NCBI RefSeq assembly: GCF_001618865.1
Contig: NZ_CP015136.1
Coordinates: forward strand, 2,639,001 to 2,703,000
Origin: Luteitalea pratensis
Lineage (GTDB): Bacteria > Acidobacteriota > Vicinamibacteria > Vicinamibacterales > Vicinamibacteraceae
Length of the DNA stretch: 64,000 nucleotides
Direction: 5' to 3'
The stretch's first letter is position 1. Each line of letters begins with the position of its first letter. Below the pieces are notes generated by a model. The model was not told the origin of the DNA. It searched no databases and was given only the letters and a program-made list of their open reading frames with translations. Positions 1-64,000 of this stretch are shown piece after piece. Made by a program: the position numbers and the translations under genes.

Positions 1-400
1 GGTGTCCGTCGAGCGCATGGCGAATCTCGTCGTCGGTCGGGCGCGGCGTGCGGGCGAGGAGCGCAACGGCGCCCATGATCATGCCCGGCGTGCAGAAGCC
101 GCACTGGAACGCCTGGGCATCGAGGAAAGCCTGCTGGACCGGGTGCAGGCGGTCTCCCGTGGCCAGTCCTTCGATGGTGGTCACCGCCCGGGCGGCGCTG
201 GCTTGCGTGAGGCACGCGCGCACCGCCTTGTCGTCCGCGAGGACCGTGCAGCTGCCACATTGGCCCTCGCCGCACCCGTACTTCGTGCCCGTCAGCGTGG
301 CATGGTCTCGCAGGAGGTCCAGCAAGGTGGTCCCGTCGGGGACCTCGCCGCTCCACGCACGACCGTTCACCGTGAGCGTCATCCTGGCCACGGTACGCAT
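1..400 (-). CDS. (2Fe-2S)-binding subunit of a molybdenum hydroxylase, partial
   Basis: Small iron-sulfur subunit of a xanthine dehydrogenase/isoquinoline oxidoreductase-type enzyme; it passes electrons from the molybdopterin subunit. The gene is cut by the left edge after about 133 residues. Visible are the plant-type ferredoxin motif CGEGQCGSC and the start of the second cluster domain, FQCGFCTPGMIMGA. The first ATG is used; a second in-frame ATG lies six codons later and matches the usual family start (MTLTVNG) better. It points out of the window, so the molybdenum subunit, if adjacent, lies to the left. It is a paralogue of the complete subunit near 13.2 kb. Confidence 0.85.
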   Translation of the reverse strand, partial: MRTVARMTLTVNGRAWSGEVPDGTTLLDLLRDHATLTGTKYGCGEGQCGSCTVLADDKAVRACLTQASAARAVTTIEGLATGDRLHPVQQAFLDAQAFQCGFCTPGMIMGAVALLARTPRPTDDEIRHALDGH

Positions 401-476
401 GGTACTGCGATGCCTCGTGCCGTGCCCGGGACCGCGAGTGGTCGACTTGTGCCGCCTGCCGGTCGACAATCAGCGG

Positions 477-1502
477 ATGACACACGCGAGGCGAGGCATC
501 GCCGGCACGATGCTGATGGTGCTGCTGGTGGGCGCGCTGGCGGCGGCGCTGGCATGGCAGACGTTCAAGCCGCGGCCGCTCGCCGTCGAACCAGGCAAGT
601 TCCCGGAGGTGCTCGTCCACGCGCGCGCCGACGATGGCGTCATCAACGGCGGGGCAGTGTTCATGCCGCCGAAGAGCGCAGCGCGGCCGGTCGCGGTGAT
701 CTGGGTGCATGGCTGGGGTACCAACTTCTACGACCCCGCGTACGCGCGCATCGGGCGCGCCCTCGCCGAGCGCGGCGTGACCACCATGTCGATCAACACG
801 CGGATGCACGACCTCGGCACGAGTGCGACCAACGTGTCCGGCCGGCGCGTGCGCGGCGGTGGCTACTGGGGCGTGACCAGCGAACAGTCACGCGACATTG
901 CCGCGTGGATCGAGATCGCCGCCGAGCACGGCTTCTCACGCGTCGTGCTCGTGGGCCATTCTGCCGGGTGGCCGGCCGTGGCAGCCTACCAGGCCTCGTC
1001 ACACGACTCGCGCGTGGTCGGCCTGGTGCTGGCATCCGGGCCGGTGCAACCGTTGCACCCTCCCGACGATGCCGCCCTGATCAAGCAGGCCACCGAGCTT
1101 GTCGCGGCAGGGAAGGGCGACGACCTGCTACGCATTCCGGGACGCTCGTTCCCGTCGTTCATCAGCGCCGCGACGTACCTCGATCAGGTGCACACACCGC
1201 CGGCCTTGCTCGACATCTTCGGCGTGTCGAGCACCGACGCCGCCATCGCGTCGATCACGTGTCCGTTGCTGGCATTCTTCGGAACACGCGATGACGTCGG
1301 CGGGAACGCGGATCTGGCCGTCGTGAAGGCGACGTCACGGCGACTGGAGAGCGGACCCAGCCGGATCACGACGGCCACGATCGCGCGTGGCGACCACATG
1401 TACTCGGGTGAGGAGGCCCAGGTTGCACAGGTGATCGCCGATTGGCTCGATCGCGTTGTCACGCCGTCGCCCGCGCCGACGGCCACGAATCAGAACCGGT
1501 AA
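477..1502 (+). CDS. Membrane-anchored or exported alpha/beta hydrolase
   Basis: A 341-residue alpha/beta-hydrolase-fold protein of unknown substrate. A hydrophobic segment at about residues 9-25 reads as a signal anchor or signal peptide, so the enzyme probably acts outside the cytoplasm. The nucleophile elbow is GHSAG; an oxyanion-type HGWG follows the second strand, and a late GDH supplies a plausible catalytic histidine. The reading frame is open further upstream, but the ATG used here is the first one directly before the hydrophobic segment. Its end overlaps the end of the convergent DUF5916 gene by 13 bases. Family membership is firm; function is not. Confidence 0.8.
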   Translation: MTHARRGIAGTMLMVLLVGALAAALAWQTFKPRPLAVEPGKFPEVLVHARADDGVINGGAVFMPPKSAARPVAVIWVHGWGTNFYDPAYARIGRALAERGVTTMSINTRMHDLGTSATNVSGRRVRGGGYWGVTSEQSRDIAAWIEIAAEHGFSRVVLVGHSAGWPAVAAYQASSHDSRVVGLVLASGPVQPLHPPDDAALIKQATELVAAGKGDDLLRIPGRSFPSFISAATYLDQVHTPPALLDIFGVSSTDAAIASITCPLLAFFGTRDDVGGNADLAVVKATSRRLESGPSRITTATIARGDHMYSGEEAQVAQVIADWLDRVVTPSPAPTATNQNR

Positions 1503-3745
1503 AGGTAGCTGGCCTTGAAGAAGAAACCGCGGCGGGTCGTCAGATACTCGCCCTGGTGCTCCAGCCAGCGGTCGTCCTGCCAGAGGCGGCGCTCGTACAG
1601 CGAGCCGTAGCCTACGAACACCACGGTGCCGGGCCGAGGCTCGTACGAGCCGAGGAAGTCCGTAAGCACGCGCTCACGCTGTCCGTCGTACTGGATGATG
1701 GCGCGAGCGGCCAGGGCGCGCGTGAACTGGTACGTCGTCCGAGTGTTCACCAGCGACACGGTGTAGACGCGCTCACCGGTCGTGGCGCGGTCGAAGGCGA
1801 TGCGCTGGAACTCCACGTCCTCGCTGAACCGTCCGTTCGGCTGTATGAGGGCGCCAGCTGAGGTGTCGAGCGAGCGTCCCTGGAACGGGTCGAGGGCGTC
1901 GTAGTACGTCGCCGCGCCCCAGTTGACGCGGGCCTGTGGCCGTAACCAGCGGAACAGCTGCCCCGAAGCCTGCAGGCGTGTGCGGCCGTTGTCGTACTCC
2001 TGGTGCTGCCAGGGTTCCTGCCCGAAGATGCGGTCCACCCGCACGAAACCCTGCCGCGTGAAACTCAAACGCACGCCGGTGACGCTGATGATCTCGTCGC
2101 CGCCGGCGATGCGATCGTGTCCGGCCTGCAGGAACGTGAACGGCGAGATGCGCCGGATCCACGGGTACTTCGTCTTGTCGGGATAGAAGCTGTAGTCGAC
2201 ATAGCCCCAGCCGCTGGTGAAGCCGACGCGGTTGAGGAAGGCCGTGTCCATCACGAACCCGCGGTCGTAGTGTTCGAACTGGCCCTGCGCGTTCACCCGC
2301 TGCGAACTGTAGCCGTACGTGAGCTGTGTGCCGAGCCCTTCGCGCGACCCCGCATCGTGGGTTGTCGACGATGCCAGGACGAAGCCGGTGAACCGTTGCG
2401 ACTGGCTGAGGCGCAGGTTGAGATCGACACCGCCGACGGCGTTGTGGCGCCCGGCCAGTTCGGTGAATGTGCCGATGGCGCCAGCGTAGCTGCCGGGTTT
2501 GAGGCTCACCTGCGCGCGGGCGATCTGCCAGATCTTCTCGCGGCCCGACAGCCGGTCAGTAAGATCCTCGACGCGCCCTGGCCCCTGATCGACGGCCGTC
2601 AGGCTGGCAAAGGTGACGCGCCCGGCCGACCCGGTCAGCTTCGCTCCGAGGATCGGATCGACGATTTTCCGGGTATGGACGGCGTAGAGCATGCTCGCGT
2701 CGCCTTGGGCGTTGCCGGCGAGGTTGAACGCAGCGGCGCCCTCCATGAAGAACGGGCGCTTTTCCGAGAAGAACACCGGGTAACGTTGGTTCACCTCGAC
2801 TTGCACGGCGTCGCTCTCGACCTGACTGAAGTCGGGATTGAGCGTGGCCTCGAGGGTGATCGTCGTGCTGAGGCCCCATTTGCCACTGACCCCCACCTCG
2901 CCGCCGTTGTCACGCAGCCAGCGTTCGCTATTGGGCCGTTCCTCCCGGTGCGTGTAGGTCACTGACGGGATCACTTCGCGGACAGCCACACCCTGGAGAT
3001 CCTTGAAGATCAACGGCGCATGCGTGTCGAACACCCACCGGCCAGGTTGCAGCGCCGGCCACGCGACGGAGACGCCGGTGCGGCTGACACGTCGCCAGAA
3101 GAGCACGCCCATGCGTACCTCCTCGCCGCCCTTGAACCGGAGCATCTGCAGGGGCAGGCGGATCTCGACGGCGTAGCCCGTTGGTGTCGGGCGTGCGGCG
3201 CTGTCCCAGACCCAGTCCGGCGATGTGTCCTCGTTGCCCGAGATGGTGTTGACCATGTCGAGCTGGATCCCGTTCGGGTTGACCATCAAGTGGTAGGAGG
3301 TCTGGCCGGTACCGAGGGCATCGAGGCTGAGGCCGACCCAGTCGTCAGGCCAGATGTTGTCTCGGCGGGTCACCGAGGTCTTGATGCCGGACGGGTCGGG
3401 GTCGTCGCACTTGAACGCGACGTAGATGGAGGTGGCGTCGTAGGCGATCCAGACCGTCGTGTGTTGCTGGATCTGGTCGCCATACAACGGGTTGTACGAG
3501 CGCCAGTCCTCGCCGGCCTGGACTGGCGCTGCCGTCCACGCGGCATCGTCGAGGACGCCATCGATGGTCGGAGCGACGGTGGTGCGGGTTGCGACGAGCG
3601 GTGCAAGCGAGACCTTGGCAGGGGTGGCCGCGGCGTCGGGTGGCGTCTGTGCTGCTGCGAAAGAGGACGTACCGGGAAGGGCGGCGAGGCAGGCGACGCC
3701 TGCGACCAGGGCGGCGAGCATGCGACGCGCCCGAGAGACGTGCAT
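1490..3745 (-). CDS. Exported DUF5916 / CBM9-like protein
   Basis: A 751-residue exported protein. A signal peptide (about residues 1-33, ending near FAAAQT) is followed by a family-9-type carbohydrate-binding-like beta-sandwich. Typical motifs of that fold are IDGVLDDAAWTAA, the YVAFKCDDPDP strand and the WPDDWVGLSLDA region. The remainder is DUF5916, predicted beta-rich, probably a barrel ending in the aromatic residues YLYRF. Such proteins are abundant in Acidobacteriota and Bacteroidota, and their role is not established; binding or uptake of an extracellular polymer is the usual guess. The length is typical. No partner gene lies beside it. Confidence 0.85.
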   Translation of the reverse strand: MHVSRARRMLAALVAGVACLAALPGTSSFAAAQTPPDAAATPAKVSLAPLVATRTTVAPTIDGVLDDAAWTAAPVQAGEDWRSYNPLYGDQIQQHTTVWIAYDATSIYVAFKCDDPDPSGIKTSVTRRDNIWPDDWVGLSLDALGTGQTSYHLMVNPNGIQLDMVNTISGNEDTSPDWVWDSAARPTPTGYAVEIRLPLQMLRFKGGEEVRMGVLFWRRVSRTGVSVAWPALQPGRWVFDTHAPLIFKDLQGVAVREVIPSVTYTHREERPNSERWLRDNGGEVGVSGKWGLSTTITLEATLNPDFSQVESDAVQVEVNQRYPVFFSEKRPFFMEGAAAFNLAGNAQGDASMLYAVHTRKIVDPILGAKLTGSAGRVTFASLTAVDQGPGRVEDLTDRLSGREKIWQIARAQVSLKPGSYAGAIGTFTELAGRHNAVGGVDLNLRLSQSQRFTGFVLASSTTHDAGSREGLGTQLTYGYSSQRVNAQGQFEHYDRGFVMDTAFLNRVGFTSGWGYVDYSFYPDKTKYPWIRRISPFTFLQAGHDRIAGGDEIISVTGVRLSFTRQGFVRVDRIFGQEPWQHQEYDNGRTRLQASGQLFRWLRPQARVNWGAATYYDALDPFQGRSLDTSAGALIQPNGRFSEDVEFQRIAFDRATTGERVYTVSLVNTRTTYQFTRALAARAIIQYDGQRERVLTDFLGSYEPRPGTVVFVGYGSLYERRLWQDDRWLEHQGEYLTTRRGFFFKASYLYRF

Positions 3746-3925
3746 GGACGCAGTAGACGTGTGTGAGCCGGCCGGAGTTTATTCGCCGACGCCCTCCGCG
3801 CGAGACGCTGCCTCGGCCGTGGCAGGATGGCCGGCCGTGGTCGAGTCATCCAGTCTGGACATGGGCGCCATGCCAGTGAGTCATGTCGGGCCGATGTGAG
3901 CGTTTTCGGGGTACCGTTCCGCTCG

Positions 3926-5224
3926 GTGCCTCAACTCCAATCGCTCTCGACCGCCGACCTCAGCTCGATCCTCCAGGACGTCCAACGTCGCTACGACGCG
4001 TTCCGCCAGCGTGCGCTCGCTCTCGACCTCACGCGCGGCAAGCCGGCGAGCGAGCAACTGGATTTGTCGAGCGCGCTGCTCGGCCTGCCCGGTGAAGACG
4101 ATTTCCTCGCGGCCGACAAGACCGACACGCGCAATTACGGCGTGCTCCAGGGCCTGCCGGAACTGCGCGCCCTGCTCGCGCCGCTCTTTGGTACGGTGCC
4201 GGTGCAGATGGTGATCGGTGACAACTCCAGCCTCGCGCTGATGCACGACGCCATTGCCTACAGCCTGCTGAAGGGCACGGTCGGCAGCGAGCGCCCCTGG
4301 GTGCGTGAGCCGCGCGTCGCCTTCCTCTGCCCGGTGCCCGGATACGACCGTCATTTCTCGATCTGCCAGGACTTCGGCATCGAGATGATCCCCGTGCCGC
4401 TCAATGCGGACGGACCCGACATGGACGTCGTCGAACGGCTCGTCGGCGAGGACGCCGCCATCAAGGGCATGTGGTGCGTGCCCAAGTACAGCAACCCGTC
4501 AGGGGCCGTGTACTCCGATGCCGTGGTGGAGCGGTTGGCGGCGATGACGACTGCGGCGCCCGACTTCCGGATCTTCTGGGACAACGCGTACGCCGTCCAC
4601 CACCTGACCGACGAACGCATCGAAATCCCGAGCCTGATCGACGCGTGTGCGCGTCACGGCCATCCACATCGGGCCTTCGTCTTCGGATCGACGTCGAAGG
4701 TCACGCTCGCGGGCGCCGGCGTCGCGCTGTTTGCGTCGTCTGCCGAGAACGTGAAGTGGTTCCTGGGCCGCATGGGCAAGCGCAGCATCGGCGGCGACAA
4801 GGTCAACCAGTTGCGTCACGTGCGCGCCCTGCGCGACACGGCCGGCCTGCTCGCGCTGATGGATCGTCACCGCGCGATCGTGGCTCCGAAGTTTGCGGCG
4901 GTTGCCGACGCCTTCGCGGCCCATCTCGGCGGCACCGGCGTCGCCTCGTGGCTCGTCCCCAAGGGCGGGTACTTCATCAGCCTCGACGTGCTGGACGGCT
5001 GCGCGCGTGACTTCGTCAAGGCCGCCAAGGATGCGGGGGTCGAGTTGACGCCCGCGGGGGCGACACACCCGCTCGGGCAGGATCCTCACGACCGCACGGT
5101 GCGCATTGCGCCGACGTTCCCCGACCTGGCCACCGTCAAGGTCGCCGCCGAGGGCGTGGCCCTCAGCGCGCTGCTGGTGACGACGAGCGCGCTGCTCGCG
5201 GGTCGCGGCGTCACGACTGCCTAA
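3926..5224 (+). CDS. Type-Ic aspartate aminotransferase (MocR-type aminotransferase fold)
   Basis: PLP enzyme of the actinobacterial-type aspartate aminotransferase group (PF12897), which converts aspartate plus 2-oxoglutarate to oxaloacetate plus glutamate. Diagnostic stretches are LDLTRGKP near residue 34, RNYGVLQG, CPVPGYDRHFS, DGPDMD, PKYSNPSG and WDNAYAVHHL. The PLP lysine is the K of STSKVTLAGAG. The C-terminal GGYFISLD is also typical. The GTG used here puts LDLTRGKP where the family has it; an in-frame GTG at 3896 and ATG at 3827 are alternatives, and none has a clear ribosome-binding site. About 432 residues, family length. It is followed directly by the repeat region, so it is probably monocistronic. 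Confidence 0.88.
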   Translation: MPQLQSLSTADLSSILQDVQRRYDAFRQRALALDLTRGKPASEQLDLSSALLGLPGEDDFLAADKTDTRNYGVLQGLPELRALLAPLFGTVPVQMVIGDNSSLALMHDAIAYSLLKGTVGSERPWVREPRVAFLCPVPGYDRHFSICQDFGIEMIPVPLNADGPDMDVVERLVGEDAAIKGMWCVPKYSNPSGAVYSDAVVERLAAMTTAAPDFRIFWDNAYAVHHLTDERIEIPSLIDACARHGHPHRAFVFGSTSKVTLAGAGVALFASSAENVKWFLGRMGKRSIGGDKVNQLRHVRALRDTAGLLALMDRHRAIVAPKFAAVADAFAAHLGGTGVASWLVPKGGYFISLDVLDGCARDFVKAAKDAGVELTPAGATHPLGQDPHDRTVRIAPTFPDLATVKVAAEGVALSALLVTTSALLAGRGVTTA

Positions 5225-5253
5225 CCTTCGCCACGACGACCGCGACGCTTTCC

Positions 5254-5279
5254 GTCGACCTGAAGGTCGACGGCTACGC
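5254..5279. repeat. Intergenic palindrome, GTCGAC type
   Basis: A perfect inverted repeat, GTCGACCTGAAGGTCGAC, followed by GGCTACGC. It is one of about a dozen related copies in this window, all between genes. It lies 30 bases after the aminotransferase stop and could act as a transcript 3' end, but has no T-run. Confidence 0.75.
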
Positions 5280-5300
5280 ACGATCGAGACAGTGCCGCGC

Positions 5301-5915
5301 AATGCTGGAATGCCGGAATGCTGAATGTCGAGGGCAGCGGCTTTCGACATTGCGACATTGGCGGCATTTCGGCATTTCGATGGCAACGGTCACTCCGATC
5401 CCCGATCCCCGATCCCCGATCCCCGACTCCCGACGCCCGACTCCCGGTACCCGGTACCCGGTCTCTTCCGTAAGCGTCGAGCTTGCTCGACGCTTGCAAT
5501 GCTGGAATGCCGGAATGCTGGAATGTCGAGGGCAAGCGGCCTTCGACATTGCGGCATTGGCGGCATTTCGGCATTCGATGGCAACGGTCACTCCGATCCC
5601 CGATCCCCGATCCCCGCTCCCCGATCCCCGATCCCCGACTCCCGACGCCCGGTACCCGGTACCCGGTACCCGGTCTCTTCCGTAAGCGTCGAGCTTGCTC
5701 GACGCTTGCAATGCTGGAATGCCGGAATGCTGGAATGTCGAGGGCAAGCGGCCTTCGACATTGCGGCATTGGCGGCATTTCGGCATGTCGATGACAGCGG
5801 TCACTCCGATCCCCGACTCACGACTCCCGACTCCCGGTGCCCGGTGCCCGGTGCCCGGCACCCGGTACCCGGTACCCGGTCTCTTCTGTAGGCGTCGAGC
5901 TTGCTCGATGCTTGC
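5301..5915. repeat. Three-copy imperfect tandem repeat, about 200 bases per unit
   Basis: Three units begin at 5301, 5498 and 5710, each starting AATGCTGGAATGCCGGAATG. Every unit has the same order: an 8-base motif array (GGAATGCC/GGAATGCT), an inverted copy of it ending in GGCATTTCGGCAT, a stretch of GATCCCC and CCCGGTA heptamers, then the palindrome GTCGAGCTTGCTCGAC. Units differ in heptamer number (about 197, 212 and 206 bases). Long open frames exist on both strands but are low-complexity translations of the repeat. Confidence 0.9.
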
Positions 5916-5944
5916 CACACGGCAGTCGGTCGCTCGTCCTTATC

Positions 5945-5964
5945 GCCGACGCGCGTCGGCTTTT
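5945..5964 (+). terminator. Possible intrinsic terminator
   Basis: A perfect 16-base palindrome, GCCGACGCGCGTCGGC, is followed immediately by TTTT. This fits a short rho-independent terminator on the plus strand, separating the repeat array from the stress-protein promoter. Confidence 0.4.
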
Positions 5965-6008
5965 GTGCGCGTCGAGTTCGATCACTACAACATCACCAGG
6001 CGCGCGGG

Positions 6009-6028
6009 CGGGTTTTACCAGCAACCCG
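6009..6028. promoter_or_regulatory. Inverted repeat upstream of the sigma-54-like promoter
   Basis: CGGGTT and AACCCG form perfect 6-base arms around an 8-base spacer, ending 11 bases before the -24 element. It may be an activator site; nothing but position supports that. Confidence 0.3.
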
Positions 6029-6039
6029 CTGACGGGCAG

Positions 6040-6055
6040 TGGCAGCGTCCTTGCT
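6040..6055 (+). promoter_or_regulatory. Sigma-54-like promoter of the CsbD-like gene
   Basis: TGGCAGCGTCCTTGCT matches the sigma-54 consensus TGGCACGRNNNTTGCW at 11 of 13 defined positions, including the essential GG and GC with ten bases between them. The predicted start is about 43 bases before the ATG, which has a good GGAGG Shine-Dalgarno. Confidence 0.55.
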
Positions 6056-6108
6056 AAATGCATCCCTGGCGAGCCCGAATTGACGGGCACGACCCTGGAG
6101 GTGTGCAG

Positions 6109-6861
6109 ATGGCAGACAACACGACGCATCGTGATGATTCGGTGGGAGAAGAACTCGCGGCCACGGGGCAACGGGTCAAGGGTGCGGTCAAGGAGGCGAC
6201 CGGGTCGATGCTCGGGCTCGGCCGCATGGAAGTCGAGGGCGAGCGCGAGAACGCCGAAGGGCGCGCTCGTCAGGCCGCCAATGACGCACTCGGCGACGAT
6301 CGCGTCACGAACCGCGATACGTCAGGGCGGCTGGTAACGGGGCTGTACGAGAGCCCCGCGCATGCCGGTCGCGCGTACCAGGATCTCACCACGCGCCATG
6401 GCTACACGTCCGAGGACGTCAGTGTGCTGATGTCCGACGAGACTCGCGCGCGCCATTTTGGCAGCGCCACACCGGGCAGGGAGTTCGAGGCCGCCGCGGC
6501 CCACGAGGCCGGCTCGAAGGCAACTGAGGGCGCTGGCATCGGTGGCGCAACCGGTCTCGGCGTCGGCGCGGCCCTCGGCGCCTTGCTCGCCGCGGCATCG
6601 TCGATTGCGATTCCCGGGCTCGGGCTCATCGTCGCCGGACCGATCGCGGGCGCCATCGCCGGCGCAGGTGCGGGTGGCGCTGCGGGCACGCTCATGGGCG
6701 CGCTGATCGGCGCGGGCATCCCGGAAGATCGTGCCCAGGTGTACGACCGTGGCATCCGCGAGGGCGGCATCGTGCTGGGGACGCGGGCACGCGACGATGC
6801 GCATGCCGCCGAACTCGAGCGCGACCTGACCACGTACGGCGGACGCGACATCCTGCGCTGA
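6109..6861 (+). CDS. CsbD-like / general-stress membrane protein
   Basis: A 250-residue predicted stress protein with two parts. The N-terminal part (about 12-60) resembles CsbD proteins: VKGAVKEATGSMLG, then MEVEGERENAEGRARQA. The rest resembles the YflT/general stress 17M group: an alpha/beta region with YQDLTTRHGYTSEDVSVLMSDE, then a long glycine/alanine-rich hydrophobic segment (about 145-205) likely to form a membrane hairpin. The start is set by GGAGG seven bases before the ATG. A sigma-54-like promoter lies just upstream. Neither family has a defined biochemical function; general stress tolerance is the usual association. Confidence 0.75.
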   Translation: MADNTTHRDDSVGEELAATGQRVKGAVKEATGSMLGLGRMEVEGERENAEGRARQAANDALGDDRVTNRDTSGRLVTGLYESPAHAGRAYQDLTTRHGYTSEDVSVLMSDETRARHFGSATPGREFEAAAAHEAGSKATEGAGIGGATGLGVGAALGALLAAASSIAIPGLGLIVAGPIAGAIAGAGAGGAAGTLMGALIGAGIPEDRAQVYDRGIREGGIVLGTRARDDAHAAELERDLTTYGGRDILR

Positions 6862-6884
6862 CGCCGTCGCGCTCCGGATTCGCA

Positions 6885-7075
6885 CGCATGGGACGGCGGG
6901 CTGGGACAGCCCGCCGCTACCTGGACGACGTTCAACGTTCGAAGTTCGACGTTGTGGTCGGCGCTCGACGTACGGCGTTCGTCCCGACTGCCGACTGCCG
7001 ACTCCCGATGCCCGGCACCCGGCACCCGGTACCCGGTACCCGGCTTCGTCCGTAGGCGTCGAGCTTGCTCGGCGC
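6885..7075. repeat. Mosaic of dispersed intergenic repeats
   Basis: From left to right: a GGCGGGCTGGGACAGCCCGCC hairpin followed by GCTACCTGG; a run of GTTCGAAGTTCGACGTT-like motifs; GGCGTTCGTCCCG; heptamers (GACTGCC, then CCCGGCA/CCCGGTA); and a GTCGAGCTTGCTCGGCGC palindrome. The same modules recur elsewhere in the window. No gene is visible here. Confidence 0.8.
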
Positions 7076-7127
7076 TGCCTGCTAGCTTCCGCGCTGATCA
7101 TGTAGGCTTGGCTCGGAGGAATTCTGC

Positions 7128-8213
7128 ATGCGTGTGTCGGTCCGGTCGTCAAGCCTTGTCCTGGGTGCAGTCGCGGTGGCGGGAGTCGTCGCGCTGTCGG
7201 CCCAGCAGAACCCGTATGTCGGCCGGTGGAACATCACCGGAACCGGTGCTGATGCCCGGAAGGTCTACTTCCTCGAGGTCAAGGAGGTCGGCGGCAAGCT
7301 GGAAGGCTTGTTCCTCGATCGCGGCGGCCATGCGACGCCGGTCTCGTGGATTAAGGTCGAGAACGGCGAGCTGCAGTGGCAGTACGGCGGCGGTGCCGAG
7401 ACCTTGCCCAAGCCCGCCTGCGGCCCGCTGTATCGCGCAAAGCTCGAGGGTGGCAAGCTGATCGGCCACCACGAAACGCCGGGCGACCCCTGCCCGCAGA
7501 CGCCGCGGCCAGGCGCTGCCGCAGCCACGCCAGCCACTCCGCGTCCCACGCCGCCACCGCAGACCGTCAACTGGGTCGGCGTCCGGCAGCCCACCTTCCC
7601 TCCCTCCAATGCCAACGGCAAGCACGCCTACGGCACGCCGGTCGTCATCGTCGGGACAGGAGTCGGCAAGGACGTGTGGGAAGGGCTTGGCACCGACCCG
7701 GGAGACACCTGCGTCGACCGCTGGACGATGGCCGATGGCGTGATGAGCAACGGCGTGCCGGAGCGCGGTGAACGTTCGACGTGCAATCCGCACACGAAGC
7801 AGAAATTCAAGGACTTCAAGATCAACGCGGAGTTCAACCTCGGTGCAGGGCAGAACAGCGGGCTCTACCTGCGTGGCCGCTACGAACTGCAGCTTGCGCT
7901 CGAGGCGACGCCTGGTCGTGTCGCGTCCTACCCGGGTCAACTGATGGACATCTACGGCTGGAAGCGCGCTGACGTCTACGCCGGCGGCCCGCCGGACTCC
8001 TGGCAGATCCTCGAAGCCGTCGTCGTCGGCAACCACGTGACCGCCACGCTCAACGGCAAGAAGGTGCACGACAACGCGTTGTTGCCCGCCGTCACCGGCG
8101 GCGCGATGGACGCCGACGAACTGGCGCCCGGGCCGATCATGATCCAGGGCGATCACTCGAAGGTGTCGTTCCGCAAGCTCGTGATCACCCCGATCACAAC
8201 GCCAGGCACCTAG
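7128..8213 (+). CDS. Exported DUF1080 (3-keto-disaccharide hydrolase-like) protein
   Basis: A 361-residue secreted protein. The signal peptide ends around LSAQQ. An N-terminal module of about 100 residues (YVGRWNITG to PGDPCPQ) is joined by a proline/alanine-rich linker to a C-terminal DUF1080 concanavalin-like domain. Recognisable there are FKDFKINAEFNL, NSGLYLRGRYELQ and the ending GPIMIQGDHSKVSFRKLVI. DUF1080 proteins are linked to glycan or 3-keto-sugar cleavage in Bacteroidota and Planctomycetota. GGAGG lies eight bases before the ATG. The substrate is unknown; the two-domain arrangement suggests binding plus catalysis. Confidence 0.82.
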   Translation: MRVSVRSSSLVLGAVAVAGVVALSAQQNPYVGRWNITGTGADARKVYFLEVKEVGGKLEGLFLDRGGHATPVSWIKVENGELQWQYGGGAETLPKPACGPLYRAKLEGGKLIGHHETPGDPCPQTPRPGAAAATPATPRPTPPPQTVNWVGVRQPTFPPSNANGKHAYGTPVVIVGTGVGKDVWEGLGTDPGDTCVDRWTMADGVMSNGVPERGERSTCNPHTKQKFKDFKINAEFNLGAGQNSGLYLRGRYELQLALEATPGRVASYPGQLMDIYGWKRADVYAGGPPDSWQILEAVVVGNHVTATLNGKKVHDNALLPAVTGGAMDADELAPGPIMIQGDHSKVSFRKLVITPITTPGT

Positions 8214-8221
8214 CCGCCGCG

Positions 8222-8424
8222 CGTCGACCTGAAGGTCGACGCCTACGGCGGGATGTTTGGCAGTCGGCGTTCACGCTCCTGTTGGGGCCGGCTCGGAGAG
8301 CCGGCCCTACCTGACGAGGCCCGGCCCGGCGGATACCGGCCCTGGGCCTTCGGCTGCCTTCGGCCTTGGGCCTTCGACCTTCGACATCAGGCATCAGGCA
8401 TGAGGCATCAGGCATCAGGCATTA
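8222..8424. repeat. Palindrome, hairpin and heptamer repeats before the MBL-fold gene
   Basis: Contains GCGTCGACCTGAAGGTCGACGC followed by CTACGG, then a GGCTCGGAGAGCCGGCCCTACCT hairpin module, GGCCTTG/GGCCTTC heptamers and a GCATCAG-type heptamer run ending two bases before the next start codon. The next gene therefore has no normal leader. Confidence 0.8.
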
Positions 8425-8425
8425 C

Positions 8426-9703
8426 ATGACTCGCCGACTCCTGGGAGCGCTCCTCCTCATCGTACTCGGGGCTCGATGGCCGGGCTCGGCCACCTCCGCG
8501 CTCCGCGCTTCGGCGCCCAGGGAGAGCCGGCCCTACCTTCCCGAACTCCGAACACTGAGCGCGGCGACGCTCACGGCCCAGTCCGTGGGCAGCCCGCTGC
8601 CGCCCTGGCAGGCAGGCACGCTCGACATCCATGTGATCAACACCGGCCGCGGTGACGCAGCGCTGCTCATCCTGCCCGACGGCACGACGATGCAGTTCGA
8701 TGCGGGTGATGGCGGCGCGCCGGTCGGCTCGCCGCGCGGTGTGCCCGTGGTGCCCGACGGGACACGGCGGCCTGGTGAGTGGATTGCGCGGTACGCAAGC
8801 CGCGTCATGTCGCACTACCGGACGCCGGGGATCGACTACGCGGTCCTGTCGCACCTGCACGACGACCATTTCGGCGCGTTGCCGGAGTTGGCGCGTCACG
8901 TGCCCATCCGCACGATGCTCGATCGCGCCTGGCCCGAGTACGGCGACGTGAGCGGTGGCGGCACGTTCCCCGCGACGGACGCCTACGTCGCCTTCGCTCG
9001 TGCAGAGCCGTCGCGCATGGTCCGCTTCGAACCGGGCCGCACCGATCAGATCAGGCTCCTGCGCGAGCCTGGCGCATACCCGGACTTCGTCGTCCGCAAT
9101 CTGTTTGCGAACGGGCAGGTGTGGACCGGTGCCGGACAGGCCACGCGAAGCCGCTTCCCCGAGAATGCCGCGGCGCTCCCGGCAGACGACCGTCCGAACG
9201 AGAACGAGTCCAGTGCCGGTATCCGGGTGAGCTACGGTGCCTTCGACTTCTACACCGGTGGAGACATCCCCGGCCGCCCGCGTCCGGGCGTCGCCGACTG
9301 GCACGACATCGAGACGCCGGTGGCGCAGGTGGTCGGCGCGGTGGAGGTCGCCGCGGCCAATCACCACGGCAATCGCGACTCCACGAACGCGTTCTTCGTC
9401 TCGACCCTGCAACCACGGCTCTGGATCCTGCAAGTGTGGTCGTCGGACCACCCGGGACACGACGTGCTCGACCGCATGCTGTCCAAGCGCCTGTATCCGG
9501 GCGATCGGGACGTGCTGGCGACCGACATCTCGCCAGCCAATCGCATCGTCATCGGGCCATTACTCGATCGGCTGATCAGCGCTCGCGGCCACATCGTCAT
9601 CCGCGTCGAGCGTGGCGGCGGTACCTACCGAGCCATCGTTCTCGAAGACATGGACGAGTCCATGAACATCAAGGCGGTCTTCGGACCGTACCAGTCGCGA
9701 TGA
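8426..9703 (+). CDS. Exported metallo-beta-lactamase-fold hydrolase (ComEC-like domain)
   Basis: A 425-residue protein with a hydrophobic N-terminal segment and a metallo-beta-lactamase fold. The metal motif is HLHDDHFG; earlier the ComEC-type strand DIHVINTGRGDAALLILPDG precedes DAGDGG, and a later AANHHGN supplies a further histidine. It resembles the stand-alone hydrolase domain of the competence protein ComEC, so a phosphodiesterase or nuclease role is possible. The N-terminal coding region (around residues 30-45) contains GAGAGCCGGCCCTACCT, the same module as in the preceding intergenic repeat, so a repeat has probably become part of the protein. There is no clear ribosome-binding site. 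It overlaps the next gene by four bases (ATGA). Confidence 0.78.
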   Translation: MTRRLLGALLLIVLGARWPGSATSALRASAPRESRPYLPELRTLSAATLTAQSVGSPLPPWQAGTLDIHVINTGRGDAALLILPDGTTMQFDAGDGGAPVGSPRGVPVVPDGTRRPGEWIARYASRVMSHYRTPGIDYAVLSHLHDDHFGALPELARHVPIRTMLDRAWPEYGDVSGGGTFPATDAYVAFARAEPSRMVRFEPGRTDQIRLLREPGAYPDFVVRNLFANGQVWTGAGQATRSRFPENAAALPADDRPNENESSAGIRVSYGAFDFYTGGDIPGRPRPGVADWHDIETPVAQVVGAVEVAAANHHGNRDSTNAFFVSTLQPRLWILQVWSSDHPGHDVLDRMLSKRLYPGDRDVLATDISPANRIVIGPLLDRLISARGHIVIRVERGGGTYRAIVLEDMDESMNIKAVFGPYQSR

Positions 9704-10680
9704 GTCCCGTCCGGTGGGGGATCATCGGGTGCGGCGCCGTGACCGAGGTCAAAAGCGGCCCCGCCTTCGTCAAGGCAGAGGGATCCGCGCTTGTCGCCGT
9801 GATGCGGCGCACCGCGCATCTGGCCGAGGACTACGCGCGCCGCCACGGTGTCCCACGCTGGTACGCGGATGCGGAAGCGTTGGTGCGCGATCCCGAGGTG
9901 GACGCGGTCTACGTGGCCACGCCGCCTGTCGGGCATCTCGATGGCGTGTGTCTCGCGGCGCGCCACGGCAAGCCCGTGTACGTCGAAAAGCCGATGGCGC
10001 GCACCCACGAAGAGTGCCTCGCGATGATCGACGCATGCCGGCAGGCCGGCGTGCCGCTGTTCACCGCGTACTACCGGCGCATGCTGCCGCGGTTCGTGAA
10101 GGTGAAGGCGCTGGTGGACGCCGGCGCGATCGGAGACGTGCGCGTGGTGTCGATTCGTCTGAGTCGACGACACGTGCCGACGTCCGGCGCGCTGCCGTGG
10201 CGCGTCGTTCCAGAGGTGGCCGGCGGCGGATTGTTCGTCGACCTCGCGTCCCATACGCTGGATCTGCTCGACCACGTCCTCGGCCCGATTGCCGAGGCCC
10301 AGGGTGGCGCAGCCAACCAGGGCGGCTTCTACGCCGCCGAGGATATCGTCACGGCATCGCTGGCGTTCGCATCGGGTGCGAAAGGCACGGGGCTCTGGTG
10401 CTTCACCGCCGACCGCGACGAGGATGTCGTGGAGATCATCGGCAGTACAGGCCGGCTGACGTTTTCGACCTTCGACGAGAGGCCCGTGCTGCTCATACGC
10501 GGCGGGGAGGCGAAGGAGTTCGTCATCCCGCATCCTCCGCACGTGCAGCAGCCGTTGATCCAGTCGATCGTCGACCAGTTGCGCGGGCAGGGCCCCTGCG
10601 GCAGTACCGGCGAGAGTGGTGCCCGGACCAACCGCGTGATGGATGCGCTCCTGGCCGGTTATCGCAGCACGCGGCGCTGA
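9700..10680 (+). CDS. Gfo/Idh/MocA-family NAD(P)-dependent oxidoreductase
   Basis: A 326-residue oxidoreductase. The Rossmann motif GIIGCGAV lies at the N-terminus, followed by the family's EKPMA cofactor/substrate motif near residue 95. The C-terminal alpha/beta domain contains GGGLFVDLASHTLDLLDHVLG, with a histidine where the family has its catalytic one. Members oxidise or reduce sugars, inositols and related polyols; the substrate cannot be told from sequence. Its start overlaps the stop of the hydrolase gene (ATGA), so translation is probably coupled. Confidence 0.88.
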   Translation: MSPVRWGIIGCGAVTEVKSGPAFVKAEGSALVAVMRRTAHLAEDYARRHGVPRWYADAEALVRDPEVDAVYVATPPVGHLDGVCLAARHGKPVYVEKPMARTHEECLAMIDACRQAGVPLFTAYYRRMLPRFVKVKALVDAGAIGDVRVVSIRLSRRHVPTSGALPWRVVPEVAGGGLFVDLASHTLDLLDHVLGPIAEAQGGAANQGGFYAAEDIVTASLAFASGAKGTGLWCFTADRDEDVVEIIGSTGRLTFSTFDERPVLLIRGGEAKEFVIPHPPHVQQPLIQSIVDQLRGQGPCGSTGESGARTNRVMDALLAGYRSTRR

Positions 10681-10704
10681 CGTCGCGCCGTATTGCACAG
10701 TGAA

Positions 10705-10740
10705 ACGTAGGCGTCGACCTTCAGGTCGACGCAGGCGTGC
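10705..10740. repeat. GTCGAC-type palindrome
   Basis: TAGGCGTCGACCTTCAGGTC-type inverted repeat between two convergent genes. It may help end both transcripts; there is no T-run. Confidence 0.7.
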
Positions 10741-10772
10741 ACGGTCGCGCGCACGCCCCGGCCCTACCTTCC

Positions 10773-11807
10773 TCAGATCGGGATGGCTTCGACTACGCTC
10801 ACGACCGAGTCGGTGGGCACCACGCGGGTCAACCGGAAGCGGGCCTTCTCGAGCAGCGTTACGTATTCGGCCTCCGTGCGCTCCTGACCGCCTGGCACGA
10901 CCAGCATCACCATGTCCTGCAACTTGCCCTGGTGCGGCGTGTCGCCCATGGGCAGTACGGTCTCCACGATCAGGAGACGACCATCGGGTTTGATGGCCTC
11001 GCGGCAATGCCCCAGGATGCTGAGACACTGCTCTTCGCTCCAGTCGTGGATGATGTGGGACAACACGTAGGCGTCGCCGCCTGCAGGCACCGACTCGAAG
11101 AAATTTCCCTCTTCGATCGCCACCCGCGACTCCACGCCGTGTGCCTTCAGCAGTGGCAGGGCGTCACGCACGACGTGTGGGCGGTCGAAGAGCACGCCGC
11201 GAGGTCCTGCGTGGCGTGACAGGACGGCCGCCAGCATGTTGCCGGTCGCGCCACCGACATCGACGATGGTCTTGAAGGCGGAGAAGTCGTATGCCGCGGC
11301 GACGGCTGGTGGTTCAGCGCCATGGAAGCCCACCATCGCCTCACTGAAGTGGGCCGCCTGTTCCGGATGCTTCGCCAGGTAATCGAACACCGGCGCGCCA
11401 TTCACCTGCTCGAAGCCGGTCTCCCCGGTCTGCACCGAGTGCAGCATCCCTTCCCAGCTTCGCCAGAACGCCTGGCCGCCGAAGGCCAGCAGCGTGGACC
11501 GTGCGCAGCCCGGGGCTCCAGTCTTCAGCGCCTGACCCAATGGCGTCAGCGCGAAACGCTGCCCCTCCTGCTCGGTGAGGATGCCGAGTCCGGCCAACGT
11601 CCGCATCAGGCGATGGAGGGAGGGCGCGTGTGTGCCCGTCACGCCAGCCAGTTCGACGGCACTTTTCGGACCGTCCGCGAGGTGGTCGGCGAGGGCCAGC
11701 CGGGCGGCCGTGTACACGGTGGCCGATACCCACGACGCCGCCATCATCTGAATCAGCTGCGCATGCGGAGGCAGGAACGGCACGTTCGTGCTGGGTTGGT
11801 TACTCAT
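10773..11807 (-). CDS. O-methyltransferase, COMT / hydroxyneurosporene type
   Basis: A 344-residue class I methyltransferase with the domain order of plant-type O-methyltransferases. An N-terminal winged-helix dimerisation region (about 15-100: TVYTAARLALADHL, SLHRLMRTLAGLGIL) is followed by the SAM site IVDVGGATGN. The catalytic region reads SHIIHDWSEEQCLSIL, with the histidine of HDW as general base, and the protein ends in LTRVVPTDSVVSVVEA. It should methylate a hydroxyl on a small aromatic or isoprenoid molecule. GAGGAGAT sits just before the ATG and a sigma-70-like promoter is visible. It stands alone, so the pathway is unknown. Confidence 0.85.
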   Translation of the reverse strand: MSNQPSTNVPFLPPHAQLIQMMAASWVSATVYTAARLALADHLADGPKSAVELAGVTGTHAPSLHRLMRTLAGLGILTEQEGQRFALTPLGQALKTGAPGCARSTLLAFGGQAFWRSWEGMLHSVQTGETGFEQVNGAPVFDYLAKHPEQAAHFSEAMVGFHGAEPPAVAAAYDFSAFKTIVDVGGATGNMLAAVLSRHAGPRGVLFDRPHVVRDALPLLKAHGVESRVAIEEGNFFESVPAGGDAYVLSHIIHDWSEEQCLSILGHCREAIKPDGRLLIVETVLPMGDTPHQGKLQDMVMLVVPGGQERTEAEYVTLLEKARFRLTRVVPTDSVVSVVEAIPI

Positions 11808-11826
11808 GGAATCTCCTCGCGACAGA

Positions 11827-11855
11827 TGCATACCCGCCGCTGATTCTGGTATCAA
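11827..11855 (-). promoter_or_regulatory. Sigma-70-like promoter of the O-methyltransferase gene
   Basis: On the minus strand TTGATA and TATGCA are separated by exactly 17 bases. The predicted start leaves a leader of only about a dozen bases, just enough for the GAGGAGAT site. Confidence 0.45.
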
Positions 11856-12256
11856 GACGGCAAACCAGCTGGACCTTAACACGGTCGCGCGGGACTGCGG
11901 CGATCGTCTTTGCGCCCAGTCGGCTACGGAGGGTAGCGGCCCGCTGTCGCAGCGGGCCGAACGCTCGAGAGACACGTCGCCGGACCGCCGGGACAGCCCG
12001 GCGCTACCTGGTGTGCCGCCTGGCAGGAAAGTACGACGCGATCAACGGCGGTCGCGCGGCTGGCGTAGTGCTACCGAGGAAAGGTGCGCTCAGCTTGACG
12101 CCAGGCCACGGCCGGAGCCAACGTGGGCCCCACCCGTGTCTGCCACTCCGCGGCGGGCGCCTCCCGACGCGCGTCGGGGCGCACGCGAATGGGCGGTGTC
12201 GCGAGAAGTACATACGGTCGATCTTTCTCACGCTGGTCTTGATCGAAGGAGTCTTC
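11856..12256. other. Intergenic region with dispersed hairpin modules
   Basis: No credible gene. It holds GCGGCCCGCTGTCGCAGCGG-like and CCGGGACAGCCCGGCGCTACCTGG hairpin modules of the family also seen near 6.9, 18.1 and 47.9 kb. The last 60 bases are AT-richer and include AAGGAG before the methyltransferase start. Confidence 0.6.
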
Positions 12257-13054
12257 ATGAGTGGCCTCACGTACGTAGCACGCGGCGTGGTTGCCGTCGC
12301 CCTGTCATTGGTCGCCGTCAGCGCCTCGGCACAGGCCGTCGCCGACAAGGCGAAGCCGTTCGAGCCGGTCAGCGGCCAGGCGGGCAAGGACGTGGTCTGG
12401 GTGCCGACGCCGCAGGCGACGGTGGACAAGATGCTGGATCTCACCAAGGTGACACCTCAAGACGTCGTCATGGACCTCGGGTCTGGTAACGGCATCACCG
12501 TGATCACGGCTGCGAGGCGGGGAGCGACGGCCGTGGGCGTGGAATTCAACCCGGAGATGGTCGCGCTTGCGCGGCGGCTGGCGACGGAGGCCGGCGTCTC
12601 GGGCAAGGCGACCTTCGTCCAGGGCGACCTGTTCGAGGCGGACCTGTCGAAGGCCACCGTGATCACGCTGTTCCTCCTGCCAGACATCAACGAGCGGTTG
12701 CGTCCGAAGTTGCTCGACCTCAAGCCGGGCACGCGCATCGCGTCGAACTCGTTCGACATGGGCGACTGGCAGCCCGACGCCAAGACGACCTCGGAGGGAT
12801 GCCAGTCGTGGTGCACGGTGATGTCGTGGGTGGTACCCGCGAAGGTCGAGGGCTCGTGGACACTCGGGCAGGACACGTTGGCGCTCACGCAGAAGTACCA
12901 GATGATTTCGGGCACGCTCGGGAAGATGCCGATCACGGGCGGAACCTTGAATGGCGACGCCATCTCGTTCACGGCGGGAAGCCGCACGTATGCGGGTCAC
13001 GTGTCCGGCGACCGCATCACCGGCGATGGCTGGTCGGCCTCGAAGACGCGGTAG
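12257..13054 (+). CDS. Exported SAM-dependent methyltransferase-fold protein
   Basis: A 265-residue protein with an apparent signal peptide (about 1-27, VALSLVAVSASAQA) followed by a complete class I methyltransferase core. That core includes VMDLGSGNGITVITAA, the acidic end of strand 2 in GVEFNPEMVALA, then FVQGDLFEADL. A further 70-residue beta-rich tail (VEGSWTLGQDTLALTQ to GWSASKTR) is not part of the fold. AAGGAG precedes the ATG. SAM is normally absent outside the cytoplasm, so either the leader is not cleaved, or the fold has another use, or a SAM source exists. The fold call is firm; location and activity are inference. Confidence 0.75.
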   Translation: MSGLTYVARGVVAVALSLVAVSASAQAVADKAKPFEPVSGQAGKDVVWVPTPQATVDKMLDLTKVTPQDVVMDLGSGNGITVITAARRGATAVGVEFNPEMVALARRLATEAGVSGKATFVQGDLFEADLSKATVITLFLLPDINERLRPKLLDLKPGTRIASNSFDMGDWQPDAKTTSEGCQSWCTVMSWVVPAKVEGSWTLGQDTLALTQKYQMISGTLGKMPITGGTLNGDAISFTAGSRTYAGHVSGDRITGDGWSASKTR

Positions 13055-13121
13055 CAGGCGCGCGGCTGACACGGTGTCACCGTACCGGGCACCGTGTTCC
13101 GGCACCGGCTATGCGCTTGCT

Positions 13122-13174
13122 GCCTGAGACCTGAGACCTGAGACCTGAGACCTGAGACCTGAGACCTGAGACCT
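13122..13174. repeat. CTGAGAC heptamer tandem repeat
   Basis: About seven near-perfect copies of a 7-base unit (CTGAGAC) end directly before the Shine-Dalgarno of the IorA-like gene, so they lie in its leader. A change in copy number would alter leader length. Confidence 0.9.
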
Positions 13175-13187
13175 ACGAGGAGCGCAC

Positions 13188-13697
13188 ATGAAAGCAACGT
13201 GGACAATCAACGGGCAGCGCAGGGCAGTGGATGTGCCCGACGACATGCCCGTGCTCTGGGTGCTGCGCGACATCCTCGACCTCAAGGGCACGAAGTTCGG
13301 GTGCGGCGCGGGCCAGTGCGGGGCGTGCACGGTGCACGTCGACGGCGAGCCCGTGCGCTCCTGCCTGCTCTCGGCGAGCGACGTCGGGGCGCGGGCAATC
13401 ACCACGATCGAGGGCATCTCCGCCGACGGCTCGCATCCCGTCCAGCGCGCGTGGGTGGAACTCGACGTTCCGCAGTGCGGCTACTGCCAGGCCGGCCAGA
13501 TCATGTCCGCCGTCGCCCTGCTCAAGCAGAAGCCATCGCCATCGGATGCCGACATCGCCGACGCGATGAGCGACAACCTGTGCCGCTGCGGCACGTACCT
13601 CCGCATTCGTGATGCGATCAAGAAGGCTGCCGCCAACAGCGGCGGCAGCACGGCGCCAAGCGCCGGACGCGCTGGCCAGCAGGAGGTGCGCCGATGA
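13188..13697 (+). CDS. (2Fe-2S)-binding subunit, isoquinoline 1-oxidoreductase alpha type
   Basis: A 169-residue iron-sulfur subunit of a two-subunit molybdenum hydroxylase. The ferredoxin-type cluster motif is CGAGQCGAC, with its fourth ligand in RSCLLSA. The second cluster domain uses [12 protein letters not shown] and [11 protein letters not shown]. It transfers electrons from the molybdopterin subunit to an acceptor, often a cytochrome in the Ior type. GAGGAG precedes the ATG, and the stop overlaps the next start (ATGA). The C-terminal 25 residues are a low-complexity tail. Confidence 0.92.
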
Positions 13698-15925
13698 CGC
13701 CCGCCATGTCCGGAGAAGTCACTCGCCGCGCGTTCCTGCGCGTCTCCGCGCTTGCCGGCGGTGGCGTCATGCTCGCCCTGCATGCCGAGGAGCTGTTCGC
13801 GGCCCAGCAACCGCAGGCGCCTGGCGCCCCGCCGCCGCCTCCGCTCGCACCGGCCTCGTTTGTCAGGATCGCCGCCGATGGCCGCGTCACCATCATGGCC
13901 AAGAACCCGGAGATCGGCCAGGGCATCAAGACGATGCTGCCGATGCTGATCGCCGAGGAGCTCGACGTGGACTGGGCCCAGGTGACGATCGAGCAGGCGA
14001 GCTTGGACCAGGCCGCGTATGGGCCACAGCGCGCGGGCGGCAGCTCCGCGACGCCGACCAACTGGGAGCCGCTCAGGCGCGTCGGTGCGGCAGGCCGCCA
14101 GATGTTCATCGCGGCGGCAGCCGCGCGTTGGAGCGTGCCCGCCTCCGAATGCACGACCGCGCACGGCGCCGTCCGTCATGCGGCAACCAACCGGACGCTC
14201 GGCTACGGCGCGCTGGCGTCCGCGCTCACCACGCTGCCCGTGCCCGACCTGCAGTCCGTTCCGGTGAAGGCCGCATCCGAGTACCGCATCATCGGCACGC
14301 CGATTGGCGGTGTGGACAACCCGCTCATCGTCACGGGCAAGCCGCTGTTCAGCATCGATTTCACGCTGCCGGGGATGCTGTGGGCGGCATACGAGAAGTG
14401 CCCGGTGTTTGCCGGCAAGGTCAAATCGGCCGACCTGGACGAGATTCGCGCGCTACCCGGCGTGCGCAAGGCCTTCGTGATCGAAGGCACCAAGGAGATG
14501 CTCGGCCTGCATGGCGGCGTTGCGATCGTCGCGGACCACTGGTGGGCCGCCCACTCGGCGCGCGGGAAGCTGAAGGTCGAGTGGGACGAAGGCCCGACGG
14601 CCGAGGTCAGTTCGGCGTGGATCGCGACCCGCGCGAAGGAACTCGCCGCCGCCCCGCCGGTCTTCACCATCCGCGCTGATGGCGACGCCGATGCGGCGCT
14701 GTCGAGCGCGGCGAAGGTCGTCGAGGGCGACTACACCTATCCGTTCATCGGGCATGCCCCGCTCGAGCCACAGAACTGCGCCGCGCAGTTCACCGGCGGC
14801 AAGCTCGAGATCTGGGCGCCGAGCCAGACACCCGAGACCGGTCGCGGCATGGTGTCCACGTTGCTCGGCATTCCGCTCGACCAGATCAAGGTGCACATCC
14901 TCAGGGTGGGCGGCGGCTTCGGCCGGCGCCTGACCAACGACTACATGCTGGAGGCCGCCTGGATCGCCCGAGAGGTGGGCGGCGCCCCGGTCAAGGTGTT
15001 GTGGACGCGTGAGGACGACGTGCAGCACGACCACTACAGGCCGGGCGGGTTCCATCACTTCAAGGCGGGGCTCGACGCGTCGGGCCGCCTGGCCGCGTGG
15101 CGCAATCACTTCGTCAGCTTCGGCGAGGGCAAGCAATTCGCGCCGACGGCCGGGATCACGCCGGAGGAATTCCCGGCGGGCTATGTCGCCAACTTCGGGT
15201 TCCATGCCTCATTGATTCCGGTGGGCATCCCGATGTACGCGCTCCGGGCGCCCGGCAGCAACGCGTTCTGCTTTGCTTTCCAGTCGTTCCTCGACGAGGT
15301 TGCGCACGCGGCGGGCGCCGACCCGGTGGCCTTCCGCCTCGCGCTGCTCGATGCCGCCCTCGCCAGCCAGGACGCACCCAACGCGCCGAAGCTGCAGTTC
15401 AACCCGAAACGGATGCGGGACGTCGTCGCGCGTGTCGCGGAGACCTCCGGCTGGGCCCGGCAGCAGAAGACGCCGGGCGTCGGCATGGGGGTCGCGTTCC
15501 AGTTCAGTCACCGCGGCTACTTCGCCGAGGTGGCGCGTGTGCGAGTCACCGGCGACACGAAGGTCCGTGTCGAGAAGGTGTGGGTGGTTGGCGACGTCGG
15601 CCGTCACGTGATCAATCCCAGCACCGCGATCAACCAGGTGCAGGGCGGCGTGATCGAGGGCATGTCGCACGCCATGTCCACCGAGATCACGTTCGAGCGG
15701 GGCCGCACGATGCAGAGCAACTTCCACGACTACGAACTCGTCCGGCATCGCGAGACGGTGCCCGAGGTCGATGTCGACTTCGTGAAGTCCGACAACGCCC
15801 CGACAGGTATCGGCGAGCCAGCGTTGCCGCCGGCAGTCCCGGCCATCTGTAACGCGCTCTTTGCGGCGACGGGCAAGCGGTACCGCGCCTTGCCGCTGGC
15901 CCGGCACGGGTTGTCGTGGGCGTGA
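13694..15925 (+). CDS. Molybdopterin-binding subunit, isoquinoline 1-oxidoreductase beta type
   Basis: A 743-residue catalytic subunit of the xanthine dehydrogenase family. A Tat signal ([15 protein letters not shown], residues about 9-23) indicates export of the folded, cofactor-loaded complex to the periplasm; the small subunit has no signal and presumably travels with it. The fold is the duplicated Ior type: [13 protein letters not shown]-like motifs early, GGGFGRR around residue 410, and the C-terminal [17 protein letters not shown] that carries the catalytic glutamate. It probably oxidises an aldehyde or N-heterocycle. It is translationally coupled to the iron-sulfur subunit. Confidence 0.92.
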
Positions 15926-15985
15926 GACCTTCGGACAGTTTTATCGCAAGGCCGAGCTGGGGCATCCTGCCGGCGTGACACGAAC

Positions 15986-18070
15986 ATGGTGACGAAGGCC
16001 GGGCGACTGCCGGGGCTCATGCTCGGTGCCGTCGCCGTGGTGGCCGGTCTCGCCTGGTTCAGCGTCACACGGCAGCCTCGCGCGCATGCCTCCGCTCGTG
16101 CCGGCTACGTGCATGACCCGCCGTACATGTACACGGACGCGGGTGGCAGTCCTCACGGCATCGCCGTCGACGTCCTGCAGCAAGCGGCCAGTCGCGCCGG
16201 CATCACCCTGGAATGGGTGCGGGTCACCGCGCCCCTCAATGCCGACAGTGCCCTGCGATCGCGCCTCGTCGATCTCTGGCCGAACCTGGCGATCCTGAAT
16301 CGACGGCGCCCCGACATCTTTTTCACGGCGCCCTGGCTGCAGTCCGACGTCTGGGTGGTCGTACGAGATCAGGGCGAGCTGCCGCCACCGCAGTTCGGCG
16401 GCAAGGTGGGCCTCTCGACGCTGCCGGTCACGCAGTTTCTCGCCGCCGAACACTTTCCGACTGCGCAGTGGGTGTTGTACGCCGACGGGCCCGCACTGGT
16501 ACGCGCGCTATGCACCGGCGAGGTGCCCGTCGCCTTCCTGGCGGCCGGCGACCTCGCCGACGCGCAGTCGTCGGGGAGCCAGTGTGCCGCCGCCGCCCTG
16601 CGCGCCCATGCCGTGCGGGGCTCGACCCTCGGCCTCGGGGTGGGCGCGCGTGAGGGCTTTGAAGGGACCGCCGAGCGCCTCCGTGCCGAGATCGACGCCA
16701 TGGCTGCCGACGGCGCGCTGCGAACCGTGGTCGTCCGGCACTCGGTGTATGCGGCCGCCGAAGTCCTCGGGGTCTACGAGGTCATGCAGGCACGCGCGCG
16801 CACGCGCTACCTCGCCTACGGGACGGTCATGCTGGGCGTCGCCCTGCTGACGACCCTGACGCTGGCCGCCGCCTTCTACCGTGCGAACCGTCGCGCGCGG
16901 CAGTCGCGCGCGGCCGCGGCGGCGATGGAGGCGAAGCTGCAGGCGGCGCAGCGGCTCGACATGCTGGGGCAACTGGCCGGCGGCATTGCCCACGACTTCA
17001 ACAACCTGGTGACGATCATCGTCGGGTACGCCGTGCTGATCGAGTCGGAGGTGTCGGCGCTGCCGACGGCGCCGCAGGCACTGCAGGAGATCCGGCGTGC
17101 TGGCGAGCGGGCCAGCGATCTCGTACGGCAGCTCTTGACCTTCAGCCGTCGTCAACTCGTCGAGCCTCGCGTACTCAGCCTGCACGAGCAGCTCACCGAG
17201 ACGCAGTCCATGCTGAGCCGGCTGGTACGAGACGACATCCACATCGAACTCGACCTGCACGCCACCCACGATCTCGTCTCGATGGACTCGGGGCAGCTCA
17301 CACGAGTGCTGATGAACCTGACGGTCAACGCCGGTGACGCCATGCCCGACGGAGGCACGCTGACCCTTGCAACGTCCAACCGGCCAGCCGCTGCTGGCTG
17401 TGTCGAGGCCGTGCACCTCACGGTGACCGACACCGGCATCGGCATGCCGCCGGAGGTGCAGGCGCGGGTGTTCGAGCCGTTCTTCACCACCAAGACCAAC
17501 GGCCGCGGCACGGGCCTCGGCCTCGCCAGTGTGCACGGCATCGTCACACAGGCCGGCGGTGAGGTGCTGGTGCGGAGCGCTCCCGGGCAGGGGACGTGCT
17601 TCGACGTGCTCCTGCCGACGGTGGAAGCGCCCACGGCTGTGCAGGGCAGCGGCGGCGAGACGACGGCGGCTGTCGCCGGCAGCGTCATCCTGGTGGCCGA
17701 GGATCAGGACGACGTGCGGTCACTGGTGGCCGACGTGCTGTCGCAAGCCGGATACACAGTGATCGAGGCCGCGAATGGCAGGTTTGCGCTCGAGCATCTC
17801 CGCAAGGACGAGGGCACGATCGCGCTCGTGCTCTCGGACCTCGTGATGCCGGAGATGTCGGGCCAGCAGTTGTTCGAACGCGCGTGCCACCTGCCTCGCG
17901 CGACCCCGTTCCTGTTCATGTCCGGTTACTCCGAGGAAGGCGTGCCGTGCAGTGGGGCGAGCGAACCAGTCCTGCTCACGAAGCCTTTCACGCCGGAGCA
18001 GCTGTTGCAGGCGGTGCGTGCTGCACTCTCCGGCCACGCGGCCATCGCCCGGGTTGATACGCATGGGTGA
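15986..18070 (+). CDS. Hybrid sensor histidine kinase with periplasmic SBP_bac_3 sensor
   Basis: A 694-residue membrane kinase. The N-terminal signal anchor is followed by a family-3 solute-binding-like sensor (about 38-260: GYVHDPPYMYTDAGG, GIAVDVLQQAA) and a transmembrane helix (about 275-297). The cytoplasmic part has a dimerisation domain with His336 in GGIAHDFNNL, an ATPase domain (GTGLGLASVHGIV near 507), and a C-terminal receiver with Asp618 in VLSDLVMPEMSG. It should sense an extracellular small molecule, perhaps an amino acid. No separate response regulator or output gene is adjacent, so the partner is unknown. Confidence 0.9.
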   Translation: MVTKAGRLPGLMLGAVAVVAGLAWFSVTRQPRAHASARAGYVHDPPYMYTDAGGSPHGIAVDVLQQAASRAGITLEWVRVTAPLNADSALRSRLVDLWPNLAILNRRRPDIFFTAPWLQSDVWVVVRDQGELPPPQFGGKVGLSTLPVTQFLAAEHFPTAQWVLYADGPALVRALCTGEVPVAFLAAGDLADAQSSGSQCAAAALRAHAVRGSTLGLGVGAREGFEGTAERLRAEIDAMAADGALRTVVVRHSVYAAAEVLGVYEVMQARARTRYLAYGTVMLGVALLTTLTLAAAFYRANRRARQSRAAAAAMEAKLQAAQRLDMLGQLAGGIAHDFNNLVTIIVGYAVLIESEVSALPTAPQALQEIRRAGERASDLVRQLLTFSRRQLVEPRVLSLHEQLTETQSMLSRLVRDDIHIELDLHATHDLVSMDSGQLTRVLMNLTVNAGDAMPDGGTLTLATSNRPAAAGCVEAVHLTVTDTGIGMPPEVQARVFEPFFTTKTNGRGTGLGLASVHGIVTQAGGEVLVRSAPGQGTCFDVLLPTVEAPTAVQGSGGETTAAVAGSVILVAEDQDDVRSLVADVLSQAGYTVIEAANGRFALEHLRKDEGTIALVLSDLVMPEMSGQQLFERACHLPRATPFLFMSGYSEEGVPCSGASEPVLLTKPFTPEQLLQAVRAALSGHAAIARVDTHG

Positions 18071-18391
18071 CGACGCGCTGATCCGCTGGCTCGGGACGCT
18101 GCCACCTTCCAGGTAGCGCCACGTTTCCAGGTGGCGCCGCGCTGTCCCAGCGCGGCGTTCCGTAAGGGCAGCCTCGCGGTTGAAGGATTTTCGTTACAGT
18201 GGGGGCGTGCGCCTGACGCCAGACCCGGTCGTGAGCGCCGTCTCGCCGACGCGCTCGAGGTCGAGAGCCGCCGAGTGCGTCACCAGCGTCGCCTTCCCGG
18301 AAAGGCACGCACCTTCACCGCGCCAGACGATGTCCGCACGTTCACGTTCTTACCGTTCCGGCTCACACGCAATCGACAGGGGACACACACC
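18071..18391. other. Intergenic region with CCAGGTAGCGCCAC hairpin repeats
   Basis: The first 100 bases contain CCAGGTAGCGCCAC, CCAGGTGGCGCC and CGCGCTGTCCCAGCGCG modules of the dispersed hairpin family. The rest shows no gene. The aquaporin frame is open back to an ATG at 18131, but that part reads as arginine-rich shadow. Confidence 0.55.
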
Positions 18392-19180
18392 GTGCCGACA
18401 GAGTCAGCGAGAGACTGGGGTGTCCGGTGGCGGTTGTTCGTCTCCGAGGCGGTTGGGACGGCCGCGCTGGTACTGGGTGGACTGTCGATCGTGATTGTGA
18501 TGTCCGGTGCCGGCAGTCCCATGCCGGGCATCGTGCCGAACGAACGATTGCGGACGGCGTTGACCGCCTTTCTCTTCGGTTGCGTGGGGGCAGGGATCGC
18601 CCTCTCGCGCGTCGGGAGGGAAAGTGGGGCGCACATCAACCCGGCAGTCACCATGGGCTTCTGGTTGTGGCGAAAACTCGATGCGCGAGTGGCGGTGGGC
18701 TATGTCGTTGCGCAAATGTTGGGTGCCGGTGTTGGTGCGCTTCCACTCCTGGCATGGGGAGCGATGGGTCGAAGCGTCGTGTTCGGCGCCACGATCCCGG
18801 GCGTGGGCTACTCCACGGCAGCGGTCGTCATGGGTGAGGCGGTCACGACGTTTGGCCTGGTGACGACGTTGAGCATCTGTCTGGTGTTTCGACGCTTGCG
18901 TCCTTACACGCCGTTTGCGATCGCGGTCCTCTATGCGGTCATGGTGCCGCTCGAATCACACATCTCCGGTACCAGCACGAACCCCGCCCGTACCTTTGGT
19001 CCGGCGCTGATTTCGGGTCGCTGGGATGGATGGTGGATCTACTGGGTGGGTCCAATGGTCGGCATGCTGGCCGCCGTCCTCGTGTGCAGTCGCCTCGCGA
19101 AGCGCATCGAAGTCGCGAAGCTGTACCACTTCGAGAGTGACCGTCGGCGGCTGTTTCACCGGATGGCCGGCACCCGATAG
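18392..19180 (+). CDS. Aquaporin / MIP-family channel
   Basis: A 262-residue channel with six membrane helices and both NPA half-helices: HINPAVT (83-85) and STNPARTFGPAL (197-199). It moves water or small uncharged solutes such as glycerol. The arginine after the second NPA (NPAR) is the conserved filter residue. A GTG is used because it lies directly before the N-terminal helix; the frame is open far upstream, but that part lacks protein character. The C-terminal tail is longer than in minimal aquaporins and basic. Confidence 0.85.
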   Translation: MPTESARDWGVRWRLFVSEAVGTAALVLGGLSIVIVMSGAGSPMPGIVPNERLRTALTAFLFGCVGAGIALSRVGRESGAHINPAVTMGFWLWRKLDARVAVGYVVAQMLGAGVGALPLLAWGAMGRSVVFGATIPGVGYSTAAVVMGEAVTTFGLVTTLSICLVFRRLRPYTPFAIAVLYAVMVPLESHISGTSTNPARTFGPALISGRWDGWWIYWVGPMVGMLAAVLVCSRLAKRIEVAKLYHFESDRRRLFHRMAGTR

Positions 19181-19182
19181 AC

Positions 19183-19284
19183 ATGCCGGATGCCTGGGAC
19201 CTGTACGATCCCTCGGGCAATACGTTGTTCGTGATCGGGCCGATCCGCCGGGAACCCTGGCGTCCGCTCTGTGCGTCGACCTGA
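19183..19284 (+). pseudogene. Possible remnant of a VOC/glyoxalase-type gene end
   Basis: A 33-codon frame begins two bases after the aquaporin stop and encodes WDLYDPSGNTLFVIGPI. This resembles the last beta-strands of glyoxalase/bleomycin-resistance proteins, where a DPxGN motif precedes the final strand. It ends inside a GTCGACCTGAAGGTCGAC palindrome, which supplies the stop codon. It may be a gene tail left after a deletion, or chance. Confidence 0.25.
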
Positions 19285-19301
19285 AGGTCGACGCCTACAC
19301 T
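19271..19301. repeat. GTCGAC-type palindrome
   Basis: GCGTCGACCTGAAGGTCGACGC followed by CTACAC, the same element as at 5254, 8222 and 10705. Confidence 0.75.
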
Positions 19302-19338
19302 GTGTGAGCTGGCATTGTGTGAGTTGGGCCGCGCGACC

Positions 19339-19920
19339 TCACGGCACGGCCTCTGACGCCTCGTCGATGGCTCGCAGGCGTCGCAGGGCGTGGCCGACCG
19401 CCGCCGCGCACTGGCGGCCGTCGAGATCGCCCGAAGCCTCCGCGAGCACGTCGACGATCTCGTCGAGCGTGATGAAGCCCACGGCCGACACCGTCGCGGT
19501 CGTTCCCGTCGCGCGCAAGTGCGGCATGTGTCGCAGGCGTGTCCGCTCGCCGGCCGAGGCGACAAACACCACGGCACACGTCGGCGTCCTGGTGGCCGCT
19601 CGGACCCGGGCAACCGCCGCGCGGGCCTCGGCGCGCTCGGCTCGCGCGTCGCCCCGCCATATCCACGGCACGATGCCCCACGTCATCACCGCGCTGGCGA
19701 GGAGCCACAGCGGCGGCATCCCCGGCATCCGCGCGAACTGCACGTGCTGCGACTCGCGTGGCATCGCCGGGACGACGTCGAGGGCGAACGCGCGAGCCCC
19801 GACACGCCGCTGCCAGTAGCCGACGGGCAGGGCCGGGAGCACGTGCGCGAGGCCCTGGGCGGCGACAAGGTTGCGGATGGTCCAGGGAGCACGAGGCTGC
19901 AACTTCTGGCGGCTAGCCAT
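19339..19920 (-). CDS. Unknown protein with one membrane segment
   Basis: I do not recognise this 193-residue protein. It has a basic N-terminus, a hydrophobic stretch around residues 70-88 (PPLWLLASAVMTWGIVPWIW) that could span the membrane once, then an alanine/arginine-rich region and a C-terminal helical part. Its start lies within the end of the upstream small gene (8-base overlap), which suggests coupled translation. A longer open frame on the opposite strand is arginine- and histidine-rich and looks like a shadow. The coding assignment is moderate. Confidence 0.5.
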   Translation of the reverse strand: MASRQKLQPRAPWTIRNLVAAQGLAHVLPALPVGYWQRRVGARAFALDVVPAMPRESQHVQFARMPGMPPLWLLASAVMTWGIVPWIWRGDARAERAEARAAVARVRAATRTPTCAVVFVASAGERTRLRHMPHLRATGTTATVSAVGFITLDEIVDVLAEASGDLDGRQCAAAVGHALRRLRAIDEASEAVP

Positions 19921-20173
19921 GCGCGTCCCCCGAGTGTTGCCGGAGGAAGGTCAGCGGCGCGGTGGCCGGCCCGAAGGCCCGTCGCGCTCGTGTCCAGAGG
20001 TCGCGCGCGTCTTCACGCGGGCAGGCGTCCTGGTCGCCGCACGGACAAGGGGCCGATGCGCCGTGGCGGCGCAGGTGCGCCACCATGCGGTCGTGCCAGA
20101 TGCAGAGTTCTTCGACGAGATCGGCCGCGGCGCCATCACCGCTCGCGACCAGGTACCGGTACGGGGTTGTCAC
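19913..20173 (-). CDS. Small unknown protein with a CPCGDQDAC cysteine cluster
   Basis: An 86-residue protein I do not recognise. It begins MTTPYRYLVASGDGAAADLV and carries a helix with WHDRMVAHLRRHG, then three cysteines in CPCGDQDAC that could bind a metal. The GTG start is chosen because GGGAGGAGG lies nine bases before it; an ATG 18 codons upstream has no such site. It overlaps the following unknown gene by eight bases. No other neighbour suggests a role. Confidence 0.5.
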   Translation of the reverse strand: MTTPYRYLVASGDGAAADLVEELCIWHDRMVAHLRRHGASAPCPCGDQDACPREDARDLWTRARRAFGPATAPLTFLRQHSGDAHG

Positions 20174-20491
20174 GAAAATGTACCTCCTCCCGCGCGACGG
20201 CGATCTCGGCAGATGCACGAGGACCACGTCGCCGGGATGGGCAACGAAAACTGGTGCGGATTCGAGGGGAGGCTGGGTCGCCGGAAGTGGCTCGCTCGCG
20301 AGCCGTGTCGCTACCGGCGACCGGCGATCGGGAAGATGCGGACCCTCATGTCGAAGGATCGACGGGTACGCGGCACGAGCAGGCGAGTGCAGATGGGAGA
20401 CATGTCCGAGAGAACCTGATCGAGGCTATCGCCTATGCGGGGCGGGGTCAAGTTCACCCGGCCCTCAGGCTGCAGCCTGCAGGCTGCGATG
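20174..20491. other. Intergenic region, mostly without visible features
   Basis: Apart from the ribosome-binding site of the small unknown gene, the only structure is a nested inverted repeat at about 20467-20487 (CAGGCTGCAGCCTGCAGGCTGC), 5 bases past the tatC stop. The same CTGCAG-based module appears near 31.27 kb. No gene is evident. Confidence 0.5.
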
Positions 20492-21277
20492 CTACGCCGC
20501 CGGCCGGCGAGGCGCGAACGCCCACGCGATCGCGATGCTGAGCACATAGAGCCCCAGCATCGGCAGGGCCAGCGTGACCTGGCTGACGGGACTGCCATCC
20601 GGGGTGACGATGGCCGCGACGATGAAGACGCCGAGCACGGCGTACTTGATGTGACGCAGCATCCAGCGCGCCGTGACGATCCGCATCCGAGCCAGGAACA
20701 TCGTCAGCGTCGGCAACTGGAACGCGAGTGCACACGCGAGCATCATGCGCATGTACAACGACAGCGCCGACGACACGCGCGGCTGGAATTCCACGAAGCC
20801 GTTGGCGAAGCTTGCGAAGAACCGCGAGGCGGCCGGAAAGCTCACGTAGTGGGAGAAGGCCGCGCCGCCGAGGAAACACAGCGTGGCCGAGAGCACGAAG
20901 GGGATCGCGAGACGCTTCTCGTGGACGTACAGCCCTGGCGCGATGAACATCCAGGCCTGGAGCATGAGCGCCGGCGCGGCGATCATCAGGCCGGCGAGGA
21001 AGGAGATCTGCAGGGAAGCGACGAACATCTCCGCGCCATCGGTGTAGATCAGGTGACCGCCTGGCGGGAGGGCTTCACGCAACGGGGTCATCACGAACGT
21101 GAAGATCCGGTCCGAGAAGAACAGGCTGACACAGAAGCCCACGAACGTGGCGGCCAGCGAGATGATCAGGCGCCGACGAAGTTCCTCGAGGTGATCGAGG
21201 AACCCCATGCGGCCACCGAGCGCCTCCCCGCCTTCGTAGAACTGGTCGTCCTGTTCGTACTTCTCGAGTGCCGACAT
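20492..21277 (-). CDS. tatC: Twin-arginine translocase subunit TatC
   Basis: The integral-membrane receptor of the Tat pathway, which exports folded proteins with RR signal peptides. The 261-residue protein has the family signature MGFLDHLEELRRRLIISL near residue 24, with the conserved glutamate that contacts the twin arginines, and six predicted helices including APALMLQAWMFIAPGLYVHEKR. No tatA or tatB is nearby. Two likely Tat substrates, the molybdenum hydroxylase and the serine dehydratase, are encoded in this window. It follows the lytic transglycosylase gene by four bases, so the two are probably co-transcribed. Confidence 0.95.
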   Translation of the reverse strand: MSALEKYEQDDQFYEGGEALGGRMGFLDHLEELRRRLIISLAATFVGFCVSLFFSDRIFTFVMTPLREALPPGGHLIYTDGAEMFVASLQISFLAGLMIAAPALMLQAWMFIAPGLYVHEKRLAIPFVLSATLCFLGGAAFSHYVSFPAASRFFASFANGFVEFQPRVSSALSLYMRMMLACALAFQLPTLTMFLARMRIVTARWMLRHIKYAVLGVFIVAAIVTPDGSPVSQVTLALPMLGLYVLSIAIAWAFAPRRPAA

Positions 21278-21281
21278 CCGG

Positions 21282-22832
21282 TCACCGACTCCCCGCGGCG
21301 GCCGGCCGCGACCTCTCGCGTGCGGCCCGCTGCTCGGCCACGGCCTTGTAGGCGGTGTAGTACTTGTAGATGTTGCTCACGTAGTCCACGGTTTCGCGCC
21401 CGATCTCCCGGCCCGCGACGACTTCGACGTTGCGGAACCACACGTTGGGATCCAGGCCCATCTCCTTCGCCTTGTCGCGCAAGCCGGCCACGCGCGCCGG
21501 TCCGGCATTATAGGACGCCAGTGCGAAGAGGCCCTTGTTGAGGCGATCCATCGGCGCGTTCGCGAAGTAGTGGTCCATCATGAAGCGCAGGTACTTCGTG
21601 CCGGCGTGGATGTTGCCGTCGATGGTGCGGACGTTGGCGATGCCGACGTTCTTGTCCCTCGCGGTGGCCGGCCTGACTTGCATCACGCCGACCGCACCCG
21701 CGCGGCTGCGGCGAGAATGGTCCAATTGCGACTCCTGGTAGGCCTGCGAGACGATGAGGAGCCAGTCCATATCGTACTGGGCGCCGTACTTCTGGAAGTA
21801 CTGCACGAGGGCGCGGAACCTCGCGAGGTCGGCGGCGGCGGTGGGGTTCTGCAGGCGGCTCGCATCACGGAAATAGCGGTTGAAGACGACATTGCCGAAC
21901 GTGGTGCCGGTGCGATGCGTGCGCACGAAATCGTTGACGAGCCCGCGGAAGACGGGCGCGCCCTTGCGAATGGCGAGGGCGGTTGCGGCGTCGGTCCTGA
22001 GCGCCACGTCCTGGTGGACGGTCACGTGGTCGTACAGTTGCGTCCACAACTGCGCGGTCGCGTCCTTGACCACCGTCATCGGCACGATGCCGGCATCGGT
22101 CATCTCGAGCAGGTCCTCGTCCTCCAGGAGTTCGTCAGCGGGCTCGATCTGCACCGGAGCCAGGCCCTCTCGTGCCAACTGCGCATTGAGGGCGACCAGG
22201 TCCTCGTAGTAACTGCTCGATTTCCGGACGTGCACCTGCCGGCCGGAGAGGTCCTGGATGCGGGTCACCGCCGGAATGCCTGGCGCTGTGACGACGATCT
22301 CCCGGATGCCGGTCTTGGTCGGATCCGAGAAATCCACCTGCGCCCGCCGGGCCTCGGTCACCGTGAAGCCGCCGACCGCGATGTCGCCGTAGCCCTCGGC
22401 CAGGGCGGTCAGCAGGCGATCGCGGCTCGTCGGAATGATCACGATCTTGGGCGGCACCGTGCCCTTCGGGACGCTTTTCGCGAGCTCGCGTTCGAACTCG
22501 GTCAGCACGTCGAACGCGAGGCCGCGCTGCGTCGCGCCATCGAGGAAGTAGTACGTCCGGCCATACGGCACGAGGGCGCGCACGAAGCGCCGCCCCTGCA
22601 TCTGGTCGAAATCGCCGGTCAGCCTGGCATTGAGCTGCAGGAGTTCCGCCGCCTTCAGGTCCTGGAGCGGCAGGGGCGTCCCGTTCGACCCGGCGGCCCG
22701 GTCACCAGATGCTGGCGCAGATGGGCGGCTGCACGCGGCAGGGATCAACGACGTGGCGGCGAGGAGGAGGCCAATTGCCAGTCGCGTACGAGGGCGCAGG
22801 ACGGCGTCGAAACAGGGCGTGCGGAGCATCAT
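21282..22832 (-). CDS. MltF-like membrane-bound lytic murein transglycosylase
   Basis: A 516-residue lipoprotein: the signal ends in the lipobox IPAAC. It joins a family-3 solute-binding-like domain (about 65-300: VPYGRTYYFLDG, YGDIAVGGFTVTEARR) to a C-terminal SLT transglycosylase domain, with the catalytic glutamate in AYQESQLD and then GAVGVMQVRPATA and ALASYNAGPARV. This is the MltF (YfhD) architecture: the enzyme cleaves peptidoglycan glycan strands at the membrane, and the first domain is thought to regulate it. tatC follows four bases later. Confidence 0.92.
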   Translation of the reverse strand: MMLRTPCFDAVLRPRTRLAIGLLLAATSLIPAACSRPSAPASGDRAAGSNGTPLPLQDLKAAELLQLNARLTGDFDQMQGRRFVRALVPYGRTYYFLDGATQRGLAFDVLTEFERELAKSVPKGTVPPKIVIIPTSRDRLLTALAEGYGDIAVGGFTVTEARRAQVDFSDPTKTGIREIVVTAPGIPAVTRIQDLSGRQVHVRKSSSYYEDLVALNAQLAREGLAPVQIEPADELLEDEDLLEMTDAGIVPMTVVKDATAQLWTQLYDHVTVHQDVALRTDAATALAIRKGAPVFRGLVNDFVRTHRTGTTFGNVVFNRYFRDASRLQNPTAAADLARFRALVQYFQKYGAQYDMDWLLIVSQAYQESQLDHSRRSRAGAVGVMQVRPATARDKNVGIANVRTIDGNIHAGTKYLRFMMDHYFANAPMDRLNKGLFALASYNAGPARVAGLRDKAKEMGLDPNVWFRNVEVVAGREIGRETVDYVSNIYKYYTAYKAVAEQRAARERSRPAAAGSR

Positions 22833-23126
22833 GTATCACCAGGCAGGGCGAAAACTGCCGACCCAAGCGCGTCGGCACCCTGCCGCACGCGTCGCCCATG
22901 GAACCTCACGGTCTGACGGTCAGAGTATCCCGGTGCAGCACCGGGCGCCACCATACTCGTCGTCCTTTCGGTGCCGTGCGGTGCCCGCGGGTCGGGAAGC
23001 CTGCCTGGACGCACCCCGCACTCGACGCCTTGCCCGCCGGGTTGGCGTGACGTGCGGGACGCTCTCGTTTCGACCTTGGTGTGGTCGTCGGCGGTGCGGC
23101 GCTTCCTGTATGGTGGTCCGCGCACG

Positions 23127-24212
23127 ATGTGTCGCCGTGTCCTGGCAGTCATGGCCATCCGCACCCCAGCTGCCCCGACGGGCGCCCGTGTTCTCGCCTG
23201 CATCGGCGTTGTCCTGGGGCTGGGCCTGATCGGCGCGACCCCCTCCGTGGCCGGCCCCAAGGTGGACACGGTGGTCCTCGACAACGGTAATCGCCTGACC
23301 TGCGAGATCAAGCAACTGGAACGCGGTCGTCTCACCATGTCGACCGACGCGCTCGACACGGTGCGTGTCTACTCGGGCCGGATCCGGGAGATCGTGAGTC
23401 CCCGCCAGTTCGAGGTGGAACGGGCTGATGGCACGCTGCATTTCGGCGCGTTGGCGACGACGCAGCCACGCGGCGTGCGCGTCGAGATCTCCCCCGGATC
23501 CGGTATCGATCTGCAGTTGGACGACATCGTCCGCATCACGCCGATCGAAGCCAGTGTGTGGCAGCGGATGGACGGCCACGTGGACCTGGGGTTCAGCTTT
23601 GCGAAGGCCGATCTGGAGACGCGCTACACGGTCAACGCCGACACCGAGTACAAGAGCAAGCGCTACGCCGCTGAGGTCGTCCTCGCATCGCAGATCACCA
23701 GCCGCGAGGACGCCGAGCGTCTGGCCCGCAACCAGTTGACGCTGTCAGGCAGCCGGCGCGTGGGCCCGCGCTGGTCGGGTGGCACCATCCTGCAGCTCCA
23801 GCAGAACGAAGAACTGTCGATTGACCTGCGCACCGTGGCCGGTGCTGGCGTGACGCGTTATCTCGCGCAGTCCAATCGCACGAATCTGACCCTGTTTGCC
23901 GGCCTGGCATACACGCGCGAGCAGTTCACGGGTGAGGAGATCAAGGGTCGCGCCGAGGTCCTGGTGGGCAGCAACTGGGACTGGTTCACCGTCACCAACG
24001 ACCACGTCGACCTGTCAACCCAGGTGCTGTCGTTCTTCGGCGTCACCGGCGGATCGCGCACCCGGCTCGAGTTGCAGAGCGCGGCGCGGTTCGAGTTCCT
24101 GAAGGACTTCTACTTCAGCGTCAATGGCTATGGCAGCTTCGATTCACATCCGCCCGAGGGGCGGGCCAACAGCGACGTCGGCATGAGCCTCGCGCTGGGG
24201 TGGAGCTTCTAA
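23127..24212 (+). CDS. Exported DUF481-type outer-membrane protein
   Basis: A 361-residue exported protein. After the signal peptide (ending near PSVAGP) comes a short beta domain (VVLDNGNRLTCEIKQLERGRL and the following strands). The C-terminal part is a DUF481 (YdiY-like) barrel of alternating strands, ending VGMSLALGWSF as outer-membrane proteins do. DUF481 proteins are described as salt-induced outer-membrane proteins, and their substrate is unknown. A second ATG eight codons downstream is an equally good start. No promoter is clear. Confidence 0.8.
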   Translation: MCRRVLAVMAIRTPAAPTGARVLACIGVVLGLGLIGATPSVAGPKVDTVVLDNGNRLTCEIKQLERGRLTMSTDALDTVRVYSGRIREIVSPRQFEVERADGTLHFGALATTQPRGVRVEISPGSGIDLQLDDIVRITPIEASVWQRMDGHVDLGFSFAKADLETRYTVNADTEYKSKRYAAEVVLASQITSREDAERLARNQLTLSGSRRVGPRWSGGTILQLQQNEELSIDLRTVAGAGVTRYLAQSNRTNLTLFAGLAYTREQFTGEEIKGRAEVLVGSNWDWFTVTNDHVDLSTQVLSFFGVTGGSRTRLELQSAARFEFLKDFYFSVNGYGSFDSHPPEGRANSDVGMSLALGWSF

Positions 24213-24231
24213 CAGGAGCGCAGGAACACAG

Positions 24232-24262
24232 GAACCGGGAATCGGGAATCGGAACCCGGAAA
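24232..24262. repeat. GGGAATC-type heptamer run
   Basis: Short tandem run AACCGGGAATCGGGAATCGG with degenerate neighbours, of the same 7-base class as elsewhere. Confidence 0.7.
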
Positions 24263-24297
24263 CAGAAAGAGCAGGATCGCATGTGCGACCCTGCTCT
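24258..24297 (-). terminator. Rho-independent terminator of the minus-strand envelope operon
   Basis: On the minus strand GAGCAGG-G-TCGCA pairs with TGCGA-T-CCTGCTC around a two-base loop, with a single mismatch in the stem, and is followed by CTTTCTGTTTC. It lies about 50 bases past the stop of the 836-residue exported protein. Confidence 0.65.
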
Positions 24298-24305
24298 CGA
24301 ACTGC

Positions 24306-24342
24306 CCTGAGATCCTGAGGTCCTGAGGTCCTGAGGTCCTGA
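24306..24342. repeat. TCCTGAG heptamer tandem repeat
   Basis: About five copies of a 7-base unit, TCCTGAG, begin at the end of the terminator and finish directly beside the stop codon of the minus-strand gene. Confidence 0.85.
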
Positions 24343-24343
24343 T

Positions 24344-26854
24344 CTATCTCCGTCGGCCGCCGCCGCCGCGCATACCGCCGCCGCCGTAGCCGCGGGATCC
24401 GCCACTCGGGCTCGGACGGTAGGTGCTGCCGGCGGTACGCGATCCGCCGCTGCCCTTGTAACTGCCGTAGTCACGCGTCCGCTGCGACCCTTGCGCGCGA
24501 GCGGCGGCGTCCCGATCGAGCTGGCTTGTCGTCGGTGAGGACGCACCGCGATCGCCGGCACGGTCGCCGGCACGCTGCTGCGCCGCATCGCGCTGTGCCT
24601 GCGTCGGCTGCGGGCGATCGGCGTTGTTCCAGTTGCCGTTGTCGTACTTCTGCCAGGAGTCGCCGTCCTTGCGATAGACGTTGCCGTCGCGGCCCGCGTA
24701 GACGTCGCCGTCTCCGGTCCGGATCGCGGTGCCGCCGCCCTGACCGGGACCGCGTCGCGAGACCGCCGCGCCGCCCTCGTCGGTGCGTGTGACGCGCGTC
24801 GTGTTCCCCGTGACGTTGTTGGTGACGCGCGCGGTGCGCGCCCAATCATCGCCGCGCTGCACCGCCGTGCTGCCCCAGCTGCCGTACACGCCGGCACCCT
24901 GGCGGGTCGCGCCGTATGCGCCGGTCCGCGGGTTGTACGCCTGTCCATAGGCGCGTCCCCCTCCCGGTCCCCACGCGGCCGCGCCGCGCGAGTACGTGCC
25001 GGTCCGCGGGTTGTACCGCGCGCTCACTCCGGCGCCGCCGTAGGGGCCGTACGCCACTGCCGACCGTCCGTACGCTCCGGTCCACGGGTTGTAGTACGCG
25101 CCATATCCGTACGTCGGATAGAACGGGTAGTAGTACGGATACCCGCCGTAGAAGCCGTAGTAGGGCGGGTAGTAGTAGCCAGTGCCCCAGACCGCGCAGC
25201 CGTAGGCCACCATCACGCCCGTATAGCCGGCCACGGTTGCAAACGTCACCCACTCATCGTTGTCGTCATCGTCTTCGACCGTGACGTACGTGACGTTGTG
25301 CGAGGGCGAGCTGGCCGGGATCGTGTAGATGTCCTTCGGCACGGTGCTGGTGACTTCCCAGGGACCGGTGGCCGTCTTGGCCATGAACCACACGCCCTGG
25401 AAGCACATGTAGTACAGGTCGCCGACCTTGATGATGTCCTTGTCGGTGTTGACCGCCCGGGCCACCGTGGTGGTGGGGACCGGCTCGAAGTTCGGATCGC
25501 CCTGGTAGGCGACGTCAGGTGCCTGCAACTGCTTCTTGCTGACACGCGCCGTCTGCGGTACCTGCGCGAGCAGCACGGCCTCGGCGGCCTGCTGCGTACC
25601 GGGCACGGCGGCGAGGACGCGGGAGCGAGGGTGTTCGAGCGGAACCTCCTGGAATTCCTTTGGCAGGTTCGGCGTCGCGAACGTCCACGGCCCCTTGACG
25701 TCAGCCGCCGAGAACCAGCGGCCCGCCACGAGGTAATACAGCGGCCCGGTCTGCCCCATGCGGAAGACGTCGCTCTCGGTGTTCGAGAGCCAGAGCAGTT
25801 TCGTGTTCGCCACCACCAGGTAGCTCGGCTTGCCGCGAACCAGGATCAGTTCGGCCGGCACCTGGCTGACGTACACCATCGGCACCTGCCCCTTCGCGAG
25901 TGCCTTACCCGGTAACGCCGCCTTGACTTCCTTCCAGTTGTCGTCGGCGGGCAGCTTGGTGAAGCTGGCGGGCAGCTTGCCCGCGGCCTCCCACGGCCCG
26001 TTCAGGGCGGTTGCCTTCAGCCAGCTGTCGTTGTTGCGGAGGTAATACGTCTTGCTGGGATCGTGGAGGAACAGATCCCAGTTGGTGTTGACCGCGTATT
26101 TCAGGTCGTTGTTGGCGATCTGCGACCAGATCGGCTCGCCATCGAGGTTCATCAGTACGGCGGGCGTCTCGCTGTAGAAAATGGCGGGCGGATCGGCCTT
26201 CAGGTCCTTGACCTCGCGCGGAATGATCTTGCTCGTATCCACGCCCGCGAGGACGCGATCGAGGCCGATGATCCGTTCGCGTTCGGGAATGGCCCTCGTG
26301 ATCTCGTCGGTCAGTTCCCGCACCTGCTCCTTCTGTACCTGCGGGAAGTTTGCCTCCGTGATCTTCAGGGGGGAGAAGTTCACGAGTCGATCGGCCGTGG
26401 ACACCTTGGTGTCGGACTCGATCCTGACGGTGCCGAGCGCCGGCTTCTCGGCGGTGCGCGCCTGCCACGACACGGCCGAATACGCGACCATGTGCTTCTG
26501 GTCGGTCCATTCGGCGACCTGCGGCTGGTAGACCAGGATCTTGCCGCCACTCGCCGTCGCGTAGGCACGGGGCCAGCCGCCGTCGGCCGGGGCAGTCGCC
26601 GACGGCGCGGCCGTGGCGATCGGGGCCGAGCCCGGGACGGCAACTGGCGTCTGGGCCTTCCTGACAGTCGATCCGCTCGCGGGGGCCGGGCTCGTCGGCG
26701 CTGCCGGCTTGGCCGGGGCCGGTGCGGCGGCCTTGGGGGCCGCCGGCGCCGGCGTCTGCGCCTGGAGCAATGGTGTCACCGGAGAGGTGAGCATCGAAGC
26801 CACGGCGAGCAGGGCCACTCGCCGTCTGGCCGGGTGAGGACGCGTAGGCCTCAT
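24344..26854 (-). CDS. Large exported protein with repeated YY-W-GPW modules and Gly/Tyr-rich tail
   Basis: An 836-residue exported protein. The signal peptide is followed by an alanine/proline-rich linker (about 35-95). A folded region contains three related modules with the pattern YYL..W..A...GPW (NDSWLKATALNGPW, GRWFSAADVKGPW, GVWFMAKTATGPW). After an acidic patch (EDDDDNDEW) and one membrane-like segment comes a tyrosine/glycine-rich region with YNPRTGTYSRGAAAWGPGG-type repeats, ending in a basic GGGGRRR tail. Proteins of this look are sometimes labelled carbohydrate-binding family V/XII; I cannot confirm that. AAAGGAA precedes the ATG. It follows the small two-repeat protein by 46 bases and so lies under the same sigma-54-like promoter. 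Confidence 0.8.
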   Translation of the reverse strand: MRPTRPHPARRRVALLAVASMLTSPVTPLLQAQTPAPAAPKAAAPAPAKPAAPTSPAPASGSTVRKAQTPVAVPGSAPIATAAPSATAPADGGWPRAYATASGGKILVYQPQVAEWTDQKHMVAYSAVSWQARTAEKPALGTVRIESDTKVSTADRLVNFSPLKITEANFPQVQKEQVRELTDEITRAIPERERIIGLDRVLAGVDTSKIIPREVKDLKADPPAIFYSETPAVLMNLDGEPIWSQIANNDLKYAVNTNWDLFLHDPSKTYYLRNNDSWLKATALNGPWEAAGKLPASFTKLPADDNWKEVKAALPGKALAKGQVPMVYVSQVPAELILVRGKPSYLVVANTKLLWLSNTESDVFRMGQTGPLYYLVAGRWFSAADVKGPWTFATPNLPKEFQEVPLEHPRSRVLAAVPGTQQAAEAVLLAQVPQTARVSKKQLQAPDVAYQGDPNFEPVPTTTVARAVNTDKDIIKVGDLYYMCFQGVWFMAKTATGPWEVTSTVPKDIYTIPASSPSHNVTYVTVEDDDDNDEWVTFATVAGYTGVMVAYGCAVWGTGYYYPPYYGFYGGYPYYYPFYPTYGYGAYYNPWTGAYGRSAVAYGPYGGAGVSARYNPRTGTYSRGAAAWGPGGGRAYGQAYNPRTGAYGATRQGAGVYGSWGSTAVQRGDDWARTARVTNNVTGNTTRVTRTDEGGAAVSRRGPGQGGGTAIRTGDGDVYAGRDGNVYRKDGDSWQKYDNGNWNNADRPQPTQAQRDAAQQRAGDRAGDRGASSPTTSQLDRDAAARAQGSQRTRDYGSYKGSGGSRTAGSTYRPSPSGGSRGYGGGGMRGGGGRRR

Positions 26855-26900
26855 CGTTGGTTCCTTTCGGTCACGAGGCGCGCGGAGGTGACCGCGCGCC

Positions 26901-27449
26901 TCACTGGCCGTCCAACGACAGGATCATCGCGGCGGTCCAGGTGATGTCGAGCCTGTCGCCGACCTTCACCTTCGCGAGCGCCGCCTTGTCTTCGACGCGC
27001 GAGGTGTAGGTCCAGTTATTCGGGCCCTTGAACGTGATAGACGGCACCGACTGGTCTATGGCCGTAATGGTCGCGGTGATCGTGCGCTGGGCGCCCACGG
27101 TTCCCGCCGCCTGGCCCTCCGCGGCCCTGGTCGTCGAGGCCGTCTTCGTGTCCGTGTCCGGTTCGCCGGGGGCCTTGAGGCGCAGGACGATGTTGTCGTA
27201 GTACTTGGCGGTGATCTTGTCGCCGACCTTCAGGGTGTCGAAGCGCTTGATCTCCTTGCCCACGCGCGCCACCGTGTAGGTGCCGTCGCTCTTCTTCAGC
27301 GTCACTTCGCGGGTGGACGTCTCGATCGCTTCCACCGTGGCGGTCTCGGTCTTCATCTCGCCGGTGAGCGTCTTGGTCATCTGGGCGCCGGCACCGGTGG
27401 CGACGAGCGCAAACAGGGCGGCGAGCGAAGAGGTCTTCAGGGAACGCAT
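26901..27449 (-). CDS. Small exported protein with two related beta domains
   Basis: A 182-residue exported protein of unknown function. After the signal peptide (ending AGAQ) come two similar units of about 55 residues: VEAIETSTREVTLKKSDG to KVGDKITAKYYDNIVLRL, and ITAIDQSVPSITFKG to KVGDRLDITWTAAMILSL. The KVGD turn is shared, which points to internal duplication. The downstream start is used because AAGGAGCT precedes it; the longer open frame lacks a site. It is the first gene of an operon with the 836-residue exported protein, and a strong sigma-54-like element lies about 77 bases before it. Confidence 0.8.
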   Translation of the reverse strand: MRSLKTSSLAALFALVATGAGAQMTKTLTGEMKTETATVEAIETSTREVTLKKSDGTYTVARVGKEIKRFDTLKVGDKITAKYYDNIVLRLKAPGEPDTDTKTASTTRAAEGQAAGTVGAQRTITATITAIDQSVPSITFKGPNNWTYTSRVEDKAALAKVKVGDRLDITWTAAMILSLDGQ

Positions 27450-27524
27450 GCGGTAAAGCTCCTTCGTTGTCCTGCGGCCTGTGGCGATATGCCACGGAGC
27501 AGGCGGTTTGATGTCCCGTGCGTG

Positions 27525-27540
27525 AGCATGGGCCGTGCCG
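27525..27540 (-). promoter_or_regulatory. Sigma-54-like promoter of the exported-protein operon
   Basis: Minus strand CGGCACGGCCCATGCT matches the consensus TGGCACGRNNNTTGCW at 11 of 13 defined positions, with a perfect GGCACG and correct GG-N10-GC spacing. The predicted start leaves a leader of about 65 bases. Confidence 0.6.
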
Positions 27541-27553
27541 ATGTAGCGACACC

Positions 27554-27581
27554 CTTGACCACGGCCCAACTGTTTGTCAAG
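27554..27581. promoter_or_regulatory. Inverted repeat upstream of the sigma-54-like promoter
   Basis: CTTGAC and GTCAAG form perfect 6-base arms around a 16-base spacer, starting 14 bases beyond the -24 element, where an enhancer-binding activator could sit. It is supported by position only. Confidence 0.35.
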
Positions 27582-27674
27582 ACGAGGGTTGCCGCGACTG
27601 ACGAGCGCGATCGGCAAGGCCGGACCTCCGGCCTCGCGTGCGAACTCCGAAATGTCGGGGGCGCTACTCCGGGG

Positions 27675-29354
27675 TCAGTGGCCGGCGGCCGTGCTCGGAC
27701 GACGTACGCCGAGACGCGCCATCCGGCCCTCGAGGGTCGTCGGCTTGACGCCCAGGAGTTCCGCGGCCCCACCAGGTCCCCGGACCCGCCACCCGGTGCT
27801 GTCCAGGACCGCCTTGATGTGCGCGGCCTCGACGTCGGTCAGCTTCAGGCTCCGCTGCCGCGCATTGCCGCGCGCGGTGGGCGCCGGGATCACGAGCTTG
27901 GGCGAGTTGGCCAGGATCATGGCGTGCTCGACCGTGTTGCGGAGTTCGCGGATGTTGCCGGGCCAGGTGTAGCGCTGCAAGGCCTCCATGCTCTCCCGTG
28001 AGACGGAGGTCACCGACTTGCCGAAGTGCTTGGAGCACTCCTCGATGAACGCCCAGACCAGGGCCGGGATGTCCTCGACACGTTCGCGCAGCGGCGGCAC
28101 CGTGATCGGAAACACGTTGAGCCGGTAGAACAGATCCTCCCGGAACGTGCGCGCGGCGACCGCGTCCTCGAGATTGCGGTTGGTGGCGGCGATGATCCGT
28201 ACGTCCACCTTGATGGGCTGGGTGCTGCCCAGCCGCTCCACCACCCGATCCTGGAGCACGCGCAGCAGCTTGACCTGTGCCTCGAGCGGCAGCTCGCCGA
28301 TCTCGTCGAGGAAGATGGTCGATCCCTCGGCCATCTCGAAGCGGCCGACCTGACGGGAGACCGCGCCGGTGTAGGCGCCCTTCTCGCGCCCGAACAGCTC
28401 GCTCTCGATGAGCGCCGTCGGAATCGCGCCGCAGTTGACCCGCACCATCGGGCGCTTGGCGCGCGGGCTGAGTTCGTGGATTTCCTTGGCGAATACTTCC
28501 TTGCCGGCGCCGGTTTCGCCGAGCAGGAGCACGGTGGCCCCCGTCGGGGCGACCTGTTCGACGAGCTGCAGTGTCTCGCGCGCCGCGCCGCTGTCGGCGG
28601 TCACGCCGCTGTTGCACCGGAGCTGCTTGACCTCGCGGTGCAGCAGCTCGTTGTCGCGCGCCAGCAGGTCGCGCAGCTGCGTGACCTCGCGCATGGCGCG
28701 CTGCAACTGCTGCTGATCGCTTCGATGCTGAAGCGCCTGCCCGAACACCTGGCCGACGAGGCGCATCGCGTCCTTCAGGATGGGCGTCGCCGCGCGCGGC
28801 ATACCGAGCGAGGCCACCGACAGCGCGCCGATCAGCTCACCGTCGACGAAAATCGGCACGGTGACGTTGGACCGCGTGCCTACCCGCCGCAGGTTCTCGC
28901 GATCGAGATCTGACGGCAACTCGTCGACGTCGTCCACGACCACGATCGTGCCGACGCGCAACTGGTTCAGCAGCCACGGGAACTGGGCTTGTGCCGACAA
29001 CGCGGACATATGGTCCGGAACGTCGTAGTGCGCGAACTCGGGACGCGTCCACTGGTGCGTGAACACCAGGTCGCCGCCGGGTCCAACCTGGAAGAACAGG
29101 CTGCGATCCATCCCGAGCGCCTGCACGATCTGCCGCTGTGTGTCGACGATCGTGTCGTCGACGGTGTCGGGGGGGATGTTGACGAACCGCGCCACGAGAT
29201 CAGCAATCAGGCGCGCGAACGTCACCGTGCCATGGGCGGGGATGTCGGACGAATTCGCTGTAGCGATGGCAGTGGTGAACACAGGCCTCTCGGGGTGGTG
29301 CCGGCCGGGTGCCGCGTGACCCGCGGAATGCGGTTCCAGCCGACGGAGGATCAT
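27675..29354 (-). CDS. Sigma-54-dependent Fis-family transcriptional activator with GAF domain
   Basis: A bacterial enhancer-binding protein of about 559 residues. A GAF-type sensor occupies roughly residues 45-195. A coiled-coil linker leads to the AAA+ domain: Walker A GETGAGKE, GAYTGA in the sigma-54-contact loop (tyrosine replacing the usual phenylalanine), Walker B IFLDEIGE and sensor ATNRNL. The C-terminal Fis helix-turn-helix includes GGAAELLGVKPTTLEGRMARLG. It should activate sigma-54 promoters in response to a ligand bound by GAF. The start is uncertain: 29411, 29354 and a GTG at 29282 are all in frame. The strong promoter next to its 3' end suggests it may act on the neighbouring envelope operon. 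Confidence 0.9.
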   Translation of the reverse strand: MILRRLEPHSAGHAAPGRHHPERPVFTTAIATANSSDIPAHGTVTFARLIADLVARFVNIPPDTVDDTIVDTQRQIVQALGMDRSLFFQVGPGGDLVFTHQWTRPEFAHYDVPDHMSALSAQAQFPWLLNQLRVGTIVVVDDVDELPSDLDRENLRRVGTRSNVTVPIFVDGELIGALSVASLGMPRAATPILKDAMRLVGQVFGQALQHRSDQQQLQRAMREVTQLRDLLARDNELLHREVKQLRCNSGVTADSGAARETLQLVEQVAPTGATVLLLGETGAGKEVFAKEIHELSPRAKRPMVRVNCGAIPTALIESELFGREKGAYTGAVSRQVGRFEMAEGSTIFLDEIGELPLEAQVKLLRVLQDRVVERLGSTQPIKVDVRIIAATNRNLEDAVAARTFREDLFYRLNVFPITVPPLRERVEDIPALVWAFIEECSKHFGKSVTSVSRESMEALQRYTWPGNIRELRNTVEHAMILANSPKLVIPAPTARGNARQRSLKLTDVEAAHIKAVLDSTGWRVRGPGGAAELLGVKPTTLEGRMARLGVRRPSTAAGH

Positions 29355-29500
29355 AGTCACGGGGTTGTAGCGAACTGGACTATGCCTGTGGATAGTTAGA
29401 CCAATGTCCATCCGTGCAGATGGAGGCTCTCCGAGTCCTCGGAGGCGGGAGGGCGCTGCCCGTGGCTACCGGTCCGCGGCGGATCACGACGAATGCTTGG

Positions 29501-29518
29501 GAAAACATCGAGGTTTTC
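29501..29518. promoter_or_regulatory. Inverted repeat GAAAAC-N6-GTTTTC
   Basis: Perfect 6-base arms of an AT-rich palindrome in GC-rich surroundings, 24 bases upstream of the -24 element and centred about 60 bases before the predicted start. It is a candidate activator site between the two divergent sigma-54 activator units. Confidence 0.4.
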
Positions 29519-29542
29519 GGCCGGTCCGTCCAGTGAGCGCGG

Positions 29543-29558
29543 CGGCACGCGCTGTGCT
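29543..29558 (+). promoter_or_regulatory. Sigma-54-like promoter of the ABM / activator operon
   Basis: CGGCACGCGCTGTGCT has GGCACG and TGCT with GG-N10-GC spacing and matches 10 of 13 defined consensus positions. The predicted leader to the ABM-domain gene is about 57 bases. Confidence 0.5.
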
Positions 29559-29625
29559 ACTTGCGACCGTGCGGCCCTCCGCCACGCTGACCTCCACGTG
29601 GAAGGCCCCCGCCTCAGGCCCGTTC

Positions 29626-29976
29626 ATGAGTGAAGCCTCCGTAGAAGTCCGTGTCGAGTGGAGCGTACTGCCGCCGCAGGTCGACGCCGTCGGCGGCGTG
29701 CTGCATGCGCTGCTCTCGGCCACCCGCGGAGAGCCGGGCTGCCGCACGTGTACCCTCGCCACCGACATGGGGACGCTGGTCACCCTGCGGCTACGGGAGG
29801 TCTGGGACTCCGAGGACGCGTTGCGCCAACACCTGCGATCCCCGCGATTCGAGGCGCTCGCCAGCCTGCTCGAGTCCGCGATCACGCAGCCGCGGGTCGA
29901 GTTCGTGCTGCCGACCGGCACCCGGGGCTTCGAGTACGCCCGGGGCGTTCGCGACGCGATCGAAGGCACCCGCTGA
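29626..29976 (+). CDS. ABM-domain (antibiotic biosynthesis monooxygenase-like) small protein
   Basis: A 116-residue protein with the ferredoxin-like ABM fold: a first strand (VEVRVEWSVLPPQ), a helix, EPGCRTCTL, LREVWDSEDALRQHLRSPRFEALASLL and a final strand. ABM proteins include small cofactor-free oxygenases and many non-catalytic members. The paired arrangement with a sensor-less sigma-54 activator, which starts three bases after this stop, suggests a regulatory or ligand-sensing role; that is inference. A paralogue lies near 34.6 kb, sharing the RGFEY/RGLEY ending. The ATG used is the one directly before the first strand. Confidence 0.8.
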   Translation: MSEASVEVRVEWSVLPPQVDAVGGVLHALLSATRGEPGCRTCTLATDMGTLVTLRLREVWDSEDALRQHLRSPRFEALASLLESAITQPRVEFVLPTGTRGFEYARGVRDAIEGTR

Positions 29977-29979
29977 TCC

Positions 29980-31137
<1,158 letters not shown>

Positions 31138-31289
31138 GGAAACCTGACGGCCGGCTGGGCTGCGGCCTGCAGCCTACGGGCTACCACCTACACCTTGGGC
31201 CTTGGGCCTTCGAATCTCGCAAGCCTTGCGAGATCCTTAAGCCCTAAGCCGGAGGTAGCCTGCAGGCCGCAGGCTGCAGCCTGCCATCG
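31138..31289. repeat. CTGCAG-type repeats and a strong inverted repeat between convergent genes
   Basis: Contains GCGGCCTGCAGCC, GGGCCTT heptamers, a 10-base-arm inverted repeat (ATCTCGCAAG-C-CTTGCGAGAT at 31214-31234), and GCCTGCAGGCCGCAGGCTGC. The inverted repeat could end transcription from both sides, though there is no long T-run. Confidence 0.7.
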
Positions 31290-32993
31290 TCAGTGGGTGG
31301 CTGGCCCTGGTTCCTTCGGCGGCAGGCGCTGAAGGCCGACCAGCGTCCAGGCGGCGCCGTCGCGCCTGAAGTGGACCTTGATCGGGCGCGTCCAGGCGGG
31401 GTGGCCGGGGTCGGTCGCACTCAGTTCCACCTCGATGAACGATCCAGCCGTTGTCGGCAGGCCGGCAGGCGCCTGCATGCGCAGCTGGCTGCCCGACGTC
31501 TGGCCGATTCGCGTGGACGTGCCGGTGGCGTTGTCGAAACGTCCCCAGACGGCGGTGTAGGTGGCCGGTGCCGGCGCGAAGCCGTACTGCACGGCGGCGT
31601 TGCCGAACGTCAGCTCACCTGTCGCGCTCAGCACGGGATCCACGATCGGGTTGATCTTGGGCAGGTAGGCGCGGCCGATCTTGTCGCGCCGGACAATCAG
31701 GGTGTCGGCGAGGTACTTCTCCTGCGCATCGTCGCCGAGCTCGCCTGTCTTCACCACCGCCCGTATCAGGTCATCGGAGAACGCCATCACCCGCCGCGCG
31801 GCCCAGAACGCGTCGTCGTCGCGCATCTCCACGAAGGCCTGCGTCGGCGCGCGCGGCTTCCACGTTTCCGGATCGAACGAGTCGCCCTCGAAGAGTCCGA
31901 TGCTCGGGTAGTCAGGGTACTCGGCGGTCTGCCACGGGCTCAGTCCGAAGCCGAACGTGAAGAGCCGCTTCCTGGTCGGGCCACCCTCGTAGATGTGCTC
32001 CCAGCCCTCGTTCGCGTCGTGCGGACCGGCCGCGCCGACGCCGAACGTCGAGCCTACATCCTGCAGGTAGTGGCGCACGATGCTCCGTCCCCCCTCGGTC
32101 ACGACCGTGTCGAGGGTGTTGCCCGCCTTCATGTCGGTGAGGTTGGTCCACGCGCCGAACACGCGCAGGGCGCGCAACTCACGCCGATGCTCGTGCGGCA
32201 CGATGTCGTTCGGATCGTCGGGTCGTGTCCCCTTGTAACGGAAGCCGCCGATGACCCTGCCCGGGAGCAGGCGTCCGGCCGCGGCCCTCACCGTTCCGTC
32301 GGGCTCGCGCGGGACCTTCTCGAGCAGTTCCCGCACGTCGTCCTCGGTCATCGGCGTACGCTTGCCGGCTGGCCGCTTCTTCGTGGCCTTGGGGTCGATG
32401 GTCGCGCTGCCGGGGGCGAACGACGTGACGAAGTACTCGACCTGGTTGTAGCCAAGTGCCCAGAAGATCTTGGTCGAGATCACGACCGCCGCCGTGGCGC
32501 CGCGCGGGTTGGCCTTGGCGTCGAAGGACACGAACCACGTCTCGCCGTTGGCATCCTTCGCCGTGAAGCCAGGGGCCATGCCCGCGCTCTTCTCGCGCGT
32601 CAGGGTCCATTTCTGCGGCGCCGGCGCCGGTCCGGCGACGGGCCCGCGCTGGAGTTCCTCGGCCGTGATCGGCCGGCTGCCGATGCGGTTGGTGAACCAG
32701 CTCGAGTCCGGTACCTCGTCGACCGTGTTGAGATTGCCCGCCGGGGTGTTCGTCGGTTTCTGTCCCGCCGTGTTGAACAGCTGGTACGCGAGGTCGTAGA
32801 ACAGGTCGATGTCCCACTCCGCGGCGCCCGAAGCGTCCGCGCTTGCGGGTTCCCGCTTGATCGGGTCGTCGCTGTAGAACCGGGGCGTCGCCGTGCGCGA
32901 GGAGCCCTGCGCGGCCGCCAGCAACCCGGCGACGACGAGCGCCGCCGTGGCGTTGCGTGTGAGGCGCGATGAGATCAGGTGTCGATGCTGCAT
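31290..32993 (-). CDS. Exported protein of unknown function with possible kinase-like fold
   Basis: A 567-residue exported protein (signal about 1-30) with no function I can name. Two features recall kinase-like folds of the HipA/PI-kinase sort. One is ETWFVSFDAK followed by a helix ending in WALGYNQVEY (152-187), like an N-lobe strand with lysine and the next helix. The other is NLTDMKAGN (284-292, compare the catalytic-loop pattern DxKxxN) followed 20 residues later by DVG (312-314, compare DFG). GAGGAGAG precedes the ATG, and the gene follows an Omp85-like barrel by 11 bases, so the two are an operon. The kinase idea is inference; it could equally be a binding or structural protein. Confidence 0.7.
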   Translation of the reverse strand: MQHRHLISSRLTRNATAALVVAGLLAAAQGSSRTATPRFYSDDPIKREPASADASGAAEWDIDLFYDLAYQLFNTAGQKPTNTPAGNLNTVDEVPDSSWFTNRIGSRPITAEELQRGPVAGPAPAPQKWTLTREKSAGMAPGFTAKDANGETWFVSFDAKANPRGATAAVVISTKIFWALGYNQVEYFVTSFAPGSATIDPKATKKRPAGKRTPMTEDDVRELLEKVPREPDGTVRAAAGRLLPGRVIGGFRYKGTRPDDPNDIVPHEHRRELRALRVFGAWTNLTDMKAGNTLDTVVTEGGRSIVRHYLQDVGSTFGVGAAGPHDANEGWEHIYEGGPTRKRLFTFGFGLSPWQTAEYPDYPSIGLFEGDSFDPETWKPRAPTQAFVEMRDDDAFWAARRVMAFSDDLIRAVVKTGELGDDAQEKYLADTLIVRRDKIGRAYLPKINPIVDPVLSATGELTFGNAAVQYGFAPAPATYTAVWGRFDNATGTSTRIGQTSGSQLRMQAPAGLPTTAGSFIEVELSATDPGHPAWTRPIKVHFRRDGAAWTLVGLQRLPPKEPGPATH

Positions 32994-33004
32994 GACGGCT
33001 CTCC

Positions 33005-34270
33005 TCAGAAGCTGGCGCTGGCCGCGAAGACCAGGTTGAAGCCTTCGCTACCCTTCGCAAGCTCGATGCGCACCGGGGTCGCCAACGGCCCGTGCAGGCG
33101 GAAACCGATGCCGAAGTCGGTGTGCAGATCTTTGAAGTCGAGGTCCGACTTGCGTGCGGCCACCTTGCCGGCGTCGAAGAAGATGGCGGTGTCGATGAAG
33201 CTGTTCACCAGCACCCGCCACTCGGCCTGCATCAGCAGGCTGTGCCGATCGCGGAACCGCAGGTTCTGGTAGCCACGCAGGTTCGAACCGCTGCCCAGGC
33301 CGGGCAGCATGAAGAACGGCACCTGGTCGTCATTGTCGCGCATCGTTGTCTCGACGCGTCCGCGCAGCGACAGGACCCAGGCGTCCCGGAGAATCGGGAT
33401 GTGCTGGACCGCCTCGTAATTGACCTGCTCGAAGGTGTACGCGTCGTCCTGGTCGCCGTAGTGGTGAAGCGTCACGCCGTAGTAGCCGCCGCGGCGTGCG
33501 TATTCCGGGCTCAGCCGGGTGTCGATCGCCACCGTTGCCTGGGAATGCAGGTAGGTGACCTTCGCGTTGAGACCGTTCACGTCGCCGTACACGTCCCCGA
33601 CGGTCGGCGTGTCGCCGCCTTCCCCCGGGAACTGGTCCCATTGCGAGAACTCGGTGCCGCCGGCCAGGAACAGGGCGCCCCGCGTCGGCCGTACCTCGAG
33701 CAGGCCTCCCACGTAGGGCTGCCGGAATCCGTAATTGCTTCCGGCATCCTGATCACTGTCGTTGCCGACGCCGAAGAAGTTGACCTGCGGCGCCTCGCGC
33801 CAGCCGCCGAGGACGGAGAGTCTGGCGCGGCGCCCGAACAGCCGCGGCGCGACGTACTCGGTCTCGATCCGCTTGTAGTTGCTGAACGTGTAGCTGCCGC
33901 GCACGTCGAGCGTGTCGTAGTCGCGCACGTGGGCGAGGTAGCCGGCACCCAGCGTGAATCCACCGCCGCCATAGGCGCTGGTGAAGAACGGGTGCCACTT
34001 CACGTTGCCGGAGAGGAACATCTCCTCGAGCTTCTTGACCCACATCTCGGCACCGTTGGGTTCGTACGGTGCGAGCTTGCCCGCCTTCTCCTGCTGCTGG
34101 GCTTCGATGGTGCCGGCGCGCGTCTCTCCGTCGGCAGGCGCCGGCTGGGCACGGACGCCCGACGCAGCAGCCAGGGTACCGAGCGCGACGACGAGAGCCG
34201 CGACGCCGGTACGCCCGCGTGGGATCGTGCGGAACGCGAGCCGGCCGGTGACGGCGTGAATCATGTGCAT
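33005..34270 (-). CDS. BamA/TamA-like (Omp85 surface-antigen domain) outer-membrane protein
   Basis: A 421-residue exported barrel protein. After the signal peptide (ending GVRAQP) and a short helical stretch comes a 16-strand-type surface antigen (D15) domain. Typical are YGGGGFTLGAGY, the barrel-end region LPGLGSGSNLRGYQNLRFRDRHSLLMQAEWRV, and the C-terminus NLVFAASASF. There is no POTRA repeat, so it is shorter than true BamA and probably does not insert other barrels by itself. AGGAGAC fixes the start. It is the first gene before the possible kinase-fold protein, and a sigma-54-like element precedes it. Confidence 0.82.
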   Translation of the reverse strand: MHMIHAVTGRLAFRTIPRGRTGVAALVVALGTLAAASGVRAQPAPADGETRAGTIEAQQQEKAGKLAPYEPNGAEMWVKKLEEMFLSGNVKWHPFFTSAYGGGGFTLGAGYLAHVRDYDTLDVRGSYTFSNYKRIETEYVAPRLFGRRARLSVLGGWREAPQVNFFGVGNDSDQDAGSNYGFRQPYVGGLLEVRPTRGALFLAGGTEFSQWDQFPGEGGDTPTVGDVYGDVNGLNAKVTYLHSQATVAIDTRLSPEYARRGGYYGVTLHHYGDQDDAYTFEQVNYEAVQHIPILRDAWVLSLRGRVETTMRDNDDQVPFFMLPGLGSGSNLRGYQNLRFRDRHSLLMQAEWRVLVNSFIDTAIFFDAGKVAARKSDLDFKDLHTDFGIGFRLHGPLATPVRIELAKGSEGFNLVFAASASF

Positions 34271-34340
34271 GTCTCCTGGAACCGTGCCCGCGGCGCCCGA
34301 GTCGATGGGTGCGCCGGCGGTTCGGCCTTGTCGTGCGTAA

Positions 34341-34356
34341 TGGAACAGTCGTGCCA
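34341..34356 (-). promoter_or_regulatory. Sigma-54-like element before the Omp85-like operon
   Basis: Minus strand TGGCACGACTGTTCCA has a perfect -24 element, TGGCACG, but the -12 element reads TTCCA instead of TTGCA, so the key G is missing. The leader would be about 59 bases. It may be a weak or degenerate promoter. Confidence 0.35.
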
Positions 34357-34602
34357 GATCGCCGCGTCCCCCCGTTTCGGCGTGACGGAAGGCCATCGCA
34401 CGCCTTTCGGGTGATGCCGGACGCGTCCAGCCTCCGCCCACGCGTTGTGCGGGACCACATGTTGACCCGACTCGGGCCGACTTGTAACCTCCGCAGTACG
34501 CTATGACACCCACCGTTGCGTCCAGGGCGCGGTTTCCCGCACCGTTTCGGCCCGGCGTCGCCACGGTGCGTGCTGGCAGCAGATCTGCTATCTCGGACAG
34601 AC
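34357..34602. other. Divergent intergenic region
   Basis: No gene visible. A second GG-N10-GC match on the plus strand (34574-34589) would place the start only a few bases before the ABM-domain gene, so I do not call it. An arginine-rich open frame here is a shadow. Confidence 0.45.
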
Positions 34603-34959
34603 GTGGTGCAATTGCTGTTGCGGATCACGGCGGTGCCGGGGCACACCGACGTCCTGCTGCAGGCACTGCGCAGCGTCATGCGCAGCGTGCAGGTGGATGC
34701 GGCCTGTGTGGACGCGCAAGTGCTCGCCGACGTCGATGACCGGAGTGTCCTCTGGTACTGGGAGGACTGGTCCGGCCTCGCCGCGTTCGAACGGCATCTG
34801 CGCTCCGAACGCTTCGCTCGGCTGTTGGCGGTGCTCGAGACCTCCTCGACCCTGCCGCTGCTCGAATGCCGCGTCGTCACCGAAATCCGCGGGCTGGAGT
34901 ACCTCGCCAGCGTCCGCGGCGTCGAGGTGTCCGATGTGACCGGGCAGATGCAGGACTGA
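34603..34959 (+). CDS. ABM-domain small protein, second copy
   Basis: A 118-residue paralogue of the ABM-like protein near 29.7 kb: strand VVQLLLRITAVPGH, helix, VLWYWEDWSGLAAFERHLRSERFARLLAVLE, final strand, then RGLEYLASVRGVEV. The start is uncertain; one of two adjacent GTG codons directly before the first strand is used. A DUF4136 gene follows 32 bases later. The histidine of ERHLRS is shared with the family. Whether it is catalytic is unknown; its neighbourhood of exported envelope proteins and sigma-54 activators is the best hint to its role. Confidence 0.7.
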   Translation: MVQLLLRITAVPGHTDVLLQALRSVMRSVQVDAACVDAQVLADVDDRSVLWYWEDWSGLAAFERHLRSERFARLLAVLETSSTLPLLECRVVTEIRGLEYLASVRGVEVSDVTGQMQD

Positions 34960-34991
34960 CGTCAAACACGGAAGGACCAAGGATTCAGGAC

Positions 34992-35564
34992 ATGCGGAAC
35001 ATCAGCCGTCGCTTCATCGTCGCGCTTGCCGCGCTCGCCCTGGCGGGCGGCATCGCGCAGGCCCAGGACGTCAAGTACAACTACGCAACCGGGACGGACT
35101 TTGCCAAGTTCAAGACCTACCGGTGGATCGACCTGCCGAACGCCGAGAAGCCGGACGCGATCGTGAACCAGCAGATTCACGACGCCATCGACGCCAACCT
35201 GGCCAAGAAGGGGCTCACCAAGGCCACCGGGGAAGACGCAGACCTGCTTGTCGCCTACCAGCTCGCCGTGACGCAGGAACGTCAGTGGAGCGCCTACAGC
35301 ACCGGCGGCTACGGCTACGGCGGCTACGGCTGGCGGTACGGCGGGATGGGCGGGATGGGCGGCTCGACGACAGCGACCAGCAGCACGCTGCACGTGGGGA
35401 CACTCGCGTTCGACATCTACGACACCGCCGCGAAGAAGCTGGTGTGGAAGGGAACCGCGACCAAGACGCTCAACCCCAGCAAGGATCCGAAGAAGAACCA
35501 GGAGCGGCTCCAGAAGGCGATGGACAAGCTGCTCAAGAACTTCCCGCCGAAGGAAAAGGATTAG
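34992..35564 (+). CDS. Exported DUF4136 protein
   Basis: A 190-residue exported protein with a cleavable signal peptide (ending IAQAQ) and the DUF4136 pattern: KYNYATGTDFAKFKTYRWID, INDAIDANLAKKGLTK-like helix, DADLLVAYQLAV, and a final segment TLAFDIYDTAAKKLVWKGTATKTL. A glycine/tyrosine-rich insert (STGGYGYGGYGW and GGMGGMGG) lies in the middle. Most family members are lipoproteins, but this one lacks a lipobox cysteine. Function is unknown. The nucleotide-transporter-like gene follows eight bases later. Confidence 0.85.
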   Translation: MRNISRRFIVALAALALAGGIAQAQDVKYNYATGTDFAKFKTYRWIDLPNAEKPDAIVNQQIHDAIDANLAKKGLTKATGEDADLLVAYQLAVTQERQWSAYSTGGYGYGGYGWRYGGMGGMGGSTTATSSTLHVGTLAFDIYDTAAKKLVWKGTATKTLNPSKDPKKNQERLQKAMDKLLKNFPPKEKD

Positions 35565-35572
35565 GCCATCCC

Positions 35573-36955
35573 GTGAGCGTCATCGGCGAAACAGGTCCGC
35601 CCGCGCACGCCGCCGGCAGTACGCCACCGGTGGGCAAGTCGCTCGTCGCGCGGCTGTTGTCGCCGATTGCCGACATCCACACCGGCGAAGAAACAAAAGC
35701 GTTGCTGCTGACGCTGCTGATGTTCCTCGTCCTGGCCGCGTACTACGAACTCAAGACCGCTCGCGAGGTGTTCATCCTCTCGGAGGGCGGGGCCGAGGTG
35801 AAGAGCTACTCCTCGGCCGGGCAGGCGTTCCTGCTCCTTGGTCTCGTGCCGGCGTACGGCGCCTTCGCGTCCAAGGTCAACCGCCAGCGGCTTGTGACGT
35901 GGGTGACGTTGTTCTTCGCCGCGAACGTGGGGCTGTTTGCCATCGCCTATGGCGCCCACCTGCCGATCGGCATCGCGTACTTCCTCTGGGTCGGGATCTT
36001 CAACGTGATGGTCATCGCACAGTTCTGGGCGCTGGCCAACGACCTGTTCACCCCCGACCAGGGCAAGCGGTTGTTCCCGTTGATCGGCGTCGGCAGTAGC
36101 CTCGGCGCCTGGGTGGGCTCGGTGCGAGCCGGACACCTCGTGAGCGCGCAGGGCCCGATGCGCCTGCTCCTCGGCGCCGGCGTGATTCTCGTCGTCTGTG
36201 CCCTGCTGGCGAGCGTCGTGAGTCGTCGCGCGCCGCGGCCGGCCTCGGCGCCGAAGTCGGCGGCGACCGACGACGACAAGCCGCTCGGCAAGGCGGGTGG
36301 CTTCGAGCTGATTCGGAAGGACCGGTACCTGCTGCTGATCGCCCTGCTCACGGTGCTGCTCAACGTCGTCAACACCTCCGGCGAATACCTGCTGGGGCGC
36401 TACGTCGTCGAGCAGGCGCAGGCACTGCACGGCGCCGGCCCGGCGGGCGCGGACGCGCGGCAGGTGTTCATCGGGGCGACCTACAGTCGCCTGTTCAGCA
36501 TGGTGAATCTGATGGGCTTCCTGCTGCAGATGTTCGTGGTCTCGCGCGTGTTCAAGTACCTTGGCGTGGGCAAGGCCCTCTACATCCACCCGATTGTCGC
36601 GCTCACCGGCTACGGACTGTTCCTGACCGGCCCGTCGCTGTCACTGATGACTGCGGTCAAGGTGGCCGACAACAGCCTCGACTACTCGCTGGGCAACACC
36701 ACCAAGCAGGCGCTCTGGTTGCCGACCAGCCGGGAAGCCAAGTACAAGGCCAAGCAGGCCGTGGACTCGTTCTTCGTTCGCGCCGGCGACGTCATCTCTG
36801 CCGGCATCGTCTTCGCGGGGGAGCGTCTCGCCCTGGCGGTGCCGGTGTTTGCGACGATAACGTTGGTTCTCGCGGGGGCATGGCTCGGGACAGTGGCCCT
36901 GCTCAACGTCGCCCTGCGGCGCAAGACCGACGAGACTCACGTGACCGGGCTCTAG
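35573..36955 (+). CDS. Tlc / Npt-type nucleotide transporter-like membrane protein
   Basis: A 460-residue membrane protein with about twelve helices resembling the ATP/ADP translocase (Tlc/Npt) family. Supporting stretches are ELKTAREVFILSEGG near the first helix, FWALANDLFTPDQGKRLFPLIGVGSSLGAWVGS, and the very typical ADNSLDYSLGNTTKQALWLPTSREAKYKAKQAVDSFFVR. Family members swap ATP for ADP in intracellular parasites and plastids, but free-living bacteria carry relatives of unknown substrate. The start is a GTG eight bases after the DUF4136 stop, suggesting an operon. Transport of nucleotides by this protein is not shown. Confidence 0.82.
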   Translation: MSVIGETGPPAHAAGSTPPVGKSLVARLLSPIADIHTGEETKALLLTLLMFLVLAAYYELKTAREVFILSEGGAEVKSYSSAGQAFLLLGLVPAYGAFASKVNRQRLVTWVTLFFAANVGLFAIAYGAHLPIGIAYFLWVGIFNVMVIAQFWALANDLFTPDQGKRLFPLIGVGSSLGAWVGSVRAGHLVSAQGPMRLLLGAGVILVVCALLASVVSRRAPRPASAPKSAATDDDKPLGKAGGFELIRKDRYLLLIALLTVLLNVVNTSGEYLLGRYVVEQAQALHGAGPAGADARQVFIGATYSRLFSMVNLMGFLLQMFVVSRVFKYLGVGKALYIHPIVALTGYGLFLTGPSLSLMTAVKVADNSLDYSLGNTTKQALWLPTSREAKYKAKQAVDSFFVRAGDVISAGIVFAGERLALAVPVFATITLVLAGAWLGTVALLNVALRRKTDETHVTGL

Positions 36956-37001
36956 CAGCCATATATCCGAGGCAATCGTTTACAGGAAGGATGACAGGAT
37001 C

Positions 37002-37688
37002 ATGACACTGACCACTCGTTTCACCCGCACGCTCGTTGGTGCCGCCGCGCTCGGGGCGCTTGCCTGGGCACCGCTCACCGCGCAACAGGAACGGCAGGTG
37101 CCTGCCTCGCCACCGCAGGCGGGCACCGTCATCACGAAGAAGGACCCGCTGCGGTTCACCGCGTTCGGCGTGAACATGCAGCGCGGATTCAGCGGCACGA
37201 TCGACATCGGCATCGAACGGTGGACGAGCGACGCGGAGCGCGCCTCGTTGCTCGACGCGGTGGCAGGGACGACCGAGCAGCGATCGTCGCAGGACAAGCT
37301 GGTGAGCGTCCTCCAGGACGTGAAGCCGCGCGCCGGCTACATCCGATCGGCGCGCTCGGTCGGCTGGGACATCATGTATGCGCGCGAGAACATGCTGCCC
37401 GACGGCACGCGCCAGATCGTCATCGTTACCGACAAGCCGGTGACGTTCTGGGCCGCGGCCAACTCGGCGCGGACCATGGACTATCCGTTCACGATGGTCG
37501 AGATGCGCTTTCCCCCGGGGAGCGACAAGGGTGAGGGCAAGCTGCTGAACCAGACGTCGATTTCCACGAAGAATGGCCGGCTCGAGCTCGAGATCTACGG
37601 CCAGGAACCGACGCGCCTGACGCAGATCACCCAGCAGAAGACCAAGGCCATGAAGGAAGCCGAAAAGGCCGCCAAGAACAAGAGCTGA
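37002..37688 (+). CDS. Exported protein of unknown function, (E/S)RWT(S/T)DAER family
   Basis: A 228-residue exported protein (signal ending LTAQQ). Its core contains SGTIDIGIERWTSDAERASLL, a region around GYIRSARSVGWDIMYARE, then QIVIVTDKPVTFWAAANSAR and MVEMRFPPG. The same order, including VSRWTTDAERTA, occurs in the exported protein near 53.8 kb, so the two are paralogues. I know no named family function. The C-terminus is a lysine-rich helix. AGGAAGGAT precedes the ATG. It lies 46 bases after the nucleotide-transporter-like gene. Confidence 0.78.
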   Translation: MTLTTRFTRTLVGAAALGALAWAPLTAQQERQVPASPPQAGTVITKKDPLRFTAFGVNMQRGFSGTIDIGIERWTSDAERASLLDAVAGTTEQRSSQDKLVSVLQDVKPRAGYIRSARSVGWDIMYARENMLPDGTRQIVIVTDKPVTFWAAANSARTMDYPFTMVEMRFPPGSDKGEGKLLNQTSISTKNGRLELEIYGQEPTRLTQITQQKTKAMKEAEKAAKNKS

Positions 37689-37710
37689 CTGCCTTCTGCT
37701 TTTTCGGGAC

Positions 37711-37746
37711 GGCCAGGCGGGTGGGCTCATGCGCACCCACCCGGCC
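37711..37746. terminator. Hairpin between convergent genes
   Basis: GGCCAGGCGGGTGGGC pairs with GCACCCACCCGGCC around a short loop, between the stops of two convergent genes. There is no T-run afterwards, so termination is plausible but not certain. Confidence 0.4.
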
Positions 37747-37792
37747 ACCTCACCGCTCGGATCGCCTGACCGGGCCACAACCTCAACGGGCT

Positions 37793-38374
37793 TCAGAACG
37801 ACAGCACCAGCCCCGCGGTGAATTCCGCCTGCCAGATGAGGGACACGTCCACGCCGACGAGGCAACCCGCACCGCCGCAGACGCCAGCGCTGGTCCAGCC
37901 GTTCATGAACACGGCATAAACGCGTCCGTCGAGGCGGACGCCGAGGTGTCGCGTCGGCATCAGTTTCACGCCGCCGCCCGCGGCCGTCGAGAAGCGCAGT
38001 TCCGAGTCGCCCGGCGCGCCGAAGCGCGTGAGCCCGATGGTGCCGATCAGGAACGGACGCACCGCACCGGCGCCGAACTCCTGCGTGCCGCCTGCGTGCC
38101 AGTGATCGACTGACAGGCGGCCGAACTCCGTGGCCCGTCCCCAGGAGTCCACGGTCTCGACCTCTGCGTCCTGGTGCGAGTAGATGAAGGAGAACGAGAG
38201 GCCGCGCTCGATGAACACGTCGACCACGCCGCCGACAGTCGCGGCGCCGTCGATGTCGAGTGCGCTGCCGGTGTACACCTCATAGAGATCGCCGCCGAAG
38301 CGGTACCCCACGAACGGCGAGACCTCGACCGTCTGCGCGTCTGCATGCGCCGTGAAGCCGCCGAACAACAGCAT
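37793..38374 (-). CDS. Outer-membrane beta-barrel protein
   Basis: A protein of about 193 residues with a small barrel of eight or so strands: VEVSPFVGYRFGGDL near the N-terminus, FSFIYSHQDAEVE, and the C-terminal TAGLVLSF. The start is doubtful. The ATG used gives a short signal (MLLFGGFTAHADAQ) without basic residues; the open frame runs 44 codons further, through a dispersed GGCATGCCGGAATGCC-type repeat that may have replaced the original N-terminus. A sigma-54-like element about 65 bases upstream agrees with the shorter start. Function unknown. Confidence 0.7.
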   Translation of the reverse strand: MLLFGGFTAHADAQTVEVSPFVGYRFGGDLYEVYTGSALDIDGAATVGGVVDVFIERGLSFSFIYSHQDAEVETVDSWGRATEFGRLSVDHWHAGGTQEFGAGAVRPFLIGTIGLTRFGAPGDSELRFSTAAGGGVKLMPTRHLGVRLDGRVYAVFMNGWTSAGVCGGAGCLVGVDVSLIWQAEFTAGLVLSF

Positions 38375-38390
38375 GCCGGTAAGAACAGCG

Positions 38391-38606
38391 CAATGCCGGA
38401 ATGCCGCGCATGCCGAAAATGTCGAGTTCTTTGACTGGAGCAACGCCCATCCCGAGGGTCCAGGGTCGATCACGTGTCGCGAGCCCACAGTCTCGAGTCC
38501 CGACATGGGCTATCGATGCGTCGACCTGAAGTGTCGACGCCGACGACGCCCAGGGCAATCGCGAGTCTCCAATCCCGAAGGCCGAAGGCCGATTGCCGTG
38601 GGCCGC
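38391..38606. repeat. Mosaic of GGAATGCC, GTCGAC and heptamer repeats
   Basis: Includes AATGCCGGAATGCCGCGCATG, GCGTCGACCTGAAGTGTCGACGC (a damaged palindrome) and GGCCGAAGGCCGATTGCC heptamers. Part of it sits in the leader of the outer-membrane protein gene. Confidence 0.7.
38439..38454 (-). promoter_or_regulatory. Sigma-54-like promoter of the outer-membrane barrel gene
   Basis: Minus strand CGGGATGGGCGTTGCT has a perfect -12 TTGCT, GG-N10-GC spacing and 10 of 13 consensus matches. The predicted leader is about 54 bases and contains repeat sequence. Confidence 0.35.
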
Positions 38607-38611
38607 CGCCC

Positions 38612-40086
38612 TCATACCCTGGTGATCGTGAAGGCGTGCCGGCCCCACGGCGGGAGGTCGAGGTACAGGCCGCGGCCAGCCAACTCGGCGCCGTCGCGGT
38701 CGTACGCTGCGGTGGAGAGCCCATCCTGCAATCTCCACGTGCTGCCCACGAGTTCCGGCCACGGCACGGCGAGACGGCATTGCGAGTGGTGATCCGCGTA
38801 ATTGACCACGACGAGGTGGCGGGCATCGCCGGAGCCGCTCCACGCGTACGCGATGAAGGCGTCATGTGACTCGTTGCCATCCCACGCCGAAACTGCGCCG
38901 AGCAACTGCCACTGCCCTTCGCGATACGCGGGCCGGCGCAGGCACGCGAGCAGGGCGTCGTAGAACGCGCCGATCGCCTCGTCGGCCGGTTCCGCGGGGC
39001 CGCGTCCGAGATGCATCGGAATGCGCACCCGCTTGCCCTCGCGCTGGCCCTGGTGGACGAAGCGCAGGCCCGGTGAGAGGAACGTGATCACGGCCGCGGC
39101 ACGATGCCGTTCCGGCGGGAAGGTCGCCGCGGCGCGGGGCTCGTCGTGGTTCTCGAGGAAGCGAGCGAGATGATCCTGGAAGTCAAGTCCGGCATACAGG
39201 TGTTCGCGCACCGGCCGCGCCGAGCCGTGCTCGAGCCGATCGTAGAGCCGCTTGTCATACGTGAAGTCGAACCCCTGGTGCTGGAGCGTCCACTCGAGAT
39301 CCCAGTACACCTCCGCCATGAAGACGAAGCCCGGTGCCGCGGCGCGAACCGCGGTCGTGGCTCGCGGCCAGAAGGGTTCGGTGGCGATGTTCCATGTCCG
39401 CTGGAACACGTCCGGCAGGACCAGCATCGCCATGTCGCACCGTACGCCGTCGCACTGTCTGGCGATGCGGTGCAGTTCGCCGATCAGCGCCTCCTGCAGC
39501 GCGAGGTTGCCGTAGTTCAACTGCAGCGTGTCCGGCCAGCCCGCGAAGTAGGGATCTCGCCCGTACGCGAGGATGCGCGACCCTCCGGCCACCTCTATTC
39601 GTGTCCAGTTGTGCGGCGCGTCGGCGACCTGCGCCTCGGTGCCCTCGATGAAGAAATCGGGGTGCGACTCCACCCACACGTGGTCGGGCGCCACGTGGTT
39701 CGGCACGAAGTCCAGCATCAGCCGGAGGCCTCGACGACGCAGGCGGTCGCGCAGTCGCGCGAGCGCCTCGTCGCCGCCGAAGTCTGCGTGGACGTGGTAG
39801 TCCTTGACCGCGAAGCAGGACCCGGTCACGTCCGCATCCCGGAAGTCGGGCAGGACGCGGTGGTACTCGGCCAGCCACTCGGGGTTGGATGCCGACACCC
39901 GCCGTGCGGCCTCGCCCGTCTGCCACACGCCGAGGAACCAGACGAAGTCGAAGCCGTCGTGCGCGAGCCGATCGAGCTCCGCATCAGGCACGTCGTCGAG
40001 CGTCGCCTGCCGGCCGAGCGTGGTGCTCAGTTCCGACAGGCGGACACGCGTGTTGATCTGGAACAGCGACGGATAGCGGGGCGTGG

Positions 40087-40090
<4 letters not shown>
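38612..40090 (-). CDS. GH13 alpha-amylase-family glycosidase
   Basis: A 492-residue cytoplasmic GH13 enzyme with no signal peptide. The four conserved regions are present: DFVPNH (127-132), DGVRCDMAM with the nucleophile Asp219, MAEVYWD with acid/base Glu260, and ENHDEPR with Asp316. A C-terminal beta domain follows. The specificity is unclear; relatives act on alpha-glucans, sucrose or glycosyl-glycerate compounds. The start overlaps the stop of the GH63 gene upstream (ATGA), so the two are coupled and probably act on the same alpha-glucoside. Confidence 0.9.
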
Positions 40091-42876
<2,786 letters not shown>

Positions 42877-43109
42877 ACTTCGGTCCTTTCTGCTCCTGCG
42901 CGCACGTCCAGCGTAGCGCCTCCACGTTCCCGGAGCGCGTCGCGTGGAAACTCCCAAATCCGGGAGCCTCGGGCCTCGACCTGGGGGACGCCCCCCGGCC
43001 GCGCTGGCCCAGACCCCTTTACATGGAGATAGTTGTGCGGACGAGCCGCGCCATTGGCGTAGCGTGTCCATTATTGACGCAGGCATGGAACGTGCCAGTA
43101 GACCGCGTG

Positions 43110-44048
43110 ATGATGAGACAAGCGGCCCTCGACCGTGTCGTGGCGAGACTGGCAGCCGGCACGCTGGCGGCCAGCGTCCTGGCTGCCGCGCCCTGCCGTG
43201 CACAGGACCTCGAGCCCCGCGCCTATGCAGCGAGTCCGGCGGGCGCGTTCTTCCTCGTCGCGGGACTGTCGCGGTCGACGGGCGAGGTCCTCACGGACCC
43301 GACGCTGCCGGTGAAAAACATCGACGCCACCATTTACGGCGTGCCGCTGGCGGCCGGCTACACCTTCGGTCTGTTCGGCCGGCTCGCGCTGATCACGACG
43401 GCCATCCCCGCGTCGTACGCCGAGGTGAGTGGGGAAGTGGGTGAGGAGGCCCGAAGCATCACGCGCACCGGGCTCGTGGACATGCGCACCAAGTTCTCGG
43501 TCAACCTCACAGGCAATCCGGCGGTGGGCGCCCGTGCCTTCATCGTCTCGCCGCGCAAGGTCATCATCGGCACCAGCCTGACGGTTGTCGCGCCCACGGG
43601 GCAGTACAAGGACACCCAGCTCATCAACCTCGGCGCCCATCGATGGGCGTTCAAGCCGGAACTGGGCGTCAGCGTGCCGAAGGGCCACTGGGATTTCGAT
43701 GGCTATGCCGGCGTGTGGCTGTTCACCGCCAACGACGACTTCTATCCCGGTGGGCGACGACGCTCGCAGGACGCGGTCGTGGCGATCCAGGGGCACACGA
43801 GCTACACGTTCCGCCCACGCCTCTGGGTAGCCATCGACGCCACGTGGTATCACGGCGGCAGTGCCCGGATCGATGGAGCCGACCCGACCGGCGAATTGAA
43901 CAACTCGCGGATCGGTGCCACGCTGTCGCTGCCGCTCGCGAAATCGCAATCCCTCAAGGTGGCCTACAGCTCGGGCCTCGCGGTGCGCACCGGCTCCAAT
44001 TTCAGGACCCTGAGCGTGGGCTGGCAGTGGCTGAAGCTCACGAAGTAG
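43110..44048 (+). CDS. Outer-membrane transporter-like barrel protein (phenol-degradation MetA type)
   Basis: A 312-residue exported barrel. The signal peptide ends near PCRAQD. The mature part is a chain of amphipathic strands (GVPLAAGYTFGLFGRLALITTAIP, TSLTVVAPTGQY, WAFKPELGVSVPKG, FDGYAGVWLFTAN) ending in RTLSVGWQWLKLTK. It matches the outer-membrane family often called transporter or MetA-pathway phenol degradation. The substrate is unknown. The start is the first of two consecutive ATG codons before the signal. No promoter is clear. Confidence 0.75.
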   Translation: MMRQAALDRVVARLAAGTLAASVLAAAPCRAQDLEPRAYAASPAGAFFLVAGLSRSTGEVLTDPTLPVKNIDATIYGVPLAAGYTFGLFGRLALITTAIPASYAEVSGEVGEEARSITRTGLVDMRTKFSVNLTGNPAVGARAFIVSPRKVIIGTSLTVVAPTGQYKDTQLINLGAHRWAFKPELGVSVPKGHWDFDGYAGVWLFTANDDFYPGGRRRSQDAVVAIQGHTSYTFRPRLWVAIDATWYHGGSARIDGADPTGELNNSRIGATLSLPLAKSQSLKVAYSSGLAVRTGSNFRTLSVGWQWLKLTK

Positions 44049-44114
44049 CAGCCCGGGCGTCGGCGATGGCGACCGCGGCCGGTTGGTGCTCGCGAAGTCC
44101 GGCAAGCGGGCATT

Positions 44115-44558
44115 TCAGGATTCGGGGCCCCGGGGCGTTCGCCTCGGTAGTCGTTCGAGCCCACTCACGACCGCGAAGAAGAAGCCGGTGGACCAGCCGC
44201 ACATCAGGATTCCGGTCAGCGCCTCGATGGCACCGACGAGACGCCAGTCGGCCGGCAGCACGAGGTCGCCGTAGCCGGTCGTCGTGTAGGTGACGGCGCT
44301 GAAGTAGATCGAGGTCGGCAGGTCGGGCAACGCGCCTTTCCACCAGTAGAACGTCGCCCACACGCAGATTTCGAGGAGGTGGAAGGTGATGATCCAGCCC
44401 GCGATCCGGACAAACAACCAGATGCGCGCGAGGTACTCCATCTCCGCCGGCGAACTAGAGTGCGTCCGCGCCCACCGCATCGCCGAGGTCACGCTCGACG
44501 CATGGATGACCACGCAGATGGCCATCAGCGTGAACGCGGTCACCAGCTTCCAGAGCAT
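44115..44558 (-). CDS. Two-helix potassium channel
   Basis: A 147-residue ion channel subunit with the potassium selectivity filter TTGYGD (about 93-98) between two helices, preceded by a further N-terminal membrane segment. There is no cytoplasmic RCK or cyclic-nucleotide domain, so gating is not evident. The gene starts two bases after the pflA stop, so it is the last gene of the formate-lyase operon. A potassium leak there could balance charge during fermentation, but that is inference. Confidence 0.88.
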   Translation of the reverse strand: MLWKLVTAFTLMAICVVIHASSVTSAMRWARTHSSSPAEMEYLARIWLFVRIAGWIITFHLLEICVWATFYWWKGALPDLPTSIYFSAVTYTTTGYGDLVLPADWRLVGAIEALTGILMCGWSTGFFFAVVSGLERLPRRTPRGPES

Positions 44559-44560
44559 CG

Positions 44561-45406
44561 TCAGTACGCGCGCAGTCCCGCGGCCCTGAATGCGTCAATC
44601 GAGCGTTGCATGGCCTCATCGGACGGCGGTTCGACGTCCGCGAGCCGGTAGGTCAGGTTGAGGTTGCTCCATTTGTAGCGGCCCATCTGGTGGAAGGGCA
44701 GGACGTCCACCCGCTCGACATTGCCGAGCGACGCCGCGAAGTCCGCGATCCCTCGCGGCGTCGCCTCGTCGTCGGTCCAGCCCGGGACGACGACGTGCCG
44801 GATCCAGATCGGGCGTCCGAGGGCCGCGAGCCGCCGCGCGAACGCCAGTGTCGGTTCGAGTGCCATCCCCACGTACCGCAGGTGCCGTGCCGGGTCCCAC
44901 GCCTTGATGTCGAGCAGGATCAAGTCGATCGACGCGAGCTCGTCGTCGCTGAGGAGATCACCGTAGTAGCCGTTGCTGTCGAGCGCAGTGTGAACGCCCA
45001 TCCCCTTTGCGGCGGCAAACAGCCTGGTGACGAACTTGTGCTGCATCAGCGGTTCGCCACCGCTGATCGTCAGCCCGCCTTTCATGATCTTCAGGCCGTT
45101 TCGGTACTTGGCCAGTTCCTCGGTGGCCGTCGCGATGCTGACGGGCATGCCGTTGCGCATCGACCACGTGTCCGGGTTGTGGCAGTAGGCGCAACGCCAC
45201 ATGCAGCCGGCCGTCCAGGCGACGACCCGGACCCCGGGACCGTCCACGGCCGAACCGGTGGTGAACGAGTGGAGGAAGCCCATGTCGCCCGAGGCCAGCG
45301 CCTGCCGCACCGTGGTTTCGGGCACGTCCTTGCTCAGTCCGACGCGCAATTCAAACGGGCTGGAGGCTTCGAGCGGTGTCTGCGGCACGTCCGCTTCGGT
45401 GGACAT
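44561..45406 (-). CDS. pflA: Pyruvate formate-lyase activating enzyme
   Basis: A radical-SAM enzyme that generates the glycyl radical on PflB. The 281-residue protein has the cluster motif CMWRCAYC (Cys68, Cys72, Cys75) preceded by GSAVDGPGVRVVAWTAG and followed by HNPDTW. The later GGLTISGGEPLMQ is the SAM-binding GGE region. About 45 extra N-terminal residues precede the typical start. It begins two bases after the pflB stop and so is in the same operon. Confidence 0.95.
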   Translation of the reverse strand: MSTEADVPQTPLEASSPFELRVGLSKDVPETTVRQALASGDMGFLHSFTTGSAVDGPGVRVVAWTAGCMWRCAYCHNPDTWSMRNGMPVSIATATEELAKYRNGLKIMKGGLTISGGEPLMQHKFVTRLFAAAKGMGVHTALDSNGYYGDLLSDDELASIDLILLDIKAWDPARHLRYVGMALEPTLAFARRLAALGRPIWIRHVVVPGWTDDEATPRGIADFAASLGNVERVDVLPFHQMGRYKWSNLNLTYRLADVEPPSDEAMQRSIDAFRAAGLRAY

Positions 45407-45408
45407 GG

Positions 45409-47667
45409 TCAGGCTCCGTGGAACGTGCGATTGACGACGTCCATCTGCTGCTCGCGCGTGAGCCGGACGAAGTTCACCGCGTAACCGGAGACGCGGATCG
45501 TGAGGTGCGGGTACTTCTCCGGGTGATCCATCGCATCGAGCAGCGTCTCGCGATTCAGGACGTTGACGTTCATGTGATAGCCGGTGACGCCAAAGTACGC
45601 GTCGAGCATCGCCGTCAGGTTGGTCACGCGTTCGTCGTCGGTGCGTCCGAGGCCGGTGGGTACGACTGTCGCGGTGAGCGAGATGCCATCGGCCGCGTCG
45701 CGGAACGGGATCTTGGCCACCGATGCCGCTGCCGCGTGCAGGCCGTGGCTGTCGCGGCCGTGCATGGGGTTCGCGCCGGGCGCGAACGGCTCGCCGTGGC
45801 GCCGGCCGTCCGGCGTGTTCCCGGTGGCCTTGCCGTACACGACGTTGGACGTGATCGTCAGGATCGACTGCGTGTGGACCGCGTCGCGGTAGGTGGGGTA
45901 CTTGCGCAGCTTCTTCATGAACGTGCTCACCACCCAGGACGCGAGGTGGTCCACACGGTTGTCATGGTTGCCGAAGTAGGGGAAGGTGCCCTCGGTCTGG
46001 TAGTCGGTGACGAGGCCGGTGGCGTCGCGCACCACCTTGACCTTCGCGTACTTCATCGCCGAGAGGCTGTCGGCGACGACCGACAGGCCCGCCATCCCGA
46101 ATGCCATCGTGCGAATGGGCGCGTAATCGTGCAGCGCCATCTCGATCCGCTCGTAGGCGTACTTGTCGTGCATGTAGTGGATGACGTTCATGGCGTTGAC
46201 GTAGACGCCAGCCAGCCACTCCATCATTCGCTCGAACTTGCCGGCCACCTCCTCGAGATCGAGGTAATCGCCCTGTACGGCCCCGAACTCGGGGCCGATC
46301 TGCTCGCCCGAGATCTCGTCGCGGCCGCCGTTGATCGCGTAGAGCAGCAGCTTGGCGAGGTTGGCCCGCGCCCCGAAGAACTGCATCTGCTTGCCGACCA
46401 GCATCGGCGACACGCAGCACGCGATGGCGCCGTCGTCGCCGAGGCTCCGGCGCATCAGCTCGTCGCTCTCGAACTGCACCGAACTGGTGTCGATCGCGAC
46501 CTTGGTGGCGAAGCGTCGGAACGCCTCCGGCAGGCGGGGCGAGTAGAGGATGGTGAGGTTGGGCTCTGGGGCGGGCCCGAGGTTGTAGAGCGTCTGCAGG
46601 ACCCGGAAGCTGGTCTTCGTGACGAGTGGACGCCCATCGTCGCCCATGCCGCCGATCGATTCGGTGACCCAGGTCGGGTCACCGGCAAACAGTTCGTCGT
46701 ACTCGGGCGTGCGCAGGAACCGGACGATGCGCAGCTTGATGACGACGTCGTCGATGATTTCCTGCGCTTCGGACTCGGTGAGTGTGCCCTCGGCGAGATC
46801 CCGCTGGAAATAGATGTCGAGGAATGTGGACGTGCGCCCCAGCGACATGGCGGCCCCGTTCTGTTCCTTCACTGCCGCCAAGTAGCCGAAGTACAGCCAC
46901 TGCACGGCTTCCTTCGCGGTCCGCGCCGGCACCGAGATGTCGAAGCCGTAGGCCTTTGCCATCTGCTGCAGTTCCTTCAGCGCACGGATCTGCTCGGAGA
47001 GTTCCTCGCGGTCGCGGATGATGCTCTCGGTGGACATCTCCGCATCGAGCGCGACTTTTTCCTCCTGCTTGTGCTGGATGAGGCGGGCGACGCCGTACAG
47101 CGCGACACGCCTGTAGTCGCCGATGATCCGCCCCCGTCCGTATGCGTCGGGCAGGCCGGTGAGGATGTGCGAACTGCGACACTTGCGGATGTCGGCCGTG
47201 TAGGCATCGAAGACAGCATCGTTGTGCGTCTTGCGGTGCTTCGTGAAGGTCTCGACGACGGCGGGATCGGGCGTGTAGCCATACACCTTCAGCGCGCTGG
47301 CGACCATCCGGAAGCCGCCGTTGGGCATGATCGCGCGCTTGAGCGGCGCCTCCGTCTGCAGGCCGACGATCACTTCGTTGGCCTTGTCGATGTAGCCGGG
47401 CGCGTGCGCGGTAATCGAACTCGGGATCTGCGAGATGTCGAGCACGCCCTTCTTGCGTTCCTCGAGGAACAGCGCGCTGAGCTTCTCCCAGATGCCAAGG
47501 GTGCGCGGTGTCGCCGGCGCCAGGAACGCGCCGTCCCCCTCGTAGGGGTCGAAGTTCAACTGGATGAAGGCGCGGACGTCGATATCCCGCTGCCAGAGTG
47601 CGCCACGGAAGCCGCGCCACGCGGCCGTCGCGTCGTCCACGCGCGTTTCAGGTGCCATCGTAGTCAT
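45409..47667 (-). CDS. pflB: Formate C-acetyltransferase (pyruvate formate-lyase)
   Basis: Converts pyruvate plus CoA to acetyl-CoA plus formate without oxygen. The 752-residue protein has the adjacent catalytic cysteines Cys417-Cys418 in IACCVSPM and the radical glycine Gly728 in RVSGYAVNF, in positions nearly identical to the E. coli enzyme. GAGGTAT precedes the ATG. pflA follows directly. The gene shows that this organism can ferment, although the genome also encodes oxidative enzymes. No FNR-type site was found upstream; the leader contains dispersed repeats. Confidence 0.96.
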
Positions 47668-47704
47668 TGCGATACCTCGAAGAAGCTGCGTTTCGATGAA
47701 GGAA

Positions 47705-47882
47705 TGCCGCTCGGAGAGCGGGCCCCGCGTGCTACCGACGACGTAATGCCGGAATGCCGCGAATGCCGGGAATGTCGAGTCCGGATCGTCACGATTCCGT
47801 GTTGGTCGTTGCCCGTGCATCAGCGTTCAGCGTTCGTCACATGTCCGACCCTCGGCTGTCCCAGCCCGGCGTCCCTCGTCGA
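47705..47882. repeat. Hairpin and GGAATGCC repeats between ackA and pflB
   Basis: Contains CTCGGAGAGCGGGCCCCGCGTGCTACC, AATGCCGGAATGCCGCGAATG, CAGCGTTCAGCGTTCG and CTGTCCCAGCCCGGCG modules. It separates ackA from pflB, so the two may not share one transcript. Confidence 0.7.
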
Positions 47883-47886
47883 ATCC

Positions 47887-49080
47887 TTACGCGTTTGCGG
47901 CCAGACCCAGCAACCGTCCGGTGTGGCGCGCAATCATCAGTTCCTCGTTGGTCGGCACGACCCACGCCGATACCCGAGATTCCGGCCGCGTGATCCGGGT
48001 CTGCCGCGACTCATTGGCGCCGGCGTCGAGATCGACGCCGAGCCAGGCGCATGCGGCGCAGATGCGTGCCCGGATCTCCGCGGAGTTCTCGCCGATGCCG
48101 GCCGTGAAGACGAGCCCGTCCACGCCGCCCAACGCTCCCGCCATGGCGCCGATCTGCTTGGCCGCCTGGTATACGAAGTAGTCGACGGCGAGTTGGGCCG
48201 ATGCCGCGGTATTGCCGAGCAGGTCCCGCATGTCGTTGCTGATTCCGGAGATGCCGAGGAGCCCCGACTTCTTGTAGAGCACCGACTCGACCTCCTTGGG
48301 TGAGAGGCCGAGTGTCTGGAACAGGTAGAGGACGACGCCTGGATCGAGCGCGCCGGGCCGTGTGCCCATGCAGAGGCCGTCGAGCGCGGTGAACGACAGC
48401 GTGCTGTCCACGCTCCTGCCGCCACGAAGCGCGCAAAGACTGGCGCCGCTCCCGAGGTGGGCCACGATCACGCGGCCCGCCGCGATCTCCGGAGCGACGG
48501 TCGGCAGCACCGACGCGACGTACTCGTAGGACAGGCCGTGGAAGCCGTAGCGTTGCACGCCATCGCGACACAGATCACGGGGCAGCGGCACGACGGTGGC
48601 GACCTCCGGCTGTCCGCGATGGAACGACGTGTCGAAGCAGGCCACCTGCGGCACCTCCGGCAGGCGCGCCGTGACGGCGTCGATGGCTGCCAGGTTGTGC
48701 GGCTGGTGCAGCGGCGCCAGCGGGACCAGGCGGCGCAACTCGTCGAGCACCTGCGGCGTCACCGCCACCGGACCCGCGAAGTTCGGCCCGCCGTGGACCA
48801 CGCGGTGCCCGACACCGCGCACCCGGGCGCCGCCGTATTGCTGGCGCAGCCATCCGGCGAGGACGTCGATCGCGCCGTCGCCGTCGCGGACGGAGGCGGC
48901 GAGTGCTTGGTCGGCCACCTTCACGCCCGTGCCGTCCTTGACGGTGAAATGCGGCGAGGTACCGATGCCCTCGATCTGCCCGCGCGCTTCGAGTCCCCAG
49001 GTCTGCTCCTCGGGGCGCCGGTAGACGCAGAACTTGAGGCTCGACGAGCCGGCGTTGAGGACGAGTGCGAAGTCCTCCAT
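47887..49080 (-). CDS. ackA: Acetate kinase
   Basis: Makes ATP and acetate from acetyl phosphate. The 397-residue enzyme begins with the signature LVLNAGSSSLKF and has GFHGLSYEYV and the nucleotide-site segment HLGSGASLCALRGGRSVDSTL. GGAGG lies eight bases before the ATG used; an ATG five codons upstream is also in frame. It works with the phosphotransacetylase gene upstream and the pyruvate formate-lyase gene downstream, all on the same strand. Confidence 0.96.
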   Translation of the reverse strand: MEDFALVLNAGSSSLKFCVYRRPEEQTWGLEARGQIEGIGTSPHFTVKDGTGVKVADQALAASVRDGDGAIDVLAGWLRQQYGGARVRGVGHRVVHGGPNFAGPVAVTPQVLDELRRLVPLAPLHQPHNLAAIDAVTARLPEVPQVACFDTSFHRGQPEVATVVPLPRDLCRDGVQRYGFHGLSYEYVASVLPTVAPEIAAGRVIVAHLGSGASLCALRGGRSVDSTLSFTALDGLCMGTRPGALDPGVVLYLFQTLGLSPKEVESVLYKKSGLLGISGISNDMRDLLGNTAASAQLAVDYFVYQAAKQIGAMAGALGGVDGLVFTAGIGENSAEIRARICAACAWLGVDLDAGANESRQTRITRPESRVSAWVVPTNEELMIARHTGRLLGLAANA

Positions 49081-49105
49081 GGGACGTGCCTCCATGCGAT
49101 CTGTT

Positions 49106-49201
49106 ACGTAGCCGTCGACCTTCCACCTTCGCCACGGCTACGGCGGACAGGTCAGGTCGACGGTCAGTGTCAGCGTCGAGCTGAAGCTCGACGCCTACAT
49201 A
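49106..49201. repeat. Two palindromic repeat elements between the phosphotransacetylase and ackA
   Basis: The first is an enlarged palindrome, GTAGCCGTCGACCTTCCACC, closing with CAGGTCGACGG after an inserted TTCGCCACGGCTACGGCGGA. The second is CGTCGAGCTGAAGCTCGACG followed by CCTAC. The enlarged form recurs near 56.35 kb. Confidence 0.75.
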
Positions 49202-49219
49202 GCGTTCCCCACCGGCAGG

Positions 49220-50164
49220 CTAGACGCTGGCCGGCATCGCCTGCCGCCGCGCGTGCGCGGCGAGCATGGCCACCCCGCAACTCGCGATGCGGGATCGCAC
49301 GGTGTCGGCGCGGCTCGTCAGGATGATCGGGACCCTGGCCCCGAGTACCAGGCCGGCGCTGTCGGCGTTGGCGAGGAAGCTCAGTTGCTTGGCGAGGATG
49401 TTACCGGCCTCGAGATCGGGCACGAGCAGGATGTCCGGATCACCGGCCACCTCGGACGTAATGCCCTTGGTGCGTGCGGCGTCTTTGCTGATCGCGTTGT
49501 CGAACGCCAACGGCCCGTCGAGCAGGGCGCCGCGGATCTGCCCGCGCTCGGCCATCTTGCACAGGCAGGCCGCGTCGATGGTCGCCACCATCTTCGAGTT
49601 CACGGTTTCAACCGCCGCCAGGATCGCCACCTTCGGCGTCTTCACGCCGAGGGTGACCGCAAGATCGATCGCGTTCTGGCAGATGTCGGCCTTGTCCTCG
49701 AGCGCCGGCGCGATGTTGATGGCGGCATCGGTGACGATGAGCACCTTGTGGTAGGTCGGCACGTCCATGATGAAGACATGACTGATGCGGCGGCCCGTGC
49801 GCAGTCCCGTCTCGCGCGCCACCACGGCGCCGAGCAACTCGTCGGTGTGCAGGCTGCCCTTCATCAGCAGCTCGGCGTCGCCGCATCGCACGAGTTCCAC
49901 GGCCTTCATCGCGGCGGCGTGGCTGTGCACGGCATCGACGATCCTCACGCCGGTCAGGTCGATATTGGCCTTGCCGGCGATCTCCTCGATCTTGGCGGCG
50001 GGCCCGACGAGGATGGGCGTGATCAATCCGAGCGCGCCCGCTTCGATGGCCCCGGCGAGGGCCGACTGTTCGCACGGGTGTGCCACGGCCGTGGCGACCG
50101 GCGGCAGCCCCTTGCACCGCGCCAGCAGTTCTTCGTACTTTCCCGATCCGGTGGTAGCGGTCAT
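49220..50164 (-). CDS. Phosphate acetyl/butyryltransferase family enzyme
   Basis: A 314-residue PTA_PTB-fold enzyme that exchanges CoA for phosphate on acetyl-CoA (or butyryl-CoA). Supporting segments are AIEAGALGLITPILVGP, LMKGSLHTDELLGAVV, HVFIMDVPTYHKVLIVTDAAINIAP and the C-terminal DPDILLVPDLEAGNILAKQLSF. The sequence resembles the transferase half of the bifunctional enoyl-CoA hydratase/phosphate acetyltransferases. Next to ackA, the acetyl substrate is most likely. It begins 17 bases after the MFS transporter stop. Confidence 0.9.
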   Translation of the reverse strand: MTATTGSGKYEELLARCKGLPPVATAVAHPCEQSALAGAIEAGALGLITPILVGPAAKIEEIAGKANIDLTGVRIVDAVHSHAAAMKAVELVRCGDAELLMKGSLHTDELLGAVVARETGLRTGRRISHVFIMDVPTYHKVLIVTDAAINIAPALEDKADICQNAIDLAVTLGVKTPKVAILAAVETVNSKMVATIDAACLCKMAERGQIRGALLDGPLAFDNAISKDAARTKGITSEVAGDPDILLVPDLEAGNILAKQLSFLANADSAGLVLGARVPIILTSRADTVRSRIASCGVAMLAAHARRQAMPASV

Positions 50165-50181
50165 CGATGCCTCGCCTGCGA

Positions 50182-51495
50182 CTACCGGGGCGCGCGGCGT
50201 GCCGCGGGCCCCGTCTCCCTGAGGAGGAACGTGAGAACGACGGCCAGCGCGACGCCGTACAGCAGCGGATAGAACGTCGCCTGGTAGTGACTGAGGGTCA
50301 TCGTTCCGCCCCCGCCGCTCACACCCAGGAGGATCCACCCGAACACCGGGCCGAGCAGGGCGCTGAACGTGAAGTTGAGGAAGTTGACGACGCCGGTGGA
50401 GGTGCCGCTCATCTCGGGCGGGTTCGCTTCCTTGATCACCGTGTACGGCAGCATCGCCGCGCCGGACGCGATGCCGGCGACCAGGCCGAGCACGTACGGT
50501 GGCAGCACGTCGATCCGCCCGTAGAGGATCCAGCCGAGGCAGGCGAGCAGCACCAGGCCGCTCCCGGCGATCACCGGCTTGCGCCGTCCGATGCGATCGG
50601 AGATGAAGCCGAGCAGGGGGCACCCGATGATCCAGCCGAGCGGCACGAGTGAGGAACGCAGCACGGCGTCGCCGTATTCGAAACCGCGGGCGTCCTGCAG
50701 GAAGCGCACGCCCCACACCATGTCGAAGATTGTCGTCGGGATGAACAGCAGCCCCGCGATCATCCCGCACAGGATGGACTGGGGATTGCGAAACACGGTC
50801 GCAAACGCATGCAGCACGCCGGGACGACTTGTCTCGGCCTTGGGGCTTTGGCCTTCGGCCTTCATGGGTGGGCGTTCTGCGTTCGGCGTTCGGCGTTCGT
50901 CCCGGGCTGGTAACAGCACGTACAACGCCACGCTCATGACCAGCCCGATGCCACCCATGACGGCCCAGAACGCCTGCCACGGCACGCCGCGCGCGATGAT
51001 CGGACCGACGACGAACTGGCCCGCCGATCCGCCGGCCATCCCGAACATCTGCGTGGCGCCGATCAGCGTGGCGGCGCGAGAGGCGGGGAAGTTCGTCGTC
51101 GCGATGTAGGCGGCGCCGACGAGCGCGAACACGCCGCCCGCGCCCTGCAGCAACCGCCCCGCACTTGCAAGCGTCTGGTTACCAGTGGCGAAGAGCAGCG
51201 CGCCGACGCCCACCGCCGCCGCGCCGATCGGCACGACGCGTCGCGGTCCGAGGGTGTCCATGGCCGCGCCGGCCACCAGGCTGAAGGGTGAGTACCCGTA
51301 ATAGAACAGGCCCACCAGCGAGGCCACGCCCATTGTCGTCAGCCCGAAGGCGTCCGACAGTTGCGGCATCATCACCGCCGGGGCCGATCGCAGCGCGTAC
51401 TGGTAGAAGTAGTACAGCGCCGTGACCAGCCAGGCGGCGACGATCGCCCGCATCGCGGACGACCGCGAGTCGGTGGCAGCGGCGGACTCGTGCAT
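50182..51495 (-). CDS. MFS transporter with a repeat-derived central loop
   Basis: A 437-residue twelve-helix carrier of the major facilitator superfamily, with DTLGPRR after the second helix. The central cytoplasmic loop (about 197-223, DERRTPNAERPPMKAEGQSP) is encoded by tandem GGCGTTC and GGCCTTC heptamers identical in type to the intergenic repeats, so a repeat seems to have invaded the loop without breaking the frame. It sits between the serine dehydratase and phosphotransacetylase genes, with small gaps, so it may move an organic acid such as formate or acetate, or take up the fermented substrate. Confidence 0.85.
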   Translation of the reverse strand: MHESAAATDSRSSAMRAIVAAWLVTALYYFYQYALRSAPAVMMPQLSDAFGLTTMGVASLVGLFYYGYSPFSLVAGAAMDTLGPRRVVPIGAAAVGVGALLFATGNQTLASAGRLLQGAGGVFALVGAAYIATTNFPASRAATLIGATQMFGMAGGSAGQFVVGPIIARGVPWQAFWAVMGGIGLVMSVALYVLLPARDERRTPNAERPPMKAEGQSPKAETSRPGVLHAFATVFRNPQSILCGMIAGLLFIPTTIFDMVWGVRFLQDARGFEYGDAVLRSSLVPLGWIIGCPLLGFISDRIGRRKPVIAGSGLVLLACLGWILYGRIDVLPPYVLGLVAGIASGAAMLPYTVIKEANPPEMSGTSTGVVNFLNFTFSALLGPVFGWILLGVSGGGGTMTLSHYQATFYPLLYGVALAVVLTFLLRETGPAARRAPR

Positions 51496-51503
51496 CGCCG
51501 GTC

Positions 51504-53123
51504 CTAGCAGAGCGCCAGCGAAACGGCCAGCCCGCCCTCGGAGGTCTCCTTGTACTTGCCGTTCATCTCGCGGGCGGTGAGCGCCATCGCGGTCACCGTG
51601 GTGTCGAAGTCGACGCGGCGGTTGGCGGGGATCTCGTTGCTCGCGATCATGAACCCGGTCCAGGCCTTCACTGCGCCGAACGCGCAGCGCTCGATGCAGG
51701 GCACCTGCACGAAGCCGGCGACCGGATCGCACGTCATCCCGAGGTGGTGCTGCAGCGACGACTCGGCCGCGTTGGCCACGACCTGCGGCGGGAAGTCATG
51801 GGCCTGCGCGAGGAACGCCGCGCCCATGGCCGAGGCGACACCGATCTCCGCCTGGCAGCCGCCTTCCGCGCCCGACAGCGTCGCGTTGTGCTTGCAGAGA
51901 TACCCGATGGCCGCAGCGGCGAGGAATCCGTCACGGATCTTGTCGTCGGGCAGGTTTCGGCCGCCCTCGCCGATCGCATACACGATCGCGGGCATCACCC
52001 CGGCGGAGCCGCCAGTCGGCGCCGTGACCACCAGGTGGCCACGCGCATTCTCTTCCGATCCAGCGAGGGCATACGCCGCGACGACGCCCACGCCACGCTG
52101 TCCGACGTACTTTTCGTCCTGGGCCCGCTTGTAGACGTCGCCGGCCTTGGTCTTCAATTTGATCGGACCGGGCAGCGTCGACTCCGGCGCCGCGAGCCCC
52201 GCCTTGACGATGTTGACCATCGCGGTGTGAATCTTGTGGACGAACGCGGCGACCTCCGCCTCGGTCTTGCCGGAGACGGCGACCTCGTTGGCCATCACCA
52301 CCTGCGCGATGGAGAGGTTGTTCTTCTCGGCGTGCGTCTGGAGTTCCTTCATCGTCGAGTACGGGTACTTCGGCTGGCCCTTCTTCGGCGGCTCGTAGCC
52401 CTTCCACTCGATGAACCCGCCGCCGACCGAGTAGTACTCCTGCTCGAGGAGCACCTGGTCGCCCGCCATGAGCTTGCAGGTCATGGTGTTGGGGTGCGGG
52501 AAGTTGCCTTTCGGCGCGTCGTAGATGATGTCCTTGAGCGACGCCTTGAACGTCGTGCCGCCCAACTTCACGTCGAAGGTCTGGTCGGGGTTGCTTGCCA
52601 GGCCGTCCAGGAACGCCGGCTCCACGGTGGCCGGTTCCTTGCCGACAATGCCGGCCAGCGAGGCGCGCTCGGTGCCATGGCCCTTGCCCGTCGCACTGAG
52701 GCTGCCAAACAGGTGCACCTTGAGAGCCGTCGCCTTGGCGAGCTGGTCGGCCGGCAGCTTGGTGCACCGTTGGTAGAAGTCGTACGTGATCCGCATCGGG
52801 CCGATCGTGTGCGAGCTCGACGGCCCGGGACCGACCTTGTAGAACTCATCGATCGTCGTCATCACCGGGCCCTTGGTGTCCTTCTTGACCGCGAGGTCCT
52901 GCGAGACCTGGCTGTCAGCGACCTTGGGAGCCGGGGGAGGCGTGGGGTTGTTGGCGGTCTGCTCTGGTGTCGGGGCGGCACATCCGGTGAGCACGGCGGC
53001 CGCACCAGTGACGGCGCTCCGCATCAGGAACGCCCGGCGATCCACCGCGGCGAGGCCCTCGGTCACTACGCGGGCGTCGGCTTGCCACGAGGTCAAGGCC
53101 TCGGTACGTTCGTGGTCCTTCAT
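51504..53123 (-). CDS. L-serine ammonia-lyase with Tat/lipoprotein signal
   Basis: Iron-sulfur enzyme turning L-serine into pyruvate and ammonia, single-chain type. The catalytic portion has GPGPSSSHTIGPMR, VTAPTGGSAGVMPAIV, cluster cysteines in GGCQAEIG and MTCDPVAGFVQVPCIERC, and a C-terminal cysteine (SLALC) known to cap the active site in this family. The oddity is the N-terminus: about 85 extra residues with a twin arginine (DRRAFLMRS, 29-30), a hydrophobic stretch and the lipobox LTGC (Cys48), followed by a proline-rich linker. This predicts a Tat-exported lipoprotein. MFS, phosphotransacetylase and other fermentation genes follow. A sigma-54-like element precedes it. Confidence 0.9.
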   Translation of the reverse strand: MKDHERTEALTSWQADARVVTEGLAAVDRRAFLMRSAVTGAAAVLTGCAAPTPEQTANNPTPPPAPKVADSQVSQDLAVKKDTKGPVMTTIDEFYKVGPGPSSSHTIGPMRITYDFYQRCTKLPADQLAKATALKVHLFGSLSATGKGHGTERASLAGIVGKEPATVEPAFLDGLASNPDQTFDVKLGGTTFKASLKDIIYDAPKGNFPHPNTMTCKLMAGDQVLLEQEYYSVGGGFIEWKGYEPPKKGQPKYPYSTMKELQTHAEKNNLSIAQVVMANEVAVSGKTEAEVAAFVHKIHTAMVNIVKAGLAAPESTLPGPIKLKTKAGDVYKRAQDEKYVGQRGVGVVAAYALAGSEENARGHLVVTAPTGGSAGVMPAIVYAIGEGGRNLPDDKIRDGFLAAAAIGYLCKHNATLSGAEGGCQAEIGVASAMGAAFLAQAHDFPPQVVANAAESSLQHHLGMTCDPVAGFVQVPCIERCAFGAVKAWTGFMIASNEIPANRRVDFDTTVTAMALTAREMNGKYKETSEGGLAVSLALC

Positions 53124-53183
53124 GGTGTCTCCTTGGGTCGTCGTGCGGTTCCGCCGCCGACGCGTGCGAATACCTACGAGTCA

Positions 53184-53199
53184 AGCAAGAGCTGTACCC
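53184..53199 (-). promoter_or_regulatory. Sigma-54-like promoter of the serine dehydratase operon
   Basis: Minus strand GGGTACAGCTCTTGCT has a perfect -12 TTGCT, GG-N10-GC spacing and 10 of 13 consensus matches. The predicted leader is about 50 bases. Confidence 0.4.
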
Positions 53200-53208
53200 C
53201 GAACGGTT

Positions 53209-53224
53209 CACCTAGCCCTAGGTG
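53209..53224. promoter_or_regulatory. Perfect palindrome CACCTAG-CC-CTAGGTG
   Basis: Seven-base perfect arms with a two-base centre, ten bases beyond the -24 element of the serine dehydratase promoter. It is not one of the dispersed repeats and looks like an operator. Confidence 0.45.
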
Positions 53225-53533
53225 CAGGCCGCTGCCGTCCCTGGCACGATCGCCTGTGCTCGCGGCGTCGTACCTCGACGTGTGTTCGACGCCAGGGCGC
53301 GACGCGCGGCTCGAGTGCCCTGGTGGCCCTACGACATGTCGGAGCCTCTCCACGGCCGTGGAGGGCGGCGCGCGCCCCGCAGGTGCAGCCGCGTCGGTTT
53401 GCCTTGCCCTGTGCGTGAATTCACCCACCGATGCGATTCTTCTCGACGGCACACTTCTTCTGTATGCTCGGCAAGCGACCCTCGCCACTGGCGCGGGTGA
53501 ACGTTGCGGGACGACACGTCGGAGGAGAGAGCG
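53225..53533. other. Divergent intergenic region
   Basis: No gene. A TGGCACGATCGCCTGTGCT stretch looks sigma-54-like, but its GG and GC are 13 rather than 10 bases apart. TTCTCG-N17-TATGCT near 53440-53468 is a weak sigma-70-type match for the plus-strand gene, which has GGAGGAGAG before its ATG. Confidence 0.4.
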
Positions 53534-54112
53534 ATGCGGATGGGATCTGAGTGGGGAGCGATGCTGGTGGCGGCGGTGGTGACCGCCGGGGCGACGAGCG
53601 CCGTCGTGTTGGCACAAGCGCCCGCGCCGAAGACCTACACGGCGACGGCCACGGTCAAGACGGCAGGGGGCGCGTCGTTGACAGCGCCGGTGACGATCAC
53701 CGTCTCCCGCTGGACCACCGATGCCGAGCGCACCGCGGCGATGGCGGCACTGAAGAAGGGTGACGCCGCGCTCAAGAGCGCCCTTGACGGGATGCCTGCG
53801 ACCGGGACCATCCAGGTAGGCGGACGCTCCACCCCGCTGCACTACGCGCGGACGTTGAGCACCGGGAGCGGCATGCTCGTAACCGTCGTCGCGACGCAGC
53901 CGATCGCGTTCCTCGGCGCCGGCATGCCCGAGCAGAAGCCGAAGACGGGCTACCAGTACGCGTTTGCGACCTTCGAGGTCGATGGCTCGGGCAAGGGCGT
54001 CGCTGGTGACCTCGCCCCGGCCGCCAAGCTCAAGTTGGGACCGGGAGATGCCGTTGTGGTCGACGACTACGGTGTCGAGGCTGTCCGCCTGACCGCCATC
54101 TCGTCGAAGTAG
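53534..54112 (+). CDS. Exported protein of unknown function, (E/S)RWT(S/T)DAER family, second copy
   Basis: A 192-residue exported protein (signal ending VLAQAPAP) related to the protein near 37.3 kb: ITVSRWTTDAERTAAMAAL, then PLHYARTLSTGSGMLVTVVAT, PIAFLGAG and YAFATFEVDGSGKG. Predicted all-beta after the helical DAER segment. The function is unknown. It starts a run of exported proteins (DUF3300, DUF2950), with 10 bases to the next ATG, so it is probably the first gene of that operon. GGAGGAGAG fixes the start. Confidence 0.78.
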   Translation: MRMGSEWGAMLVAAVVTAGATSAVVLAQAPAPKTYTATATVKTAGGASLTAPVTITVSRWTTDAERTAAMAALKKGDAALKSALDGMPATGTIQVGGRSTPLHYARTLSTGSGMLVTVVATQPIAFLGAGMPEQKPKTGYQYAFATFEVDGSGKGVAGDLAPAAKLKLGPGDAVVVDDYGVEAVRLTAISSK

Positions 54113-54122
54113 GACAGTGGCC

Positions 54123-55385
54123 ATGTCTCGCCGCGGCGTTCTCGTCGTTGCCCTCAGTGCCCTATGCTGCGCCGGCCCGGCCTCGATTCCGGCCGGCGCG
54201 GCGCTGCTTGCCCGCGTCCAGCAGCCGGCCCCGCCCGCGGCTGCCGGCGCGTCGAGCCCGCAGGTGCTCGACGAACTGCTCGCGCCCGTCGCCCTGTATC
54301 CCGACCAGTTACTGGCGCAGATGCTCCTTTGCGCACAGCAGCCGGACAAGGTGCAGGAGTTCAGCGGCTGGCTGGTGCGCAACGCCGAGCTCACCGGAAC
54401 CAAGCTCCAGGATGCGGCCAAGGCCGCCGGCTATGACGCCAGCTTCGTGGTGATGGCGTTGTTCCCGCCGGTCGTCAACTTCATGGCCGACAACATCGCC
54501 TGGACGCGCCAGTTGGGCGCCACGTTCTCGACGGACCAGAAGGGCGTCTTCGAGAGCATCCAGCGGTTGCGGCAGAAGAGCCAGCAGGCCGGCAACCTGA
54601 AGACCACCCCGCAGCAGAAGGTCGAGACCAGGACGACCAAGACGGGCGAGCAGGCGATCGTCATCGAGCCGGCCAACCCGCAGGTGGTGTACGTGCCCCA
54701 GTACGACCCACAGGTCGTCTACACGCAGCCCGCCCCGACCACGACCACGATCGTCATCAAGGAGGAAGACGATGACGACGAGGCGGTTGCAGCAGTGGCG
54801 GGCGCCGCAGTCGGGTTCGCGGCCGGGATTGCCATCGGCGCCGCGATCGACAACAACTACTACTACGGGCCGTACGGCTGGCACGGCGGCGGGTACATGT
54901 ACAACGACTCCTGGGACGACTTCTACGACGACCGCGAGGATGCCCGCGAGGACTTCTACGACAACCGCGAGGACGCCCGGGAGGACATCTCCGACAACCG
55001 CGAGGATGCCAGGGAGAACGCGAACGAGCGACGCGAGAACACGTCGAGCCAGCGCACCGAACGTGCCGAGACCGCACAGCAGCAGCGCACCGAACGTTCG
55101 GAGAACCGTCAGACCCCCGAGGCGCAGGCGCAGCGGCAGCAGCGCGCCGACACTGCGCGCACCAACGCACAGGCCGCCGGTGCCGGCACCGGCCAGTACA
55201 GCGCCAACGGCGCGTCGCGCGGCACCACGGAGCGATCGGTGGATCGCAGCGGCAGGAGTTCGGATGCGTTTTCCGGCTATTCGAGTGGCAAGTCCGAACG
55301 GGCGGCGTCATCACGTGGGAGCCGGAGTCGCTCGTCGAGCCGTTCCAGTGGTGGCGGGCGCGGCGGCGGCGGCCGTCGGCGCTGA
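54123..55385 (+). CDS. Exported DUF3300 protein with acidic repeats
   Basis: A 420-residue exported protein. The DUF3300 domain spans about residues 40-200 (LDELLAPVALYPDQLLAQMLLCAQQP, AAGYDASFVVMALFPPVVNFMA, VIEPANPQVVYVPQYDPQVVY). An acidic patch, a hydrophobic segment (about 220-240) and a low-complexity tail follow. The tail starts with three copies of a ten-residue unit (DDREDARED, DNREDARED, DNREDAREN) and ends in a serine/glycine/arginine-rich stretch. A GTG two codons earlier is an alternative start. DUF3300 and DUF2950 genes are often paired, as here; their function is unknown, with envelope stability a common guess. Confidence 0.85.
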   Translation: MSRRGVLVVALSALCCAGPASIPAGAALLARVQQPAPPAAAGASSPQVLDELLAPVALYPDQLLAQMLLCAQQPDKVQEFSGWLVRNAELTGTKLQDAAKAAGYDASFVVMALFPPVVNFMADNIAWTRQLGATFSTDQKGVFESIQRLRQKSQQAGNLKTTPQQKVETRTTKTGEQAIVIEPANPQVVYVPQYDPQVVYTQPAPTTTTIVIKEEDDDDEAVAAVAGAAVGFAAGIAIGAAIDNNYYYGPYGWHGGGYMYNDSWDDFYDDREDAREDFYDNREDAREDISDNREDARENANERRENTSSQRTERAETAQQQRTERSENRQTPEAQAQRQQRADTARTNAQAAGAGTGQYSANGASRGTTERSVDRSGRSSDAFSGYSSGKSERAASSRGSRSRSSSRSSGGGRGGGGRRR

Positions 55386-55398
55386 CCGCTAGGTGAGC

Positions 55399-56337
55399 AT
55401 GTCGATCATGACTTCACGATTCCTGCGCAGTGTCGCGGTCGCGGCCGGCCTGATGCTGCCGGCCATCGCCGCGGCGCAGCCGCCGCGCGTGTTCCAGACT
55501 CCTGAGGAGGCGGTCACCGCCCTCAGGACGGCAGCACGCGCGAAGGACATCCAGCCGCTGCTGGCGCTGCTCGGCGCCCGTGGGCGCGACCTCGCCTCCT
55601 CATCGGACGCGGCCACGGCGCGGCAACACCGCGCCGTCTTTCTCGTCGCGATGCGCGAAGGCTGGAAGCTCGCCGACGTGTCGGCCGACCGCAAGGAACT
55701 CGTGGTCGGGCGCGAGGAATGGCCATTCCCGGTGCCGCTCGTAAAGACGGCCAAGGGCTGGGTGTTCGACGCCGCGGCGGGGAAGGAAGAAGTGATCACC
55801 CGGCGCATCGGGCGCAACGAGCTCGCCGCGATTCAGATCGTGAAGACGTACGTGGCCGCCCAGCGTGCCTACGCGAAACGCGGTCACGACGCGATACCGG
55901 CCGGCGCCTACGCGCGCCGGTTGGCGAGCACTGCCGGCACCGAGGACGGCCTTTACTGGCCGGTCAAGTCGGGCGAGCCGCACAGCCCGCTCGGGCCACT
56001 CGTCGCCGAGGCGGCGGCCGAAGGCCGCACGCTCGGCGCCGGCGGACAGCCCACCCCGTTTCACGGGTATTACTTCCGGATTCTCGAGAAGCAGGGCGCC
56101 GGCGCGCAGGGCGGTGCGCGGAGCTACGTGGTCGGCGGCGCGATGACGGGTGGCTTTGCACTCGTGGCCTGGCCCGCCGCCTACGGCAACACCGGCGTGA
56201 TGACGTTCATCGTCGGGCCTGACGGGACGACGTACGAACACGATCTCGGCGCGAACACGGCGAGTGCCGTCAAGGCCATCACGGCCTTCAACCCGGACAA
56301 CACCTGGCACAACGTGGTAGCCGCCGAGCAGCCGTAA
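55399..56337 (+). CDS. Exported DUF2950 protein
   Basis: A 312-residue exported protein. The signal peptide ends near AIAAAQP. The DUF2950 domain covers most of the rest: FQTPEEAVTALRTAARAKD, ITRRIGRNELAAIQIVKTYVAAQRAY, GLYWPVKSGEPHSPLGPLV, PTPFHGYYFRIL and the glycine-rich GGFALVAWPAAYGNTGVMTFIV. It follows the DUF3300 gene by 13 bases, in one operon. An in-frame GTG two codons upstream is an alternative start. The biochemical role is unknown. Confidence 0.87.
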   Translation: MSIMTSRFLRSVAVAAGLMLPAIAAAQPPRVFQTPEEAVTALRTAARAKDIQPLLALLGARGRDLASSSDAATARQHRAVFLVAMREGWKLADVSADRKELVVGREEWPFPVPLVKTAKGWVFDAAAGKEEVITRRIGRNELAAIQIVKTYVAAQRAYAKRGHDAIPAGAYARRLASTAGTEDGLYWPVKSGEPHSPLGPLVAEAAAEGRTLGAGGQPTPFHGYYFRILEKQGAGAQGGARSYVVGGAMTGGFALVAWPAAYGNTGVMTFIVGPDGTTYEHDLGANTASAVKAITAFNPDNTWHNVVAAEQP

Positions 56338-56717
56338 GCGACACGACGGAGGCGCCGACCTCCCACCTTCGCCAAGGCTCCGGCGGAGTCAGGTCGGCGC
56401 TGACGCGGCGCCCGGAGCCCGTCGACCAAGGTCGACGGCTACAACCTCCGAAATGTAGGCGTCGAGCTTGCTCGACGCGTCGTACACGGTAGGTCCTGCT
56501 GCGGCCAATGGGGCCGAATCCCGAATCCCGATTCCCGACGGCCTCCGAACGCCGGGCTGGCCGCCTCCGCCAAAGCTTCGGCGCCACCCCGCGGCCGGGC
56601 GTCGCCATCTTCCTGGAAGGTCACTGACCGTCGACCTGAAGGTCGACGGCTACAGCCGCCCAGGCCGACGGCTACACGGCACGGCCCGCTCTCCGAGCGC
56701 GGCCCGTGGGTCGACGG
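56338..56717. repeat. Dense cluster of GTCGAC palindromes and heptamers
   Basis: At least five palindromic elements (around 56345, 56417, 56455, 56629 and 56700), including the enlarged form with CACCTTCGCCAAGGCTCCGG inside, plus CCCGAAT heptamers and a CCGCTCTCCGAGCGCGG hairpin. No gene is present. It is the densest repeat cluster after the array at 5.3 kb. Confidence 0.8.
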
Positions 56718-57086
56718 CTACGCCGATCCGAGCCAGGCACGCGCCTCGGATTCGCGGTCGGGCGTGAAGTACTCGACGGGCCCCTTCCGCAGGTCCGCGG
56801 CGGCAAACATGAGCGCCTCGCCGCGCCAGCGTTCGTCGCCCACGATCGCGATGCGCTCCAGCGCGTCGCCGTGGATGACATAGAACGACAGGTCGTTCCA
56901 GCGCGGGTCGCTTTCCCAGCCCTCGAACGCCTGCAGGCGTACCAGCAGGCGCACCGTCCCGCCACCGTCGCCGGCCAACGTGGCCAGCAAGTCCCGCTGC
57001 GCGCGATCGAGGTCGGCTTTCCTCAGCAGTCCGCGAATCTCCAGTCGGTAGGTCCGGTCGTCTTCCCGCACGAGGGTGGTGGGCAT
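56718..57086 (-). CDS. SpoIIAA-like (STAS-fold) protein
   Basis: A 122-residue protein of the SpoIIAA-like/DUF3478 family: YRLEIRGLLRKADLDRAQRDLLATL, VRLLVRLQAFEGWESDPRWNDLSF, then RIAIVGDERWRGEALMFAAADLRKGPVEYF. Members adopt the STAS fold and are thought to bind lipid or small ligands rather than act as anti-anti-sigma factors. There is no signal peptide. Its own promoter is not visible, and it stands divergent from the outer-membrane gene next door. Confidence 0.85.
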   Translation of the reverse strand: MPTTLVREDDRTYRLEIRGLLRKADLDRAQRDLLATLAGDGGGTVRLLVRLQAFEGWESDPRWNDLSFYVIHGDALERIAIVGDERWRGEALMFAAADLRKGPVEYFTPDRESEARAWLGSA

Positions 57087-57264
57087 GCTAGCCCCCGGGA
57101 GCAAGAACCGCGCCCACGTGGCCGGCCGTCCTCCGAGAGAGGTCATGGCCCAGTCGGACGCTGCCGCCTGCTCGGCGGGCCGACTCTCGCACGCGATATC
57201 GGGGGCACTCCAAGATGCCGGAGGAAGTCCGGGGACGTTGCCGCCTCGGGGGGCCCGTACACGT

Positions 57265-57303
57265 GCCGAATCCTCCGCAATTCGGCCTGGCGCATCACCC
57301 AGG
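57265..57303. promoter_or_regulatory. Two adjacent inverted repeats upstream of a sigma-54-like promoter
   Basis: GCCGAAT-N8-ATTCGGC and CCTGG-N8-CCAGG lie end to end and stop 14 bases before the -24 element. Equal spacers suggest two related sites, though the arm sequences differ. Confidence 0.35.
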
Positions 57304-57317
57304 CACGGCGGACACGA

Positions 57318-57333
57318 TGGCATCGGCTGTGCT
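57318..57333 (+). promoter_or_regulatory. Sigma-54-like promoter of the outer-membrane barrel gene
   Basis: TGGCATCGGCTGTGCT has TGGCA, GG-N10-GC spacing and TGCT, matching 10 of 13 defined positions. The predicted leader is about 42 bases. Its GCTGTGCT end is the same as in the element at 29543. Confidence 0.45.
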
Positions 57334-57385
57334 CCTCAATGTGAGGGGCACGCCGCCGCCCCCACATGTCCGAAGGAGTTCATAG

Positions 57386-58063
57386 ATGAAGATCCGCATT
57401 TTTCGCCTCGCTGTCGCGTTCGCATTGGCCCTGCCCTCCGTCGCGGCCGCGCAGGACCCGGTCGAATTCCACATCGGCGCCGGCGTTGCCTTCCCGGTCG
57501 GCGATGTCGCCGACTCGTTCGACACCGGCTTCAACTTCAGCACCGGGTTGACCTTCAACGCCAACGAGGCCGTCGGCTTCATGGGCGAGTACCAGTACTT
57601 CCGCTTCGGCGGGCCGGACCGGACGTTCGAGAACCTCAGCCCGACGCCGCAGGCCGGCGATCGCATCCTGATCGAGAGCAACCACCAGATGAACGTGGTC
57701 GATTTCAACGTCGTGTTGAGGGCCGGAGGCACGAGCGGCATGCGGGCGTACCTCATCGCCGGGCCGGGCGTCTATTGGCGCAAGGTGCAGCTGACCACGC
57801 CCAGCGTCGGGTTCATCACCGTGTGCGACCCCTACTGGTACGTGTGCTACCCGGCGCCGGTCTCGACCGACGCCATCGTCGGCGACCGGACCTCGACCGA
57901 CTTCGGGATCAACGTCGGCGGCGGCGTCAACTTCGGCGCCTTCTTCGTCGAGGCCCGCTACCACTATGTCTGGGGGCCGAAAATCGAGCCGCAGTCGGGG
58001 GGCGGCCAGACCTACGGGTCCAACGCGTCGTATTTCCCCATCACCGCCGGCTTCCGTTTCTAG
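57386..58063 (+). CDS. Outer-membrane beta-barrel protein
   Basis: A 225-residue exported barrel of the OmpA/Opa-like small type. The signal peptide ends SVAAAQD. Strands include FHIGAGVAFPVGDVADSF, VGFMGEYQYFRFGG and GINVGGGVNFGAFFVEARYHYVWG, with the C-terminal PITAGFRF. Two cysteines (CDPYWYVCYP) probably form a disulfide in a loop. AAGGAG fixes the start. It is likely monocistronic, under its own sigma-54-like promoter. The function is unknown. Confidence 0.82.
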   Translation: MKIRIFRLAVAFALALPSVAAAQDPVEFHIGAGVAFPVGDVADSFDTGFNFSTGLTFNANEAVGFMGEYQYFRFGGPDRTFENLSPTPQAGDRILIESNHQMNVVDFNVVLRAGGTSGMRAYLIAGPGVYWRKVQLTTPSVGFITVCDPYWYVCYPAPVSTDAIVGDRTSTDFGINVGGGVNFGAFFVEARYHYVWGPKIEPQSGGGQTYGSNASYFPITAGFRF

Positions 58064-58200
58064 GCCAACTAGTCCTTAGTACGCGCCATTCTGCCCCGAG
58101 GATGGGCTAGCATCCGGGCAAGGACGATATGGTGACCCCGCCTGACGCAGCGCCCGCGTGGCCTGCGTCGCCGGGTCCCTCACAGCGAAGGAGCAGGTAC

Positions 58201-58704
58201 GTGATTCGAAGCAAGCGGTGGATTGGCGGGACGGTCCTCGTCCTGGGTATGGCCACGGGCGCGCACGCCCAGCAGACGCAACCGGCCCCCCAGCCGGCGC
58301 CCCAGAACGTCGACGAGTACGTGAAGTTGATTCGCGACGGCGTCCAGAAGGACAAGGCGCAGATCATCGGCGCCGCCCTCGAACTCGACGCCACGCAGGC
58401 GGCGGCCTTCTGGCCGGTCTACAAGCAGTACGAAGCCGAACTGATGGCGATCGGCGACAAGCGCTACGCGGGCATCAAGGCGTATGCCACCAATTACGGG
58501 TCGCTGACCGACGCCAAGGCGACCGAGTTGATCGACCTCGCGCTCGGCCTCGAAGAGCAGCGGCTCGCGCTGATCAAGCGCTATCTCGGCGAGTTCCGGA
58601 AGGTGATTCCGGGTGTCAAGGTGGGACGTTGGTACCAGGCCGAAATGGGCCTGAACCGAATCGTCGACGTACGCCTTGCGGCCGAACTGCCGCTGTTGAA
58701 GTAG
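58201..58704 (+). CDS. Spy/CpxP-like helical periplasmic protein
   Basis: A 167-residue exported, mainly helical protein. After the signal (ending GAHAQQ) and a proline/glutamine linker comes LELDATQAAAFWPVYKQYEAELMAIGDKR, which resembles the LTxxQ motif of Spy/CpxP chaperones, and then two more helices. The similarity is weak. AAGGAG lies ten bases before the GTG. It precedes the RND efflux genes by 40 bases, so it may be part of that operon, in keeping with an envelope-stress role. Confidence 0.7.
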   Translation: MIRSKRWIGGTVLVLGMATGAHAQQTQPAPQPAPQNVDEYVKLIRDGVQKDKAQIIGAALELDATQAAAFWPVYKQYEAELMAIGDKRYAGIKAYATNYGSLTDAKATELIDLALGLEEQRLALIKRYLGEFRKVIPGVKVGRWYQAEMGLNRIVDVRLAAELPLLK

Positions 58705-58744
58705 CGCAGAAGGCGCCGCCATGCTGGTGATGAAGGAGAACGTC

Positions 58745-59974
58745 ATGTGTCGCCCCCCCCACACACATGTCGAGCCCGCGCGGAGCCGTGCGCGTCTCGT
58801 CATCGCGCTGCTCGGGACCGGCCTGCTGGCCGGCGCCTGCTCGGAGAAAGCGGCGCCGCCGCCACCACCCCCGCCCGAGGTCCTCGTCACGCCGGTCGTC
58901 CGGCGTGACGTGCCGGTGCCGATGGAACTGGTCGGACAGACCCGCGGCTTCCAGGACGTCGAGATCCGCGCGCGTGTCGAAGGCTTCCTCGATGTCGTCG
59001 GCTTCAACGAGGGCACGCTGGTGCGCAAGGGACAGGTGCTCTACCGCATCGACCGCAAGCCGCTCGAAGCCTCGCTGGCAAACTCGAAGGCCGAACTGGG
59101 GACCGCGCAGGCCCGCTACGAAAAGACGCAGAACGACGTCAAGCGCCTGCAGCCACTGGCCGCCAAGCAGGCCGTCAGTGCCCAGGAGCTCGACGACGCC
59201 GTCGCCGCAGCCGACGCGGCCCGATCGCAGGTCGAGGCGCGCAAGGCGGAAATGGAGCGCGTGTCGCTCGACCTCGGGTACACGAACGTGACCTCGCCGA
59301 TCGACGGGCTCGTCGGTACCACGCAGGTCAAGGCGGGCAGCCTCGTCGGTCGCGGCGAGAGCACGCTGTTGACGACGATCTCGCAAATCGATCCCATCCT
59401 GTTCCGGGCCGGGATCAGCGAGGCCGAGTACCTGCGCCTGGCGCGTCGCGCCGCTGAGGTCCGCACGGCGAACGCGGGCAAGAAGATTCCGATCGATCTG
59501 ATCCTGGCCGATGGGTCGACGCACCCACACAAGGGGGCCCTCGACGCGATCGAGCGCGCCATCGATCCGACGACGGGCACCTTGAGCCTGCAGTTCAAGT
59601 TCGCCAACCCTGGCGGGCTGCTCCGGCCGGGGCAGTACGGCCGCATCCACTTCGTCACCGAGTCGAAGAAGGACGCGATGCTCGTGCCGCAGCGCGCGGT
59701 CCAGGAGATGCAGAACCTGTACAGCGTCGCGGTGGTCGGCAGCGACAACAAGGTCGCGTTCAAGAACATCAAGGTGGGCCCGCGCCTCGACGACCTGTGG
59801 GTCGTCGAGAGCGGCCTCACGGGCACCGAGAAGGTCGTGGTCGCCGGCCTGCAGCGGTTACGTGAAGGCACGGTGGTCACGCCCAAGCCCGCACCGCCGT
59901 CCGCACCGCCGTCGGCGACCGCCGCCGACGCGGGCCATCCTGCGCCAGCCGCAACGGTCGCAGGGGGGAGGTAG
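58745..59974 (+). CDS. RND efflux periplasmic adaptor (AcrA family)
   Basis: A 409-residue membrane-fusion lipoprotein linking the RND pump to its outer-membrane channel. The lipobox is LLAGAC, followed by a proline-rich spacer. The lipoyl halves (VEIRARVEGFLDVVGFNEGTLVRKGQVLYRID and the returning LDLGYTNVTSPIDGLVG) flank a helical hairpin (about 95-170), and barrel and membrane-proximal domains follow. The ATG used has AAGGAG seven bases before it; one eight codons earlier does not. The pump gene starts three bases after the stop. Confidence 0.95.
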   Translation: MCRPPHTHVEPARSRARLVIALLGTGLLAGACSEKAAPPPPPPPEVLVTPVVRRDVPVPMELVGQTRGFQDVEIRARVEGFLDVVGFNEGTLVRKGQVLYRIDRKPLEASLANSKAELGTAQARYEKTQNDVKRLQPLAAKQAVSAQELDDAVAAADAARSQVEARKAEMERVSLDLGYTNVTSPIDGLVGTTQVKAGSLVGRGESTLLTTISQIDPILFRAGISEAEYLRLARRAAEVRTANAGKKIPIDLILADGSTHPHKGALDAIERAIDPTTGTLSLQFKFANPGGLLRPGQYGRIHFVTESKKDAMLVPQRAVQEMQNLYSVAVVGSDNKVAFKNIKVGPRLDDLWVVESGLTGTEKVVVAGLQRLREGTVVTPKPAPPSAPPSATAADAGHPAPAATVAGGR

Positions 59975-59977
59975 GCG

Positions 59978-62900
59978 ATGGCCAAGTTCTTCATCAACCG
60001 GCCGATCGTGGCGATGGTCCTGTCCATCATCATGGTCCTGCTGGGACTGGTGGCGATGCAGGGACTGCCGATCGCGCAGTATCCCGAGATCGTTCCACCG
60101 ATGGTGCAGATCACCACGACCTTCGTGGGCGCCAGCGCCACCGACGTGGAGGCCGCCGTCGCGACGCCGCTCGAGCAGAAGATCAACGGCGTCGAGAAGG
60201 GCATCTACATGAAGTCCACCAACGCCAACGACGGCACGTTGACGTTGAAGGTCTCGTTCGAGGTCGGCAGCAACCTCGATATGGACAACGTCCTCACGCA
60301 GAACCGCGTGTCTGAAGCCACACCGCAGTTGCCGCAGGCGGTGAAGAACTATGGCGTGTCGGTGAAGAAGGCGCTCGCCTTCCCGCTGATGGTCATCTCG
60401 GTGAAGTCGCCCAACGGGACGTACGACAACAACTTCCTTTCCAACTACGCCTCGATCAACATCAACGACAACATCGCCCGTATCCCCGGCGTCGGGCAGA
60501 TCAACCTGTTCGGTGGCAGCGACTACGCGATGCGCATCTGGCTTCGGCCCGACCGCATCGCCAACCTCGGGATCACCGTTCCCGACATCATCAACGCCAT
60601 CAACCAGCAGAACCAACTGAGTCCGGCGGGCCAGATCGGCGGCGCGCCGGCGGTGCCCGGCACCGAGTACACCTACACGGTCCGCACCCAGGGGCGCCTC
60701 CTCACCGAGGACGAGTTCGGCGAGATCATCGTCCGCGCCAACCCGGATGGCTCCGAGGTGCGCCTCAAGGACGTCGCGCGCATCGAACTCGGGACGATGC
60801 TGTACAACGCCGTCGGCCGCCACAACGGCAAGCCGTCGGCGGTCATTGCCGTCTTCCAGATCCCCGGGACCAACGCCCTGCAGGTCGCCGACAACATCAA
60901 GGCAGCGATGGAGGACCTGAAGACTCGGTTCCCGCGCGACATGGAATACGAGGTCTCGCTCGACACGACGTTGCCGGTCACCGAGGGCATCACCGAAATC
61001 CTCCATACGCTGGTCGAGGCGGTCGTGCTCGTCATCATCGTCGTGTTCGTGTTCCTGCAGAACTGGCGCGCGACGCTGATCCCGCTCCTCACCGTGCCGG
61101 TGTCGCTGGTCGGCGCGTTCATGTTCTTCCCGCTGCTCGGCTTCTCGATCAACGTCCTCTCGCTGCTGGGCCTGGTGTTGGCCATCGGCATCGTCGTGGA
61201 CGACGCGATCGTCGTCGTGGAAGCGGTGATGCATCACCTCGAGCACGGCATGCAGCCCAAGGAAGCCACCATGAAGGCGATGGAGGAAGTGTCCGGGCCG
61301 GTCATCGCCATCGCGCTCATCCTGACCGCGGTCTTCGTGCCGGTCGGCTTCATGGGCGGCATCACCGGTGCGCTGTACCAGCAGTTCGCGATCACGATTG
61401 CGCTGTCCGTGCTGCTGTCGGCGGTCAACGCGCTGACGCTGTCGCCGGCGTTGGCGGCGCTGCTGCTCCGGGCGCCGACCGGTAAGCGGACGCTGCTGAC
61501 GCCCTTCTACAACGGCTTCAACAAGGTGTTTGGCATCGCCACCAACGGGTACATCAGCTTCACGACTCTCCTCGTGCGGAAATTCGTGGTCGGCCTCTTC
61601 CTGATCGCCGGGCTCACGTACCTGACGGTGGGGCTGGTGGGACGCATTCCTGGCGGGTTCGTGCCCGAGGAAGATCAGGGCTACCTGCTGATCAGCACGC
61701 TGCTGCCCGATGGCGCTTCGCTCGAGCGGACCGACGCGGTGATGAAGAAGGCAGAGGCGATCCTGGCGGCCAACCACGCCGTGGGGGGCTACAACGCCAT
61801 CTCGGGCTTCAGTCTCCTGACCGGTGCCTACTCCTCGAACATGGGCTTCTTCTTCGTGGCGCTCAAGCCGTGGCATGACCGTCACAGCGAAGAGGAGCAC
61901 GCCAACGGCGTGACCGCAGCCCTGAACCGGGCGTTCGCGCAGCAGATTCCGGAAGGATTCGTCATCGCGTTCGGGCCGCCGGCGATTCCAGGTCTTGGGA
62001 CGGGCGCCGGCTTCACGATGCAGTTGCAGGACCGCATCGGGCAGTCGCCCGCCTACCTGGCCGAGCAAACCGAGCGCTTCATGCAGGCGGCGCGGCAGCG
62101 TCCCGAGATTGGACGCATCTCGTCCTTGTACCGCGCGAGCGTGCCGCAGGTGTACGCCGACATCGACAGGTCGAAGGTCCTGAAGCTCGGCGCCCCGCTC
62201 GCCGACGTCAACAACACGCTCGGCGCGCTGCTCGGCAGCACGTACGTCAACGATTTCAACAAGTTCGGGCGCGTCTACAAGGTGTACGTGCAGGCGGAGC
62301 CGGAATTCCGGAAAGATCCGAAGCAGTTCGGGCTGTTCTTCGTCCGCGGCAAGAACGGCCAGATGGCGCCGCTCGACACGCTCGTGACGACGAGTTCCAC
62401 GAGCGGTCCCGAGTTCACCAACCGGTTCAACCTGTATCGCTCCGCTGAACTGACAGGTGTGCCTGCTGCAGGCTACAGCTCGGCGCAGGCACTCGCCGCG
62501 CTGGAGGAGGTCGCGCGAGAGGTGCTGCCGGCCGACATGGGCTACGACTGGGCCGACATGTCCTACCAGGAGAAGCGTGCGCCGAACCCGGCAATCACGT
62601 TCGCGTTCGCGATCTTCCTCGTGTTCCTCGTGCTCGCGGCGCAGTACGAGAGCTGGGGCTTGCCGTTCAGCGTGCTGCTCGGCACGCCGTTCGCGGCCTT
62701 CGGCGCGTACTTCGGCCTGTGGGCGGCACGGCAGTGGATAGGGCCCAGCTACGTGAACAACGTCTTCGCGCAAATCGGGCTGATCATGCTGATCGGCCTG
62801 GCGGCCAAGAACGCCATCCTGATCGTCGAGTTCGCGAAGATGCTGCGCGAACAAGGCAAGGATCCGGTCCCGGCCGCCCTCGAGGCGGCGCGGCTGCGGT

Positions 62901-63160
62901 TCCGGCCGATCCTGATGACCGCGTTTGCGTTCATCCTCGGCGTGGTGCCGTTGCTCAGGGCGACTGGCGCCGGTGCCGAGGCGCGCAAGGTGATGGGCGT
63001 CACGGTGTTCTCCGGCATGCTCATCGCGACCTTCCTCGCGGTCCTGCTCGTCCCCGTGCTCTACGTCACGGTGGAGAAGGTCACCGGCCGGAAGCACGTG
63101 CCGGAGCCAGCGGACGTCCCGGCGACACCCGCGGTTCCCCATCACGGAGCGGAAGCATGA
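59978..63160 (+). CDS. RND multidrug efflux pump permease (AcrB/HAE1 type)
   Basis: A 1060-residue inner-membrane pump of the hydrophobe/amphiphile RND class, driven by proton flow. Proton-relay acids are in GIVVDDAIVVVEAV (helix 4) and the lysine is in GLAAKNAILIVEFA (helix 10). The N-terminal FFINRPIVAMVLSIIMVLLGL and PGGFVPEEDQGY are typical. It exports drugs, detergents or solvents through the outer-membrane channel encoded next. The family length is exact. The channel gene overlaps by four bases. Confidence 0.96.
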   Translation: MAKFFINRPIVAMVLSIIMVLLGLVAMQGLPIAQYPEIVPPMVQITTTFVGASATDVEAAVATPLEQKINGVEKGIYMKSTNANDGTLTLKVSFEVGSNLDMDNVLTQNRVSEATPQLPQAVKNYGVSVKKALAFPLMVISVKSPNGTYDNNFLSNYASININDNIARIPGVGQINLFGGSDYAMRIWLRPDRIANLGITVPDIINAINQQNQLSPAGQIGGAPAVPGTEYTYTVRTQGRLLTEDEFGEIIVRANPDGSEVRLKDVARIELGTMLYNAVGRHNGKPSAVIAVFQIPGTNALQVADNIKAAMEDLKTRFPRDMEYEVSLDTTLPVTEGITEILHTLVEAVVLVIIVVFVFLQNWRATLIPLLTVPVSLVGAFMFFPLLGFSINVLSLLGLVLAIGIVVDDAIVVVEAVMHHLEHGMQPKEATMKAMEEVSGPVIAIALILTAVFVPVGFMGGITGALYQQFAITIALSVLLSAVNALTLSPALAALLLRAPTGKRTLLTPFYNGFNKVFGIATNGYISFTTLLVRKFVVGLFLIAGLTYLTVGLVGRIPGGFVPEEDQGYLLISTLLPDGASLERTDAVMKKAEAILAANHAVGGYNAISGFSLLTGAYSSNMGFFFVALKPWHDRHSEEEHANGVTAALNRAFAQQIPEGFVIAFGPPAIPGLGTGAGFTMQLQDRIGQSPAYLAEQTERFMQAARQRPEIGRISSLYRASVPQVYADIDRSKVLKLGAPLADVNNTLGALLGSTYVNDFNKFGRVYKVYVQAEPEFRKDPKQFGLFFVRGKNGQMAPLDTLVTTSSTSGPEFTNRFNLYRSAELTGVPAAGYSSAQALAALEEVAREVLPADMGYDWADMSYQEKRAPNPAITFAFAIFLVFLVLAAQYESWGLPFSVLLGTPFAAFGAYFGLWAARQWIGPSYVNNVFAQIGLIMLIGLAAKNAILIVEFAKMLREQGKDPVPAALEAARLRFRPILMTAFAFILGVVPLLRATGAGAEARKVMGVTVFSGMLIATFLAVLLVPVLYVTVEKVTGRKHVPEPADVPATPAVPHHGAEA

Positions 63161-64000
63161 TCCTGCATCGGCACGCACGCCGGGCTCTCGTGGCGCTTCC
63201 GGTCCTCGTGGCCGTGACCGTCAGCGGGTGCCGCGTCGGCCCCGAGTACAAACGACCCGACCTCGCGCCGCCCGCGAACTACCGCGGCGCGCCGGCGACA
63301 GCCGCCCCCGAGTCGCTGGCCGATGTGCCGTGGTGGCAGGTCTTCGAAGACCCGGCCCTGCAGAGCCTGGTCCGCGACGCGATCGCCAACAATCCCGACC
63401 TGCGGCTCGCCGTTGCGCGGGTCAGTGAGGCGCGAGCGCTTGCGGGCGTCGCGAAATCGTTCCTGTACCCCGACATCAACCTGAACGCCGGGTACACGGG
63501 CAACCAGGCCTCGAGGAACTCGCAGCCGCCGGGCGCGTTGGCCGAACGCGATCGCACCTTCAACAACACGGCGGTCTCGGCCAACCTGGCGTGGGAGATC
63601 GACCTGTTCGGTCGGATCCGCAGTGAGAACGACGCCGCCTTCAACCGCTACCTGAGCACCGAGGAGGGCCGGCGTGCGGTGCTGGTCACGCTGGTCGCCG
63701 ATGTCGCGACGTCCTACTTCCTGTTGCGCGAGTTCGATTCCCAGCTCGAAGTGGCACGGCGGACGCTCGAACTCAACGAACGGACGGTCACGTACTATGC
63801 CGACCGGCTCCAGGGAGGCGTGTCGAACCGTCTCGAACTGAACCAGGCCCGCGCCAACCGGTCGCTGACTGCGGCATCGATCCCCGAACTCGAGCGCCAG
63901 ATCGCCATCATCGAGCACGCCATCAGCGTCCTCGCCGGGCGTGCGCCAGGAGCCATCACGCGTGGCCGTTCCGTGACCGAACAGGCGACGCCTCCGATGG
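63157..64000 (+). CDS. RND efflux outer-membrane lipoprotein channel (NodT/OprM family), partial
   Basis: The outer-membrane channel of the tripartite pump, cut by the right edge after 281 residues. The lipobox is TVSGC; RVGPEYKRPD follows, as in OprM and NodT proteins. Then come DVPWWQVFEDPALQSLVRDAIANNPDLRLAVARV and the first helical and barrel segments (LYPDINLNAGYTGN, LAWEIDLFGRIRSE). Its ATG overlaps the pump gene's stop, so the three genes are one operon. Confidence 0.94.
   Translation, partial: MILHRHARRALVALPVLVAVTVSGCRVGPEYKRPDLAPPANYRGAPATAAPESLADVPWWQVFEDPALQSLVRDAIANNPDLRLAVARVSEARALAGVAKSFLYPDINLNAGYTGNQASRNSQPPGALAERDRTFNNTAVSANLAWEIDLFGRIRSENDAAFNRYLSTEEGRRAVLVTLVADVATSYFLLREFDSQLEVARRTLELNERTVTYYADRLQGGVSNRLELNQARANRSLTAASIPELERQIAIIEHAISVLAGRAPGAITRGRSVTEQATPPM

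Follow-up and report, generated by a model that had tools for sequence, protein, structure and literature searches.

The window, a stretch of 64,000 nucleotides from the Luteitalea pratensis genome (contig NZ_CP015136.1, positions 2,639,001 to 2,703,000), carries on its minus strand a gene (51504-53123) for a complete [4Fe-4S] L-serine dehydratase of 539 residues bearing a predicted Tat signal. We consider it likely that this enzyme is exported by Tat and deaminates serine outside the inner membrane, that a carrier imports the resulting pyruvate, and that pyruvate formate-lyase (PFL), phosphate acetyltransferase (Pta) and acetate kinase (Ack) use it to make ATP. The sequences show a full catalytic set, a Tat signal that is conserved and under selection, a recurring operon, and two alternative carrier families; from these we infer the substrate, the direction of transport, the use at low oxygen, and the physiology.

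The preliminary description of the gene had regarded the protein behind its signal as catalytically complete, and this was borne out. Pfam indicated the domains SDH_beta (residues 93-241) and SDH_alpha (residues 267-533), and the equivalog model for L-serine ammonia-lyase, TIGR00720, was passed with 395.4 bits against a cut-off of 345.1. Alignment with the Legionella enzyme assigned the cluster ligands to Cys423, Cys465, and Cys476 (within 51696-51857) and to the C-terminal Cys539 (51507-51509), and the proposed catalytic base to His149 in the motif GKGHGT (52677-52679). Their counterparts in the Legionella serine dehydratase are Cys458, described as the fourth cluster ligand in an excerpt of PMC12647591, for Cys539, and His61, the proposed catalytic base in the same excerpt, for His149. 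His149 was invariant across the 26 rows of alignment A2. Cys423, Cys465, and Cys476 were kept in all 79 sequences of the clade described below and in all 18 ordinary sequences compared with them, and the position of Cys539 was Cys in 75 of the 79 clade rows. An AlphaFold2 model of the protein had a mean pLDDT of 78.2, with values mostly below 60 in the signal and linker; pLDDT was also low at residues 466-472 and 525-539, and the model does not resolve the cluster loop or the C-terminal tail. Foldseek matched the model to the Legionella structure 4rqo (E 3.2e-26, TM on target 0.81, 36% identity). The genome itself (7.48 Mb, one contig) encodes a second serine dehydratase, a frame of 473 codons without a signal.

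The ATG of the full-length protein (at 53123) is preceded by the Shine-Dalgarno sequence AAGGAG (53129-53134) at a distance of 5 nucleotides. Residues 1-47 (52983-53123) form a predicted Tat signal peptide, in which the motif DRRAFLMRS, with the twin arginines 29-30 at 53034-53039, is followed by a hydrophobic stretch and then by the lipobox LTGC (L45-T-G-C48), whose Cys48 (52980-52982) is the predicted site of lipid attachment. Residues 49-86 (52866-52979) make up a linker that diverges among near relatives. The RRAFLMRS motif, hydrophobic stretch, and lipobox noted earlier were confirmed in this way, as was a proline-rich spacer, which extends to about residue 86. When residues 2-86 were shuffled with their composition preserved, RR, a hydrophobic stretch, and a lipobox occurred together in 3 of 100,000 shuffles, and a chance motif was rejected on this ground. 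The curated Tat model TIGR01409 gave 16.5 bits for residues 27-49, 0.2 short of its cut-off of 16.7, so automatic annotation would narrowly miss the signal; a Pfam search of the N-terminus of the window protein matched no Tat model and no lipoprotein (lipid-attachment) model. TatC is encoded outside the operon at 20492-21277 (PF00902 match at 20561-21196), this being one of two copies in the genome, and was found in all 16 other genomes searched. Export of the dehydratase is well supported by these sequence features, and we infer that it actually takes place.

Alignment A1, with six rows, was used to scan public genomes; it gave 88 relatives, and the 80 best of these were retained. Many of these 80 are metagenome bins whose labels are possibly wrong, and five apparently are records from the scans of nearby genomes or of the phylum (loci L076, L102, L106, L139, and L143). 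The isolates among them belong to Microvirga, Sphingomonas, Caulobacter, Phenylobacterium, Brevundimonas, Vineibacter, Edaphobacter, Flavihumibacter, and Algoriphagus. In 74 of these best 80 of 88 loci, which span several phyla, RRxF precedes a hydrophobic stretch (73 measured, L078 judged by eye). The signal was missing from four (L080, L106, L119, and L141), the first two of which are sisters in the tree, and a contig edge cuts two (L099 and L146). A similar test applied to frames of ordinary enzymes flagged none of 39 (34 distinct genes, all from Acidobacteriota). The residue preceding RR was Asp, not Ser or Thr, in 59 of 73 signals, which counts against the main reading. In 68 of the 74 signal-bearing relatives, a possible start ahead of RR comes with an AAGGAGG match of 4 nucleotides or more, which is weaker evidence than an independent test because the starts were picked by their AAGGAGG score.

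A lipobox was present in 16 of the 74 signal-bearing relatives (15 by pattern, L133 by eye), and the signals of Microvirga end in ARA-QQ. The AxA pattern used for cleavage sites other than the lipobox is too permissive to discriminate, since all N-termini tested passed it; hence clear cleavage sites are shown for only part of the clade. The label "Tat lipoprotein" is therefore supported in its first half and, for the window protein with its LTGC, also as a prediction in its second, but the second half does not extend to most relatives: what the clade conserves is targeting to Tat, with lipid anchoring as a variation on it.

Among the 60 taxonomically nearest genomes (own included), two others contained a close relative at 80% identity, each carrying RRTFMMR and a lipobox, and a search of four genomes of the same genus and two of the same family found no clade member. 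In a scan of the phylum (396 genomes, up to three candidates scored per genome), at least three more genomes had a match above 600 bits among the candidates scored: one with RRTFLMR and no lipobox Cys, one with RRQFGRT and AMA-QQ, and one without a signal. The alignment of N-termini with relatives that had been proposed for the gene thus upheld the signal in the clade at large, but had nothing to align in the same genus and family, indicating that conservation follows an apparently horizontally spread clade, not the genus. As for plasmids and viruses as vehicles of this spread, they were rejected: a plasmid collection searched at E 1e-80 contained a single match, an ordinary enzyme at 40% identity, and viral contigs gave none.

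A separate observation concerns a subclade with RRxFG/T, mostly Bacteroidota, in which the otherwise variable n-region before RR contains C-x2-C-x4-C-x2-C in 8 of 9 members (L134, L135, L136, L138, L139, L140, L142, and L145), with three Cys in L133. This motif resembles a metal or cluster site within the signal peptide and perhaps serves as a check on folding or loading.

Selection on the signal was estimated as dN/dS by pooled pairwise Nei-Gojobori estimates, which are rough because synonymous differences were high (0.48-0.69 per site). In 20 Microvirga sequences, the ratio was 0.055 for the 23-residue core of RR and hydrophobic stretch, 0.056 for the catalytic part, 0.085 for the linker, and 0.32 for the n-region; in Microvirga, purifying selection acts on the Tat core as strongly as on the catalytic part. 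The window sequence and 11 near relatives gave 0.174 for the core, 0.140 for the catalytic part (to residue 500), 0.55 for the linker, and 0.51 for the n-region. The contrast was weaker in 12 sequences from Sphingomonas, Caulobacter, and Phenylobacterium, with 0.251, 0.160, 0.60, and 0.255, respectively.

These results bear on where the protein begins. A true start downstream of Cys48, a concern raised in the preliminary description, was rejected on the strong ribosome-binding site of the full-length ATG, the conservation and selection of the signal, and the poor conservation of the internal start at Met87. Similarly, there is hardly any chance that the signal is an annotation artefact, that is, upstream sequence fused to the gene through a wrong start; the G+C-rich stretch does hold other long frames, but the Shine-Dalgarno site at the long start and a signal conserved at the protein level and selected already refute this. 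It is also quite improbable that the gene yields two forms, the exported full-length protein and a cytoplasmic one starting from Met87, just before the catalytic part. In the window and in four relatives inspected alongside, AAGGG precedes the codon of Met87 by 7 nucleotides, and that codon is ATG in 64 of the 74 signal-bearing relatives (63 by pattern, L121 by eye). However, the other 10 have another codon there, which in 8 is none of ATG, GTG, and TTG, and AAGGG is dictated by a conserved Lys-Gly-Pro. Moreover, PF03313 has another match in 8 of 12 isolate genomes, although that in Vineibacter, with equal frame length and score, is probably a second copy; in 4 of the 12 the clade enzyme is the only PF03313 match.

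The same data were weighed against the view that the N-terminus serves to anchor the protein in the membrane or is a relic; the dehydratase would then stay on the cytoplasmic side and supply PFL directly, and the carrier would move serine in or products out. No export signal was seen on PFL, Pta, and Ack, so a cytoplasmic dehydratase would be their simplest supplier; the four loci without a signal presumably work inside, and cleavage sites are not uniform. Nevertheless, a mere anchor needs no twin arginines, yet the RR core of Microvirga is selected like the catalytic part, and a lipobox or an end of the ARA-QQ type serves only outside. We therefore find the anchor or relic very doubtful and retain export by Tat as the preferred reading.

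In a tree of catalytic parts with 79 clade rows and 21 ordinary rows, the latter all from Acidobacteriota genomes, the clade formed one side of a branch with an SH-aLRT of 100; the tree search was a quick one, and it came with a warning about long branches joining at this point. The signal as a trait required four changes on this tree. Seventeen positions were nearly fixed in the clade to residues differing from those of ordinary enzymes, some of them in or beside conserved motifs and one (residue 285) covered by just two ordinary rows. Cys480 (51684-51686), four residues past the ligand Cys476, replaces the Asn of ordinary enzymes and was present in 79 of 79 clade rows against 0 of 18 ordinary ones. 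Cys410 was found in 76 of the 79 clade rows. The clade-specific residues possibly reflect added protection of the cluster or an altered substrate, and with the 17 nearly fixed differences the substrate may not be serine. If the Tat-exported enzyme acted on a different amino acid with a beta-hydroxy or beta-thiol group, be it threonine, cysteine, D-serine, or a modified form of serine, its product, pyruvate or 2-oxobutyrate, would be taken up and cleaved through PFL as in the main reading. Changes such as N-to-C480 beside Cys476 and G-to-T213 would agree with this. The Pta of the operon is Ptb-like and its kinase is of the acetate/propionate family, which would also suit a C4 keto acid. On the other hand, the score on TIGR00720 and the retained catalytic His and cluster ligands favor serine, which leaves this alternative unlikely, although the most credible of those considered here.

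The dehydratase is the first gene of an operon on the minus strand. It is followed by an MFS carrier (50182-51495; Pfam MFS_1), proposed as a pyruvate importer or exchanger; a phosphate acetyltransferase of the Pta/Ptb type (49220-50164; PF01515; NF008852, 511 bits, cut-off 413); an acetate/propionate kinase, AckA (47887-49095; PF00871; TIGR00016, 355.6 bits, cut-off 293.4); pyruvate formate-lyase, PflB (45409-47820; TIGR01255, 1104.5 bits, cut-off 994.2), whose true start is probably inside the frame; and the PFL-activating radical SAM enzyme PflA (44561-45406; TIGR02493, 269.3 bits, cut-off 231.75). An adjoining carrier gene had been reported before, and indeed the MFS gene begins 8 nucleotides past the dehydratase stop codon, at 51495; the operon beyond it, from Pta to PflA, was absent from that earlier reading. 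The best subfamily match of the MFS carrier was the D-galactonate transporter (92.5 versus 395 bits), and no solved structure was matched by sequence at E 1e-6.

Two features lie on the other side of the dehydratase gene. A perfect 7-bp inverted repeat, CACCTAG-CC-CTAGGTG, is located at 53209-53224, 86-101 nucleotides upstream of the start. The pattern CCTAG, 0-4 nucleotides, CTAGG was absent from the 400 nucleotides upstream of the match in all 80 relatives, which rules out the repeat as a shared operator. Genes for DUF3300 and DUF2950 proteins are placed divergently upstream (54117-56337), and each was nearby in 8 of the 80 relatives.

Flanks of at most 9 kb, often shorter, were searched for recurring neighbors at the 80 loci (best 80 of 88): PflB was present at 43, PflA at 42, Pta at 31, Ack at 30, an AspT-type carrier at 27, and an MFS carrier at 26. 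Any of these six was found within 1.5 kb in 51 of the 80 clade loci as opposed to 0 of 53 ordinary loci, all from Acidobacteriota and some of them pieces of one gene. The exact six-gene order of the window recurred in 9 of the 80 (L069, L071, L073, L074, L075, L077, L079, L084, and L140), all metagenome bins, and in the isolate Edaphobacter aggregans (L112) the other five genes lie directly upstream of the dehydratase. The MFS match begins 2-283 nucleotides past the dehydratase match in 25 of the 80. Microvirga and loci L081, L083, L086, and L118 have no MFS carrier and have an AspT/YidE-type carrier behind pflA; the pflA and AspT-type matches are at most 60 nucleotides apart in 23 of the 24 loci holding both, and in some loci (such as L083, L108, L111, and L118) this unit lies near the dehydratase but not directly downstream of it. 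Among the 43 loci with pflB, 18 had the MFS carrier, 23 the AspT-type carrier, 1 both, and 1 neither, so that a carrier was present in 42; in the carrier-less locus (L109), pflB is at the end of a 9-kb contig. None of the MFS carrier, AspT-type carrier, and PflB was found at 27 of the 80 loci, some but not all of which are short contigs.

Other neighbors over the 80 loci were a protein cluster termed c8 (16), DcaP-type porin-like proteins (14), asparaginase (7), aspartase (7), amidohydrolase (5), and glutaminase (4). Cluster c8 (L102:10671-12440 and 15 other loci) consists of frames of about 470-620 codons with a signal-like N-terminus followed by a coiled-coil-like stretch. It recurs beside the dehydratase where the MFS carrier and PFL are missing, and Pfam gave no match to its representative.

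Based on these features, the following mechanism is proposed. The dehydratase would fold and take up its [4Fe-4S] cluster in the cytoplasm. Tat moves folded, cofactor-loaded cargo, so the cluster would be inserted before export. Tat would then carry the enzyme across the inner membrane, where in L. pratensis it would be lipid-anchored at Cys48 and convert L-serine to pyruvate and ammonium on the outer side. The carrier encoded directly behind the dehydratase may import the pyruvate, and formate or acetate might leave the cell in return. Once activated by PflA, PflB would split pyruvate into acetyl-CoA and formate; the acetyl-CoA would then be converted to acetate by Pta and AckA, with the formation of one ATP. 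The operon would thus act as the serine branch of an anaerobic serine/threonine fermentation with its first step relocated outside. Use at low oxygen is suggested by the oxygen lability of both PFL and the cluster. L. pratensis is listed as aerobic, with a high-affinity cbb3 oxidase, in an excerpt of PMC5900883, which fits low-oxygen use only loosely. A point against the main reading is that pyruvate formed outside could diffuse away. The analysis nonetheless suggests that bacteria with the exported dehydratase deaminate serine outside and import only the carbon.

Import of pyruvate is proposed by analogy with an asparaginase-AspT-aspartase set, which the genome itself encodes about 12 kb from the dehydratase and just past the window (2703927-2710078; L155:7886-14079). 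The aspartase is without a signal (NF008909, 715.9 over 510; TIGR00839, 665.3 under 681.2); the aspartate:alanine antiporter AspT passed TIGR03802 (607.9 over 546.95); and the type II asparaginase passed TIGR00520 (412.5 over 314.3) and by eye has a hydrophobic N-terminus and no RRxF motif. In this set, the first deamination would take place outside, and an exchanger would import the acid. At some relatives, the dehydratase is accompanied by asparaginase, glutaminase, and even aspartase with apparent signals, plus DcaP-type porin-like proteins. The asparaginase and glutaminase N-termini printed uncut were hydrophobic by eye, and aspartase-like frames with a signal-like N-terminus by eye were found at L116:1763-3238, L128:2560-4044, and L144:2832-4307, those of L075 and L143 being without one. 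As a side observation, the aspartase frame at L086:4175-6163 is preceded by an apparent cyclic-nucleotide-binding domain (by eye). Taken together, these findings may describe a widespread, apparently horizontally spread module of Gram-negative bacteria, in which amino acids are deaminated outside the inner membrane and their carbon skeletons alone are imported. A Tat-exported Fe-S serine dehydratase would supply a pyruvate carrier and then PFL, Pta, and Ack, and two unrelated carriers, possibly pyruvate/formate or pyruvate/acetate exchangers, would fill the same slot. Our judgement on this broader generalization is evenly balanced.

A search of the open literature, with most subscription journals outside its scope, found no report of an exported serine dehydratase; in excerpts of PMC3156733 and PMC3878961, the search words occur in unrelated places. 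A Tat-targeted clade would be new, and the enzyme family and the kind of pathway are already known. If the reading is true, this conserved exported clade, found over several phyla, would add a class to the known Tat cargo and a site to those known for amino acid deamination, and the picture of ammonium release from free serine by soil bacteria would change. It would also be a natural case of a labile [4Fe-4S] lyase surviving outside the cytoplasm, with the invariant extra Cys480 as a candidate adaptation. The reading makes a testable claim on the carrier, namely pyruvate import, and if the carriers are pyruvate/formate or pyruvate/acetate exchangers, the exported dehydratase would help energy conservation.

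Known type 2 serine dehydratases are cytoplasmic and oxygen-labile. The window enzyme resembles the single-chain members (SdaA, SdaB, TdcG, and the Legionella enzyme, PDB 4RQO) in its two domains, proposed catalytic His, three cluster Cys, and C-terminal Cys. The clade differs in about 86 added N-terminal residues, which comprise the Tat signal and the linker, in Cys480 and Cys410, and in its separate branch against 21 ordinary Acidobacteriota sequences. The L-cysteine desulfidase CyuA (9fsl, 9fyi, and 9he0) has a related catalytic domain and cluster, as judged from the structure match and an excerpt of PMC12647591, according to which CyuA carries a catalytic Cys/Glu pair in place of the serine dehydratase His. 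Membership in CyuA was rejected, since the structural match had 9-11% identity and His149 aligns with Legionella His61, not with that pair; the window protein also has the SDH_beta domain. The set of periplasmic asparaginase II, AspT, and aspartase shares the arrangement of deamination outside, import of the acid by an exchanger, and a second step inside, whereas its asparaginase is cofactor-free and has a hydrophobic N-terminus without RRxF. The tdc operon of E. coli, the closest operon known, encodes the carrier TdcC, the kinase TdcD, the PFL-type TdcE, and the Fe-S serine dehydratase TdcG, and thus has an equal set of functions (dehydratase, carrier, kinase, and PFL). Compared with it, the window dehydratase has an export signal, the carrier is of the MFS or AspT/YidE type, and the operon has its own Pta and PflA.
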